This document shows, in pieces, positions 1-11,841 of a stretch of 11,841 nucleotides of DNA (positions within the stretch are counted from its first letter, which is position 1; each line of letters opens with the position of its first letter). This DNA is from Candidatus Aenigmatarchaeota archaeon. Its GTDB lineage: Archaea; Aenigmatarchaeota; Aenigmatarchaeia; GW2011-AR5. A program made the translations under genes and the position numbers. The stretch covers positions 1 to 11,841 of the forward strand of contig JACQIE010000009.1 in NCBI GenBank assembly GCA_016198645.1, written 5' to 3'. The notes beneath the pieces were generated by a model that worked only from the letters and a program-made list of their open reading frames with translations, had not been told where the DNA came from and did no database searches.

Positions 1-9
1 AAACGGGTC

Positions 10-40
10 AGGGTATTGGCGCAGAAGCGGCCAATACCCT
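10..40. repeat. Perfect 11-bp inverted repeat (stem-loop) before the epimerase gene
   Basis: Positions 10-20 (AGGGTATTGGC) are exactly complementary to 30-40 (GCCAATACCCT), with a 9-nt loop between them. A short T-containing stretch (TTACTTTAATT) follows. It could be the transcript end of a gene lying before the window, or an operator near the epimerase promoter, whose TATA-like box begins about 32 nt further on. Archaeal termination normally depends on T-runs and not on hairpins, so the role is open. Confidence 0.6.
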
Positions 41-71
41 TACTTTAATTGCAAAGCCTCTGAACGGCATT

Positions 72-84
72 CTATTTTATAAAC
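72..84 (+). promoter_or_regulatory. TATA-like box of the epimerase gene
   Basis: The stretch CTATTTTATAAAC is centred about 27 nt before the ATG at 105. In archaea transcription starts about 25 nt after the TATA box, so the mRNA would begin at or next to the start codon (leaderless). No clear Shine-Dalgarno sequence precedes this ATG, which agrees. Confidence 0.55.
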
Positions 85-104
85 GTTCCACGCAAGATAG
101 AACG

Positions 105-995
105 ATGAAAATCCTTATAACCGGCGGTGCCGGTTTTATAGGTAGTAACTTGGCGATGGCTCTGGAAAAGAGCCACGATGTCACCATACTTGACAATCTC
201 TCGTCCGGGAAAAAGGATAACCTCAAAGGATTTGCCGGCGCGACGGTGGAAGGCGACATAAGAAACGCGGCGTCGCTTAAAAAAGCGGGAACGCCGGACG
301 TTATTTTCCACGAGGCAGCCGTGACTGATACGACGATAACCGACCATGCCGCCATGGCATCGGTCAACGTGGACGGATTCACAAATATACTAAACTACGC
401 AAAAACGTGCGGCGCGCGCGTTGTTTACGCTTCTTCGGCGAGCGTCTACGGAAACGGGCCCGTGCCGATGCGCGAGGAGCAGAGCGCGCCGCTGAACGAA
501 TACGCGCTTTCGAAGCTAAAGATGGACAAAATGGCGATGGATTGCGACGTGAGAATAGTCGGGCTGCGATACTTTAATGTTTACGGGTCACGCGAAGAAG
601 GGAAGGGCAAAACGGCGAGTATGATAATACAGTTGGCAAGACAGATGCTTGCCGGGAAAAAGCCGAAAATTTTCAAACACGGCGAGCAGGTGCGGGACCA
701 CGTCTACGTGAAAGACGTAGTTGACGCCAATCTTCGCGCGATGAAAGCGAAGCAAAACTGCCTCGTCAACGTAGGCACGGGCAAGGCGACGAGCTTTAAC
801 GAACTCGTAAGCATACTCAACAAAACACTTGAGGCGAATCTCACGCCGGAATACATTGACAATCCTTACACTACCGCTTACCAGAGCAATACGCAAGCCG
901 ATACACGCAAGGCGGAAAAGCTCATAGGCTTCAAGGCACGTTACGCGCTCAACGAAGGCATAAAGGATTATTTCCGGGAAATCGGCTTGTTGTGA
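105..995 (+). CDS. NAD-dependent epimerase/dehydratase (extended SDR, GalE-like)
   Basis: A 296-aa extended short-chain dehydrogenase/reductase acting on nucleotide sugars. The N-terminal NAD(P)-binding Rossmann motif GGAGFIG is at residues 7-13. Asp30 ends beta-2 (TILDN), the usual ribose ligand in NAD-dependent members. SSASVYG (110-116) leads to the catalytic Tyr133-x3-Lys137 (YALSK). Length and motif order fit UDP-glucose 4-epimerases and related sugar dehydratases/epimerases, but substrate cannot be told from sequence. It probably serves surface glycan or S-layer glycosylation in the cytoplasm. The ATG at 105 is supported by a TATA-like box at leaderless distance and by the Rossmann strand starting at residue 2. 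It is transcribed towards the membrane-protein gene on the other strand. Confidence 0.93.
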   Translation: MKILITGGAGFIGSNLAMALEKSHDVTILDNLSSGKKDNLKGFAGATVEGDIRNAASLKKAGTPDVIFHEAAVTDTTITDHAAMASVNVDGFTNILNYAKTCGARVVYASSASVYGNGPVPMREEQSAPLNEYALSKLKMDKMAMDCDVRIVGLRYFNVYGSREEGKGKTASMIIQLARQMLAGKKPKIFKHGEQVRDHVYVKDVVDANLRAMKAKQNCLVNVGTGKATSFNELVSILNKTLEANLTPEYIDNPYTTAYQSNTQADTRKAEKLIGFKARYALNEGIKDYFREIGLL

Positions 996-1110
996 ACTGT
1001 GCGCTATGATTTAGAAGGCCAATGATAAATCTACCTATATTATATATCTAATTCTGATTATAGAGTATAAAGTGATGAGAAAAATAAAAGAAAAAATCAA
1101 AAACAGACTT
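996..1110. terminator. AT-rich convergent intergenic spacer, probable bidirectional termination region
   Basis: The epimerase gene (+) and the small membrane-protein gene (-) converge here. Read on the minus strand, the stretch after the stop codon holds several T-runs (complement of 1080-1105), the usual archaeal terminator signal. The plus strand is very AT-rich (TATATTATATATC at about 1036-1050). No gene is seen. Confidence 0.5.
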
Positions 1111-1473
1111 TTACTGGCCTGACGCGTGAGCGTAGATTGCCTTCGCAGCCACTATGACTGCGGCGGGGCTTGCCAGAGCTGCCAAATTGCCCACAACGGC
1201 GTTAAGCAGCGCACCAAGCTCAGCCACGTTAATGGCAGAAAAGCTTGCTGTACCGGCTGTTACCAGCGCGATGGCAGCCACGATGAACGCTGTTGCGTTC
1301 TTTTCGGCTACATTCACGAGGCCTACGACTACTCCCAGCAGGACCAGCAGCATAGGCACATAGCCTGCTACGCTGGCGATGACTGCGGCAGCATACGTGC
1401 CGCCCAGTGCCGCCAAAACGGCGACCGCCATCCCTGCAAGGAAAGCGTACTCCCCTATCTTTTCGGTGTCCAT
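1111..1473 (-). CDS. Small integral membrane protein with about four helices
   Basis: A 120-aa, very hydrophobic protein rich in Ala, Val and Leu. After a short polar start (MDTEKIGEYAF) come about four membrane segments, near residues 10-32, 35-55, 61-80 and 88-115, with a charged NVAEKN turn in the middle and a short polar end. I chose the ATG at 1473 over an in-frame start 36 codons earlier. It has an AGGTGA ribosome site 5 nt before it and a TATA-like box 35 nt before it, and the upstream extension is basic and non-hydrophobic. The protein resembles short membrane proteins I associate with small-genome archaea, but I know no function. It lies downstream of tRNA-Trp on the same strand but has its own promoter. 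Confidence 0.85.
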   Translation of the reverse strand: MDTEKIGEYAFLAGMAVAVLAALGGTYAAAVIASVAGYVPMLLVLLGVVVGLVNVAEKNATAFIVAAIALVTAGTASFSAINVAELGALLNAVVGNLAALASPAAVIVAAKAIYAHASGQ

Positions 1474-1514
1474 TTTTTCACCTATAAACGCTTCACACCG
1501 GACTATATTTAAGC
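1474..1514 (-). promoter_or_regulatory. Promoter and ribosome site of the small membrane-protein gene
   Basis: On the minus strand CTTAAATATA (1504-1513) is a TATA-like box centred about 35 nt before the ATG at 1473, predicting a start near 1483 and a leader of about 10 nt. That leader contains AGGTGA just before AAAAATG. This is a short-leader gene with a Shine-Dalgarno site, unlike its leaderless neighbours. Confidence 0.55.
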
Positions 1515-1600
1515 GTTTTGGGAGAAAGAAAGCTTTATATCCATGAACATGGCGAAAACGCGCGTTTCCTGCGGCAAACATACTTGTTTACTGTTCAAAA

Positions 1601-1755
1601 TGGGGTCGGGAGGATTTGAACCCCCGTCGGCTGGTTTCTTCCCGTGCTTTCATCGCCACACGAAGTGGCTCAAAGCTCCACTTTCCATGCTCTTGCTTTT
1701 GACGAAAGGGCATAGAACTGGAGCCAGCTGTCCTGCCAGGTTAGACTACGGCCCC
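1601..1755 (-). tRNA. trnW: tRNA-Trp (anticodon CCA) with an 82-nt intron at 37/38
   Basis: Read on the minus strand, this is a full cloverleaf once 1636-1717 is removed. Acceptor GGGGCCG pairs with CGACCCC (one C5:A68 mismatch). The D arm is GTCT/GGAC, the anticodon stem GCTGG/CCAGC with loop CTCCAGA, the variable loop CGAC and the T arm GGGGG-TTCAAAT-CCTCC, with discriminator A73. The mature length is 73 nt; CCA is not encoded. Positions 34-36 are CCA, so it decodes UGG (Trp). The anticodon is at 1718-1720 read in reverse. Archaeal tRNA-Trp genes commonly carry an intron at this place. I could not draw a fully canonical bulge-helix-bulge, so a relaxed splice motif is likely. The upstream promoter is weak by eye. 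Confidence 0.93.
1636..1717 (-). ncRNA. tRNA-Trp intron with box C/D-like guide element
   Basis: In RNA order, the intron holds the guide UGGAGC (1680-1675), one U, a D'-like box UUGA (1673-1670), a hairpin GCCAC-UUCGU-GUGGC (1669-1655) and a C'-like GAUGA (1654-1650). This is the order of a D'/C' kink-turn. The guide is complementary to GCUCCA of the same tRNA's anticodon loop. The residue paired to the fifth nucleotide before the D' box is C34, the nucleotide a 2'-O-methylation guide should choose. Haloferax tRNA-Trp introns are known to guide methylation of C34 (and U39). A clear outer box C and box D are not visible, so this may be a half guide. A competing hairpin AAGTGG/CCACTT can also form. 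Confidence 0.55.
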
Positions 1756-1774
1756 ATACCCCTCACTTAACCAA

Positions 1775-1809
1775 GACGCACAATGCTGTATGACGGCAAG
1801 CCGTGCGTC
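1775..1809. repeat. Hairpin unit 1 (GACGCAC...GTGCGTC)
   Basis: GACGCAC (1775-1781) is complementary to GTGCGTC (1803-1809). Inside, ACGGC-AA-GCCGT (1793-1804) forms a second stem that shares two bases with the outer one. The 5' side between the stems carries copy 1 of the 14-nt repeat. The layout matches unit 2 although the inner stem sequence differs. Confidence 0.6.
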
Positions 1810-1874
1810 TGACAGCTTCCGAGTGCGTATCCCAATACCCCGCAATGCTGTATGACGCACCAATGCTGTATGAC
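1781..1874 (+). repeat. Three direct copies of a 14-nt repeat, CAATGCTGTATGAC
   Basis: Exact copies stand at 1781-1794, 1843-1856 and 1861-1874. Start-to-start distances are 62 and 18 nt, so this is not a regular array. Each copy is linked to a GACGCA motif: GACGCA comes directly before copy 1, and copy 2 ends in the GACGCACC that runs into copy 3. A 13-nt piece, TGTATGACGCACC (1849-1861), occurs again in reverse orientation at 7974-7986 in the other large non-coding region. Confidence 0.8.
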
Positions 1875-1902
1875 AACTTCGTTGTCCAGTTGGTTTGCGT
1901 CA
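1853..1902. repeat. Hairpin unit 2 (TGACGCA...TGCGTCA)
   Basis: TGACGCA (1853-1859) is perfectly complementary to TGCGTCA (1896-1902). CCAA just inside (1860-1863) can pair with TTGG (1890-1893). The inner hairpin is GACAAC-TTC-GTTGTC (1872-1886). Copy 3 of the 14-nt repeat fills the 5' internal strand, as copy 1 does in unit 1. Different but still complementary inner stems in the two units suggest that structure is what is kept. Confidence 0.6.
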
Positions 1903-1983
1903 GTTCCCATCGCGTCGTATCCCATTATATTGATTCTTTTCGCTTGCTATCTGTCTCCCATGATTAACGATATCTATAGCCGC

Positions 1984-2042
1984 ATGTTTAAAAATCCGAT
2001 GCCAGCCGGTCGTTTTTTATAGAACAAAATCCAAGGAATGCC
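1984..2042 (+). promoter_or_regulatory. Promoter region of the ATP-grasp/FGase operon
   Basis: Two TATA-like stretches are present: GTTTAAAAAT (1986-1995) and TTTTTTATA (2013-2021). The second is about 26 nt before the ATG at 2043 and would give a leaderless mRNA. The first would give a leader of about 28 nt containing AAGGAA (2033-2038), a weak ribosome site. I cannot choose between them. Confidence 0.45.
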
Positions 2043-2897
2043 ATGTCCCACGGAAAAATTGCAGTCATAGCCGATGCCGAAAAGCAGAAGGAGCTGGCTC
2101 CGCTGGTCAGAAAAGGCGGGGAAATCTTCGGTTCCGCTCTCTTTGCGTCGTACGGGAAGATACGGATAGAGACCGGCCGGGGAATACGCGTCGTGTGCGA
2201 CGGCGAGGAGCTTACGGAATACGATGCGGTGTTTCCTTTCCCGTCGTCAATGGGCGATGCGGCGCTGCCCGTGATAGCCGCGCTTGACAGCTCACTGGCA
2301 TACGTGCCTTACGGCATGGACGCTTACTTTTCCTTCCAACGAAAAGCACTGGGCATGAAGATACTCAGCCACAGCGGATTTTCCTGTCTTGACGTTCACC
2401 ATGCGCTCACGGAAGATGCACTGACGGACGCAATACCTACGTTGCCCTTTCCGATACGGATAAGGATAGGCGACAAGTCGTCGATTATAGAGGACAAGAA
2501 GCATCTTTCAGCGCTGATGAAACTTAGGAAGAGCGGGCAGGCAATTTCTGTAGAGGAAACGGTTCCCGACAAGCTCATAGGCTGCTTCGTTGCCAACAAC
2601 GAGGCGCTGGCGAGCGTGGATATAATAAACGGCAAGACGAGGGCTGCCAACGTGGGCAGCGTGATGCAGGACATGGCAGTATCGGCGGTCCGCAGCCTCG
2701 GCTCTTCTTATGGGTTTGTCACGTTCGCTGATGACAAAATCGTCTCTTTCACGCTTTCGCCACCCATAGCATCCATTGAAGCCGCGTCTGGAAAAGACGT
2801 GTGCACACCGCTGCTGAACGTGGCAAAGAACGCGCGGCCTGCGAGAAAACTGGGGATATTGCGCGCCATCATGGGCGCCATAGGAGTGAGAAAATGA
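2043..2897 (+). CDS. Degenerate ATP-grasp protein (probable pseudoenzyme paralogue of the next gene)
   Basis: This 284-aa protein aligns along most of its length with the RimK-type ligase encoded next. LTEYDAVFP matches LSEYDCVFP, ALGMKILSHSGFS matches the DKFLTLLKLEDAGIA segment, and FVANNEALA matches LVVGNEVVA. The catalytic positions are changed. The nucleotide-binding Lys/Gly loop (KLVAGSLGKG) reads IRIGDKSS, the Arg after DI is Gly, and the metal-binding D...E-x-N set becomes V...F-x-L (VSFTLSPP near the C-terminus). It therefore probably does not bind MgATP normally and may be a regulatory or structural partner of the active ligase. Its stop overlaps the next start as ATGA, so the two are probably made together. 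It is cytoplasmic, with no signal or membrane segment. Confidence 0.8.
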   Translation: MSHGKIAVIADAEKQKELAPLVRKGGEIFGSALFASYGKIRIETGRGIRVVCDGEELTEYDAVFPFPSSMGDAALPVIAALDSSLAYVPYGMDAYFSFQRKALGMKILSHSGFSCLDVHHALTEDALTDAIPTLPFPIRIRIGDKSSIIEDKKHLSALMKLRKSGQAISVEETVPDKLIGCFVANNEALASVDIINGKTRAANVGSVMQDMAVSAVRSLGSSYGFVTFADDKIVSFTLSPPIASIEAASGKDVCTPLLNVAKNARPARKLGILRAIMGAIGVRK

Positions 2898-3808
2898 AGA
2901 TATGCATTCTAGGCTCAAGGGAGAGGAAACGGCAGGACCTGTGGCTGATAGAAGAGGCGAGGAAGCGCTTTGACAAAGTGTCTTACGTCCAGATACCGGA
3001 CATAAGGATACACGAAGGCGAGGCTTTCTTCAAGGGCGGGAAACTGTCGGAATACGACTGCGTTTTCCCCCGCATACCCAGGACATACAAGAATTTCGGA
3101 TACGTGATAACCAAGCTTCTGGAAAACCGCGTCTTCATGCCCGTGACGCCTGAATCTGTGATAGTCGCGCACGACAAATTTCTCACGCTGCTGAAGCTGG
3201 AGGACGCAGGCATAGCGATACCCGTCAGCTACCTTACATATACGGTGGAAAGCATGAAGCCTGTGCTGAACACGATAAAATACCCGCTGGTGATAAAGCT
3301 GGTCGCAGGCTCGCTCGGCAAGGGCGTCATGTTCGCCGAGAGCAAGCCGTCTGCAGTGTCGCTATTGGACACGGTCGAAGGAATGAAGCAGCCCATAATG
3401 GTGGAAGAATATCTGGAGAATCCGGGCGAGGATATAAGGGCGCTGGTCGTCGGCAACGAAGTCGTTGCGGCGATGAAGAGGACGGCGGAAAAGGGCGAGC
3501 GCCGCGCCAACATAGGCGCAGGAGGAACGGGAAAGAAAATACGGCTCAGCCACGAAATAAGCGACATAGCCGTGAGAACGGCAAAGGCACTGGGCCTTGG
3601 GATAGCCGGAATAGATATAATTGAAAGCAAACGGGGACCCCTTGTGATAGAAGCAAACGTGAACGTGCACTTTGAAGGCATAACCGAAGCCACGGGCGTG
3701 AACGTCGCGGGAGCGATGATGGATTACGCGAAGAAGGAAACGGAGATTTTCAAAAACGGCGGCACGCTTAGCCGTTTTCTGGGGATGGATGTGAGATGGA
3801 AAATCTGA
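2894..3808 (+). CDS. RimK-type ATP-grasp amino-acid/peptide ligase
   Basis: A 304-aa ATP-grasp ligase. Members activate a carboxylate as acyl-phosphate with ATP and join it to an amine; RimK, LysX, MptN and CofF add amino acids, often glutamate, to proteins or cofactors. Visible motifs are DKFLTL (94-99) opening the ATP-grasp core, Lys135 and the loop GSLGKG (139-144), EEY (171-173), DIR (180-182), AMKR (193-196), RANIGAGG (204-211), and the metal ligands Asp241, Glu253 and Asn255 in GIDIIE and VIEANVN. FEGI after these resembles RimK. The ATG at 2894 overlaps the preceding stop (ATGA); an in-frame start 31 codons earlier lies wholly inside that gene and is unlikely. The substrate is unknown. 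The neighbouring FGase-like hydrolases point to an amide- or peptide-bonded product. Confidence 0.92.
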   Translation: MKICILGSRERKRQDLWLIEEARKRFDKVSYVQIPDIRIHEGEAFFKGGKLSEYDCVFPRIPRTYKNFGYVITKLLENRVFMPVTPESVIVAHDKFLTLLKLEDAGIAIPVSYLTYTVESMKPVLNTIKYPLVIKLVAGSLGKGVMFAESKPSAVSLLDTVEGMKQPIMVEEYLENPGEDIRALVVGNEVVAAMKRTAEKGERRANIGAGGTGKKIRLSHEISDIAVRTAKALGLGIAGIDIIESKRGPLVIEANVNVHFEGITEATGVNVAGAMMDYAKKETEIFKNGGTLSRFLGMDVRWKI

Positions 3809-4602
3809 TGATTATCCGCGACCGCAGCGAATTGCAGGCGCTTGCCGGAACGAAAAAAACCGACAACAGCATATATTTCAGCGAATACGGCAGGACGCGG
3901 CTCCTTGCCGCGGCGGAACACGCCGTCGCGACGGAGATAACAATAAAGTACGGAGGAAAGACTGTGTCCGTGGGCATCGGTGACAGAAACACGGACGTGC
4001 TGGCGGCATTAGGCGCAGCGCACGCGGGTGGAGTGTGCATATACCCGACAATAATAAGAACGAAGCTGGACCTTGCGCGCGACCCTCTGGAAGAAGGGCT
4101 CACGCTTGCCGTGAAACACGAGAAAAGCATCATCAGCGTGCCAATAAGCAACGAACAAAAAACGCTCGCCCACATAGCCGGCACATACCACAATATGATA
4201 AAAAAATTCGCGCCTTCCGTTATCGTGGCTTATCACGGGATGCACCGTTCTTACAATACGGACGTGCTGCTGGGCTTCGGCCATTCGCACGAATTCATGG
4301 GCGGGAAGAAAAACGGGTTCGCATTCCGCCGCGTTTTCCGTGCCGCGCTGAACGACGAGCTAAAAAAGCGCGGGCTGGAGCCCATGACCGTGAAAATAGC
4401 AAGAAGCCACTTCACGGGCTCAAATAATTACACGCTTATACGGCATGTCAAGGAACACAACGACGCAACGCGCGAAAAGCGCATGGGCGTGCATGTTGAG
4501 TTCAACAGGAGCGGGCGCGTTTCTGCCAACGGGCTTCCGTCGCCGGAATACCAGATAGCCGCGCAGATTCTTGCGCAGTGCGCGAAGGAGTGGACGTTGT
4601 GA
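3796..4602 (+). CDS. N-formylglutamate amidohydrolase (HutG/FGase)-like hydrolase
   Basis: A 268-aa protein with the FGase-superfamily motif order. EHAVATE (His42, Glu47) gives two probable zinc ligands. IIRTKLDLARDP (86-97) matches the family's SRyviDlNRdP. YHNMIKKF (131-138) matches the YHxxL helix. YHGMHRSYNTDVLLG (146-160) matches the D-HG/S...DI-iG zinc-His loop. GVHVEFNRSGR (231-241) matches the catalytic Gln-x-Glu strand, with Glu235 as likely acid/base. FGases cleave N-acyl or amide bonds at glutamate, so this may remove what the upstream ligase adds. The gene overlaps the ligase stop. ATG 3796 (used here) and ATG 3808 (TGATG overlap, protein 4 aa shorter) are both possible; neither has a convincing ribosome site. 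Confidence 0.78.
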   Translation: MENLMIIRDRSELQALAGTKKTDNSIYFSEYGRTRLLAAAEHAVATEITIKYGGKTVSVGIGDRNTDVLAALGAAHAGGVCIYPTIIRTKLDLARDPLEEGLTLAVKHEKSIISVPISNEQKTLAHIAGTYHNMIKKFAPSVIVAYHGMHRSYNTDVLLGFGHSHEFMGGKKNGFAFRRVFRAALNDELKKRGLEPMTVKIARSHFTGSNNYTLIRHVKEHNDATREKRMGVHVEFNRSGRVSANGLPSPEYQIAAQILAQCAKEWTL

Positions 4603-4609
4603 AATGTTG

Positions 4610-4656
4610 CATTTTCTATTTAAAGGTGGATACAATATTTATAATCGGTGAAAAGT
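4610..4656 (+). promoter_or_regulatory. Promoter and ribosome site of the 48-aa small gene
   Basis: CTATTTAAAG (4615-4624) is a good archaeal TATA-like box. About 25 nt later comes GGTGA (4647-4651), placed 5 nt before the ATG at 4657. A second AT-rich stretch, CAATATTTATAA (4633-4644), could be an alternative box. Confidence 0.5.
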
Positions 4657-4803
4657 ATGACAGGTTCTGTGATAATAAAATACCCGTTTTACATAGTAGT
4701 ATCAGGAAATCCGTTAAATGCGATTATAAGCGGGAATGTTCTCCGTGTTGAGGCACGTGAAGGAAAATTAATTTATGGAACAGGTCTGTTGGGTACAAAA
4801 TGA
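4657..4803 (+). CDS. Small 48-aa protein of unknown function
   Basis: A complete short frame with its own TATA-like box and a well-placed GGTGA ribosome site. The protein starts MTGSVIIKYPFYIVV and ends GTGLLGTK. It alternates hydrophobic and polar residues, suggesting beta strands, with two SGN turns (SGNPLNAI and SGNVLRVE) that look like an internal repeat. There is no signal peptide, no membrane helix and no cysteine pair. It sits between the ATP-grasp/FGase operon and the oppositely oriented FGase-like gene, so it might belong to the same system. I do not recognise the family. The start and end signals make it more than a chance frame, but proof of translation is lacking. Confidence 0.55.
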   Translation: MTGSVIIKYPFYIVVSGNPLNAIISGNVLRVEAREGKLIYGTGLLGTK

Positions 4804-4857
4804 TAGAAAATTAATCTTACAGTTTGACGGAATTCGATATTTAGAAACCGGGGCATT

Positions 4858-5763
4858 TCATAACGCTCCTAATTCCTTCACGACTTCGCTTATCACTTTC
4901 ACGACATCTTCGGCATGATTTTCGTTGAGGAACGACTGCGATTCTACCTCGATGGCGGCGCCTCCGGTTTTTTTCAAAAGCGGCGCCACGGGCAGCGCGG
5001 TGTCGCCGGAATAAATATTTTCCACAGTTATCTTCAGCCGCGCGTTATCCAGTGCCTTGTCCAGCGCGCGGAAATATCTTTGCGTGCCAAAGTCGCCTGC
5101 TGAAAGCCGCATTCCCGAGAGCTCCGACGCCCTTGCTATGTCCTGATTGAGCCATAGGCGGCGCATGCCGGATTTAGCGTTGAGCAACGCGCCTTGCATC
5201 GCATGGAATGCCATGTCGCGTTTCCAGTCCTCCTTATACTTCTGAAAATCGCGTTTTGCGTTAAGCCGTGAAACGACCTGCTCCACTTTGCGCTTGTTCG
5301 CCCACTTCCCCCTGCCTGTCACTAAATCTATTACTGAAGGCAGATTCTTTGCCCTTGAACTAAGCGTGTGGCAGAAAACGAAGAAAGGGGTGCGATTGAC
5401 GCCGAGGCGCTCAACGGCTTTCCAGAACGAGCTGTAAATTTTTCCTTTGCGCCTGTGCTCTTCGGATGTTTGCGCGGCCCATGCATATTTCCTGTAAAAT
5501 CCTATGCTGCTTTTCGCATCGCCGACACGCATCGCGGCGCGGGGCGGCGCTCTATTGAAGTCTATACCTAATATACCGTGGCGCGGAATGCACGATATTA
5601 CGGCAGAACCGCCGTGTTGTGCAGCGAGGAATGCCACGTTTTCCGAGCCCACGTCCTCCCGCTCGGCTGAACGGTACGTTAGCGAGGAATGTGGCGCGAC
5701 GAATATCGGGCCGGGCTTTCCCGATTCAAACGTGACGAAACCGGGCGCGTATTTGAAATGCAT
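4858..5763 (-). CDS. FGase-like hydrolase, paralogue A (divergent pair)
   Basis: This 301-aa protein is clearly paralogous to the one encoded at 5802. PGPIFVAPHSS (His25), DVGSE (37-41), a GIDFNRAPP segment (66-74), CHTLSSR...PSVIDLVTGRG (His132, Arg137, Asp146) and AIEVESQSFLNE (Glu272, Glu274) occur in the order of N-formylglutamate amidohydrolases (PHsG, iDlNR, H...D, QxE). His25, Glu41 and His132 would be the zinc ligands. It probably cleaves an amide or acyl bond in the cytoplasm. A family-specific helical insert, rich in Lys and Arg, lies between residues about 150 and 250, so the protein is longer than typical FGases. The start is supported by a TATA-like box 26 nt upstream on the minus strand. 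Family assignment is by motif pattern only. Confidence 0.65.
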   Translation of the reverse strand: MHFKYAPGFVTFESGKPGPIFVAPHSSLTYRSAEREDVGSENVAFLAAQHGGSAVISCIPRHGILGIDFNRAPPRAAMRVGDAKSSIGFYRKYAWAAQTSEEHRRKGKIYSSFWKAVERLGVNRTPFFVFCHTLSSRAKNLPSVIDLVTGRGKWANKRKVEQVVSRLNAKRDFQKYKEDWKRDMAFHAMQGALLNAKSGMRRLWLNQDIARASELSGMRLSAGDFGTQRYFRALDKALDNARLKITVENIYSGDTALPVAPLLKKTGGAAIEVESQSFLNENHAEDVVKVISEVVKELGAL

Positions 5764-5801
5764 ACTATAATTAATCCGTACGGAATAAATATGTTGCGCA
5801 T
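5764..5801. promoter_or_regulatory. 38-bp divergent promoter with a central palindrome
   Basis: The two FGase-like genes diverge from this spacer. At its centre is the perfect 10-bp palindrome TCCGTACGGA (5775-5784). On one side lies ATAATTAA (5767-5774), TATA-like for the plus gene (about 30 nt from its ATG). On the other lies AATAAATATG (5784-5793), TATA-like for the minus gene (26 nt from its ATG). A repressor dimer bound to the palindrome would block both genes. Confidence 0.5.
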
Positions 5802-6812
5802 ATGAGGGCGTATTACAAGGAAGGGTTCATGATTCTGAAAACGGGCATGCCCGGGCCGGTTTTTATAGCCCCGCACTCGACTATGACGGTTTCTCCCGTC
5901 CTTCGCGGGGATGTGGGAACGGAAACGCTGACAAAGGTCCTCACTGCGAAGACGGGCAGCCTTGCAGTCATATCGCTTGTGCCGCGGGCAGGCAGATACG
6001 GAATAGACCTGTTCAGGGAGCCGGCGACGATGAAGGAAGCGCTGGAAATGTTCAAAACAGCGAACAGCTACGACAAAAGAGGCGCGTTTGAGAAGAAATA
6101 TGCGTTCTACGCCCAGGACCAGGATGAATACCTTGAGAAGATAGGCGTCCACAACCAGTTCTGGATGGCAGCCGAGACGCTGTGCCCACCGAACCCCCTG
6201 TACGCCATAATGCATTCGCAGGCGCTTAGAATAAAGAATTTCCCGTCCGTTCTCGACGTGTGCACAAATTCCGGCCGATGGTACAGCGAAAGCGCCGTGC
6301 GCGAAGCCGTGGCGAAGATAAACGACAAATATGCGGCGCGGCTGAAAAAAATCAAGCCCGTGCTGAAGCGGTACGCGCTTTACTGGGCGGATACGCACCT
6401 GCGGAGAAGCATAGGCTATCGCTTTAGGCGGTTTGACTTACGAACCATGCAGGGCAGCATCAAAACGGAGGTCATGAAAGACATAATGAACGCGTCGGCG
6501 ATACTGAAAGAAGATGCCAAATCACTGGAAAAGGACTTCACATGGGAAAAATACATGGCACTACTGGAGCGATGCATAGATGCCACCGACTTCGCTGTAA
6601 CGTACCAGAACAACTTCACCGGCAGGATGGGCGAAGGAAGAATTTCGCGGCTTATAGCAAAGAATGCGGGCAGCGCCGTCATGTTTGAGACATCGGCGTT
6701 CATGAACGAGATGTACACCAAAACGTCTTCGAGAATGGTTGAGGACATATTAAAGCGCGCCTCGTCAAAGAAGAAATGGGCGACGTTTGAGAACGCCGGT
6801 GAAAAGAAATGA
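5802..6812 (+). CDS. FGase-like hydrolase, paralogue B
   Basis: A 336-aa paralogue of the product of the divergent gene. PGPVFIAPHST (His25), DVGTE (37-41), GIDLFREP (67-74), MHSQALR...PSVLDVCTNSGRW (His138, Arg143, Asp152) and VMFETSAFMNE (Glu296) match it residue for residue around the supposed zinc site. One difference is that the N of the family's IDxNR is Phe here. The middle part is helical and basic. The C-terminus is longer and Lys-rich. The stop overlaps the start of the next gene (ATGA), so the two are translationally coupled. If the family reading is right, it is an amide hydrolase with a specificity different from paralogue A. An alternative is a related zinc peptidase-like fold. 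Confidence 0.65.
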   Translation: MRAYYKEGFMILKTGMPGPVFIAPHSTMTVSPVLRGDVGTETLTKVLTAKTGSLAVISLVPRAGRYGIDLFREPATMKEALEMFKTANSYDKRGAFEKKYAFYAQDQDEYLEKIGVHNQFWMAAETLCPPNPLYAIMHSQALRIKNFPSVLDVCTNSGRWYSESAVREAVAKINDKYAARLKKIKPVLKRYALYWADTHLRRSIGYRFRRFDLRTMQGSIKTEVMKDIMNASAILKEDAKSLEKDFTWEKYMALLERCIDATDFAVTYQNNFTGRMGEGRISRLIAKNAGSAVMFETSAFMNEMYTKTSSRMVEDILKRASSKKKWATFENAGEKK

Positions 6813-7084
6813 AAATAAAATTCGCTTCCGTTATTGCCGTATATGCGATGGTGCTGCTGGGCAACATATTTTACGTTTTCATTCCCGGCGCCTCACTTTT
6901 CGCACTGGATGAATTCCGGATATACGCCTTCGCTATTTTTGCGCCGCTTGTTCCCGTGGCAATAGCCGCGTCGGGCGCGCCCATCGCAAAGCACCACGAA
7001 ACGGCGATGCAGGCTATCGCAACTACGGCAATAATAATATCGGTTTTCGCCACGATAATTTACGGGCTGCCTGCGATTTTGTGA
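6809..7084 (+). CDS. Small membrane protein with three helices
   Basis: A 91-aa hydrophobic protein coupled to the FGase-like gene before it (ATGA overlap). Membrane segments are near residues 4-25 (starting FASVIAVYAMVLLG), 38-57 (IYAFAIFAPLVPVAIAAS) and 67-90 (ending in IIYGLPAIL). A short loop, APIAKHHE, between helices two and three holds two adjacent histidines. I do not recognise the family. The overlap suggests that it works with the hydrolase, for example as membrane anchor or transporter partner, but the sequence does not show this. Confidence 0.75.
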   Translation: MKIKFASVIAVYAMVLLGNIFYVFIPGASLFALDEFRIYAFAIFAPLVPVAIAASGAPIAKHHETAMQAIATTAIIISVFATIIYGLPAIL

Positions 7085-7087
7085 CCG

Positions 7088-7095
7088 TTAAATAA
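7088..7095 (+). promoter_or_regulatory. TATA-like box of the P-loop kinase gene
   Basis: TTAAATAA is centred about 25 nt before the ATG at 7116, predicting a leaderless mRNA. No ribosome site is visible before the ATG. This marks the kinase gene as a separate unit from the genes ending at 7084. Confidence 0.55.
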
Positions 7096-7115
7096 GTTGC
7101 GTTTTTAGTGCTCTC

Positions 7116-7655
7116 ATGAAACCCATGCTTGTAATCCTTACAGCATATCCCGGTGCCGGCAAGACAACAATATCCAGATATATGCAAACGCTTGGCTTTG
7201 CGCGCGTCGGAACGGACGATTACAGAAGGATGTTGTTTGACCAAGAGTATCCGGATATAATCGCCGGACAGGACGCGGAACGCAAAGAAGGGGCCGTATT
7301 TTCAATGCTGAACGGCGACAAGATTGAGCTGCTTGCGAACAACTGGGATGTTATAGTGGACTCCACTGCATCCACCCATGAACTCAGGCGTTACTTGCTT
7401 GATACCCGCACGCGCCGCGGGGAAATACCTGCCGACAAGTATGTCATGCATATCATGACGCGGGACGAAGAGCTAATAGCGCGAGGGCGGGGCGATGCAA
7501 TAGAAACATGGAACAAGTCATGGCAGGAACCGTCGTCACTTCTGTACGGATGTCCTGTTCTTCGGTATTACAACAACACTCCATGCGAGCGACAGGACGC
7601 ATTTGGAGACATAAGCGAAAGATTCAAAAGAAAACTCTGGGTTCCCTCGCACTGA
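7116..7655 (+). CDS. P-loop kinase (AAA_33 / zeta-toxin-like family)
   Basis: A 179-aa single-domain P-loop phosphotransferase. The Walker A motif is YPGAGKTT (11-18), preceded by Ala where the first Gly of the motif is usual. TDDYRRM just after it holds the Asp that in this group often binds the acceptor. DVIVDSTAST is the Walker-B-like strand with the DST/DATN signature of AAA_33 kinases, and RGRGDAIETW fits the lid with Arg residues. Relatives phosphorylate nucleotides, polynucleotide ends, antibiotics or sugar nucleotides. The substrate here is unknown. There is no antitoxin-like partner next to it, so a toxin role is unlikely. The C-terminal third (YGCPVLRYYNNTP) is typical of small nucleoside-kinase-like proteins. 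Confidence 0.85.
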   Translation: MKPMLVILTAYPGAGKTTISRYMQTLGFARVGTDDYRRMLFDQEYPDIIAGQDAERKEGAVFSMLNGDKIELLANNWDVIVDSTASTHELRRYLLDTRTRRGEIPADKYVMHIMTRDEELIARGRGDAIETWNKSWQEPSSLLYGCPVLRYYNNTPCERQDAFGDISERFKRKLWVPSH

Positions 7656-7666
7656 ACGGGTTAAAA
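7655..7666 (+). repeat. Left copy of 12-nt direct repeat AACGGGTTAAAA
   Basis: Identical to 8026-8037. It starts in the last base of the kinase stop codon. GGTTAAAAAT within and after it resembles a TATA box, so it might drive transcription of the non-coding region from about 7687. It could also be one edge of an inserted or duplicated segment. Confidence 0.6.
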
Positions 7667-7804
7667 ATCTGTGTCAGTAAGGAAACGGGAAACTCTGCAT
7701 GTGGCCGTATTTTGGCGAAACGGGGTTCGTCTTAGCTTTTACAACCCGCATAACGAAAGCCACCGAATACGAGAGACAAAGGCGGGTTACTGACGTACTG
7801 ACTG

Positions 7805-8014
7805 AACGGTAAACAAGTACAACAAAGGCTTTTCTTGGCAGGGTATACGAGGAATTCAAAGATTCCTCGTAATAAAGCCGAAAGCGAACCCACTCCCACA
7901 AAAATTCGAACAATGTATGAGAGTACTTTCCTTCGCTTTCCTAACACCCGCCACGAGCAACCCGACGCACAGCGGTGCGTCATACACCGTGTGGCGGGTA
8001 GTTTACTTACCGTT
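7805..8014 (-). ncRNA. Candidate structured RNA (nested multibranch fold)
   Basis: Six perfect stems nest without crossing. Outer AACGGTAA/TTACCGTT (7805-7812, 8007-8014) encloses GGCTTT/AAAGCC (7827-7832, 7874-7879) with hairpin TACGAGGAAT/ATTCCTCGTA (7846-7855, 7862-7871). It also encloses GAAAGCGAA/TTCGCTTTC (7880-7888, 7932-7940) and ACCCGCCAC/GTGGCGGGT (7946-7954, 7991-7999) with GACGCAC/GTGCGTC (7964-7970, 7975-7981). Strand is inferred: the palindromic TTTAAA at 8042-8047 would start a minus-strand RNA near 8019, just before the outer stem. No match to RNase P, SRP or rRNA signatures was seen. An alternative is a set of unrelated DNA hairpins. Confidence 0.4.
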
Positions 8015-8025
8015 TGGTATGGTAA

Positions 8026-8050
8026 AACGGGTTAAAATTCGTTTAAATCA
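8026..8050. promoter_or_regulatory. Promoter of the HIT gene, possibly bidirectional
   Basis: GTTTAAAT (8041-8048) is centred about 26 nt before the ATG at 8071, so the HIT mRNA should be leaderless. Its core TTTAAA is self-complementary and could also start transcription leftwards near 8019. The right copy of the 12-nt repeat AACGGGTTAAAA (8026-8037) lies next to it, where archaeal regulators or an upstream box could act. Confidence 0.5.
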
Positions 8051-8070
8051 GTTTCCGCTAAGACGTAGAG

Positions 8071-8517
8071 ATGGAATGCCTGTTCTGCAAGATAGCGCAG
8101 GGCGCGATGCCGTCGAAGAAGGTTTACGAGGACAAGGACACGATAGCGTTCCTCGATATAAATCCGGCGAACCCGGGGCATACGCTCATCGTGCCGAAGA
8201 AGCACGCGGAAAATATAATGGACGCGGACGATGCAAGCCTGGAAAAGGCGATAGTGGTCGCGAAGAAAATCGCCCGCATGGTTGCGGAAAAGACCGGAGC
8301 CGAAGGCGTGAACGTGCTGCAGAACAACGGCAAGCGCGCCGGACAGATAGTGAATCATGTGCATTTTCACGTGATACCGCGCTTCGAGAACGACTCAATG
8401 GTCATAAGCTATCCAAGGATGCACGCGAACGAAGCGGAGCTGGATGAAGTCGTGCTAAGGCTGACGAAAAGCAAGAATCCAATAGACGACGCGATAATGC
8501 GCGAGATGGGAGCATAG
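8071..8517 (+). CDS. HIT-family nucleotide hydrolase
   Basis: A 148-aa histidine-triad protein. CLFCKI (Cys3, Cys6) with His45 and His96 fits the zinc site of Hint-type members. INPANPGHTLIVPKKH is the conserved substrate-binding strand pair. NHVHFHVIPR (95-104) is the histidine triad, with His98 as the expected nucleophile that forms a nucleotidyl-His intermediate. Members hydrolyse AMP-lysine, phosphoramidates or dinucleoside polyphosphates such as Ap4A. The length is normal. It is a single-gene unit with a leaderless-type promoter, and T-rich DNA after the stop probably ends the transcript. Confidence 0.95.
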   Translation: MECLFCKIAQGAMPSKKVYEDKDTIAFLDINPANPGHTLIVPKKHAENIMDADDASLEKAIVVAKKIARMVAEKTGAEGVNVLQNNGKRAGQIVNHVHFHVIPRFENDSMVISYPRMHANEAELDEVVLRLTKSKNPIDDAIMREMGA

Positions 8518-8608
8518 GTTTTCTTGGGCATGTTTATCTCGGTTAGATTTTTGACGGCGCGGGTTTGTTTCAGTTTTTATTACGAGGTTCGTCCCTTACT
8601 AAACGCAG
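8518..8608 (+). terminator. T-rich terminator region after the HIT gene
   Basis: Downstream of the HIT stop the plus strand has T-runs at about 8519-8523, 8548-8552 and 8564-8579, the usual archaeal termination signal. TTTATTACGAGG (8576-8587) is the exact reverse complement of 7865-7876, so short inverted copies stand on both sides of the HIT gene. The minus-strand operon ends at 8609 facing this spacer. Confidence 0.5.
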
Positions 8609-8941
8609 TCACCCGAACATGACAATGCCCGCGGCAACAGAGAAGTTGAGCATCGCCCACAGAGTGTTCGATATTATTATCGGGCGCTCTTTATGGATGA
8701 CGCCATAGAGCAAAAAAGGCACGTTCACCATGAAATAAAGCGCCCATGTCATCAGCGAAAGGCCCACGACGTTATGGTTTGCCCAGACGTTATAAGCCTG
8801 CGGCAGCGTTGCCAGCGGCCCGAGAACAGCAAGTATTGTCACGGCGTTGTCAAGCAGCCGCATGCGCGGGTTAGGATGCGGATATTGGTCGTGACGTTTC
8901 GACTTGCGCTTGCTCTGATGAGACAAAACGCCGTAGACCAT
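8609..8941 (-). CDS. PQ-loop / SemiSWEET-like membrane protein
   Basis: A 110-aa protein with three membrane helices after a basic, His/Lys-rich start. GPLATLPQAYNVW (41-53) holds the Pro-Gln pair typical of PQ-loop, MtN3 and SemiSWEET repeats. LSLMTWALYFMVNVPFLLYG is the second helix region and LWAMLNFSVAAGIVMFG the third. SemiSWEETs dimerise to form sugar uniporters. An in-frame Met at residue 27 would give an 84-aa protein of typical SemiSWEET length. I kept the ATG at 8941 because a GTGATG-like ribosome site overlaps the stop of the preceding gene 4 nt away. It is the last gene of a minus-strand operon with the Lon-like protease. Confidence 0.8.
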   Translation of the reverse strand: MVYGVLSHQSKRKSKRHDQYPHPNPRMRLLDNAVTILAVLGPLATLPQAYNVWANHNVVGLSLMTWALYFMVNVPFLLYGVIHKERPIIISNTLWAMLNFSVAAGIVMFG

Positions 8942-8945
8942 AGCA

Positions 8946-9671
8946 TCACTTCATGAAATATTTGATTGCGTCGCCTATGTTTGAAACTTCTATGACGCTC
9001 AAACCGTCAATCGAGGCGCTTTTTTTCTGGACGTAATCTACAATACAATAATGCCTTCCGCGCCTTAAATAGCATTGCTCGGTTCGCTCTATTTCATCGC
9101 TGCCAAGCTGCCCTGTAGGAACGAGGAACGTCGTCGCGCCCGCATCCCTGGCAGCACCGGCTTTTTCCGCTACGCCACCCACTGCAGTTATCACGCCGTC
9201 TTCGCGGATGCCGCCGGTTATCACTACGCTATTGTCAAGCGTCCTGTTCTCTATCGCCGCGACTGCGCTTATTGCCATCGCCGCGCCGGCGGAGGGCCCC
9301 TCGATTGCCTGAGCGTCGGCTTTTATCACGTAGATTATATCATAGTCGTTTACGTTTTTGTTTGTGTATTTTCCGGCCGCGAGCACGGCAGCGCGGGCGG
9401 AAAGCTGCGTGTCATATTGCGACAGAACGCTATTCACGCTTACCAATATCTGCCCGGAACCGGGAATGGAAGCGGGGCGGGCGACGGTTATCAACTCGCC
9501 GATTACGCCGTTGCCCTGACCGTTCACGGCGGCAATCTTCATGGTAACTTCGTTGCCTTCCAGCGCGGGGCGGGAAAAGAAATAATAACCGCCCAGCAGC
9601 CCGGCAGCGAAAATACAGACTATAACAAGAGCTAAGCTCTTCTGCCCCAGCCTGTAGAATTTCTTCAACAT
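8946..9671 (-). CDS. Membrane-anchored Lon-like serine protease without ATPase domain
   Basis: A 241-aa protein. An N-terminal membrane anchor (residues about 12-32) is followed by an S16 (Lon) protease domain placed outside the cell membrane or in an archaeal pseudo-periplasm. The catalytic Ser127 lies in EGPSAGAAMA and Lys170 in GGVAEKAGAA. The spacing of 43 residues equals that of Ser679 and Lys722 in E. coli Lon. TGGIREDGVITAVGG is the conserved strand-turn before the Lys. No AAA domain is present, so it is not an ATP-driven Lon or LonB. A C-terminal Cys pair (CYLRRGRHYC) may form a disulphide. Its ATG lies inside the end of the upstream gene (7-nt overlap) behind GGTGA, so it is translationally coupled. 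Confidence 0.92.
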   Translation of the reverse strand: MLKKFYRLGQKSLALVIVCIFAAGLLGGYYFFSRPALEGNEVTMKIAAVNGQGNGVIGELITVARPASIPGSGQILVSVNSVLSQYDTQLSARAAVLAAGKYTNKNVNDYDIIYVIKADAQAIEGPSAGAAMAISAVAAIENRTLDNSVVITGGIREDGVITAVGGVAEKAGAARDAGATTFLVPTGQLGSDEIERTEQCYLRRGRHYCIVDYVQKKSASIDGLSVIEVSNIGDAIKYFMK

Positions 9672-10129
9672 ATTTTTTCACCGCCTGCTTCCAGAAGCTT
9701 CTCTTCGAAGAGAACCGGCACTCCCATCCGTATCGCCATGCCTACGGCATCCGTCGGGCGGGAATCCATCTCCAGCGTCTTTCCGCCGGTCGTCACAACC
9801 ATTCTGGCGGTGTATATTCCATCGGAAATTCCGTCTATGCGGGCAGACGCCAGCCTTATTCCATAGGCGTCAAATATGTCCTTCATTATATCCTGTGTCA
9901 TCGGCCTCACGTAGAATTTTTTTGCCATCGCCGACGCTATCGATATCGCCTGATGGTCGCTCACCGTCATATTCACGGCGCGGCATTCGCCCGTCAGAAT
10001 CAGCACATCGCCGTCTATCGCCGGAGTCACCTCAACGTAGTTTGCAGCCGGCGTGTCCAGCTGGCTCTGCATGAGCACGAACGCCAGAAATCCAATTATT
10101 CCTATTATTGCAACCGTCAGTTTTGCCAT
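9665..10129 (-). CDS. DUF151 / bifunctional nuclease-like protein with membrane anchor
   Basis: A 154-aa protein with an N-terminal helix (residues about 4-20, TVAIIGIIGFLAFVLM) and a linker, followed by a DUF151-type domain. MTQDIMKDIFDAYGI matches the family's helix. DGIYTARMVV, GGKTLEMDSRPTDAVGMAIR (RPTDA at 124-128) and GVPVLFEEKLLEAGG match the signature in which RPSDAIALA is usual, here RPTDAVGMA. Some family members have been reported as dual DNase/RNase, but the role in archaea is unclear. I preferred ATG 10129; a GTG three codons earlier is possible. GGGTGG precedes the ATG by 6 nt. It heads an operon with the Lon-like protease, and both carry the same anchor-plus-domain layout, so they may act together at the membrane. 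Confidence 0.85.
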   Translation of the reverse strand: MAKLTVAIIGIIGFLAFVLMQSQLDTPAANYVEVTPAIDGDVLILTGECRAVNMTVSDHQAISIASAMAKKFYVRPMTQDIMKDIFDAYGIRLASARIDGISDGIYTARMVVTTGGKTLEMDSRPTDAVGMAIRMGVPVLFEEKLLEAGGEKIC

Positions 10130-10175
10130 CGAGTCCACCCAAATCTATATATACCGTAACTATACATTCATTGTA
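10130..10175. promoter_or_regulatory. 46-bp divergent promoter region with palindromic TATATATA
   Basis: TATATATA (10146-10153) is centred about 26 nt before the ATG at 10176, fitting a leaderless mRNA of the secreted Cys-rich protein. On the minus strand the same palindrome is only about 21 nt from the ATG at 10129. A second stretch, GTATAGTTA (complement of 10157-10165), could serve that gene. Either way two opposite promoters overlap here and may interfere with each other. Confidence 0.5.
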
Positions 10176-11841
10176 ATGGAGCCACGGAATATATTATTAT
10201 TTCTCGTTCCACTATTAATTATTTCCGCTGTTCCATTTTCTCTTGCCGATGAAGGCGCATCGCCTCCGCCGGAGACTACACAGCCGCCGGCGAGTGACAC
10301 TCCTCCTGCCAGCGCGCCGGACACAACGCCGCAGGATAGCGGCAGTCCGCCGGCAGGCGACACTCCTGACGCAACCGATACTACACAGCCGCCGACTGAC
10401 GTTGTGAATCCCGATTCTTCCCAGGGAAGTGACTCGTTGCGTGAAGGCGAAAATCCGCCGGAAAACGTGCCACGGCCGGACGATAACCCGCTTCCTGAAA
10501 ACGTCAATCCGCCTCGCCCATCGGAAGGAGGGCAGGAACCGCCTGAATTTGGCGACGACGGAAGGCGTGAAGAGCGTCCGCCGGAACGCCCGCCGATGCA
10601 AATCCCGCCCGGTTGCCGTGAAGAAAGGGAGCCGAACGGCTTCGTAAGAGTCGTGTGCGACACGCAAACGCAGTGCCCTCCGCCGCAGAAAGAACAGGTT
10701 GACAAATGCATGGAGAGCGGCGGACATTCTTCATATTCAAGGTCACCCAACGGATGCGAGGTTTTCAGTTGCCAATTCACGCAGACTGCTGAACTGCAGG
10801 GCGGCGTGTTCAAGCAATACTCTCAATGCCCGTCGCAGTCTGACACGGACGCAGCAATAAACAAATGCCAAAGCAACGGGCTAAGGGGCGTCATGTTCCA
10901 GAGAAACGGCTGCTCAATTGTGGAATGCATAGGTGAACGGCAAAACAGGTGCCCGCAGATAAATCAGGAAATGAAAGCGCGCGCAGAATCCCAGTGCCAG
11001 GGCTCTCCTATAATACGGGACTATGACGGCAACGGCTGTGAAGTTTTGCGATGCGCGCCGCAAAACCAGTGCAGGACTAATATTGACCAGGGAGCCTACG
11101 CGGCATGCGAGAGCCGCGGCGGCGAGATGATAACGAATCAGGACAATAACGGATGCATAACTTTCGCGCAGTGCGTCACGCAGGGCGACGATACCGATAT
11201 TTATGTGGAAAGGCCGACGAAGGAACTGGATTCCGGCGAACTTCTCTCGCTTGCGTTTAAGCTGGAAAATCTGGCCGTTCAGCTTGACACGCTTTCCAAG
11301 CAATCAGACGATATAGCGACATATTATGCCTCCTCCGGCGAGCCGGCGGAAAAAAGATTCCGCCGCGTTTCAGATATGTTCTTAGCCGCCAAGTCCAGCG
11401 TTCAGGATATAAAAGACAAGGTACGCAGCAGGCTGGATACGCTGTCAGTAGACGACATGGTGGAAGTGAAGCAGGACTTGCGCTATATCAAAGACGTAGT
11501 GATAAAGGACATCGTATACGTGATGCTTAGCTCTGACTCGGAAATAGAGAGTGCTGTGGAAGAAGGCAAGACCAAGGACTGCGGGACGAACGGGCAGTGC
11601 TTTGACCGCGCGTTCAGGATATGCGCGCCCGTGAAATTCCTGCCCGAAGGGAGGTCGGGTCCTGCAGTCGAGGTTACCGGACTTGAAGGCAATGCGTGTG
11701 TTCTGAAGGCGACGATGTTCGACCAGGACATGACGTGCAAGATAGAAAAGTATGCCCTTGGGGTAAGGGATCCCGAGACGGATATTCTTACGTTTTGCGT
11801 GGGCCCGCTGCTTGAAAGCTTGAAGACGCAGGGCTTGGACG
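10176..11841 (+). CDS. Secreted Cys-rich repeat protein with Pro-rich stalk (partial, runs off the window)
   Basis: An open frame of 555 codons with no stop before the window ends. Residues 1-24 are a signal peptide (basic start, NILLFLVPLLIISAVPF core, cut near SLA-DE). About 25-146 is a low-complexity stalk rich in Pro, Asp, Glu, Thr and Ser. Residues 167-333 hold four repeats of about 35 residues, each with four Cys and an NGC motif (C167/178/194/199, C218/231/246/251, C259/274/288/293, C299/311/327/333). C147 and C161 look like a half repeat. About 350-460 is helical with heptad-like Leu spacing. About 468-545 is a second Cys-bearing domain starting DCGTNGQCFDRAF. It is probably an exported, disulphide-stabilised cell-surface protein. 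It has typical in-frame codon use, and the start agrees with the TATA position. I know no family. Confidence 0.88.
   Translation, partial: MEPRNILLFLVPLLIISAVPFSLADEGASPPPETTQPPASDTPPASAPDTTPQDSGSPPAGDTPDATDTTQPPTDVVNPDSSQGSDSLREGENPPENVPRPDDNPLPENVNPPRPSEGGQEPPEFGDDGRREERPPERPPMQIPPGCREEREPNGFVRVVCDTQTQCPPPQKEQVDKCMESGGHSSYSRSPNGCEVFSCQFTQTAELQGGVFKQYSQCPSQSDTDAAINKCQSNGLRGVMFQRNGCSIVECIGERQNRCPQINQEMKARAESQCQGSPIIRDYDGNGCEVLRCAPQNQCRTNIDQGAYAACESRGGEMITNQDNNGCITFAQCVTQGDDTDIYVERPTKELDSGELLSLAFKLENLAVQLDTLSKQSDDIATYYASSGEPAEKRFRRVSDMFLAAKSSVQDIKDKVRSRLDTLSVDDMVEVKQDLRYIKDVVIKDIVYVMLSSDSEIESAVEEGKTKDCGTNGQCFDRAFRICAPVKFLPEGRSGPAVEVTGLEGNACVLKATMFDQDMTCKIEKYALGVRDPETDILTFCVGPLLESLKTQGLD

Follow-up and report, generated by a model that had tools for sequence, protein, structure and literature searches.

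An active RimK-type ligase paired with a catalytically dead RimK paralogue in lineages titled DPANN, and a linked protease or hydrolase that varies between those lineages, are the strongest new results from the window (the whole stretch of 11,841 nucleotides analyzed, a contig from a 655-kb genome that is 70% complete and, among named genomes, most closely related to Candidatus Aenigmarchaeota / Aenigmatarchaeota MAGs). The gene grouping (Table 1) is real and the clustering is above chance, with the reservation that the genomes compared are related to each other. There is good support for a linked ligase/hydrolase system: co-occurrence across the phylum, shared loci, the catalytic residues of B, the H/R/D/H/E residues conserved in C, D and E, and the fold predicted for E. 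With a probability of about one half, these genes encode a Rim-like glutamyl ligase/hydrolase module, a DPANN version of RimK/RimB in which B would add glutamate, A would act as its non-catalytic partner, and C (perhaps also D and E) would trim the product.

Table 1. Features of the putative ligase/hydrolase cluster in the window.
Feature	Position	Strand	Basis
A: pseudo-RimK, 284 aa	2043-2897	+	RimK paralogue in which ATP-loop, Mg-ligand and substrate-arginine residues are missing
B: intact RimK-family ATP-grasp ligase, 304 aa	2894-3808	+	Pfam/NCBIfam matches, residues
C: remote FGase-like protein, 268 aa	3796-4602	+	Profile-profile comparison, invariant residues
D: paralogue of E, 301 aa, probable FGase-fold hydrolase	4858-5763	-	Sub-threshold Pfam FGase match, shared invariant residues
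D-E intergenic region, 38 bp, candidate shared promoter	5764-5801	.	D and E divergent in the sequence
E: FGase-fold hydrolase (predicted fold), 336 aa	5802-6812	+	
F: small protein, 91 aa, probably membrane-bound	6809-7084	+	Membrane nature judged by eye

As read from the sequence, A and B overlap by 4 nt (ATGA), B and C by 13 nt, and E and F by 4 nt. Two small genes had been put forward as possible extra parts of the system, with different outcomes. F has no family match above cut-off in Pfam or NCBIfam, and a counterpart 43-44% identical to it adjoins E in both congeners (G001 and G002). The small ORF at 4657-4803 (48 aa) was discarded, since it has no Pfam match, is matched by tblastn in the window itself only, and is without a relative among the related loci gathered.

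The description of B as an intact RimK-type ligase is borne out by its match to the Pfam RimK family (PF08443; E 1.4e-43, 149.2 bits versus a cut-off of 21) and by a score of 210.2 bits against TIGR00768, which passes the cut-off of 143.4. The closest solved structures are two Pseudomonas alpha-L-glutamate ligases (7qyr and 7qys), followed by E. coli RimK. At the level of equivalogs, B falls below the cut-offs for the S6:glutamate ligase (PRK10446; 169.6 versus 331 bits), LysX (155 versus 275.6 bits), MptN (131.5 versus 350 bits) and CofF (55.2 versus 300 bits). Twelve catalytic positions, which we take to be those binding ATP, substrate and Mg in RimK, are all present in the window B and in 62 of 64 non-redundant B proteins (11 in the other two), a score that is partly built in because conservation in B was a criterion in choosing the positions (one locus-scan pattern covers some of them); the low score of A reported below is not affected in this way. 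For these counts, identical proteins were counted once, and proteins were classed as A or B by the best-scoring profile rather than by their residues. The counts omit from both classes 13 RimK-like ORFs scoring below 150 bits (three second copies in f7 with 2-3 of the 12 residues, two lone f11 proteins with 6, and eight other ATP-grasps with 7-11). The dN/dS of B is 0.040 between the two congeners and 0.166 versus the window, where dS is high.

No Pfam or NCBIfam match to A was found up to an E-value of 1, and its kinship with RimK emerges at the family level: the A family aligns with the B family over almost its full length (hhalign, E 4.2e-57), and its profile retrieves RimK structures. Only 2 of the 12 catalytic residues are retained in the window A, 40 non-redundant A proteins keep between 0 and 5 each, and the D-E-N Mg triad is retained in none of the 40. 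Homology to B by profile combined with this loss of catalytic residues identifies A as a pseudoenzyme, as the sequence-only reading had proposed in calling it a degenerate paralogue. A is under purifying selection, with a dN/dS of 0.058 between the orthologues of the two congeners (0.212 versus the window, with dS near saturation). A decaying pseudogene was rejected on the basis of this congener value, the open frame, and the occurrence of A open frames of ~280-340 aa in many genomes. In a tree computed in quick mode from 40 A proteins, 34 of the 64 B proteins and 10 of the 13 other RimK-like proteins, all 40 A proteins and four more degenerate rows group together in one clade with an SH-aLRT of 97, and the subclades of window-type A (support 92) and B (support 99) contain the same lineages, which suggests that the A-B pair evolved together. 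The single A clade and the dN/dS values argue that A is an old, selected pseudoenzyme and not a decaying copy. Judged from sequence comparison, an ancient active/dead RimK pair spans DPANN-titled lineages, far beyond the genus of the window. A is not always found beside B, and in the one-contig genome G122 separations of 13 kb and 250 kb were observed.

D and E are paralogues (31% identity, E 2.0e-38), as had been proposed, and their assignment to the FGases holds for the predicted fold of E and fails at the Pfam threshold for both proteins. The match of D to Pfam FGase (PF05013) is sub-threshold (E 0.018, 15.6 bits versus 28.9), E has no match to that family, and a search of solved structures by sequence with the D/E family profile found no FGase. 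The structure model places E in the FGase-type fold; Foldseek alone, run on this model, returns only five chains of 2odf at E <=0.001, with TM values of 0.41-0.46 by query length. An unrelated, non-hydrolytic family is not indicated for either product. Seven residues are invariant in D, E and 14 relatives (H25, R62, D69, R72, H138, D152 and E296, in E numbering), and wherever the source names an organism these relatives come from archaeal MAGs. For C, described earlier as an overlapping FGase-like gene, the overlap is as stated and the likeness is supported but remote. C itself has no Pfam FGase match and two of eight members of its family give one at best at E 0.0065, the curated threshold being reached by none of C, D and E. 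The C family matches the D/E profile over 124 columns at 93.9% (E 1.5e-7) in a profile-profile comparison in which three unrelated control profiles score 0.1-0.3%. The eight members of the C family share the invariant residues H42, R88, D92, R95, H147 and E235, and the H/R/D/H/E positions are conserved across C, D and E. The structure model of C (pLDDT 39.6) is too low in confidence to show a fold. Sources call members of the C and D/E families at most "hypothetical protein".

The distribution of these genes was surveyed in 156 genomes of the phylum, including that of the window. B (presence taken as >300 bits) was found in 47/156 genomes and the D/E family in 32, of which 28 also contain B (Fisher p 2.1e-14 across the 156 genomes, with kinship ignored), so that the ATP-grasp pair and FGase-like genes do co-occur in relatives as the earlier reading required. 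B occurs in 15 families, including all nine in which a D/E gene was found. The C family is present in seven genomes, six of them with B. RimB-type retropepsins (PF05618) were detected in 40/156 genomes; 37 of these matches are strong, and 34 of the 37 genomes also contain B. The three genomes with weak matches, all without C, were set aside in the co-occurrence test (G087, G129 and G004, the last being from the same family as the window, with a match at 1.7e-9). Among the 47 genomes with B, 34 have a strong RimB-type gene, six have C, none has both, and seven have neither (five from f7 and two from f17). No RimB-type retropepsin was found in G000 (70% complete), G001, G002 (93%) or G003. At the level of individual genes, 31 of the 64 B genes have RimB within 3 kb, nine have C in this range and none has both, leaving 24 B genes with neither, at loci some of which are cut by contig ends.

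Related neighborhoods were collected by a scan of named genome contigs with two narrow patterns, which does not delimit the distribution outside DPANN. All 58 loci recovered are titled as DPANN lineages (Aenigmat-, Alti-, Nano-, Parv-, Woese- and Nanohalarchaeota, and Diapherotrites) or as "archaeon", these names being record titles (e.g., L113, titled Nanoarchaeota, is the G047 stretch, in the class of the window). Several gene orders recur: MscS-like, RimB, B, A in loci titled Woese-, Parv- and Nanoarchaeota; pseudo-RimK, MscS-like, FGase-like in f8, f19 and f32; and A, B, C in the genus of the window, f25, f26 and L116-L118 (two titled Altiarchaeota). In many relatives the A-B pair adjoins a RimB-type retropepsin (29 of 31 aligned rows show the DTGA motif), and C occupies that place in the clade of the window. 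In both the A and B trees the A-B-C loci group as a single clade. The exclusion between RimB and C may thus reflect one event, kinship enters into the Fisher values, and several separate replacements of RimB by C are not supported. In f7, an MscS-like protein adjoining the A-B pair is fused to a C39-type peptidase (Pfam, L075), and the MscS-like proteins of L076 and L077 equal this fusion in length. Some modules contain extra glutamate ligases (GCS2 in L071, a CofE-like protein in L093). In five f19/f32 genomes (G117, G122, G124, G132 and G137), relatives of D/E lie ~1 kb from pseudo-RimK despite B being on another contig or 15 kb away, in a distance survey covering 40 of 45 D/E rows (five fragments omitted) and the stronger RimK rows. 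Neither the conservation of the dead twin far beyond the genus nor the presence of a RimB-type protease where the clade of the window has C was foreseen in the sequence-only reading.

In the proposed Rim-like module, B would join an amino acid (L-glutamate being the likeliest) to a carboxylate group, so that either an acceptor receives a short tail of polyglutamate or free poly-alpha-glutamate is formed. We infer for A a role as subunit or adaptor, in which it most likely replaces some of the subunits of a mixed RimK oligomer and may help to select the acceptor or set the activity. C is probably a metal-dependent amidohydrolase that trims the additions made by B, the task performed by RimB in bacteria, and D and E may be M14/FGase-fold hydrolases that process or recycle the same glutamyl product. 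The S6 protein bS6 is bacterial, and an S6 acceptor is not expected in archaea. Several observations count against a Rim-like module, namely the score of B far under the S6-ligase cut-off, the remote tie between C and the FGases, the occasional separation of A and B, the restriction of the Foldseek matches of E to 2odf chains, the absence of FGases among the structures retrieved with the D/E profile, and the seven of 47 B genomes without RimB and C.

Among the known systems closest to the cluster, RimK is a tetramer (PMC10092738), and RimB strips glutamates from polyglutamylated RpsF and boosts poly-alpha-glutamate synthesis by RimK (PMC11957791). The RimK/RimB (RimABK) system shares with the genes described here a RimK-family ligase and, in many relatives of the window, the adjoining retropepsin; it differs in that a conserved pseudo-RimK is added here and in that the genus of the window has C and lacks RimB. 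The Pseudomonas Rlo operon (RloA retropepsin, RloB membrane protein, RloC ATP-grasp), which affects hypo-osmotic tolerance, resembles the trio of genes in relatives with an MscS-like protein, but has a different membrane protein and a secreted protease, and its description includes neither pseudo-RimK nor FGase-like genes (PMC12239564). A catalytically dead ATP-grasp kept in an ATP-grasp locus is also reported for branch 8 of the graspetide loci (PMC8939145), where the inactive protein is truncated to two domains, whereas A is full length and RimK-derived. The FGase/M14-type hydrolases, represented by Atu2144 (2odf) and, less certainly, PghP (3a9l), share the predicted fold of E and the conserved H/R/D/H/E residues of D and E, and differ in that D and E lie under the Pfam thresholds.

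The chief rival to a Rim-like module is a free pool of oligo- or polyglutamate tied to osmotic balance, in which soluble glutamyl peptides made by B would serve as an osmolyte or nitrogen store and be recycled by the hydrolases. The MscS-like channel in related modules would provide the tie to osmotic balance, but a protein of the module type is absent from the genus of the window among the matches listed, all of which are shorter, weaker relatives. Those in G000-G003 are of a short kind widespread in the phylum, and no MscS-like protein is included among the parts of the system of the window. Since a pseudo-subunit is also not obviously needed to make a free polymer, we consider such a pool unlikely. 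Still less probable is an envelope pathway, in which short peptides attached to a surface polymer would be built by the ligases and trimmed by M14-type hydrolases, given that PGA_cap is absent from the window and an epimerase is missing in 41 of the 45 loci clustered.

Tailing of a cofactor or carrier (F420, methanopterin or LysW type), the other branch of the system originally proposed, is not supported and appears very improbable. On B, the scores of the RimK-family models MptN, CofF and LysX exceed noise, but the equivalog cut-offs are not reached. LysW exceeds its cut-off in 0/156 genomes (three weak matches; positive controls were found in 4 of 14 named genomes), for which reason the LysW-type reading was rejected, and the F420 reading is disfavored by the presence of a CofE-type ligase above cut-off in only 5/156 genomes, none in the genus of the window, despite a CofE-like gene in two f19 genomes (inside the module in G118). 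A precedent is offered by MyfA and MyfB, two ATP-grasp proteins within one glutamate-adding pathway that add polyglutamate to methylofuran. They differ from the pair described here in having a cofactor as acceptor, and each mutant accumulates short intermediates, which suggests that both enzymes are active (PMC8141765).

A wider reading, held tentatively and with the odds against it, would join the Rim-like module to the distribution across the phylum as a glutamylation system of several DPANN lineages, in which active RimK and an ancient dead RimK would form a mixed oligomer and the eraser would have been exchanged in evolution. The erasers may be the RimB retropepsin, the FGase-type metallo-hydrolase in the clade of the window, and perhaps the MscS-linked C39 peptidase in f7, and the D/E hydrolases may work with the dead twin instead of the active ligase. 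No description of such a DPANN glutamylation system was found in the literature searched, nor any report joining ATP-grasp/RimK with N-formylglutamate amidohydrolase or Aenigmarchaeota with RimK. If true, these proposals would widen the known range of Rim-type glutamate addition to small archaea that are mostly uncultured, and would supply an example of an ancient pseudoenzyme, kept by selection, alongside an active sister. The findings suggest what C and D/E, two unannotated families, may do, and glutamylation of proteins or polymers in DPANN archaea would become testable with a few co-expressed genes.

Upstream of the pseudo-RimK gene (gene A), a candidate tRNA was matched by Rfam but was not called by ARAGORN; the match covers 155 bases, and the sequence therefore probably represents an intron-containing tRNA. 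Within the interval separating this tRNA from gene A, the string CAATGCTGTATGAC can be read three times inside ~95 bases. Further along the window are two genes whose products show a resemblance by eye, one to a Lon-type protease domain (S16) and the other to a DUF151 nuclease.

Coordinates of features in the window and in related loci
Feature	Locus	Positions	Strand	Match
tRNA, candidate	window	1601-1755	-	Rfam, 41.6 bits
Repeated string	window	1781-1874		
Possible S16 protease domain	window	8946-9671	-	
Possible DUF151 nuclease	window	9665-10138	-	
PGA_cap protein	L057	8005-9012	-	PF09587, 8e-66
MscS-like/C39-type fusion	L075	6332-7897	+	Pfam
Lone RimK relative	L078	9415-10380	-	
Lone RimK relative	L079	7774-8718	-	
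Expanded module	L093	7661-17591		

In congener G001, a PGA_cap protein is encoded between the orthologues of C (remote FGase-like) and D (paralogue of the FGase-fold hydrolase E); the window contains none. In family f7, the MscS-like membrane protein adjoining the RimK pair carries a fused C39-type peptidase domain (Pfam was applied to L075 only, with L076 and L077 compared by length; 521-525 aa in 3/3 loci). The f11 genomes G048 and G042 encode lone, partly degenerate RimK relatives (6 of the 12 ATP-, substrate- or Mg-binding residues) and have no match to the intact ligase (B-type) above 300 bits. In G118 the module is expanded: besides YheC/D-type ATP-grasps and additional RimK-like proteins, it includes two FGase-like genes and a CofE-like protein.
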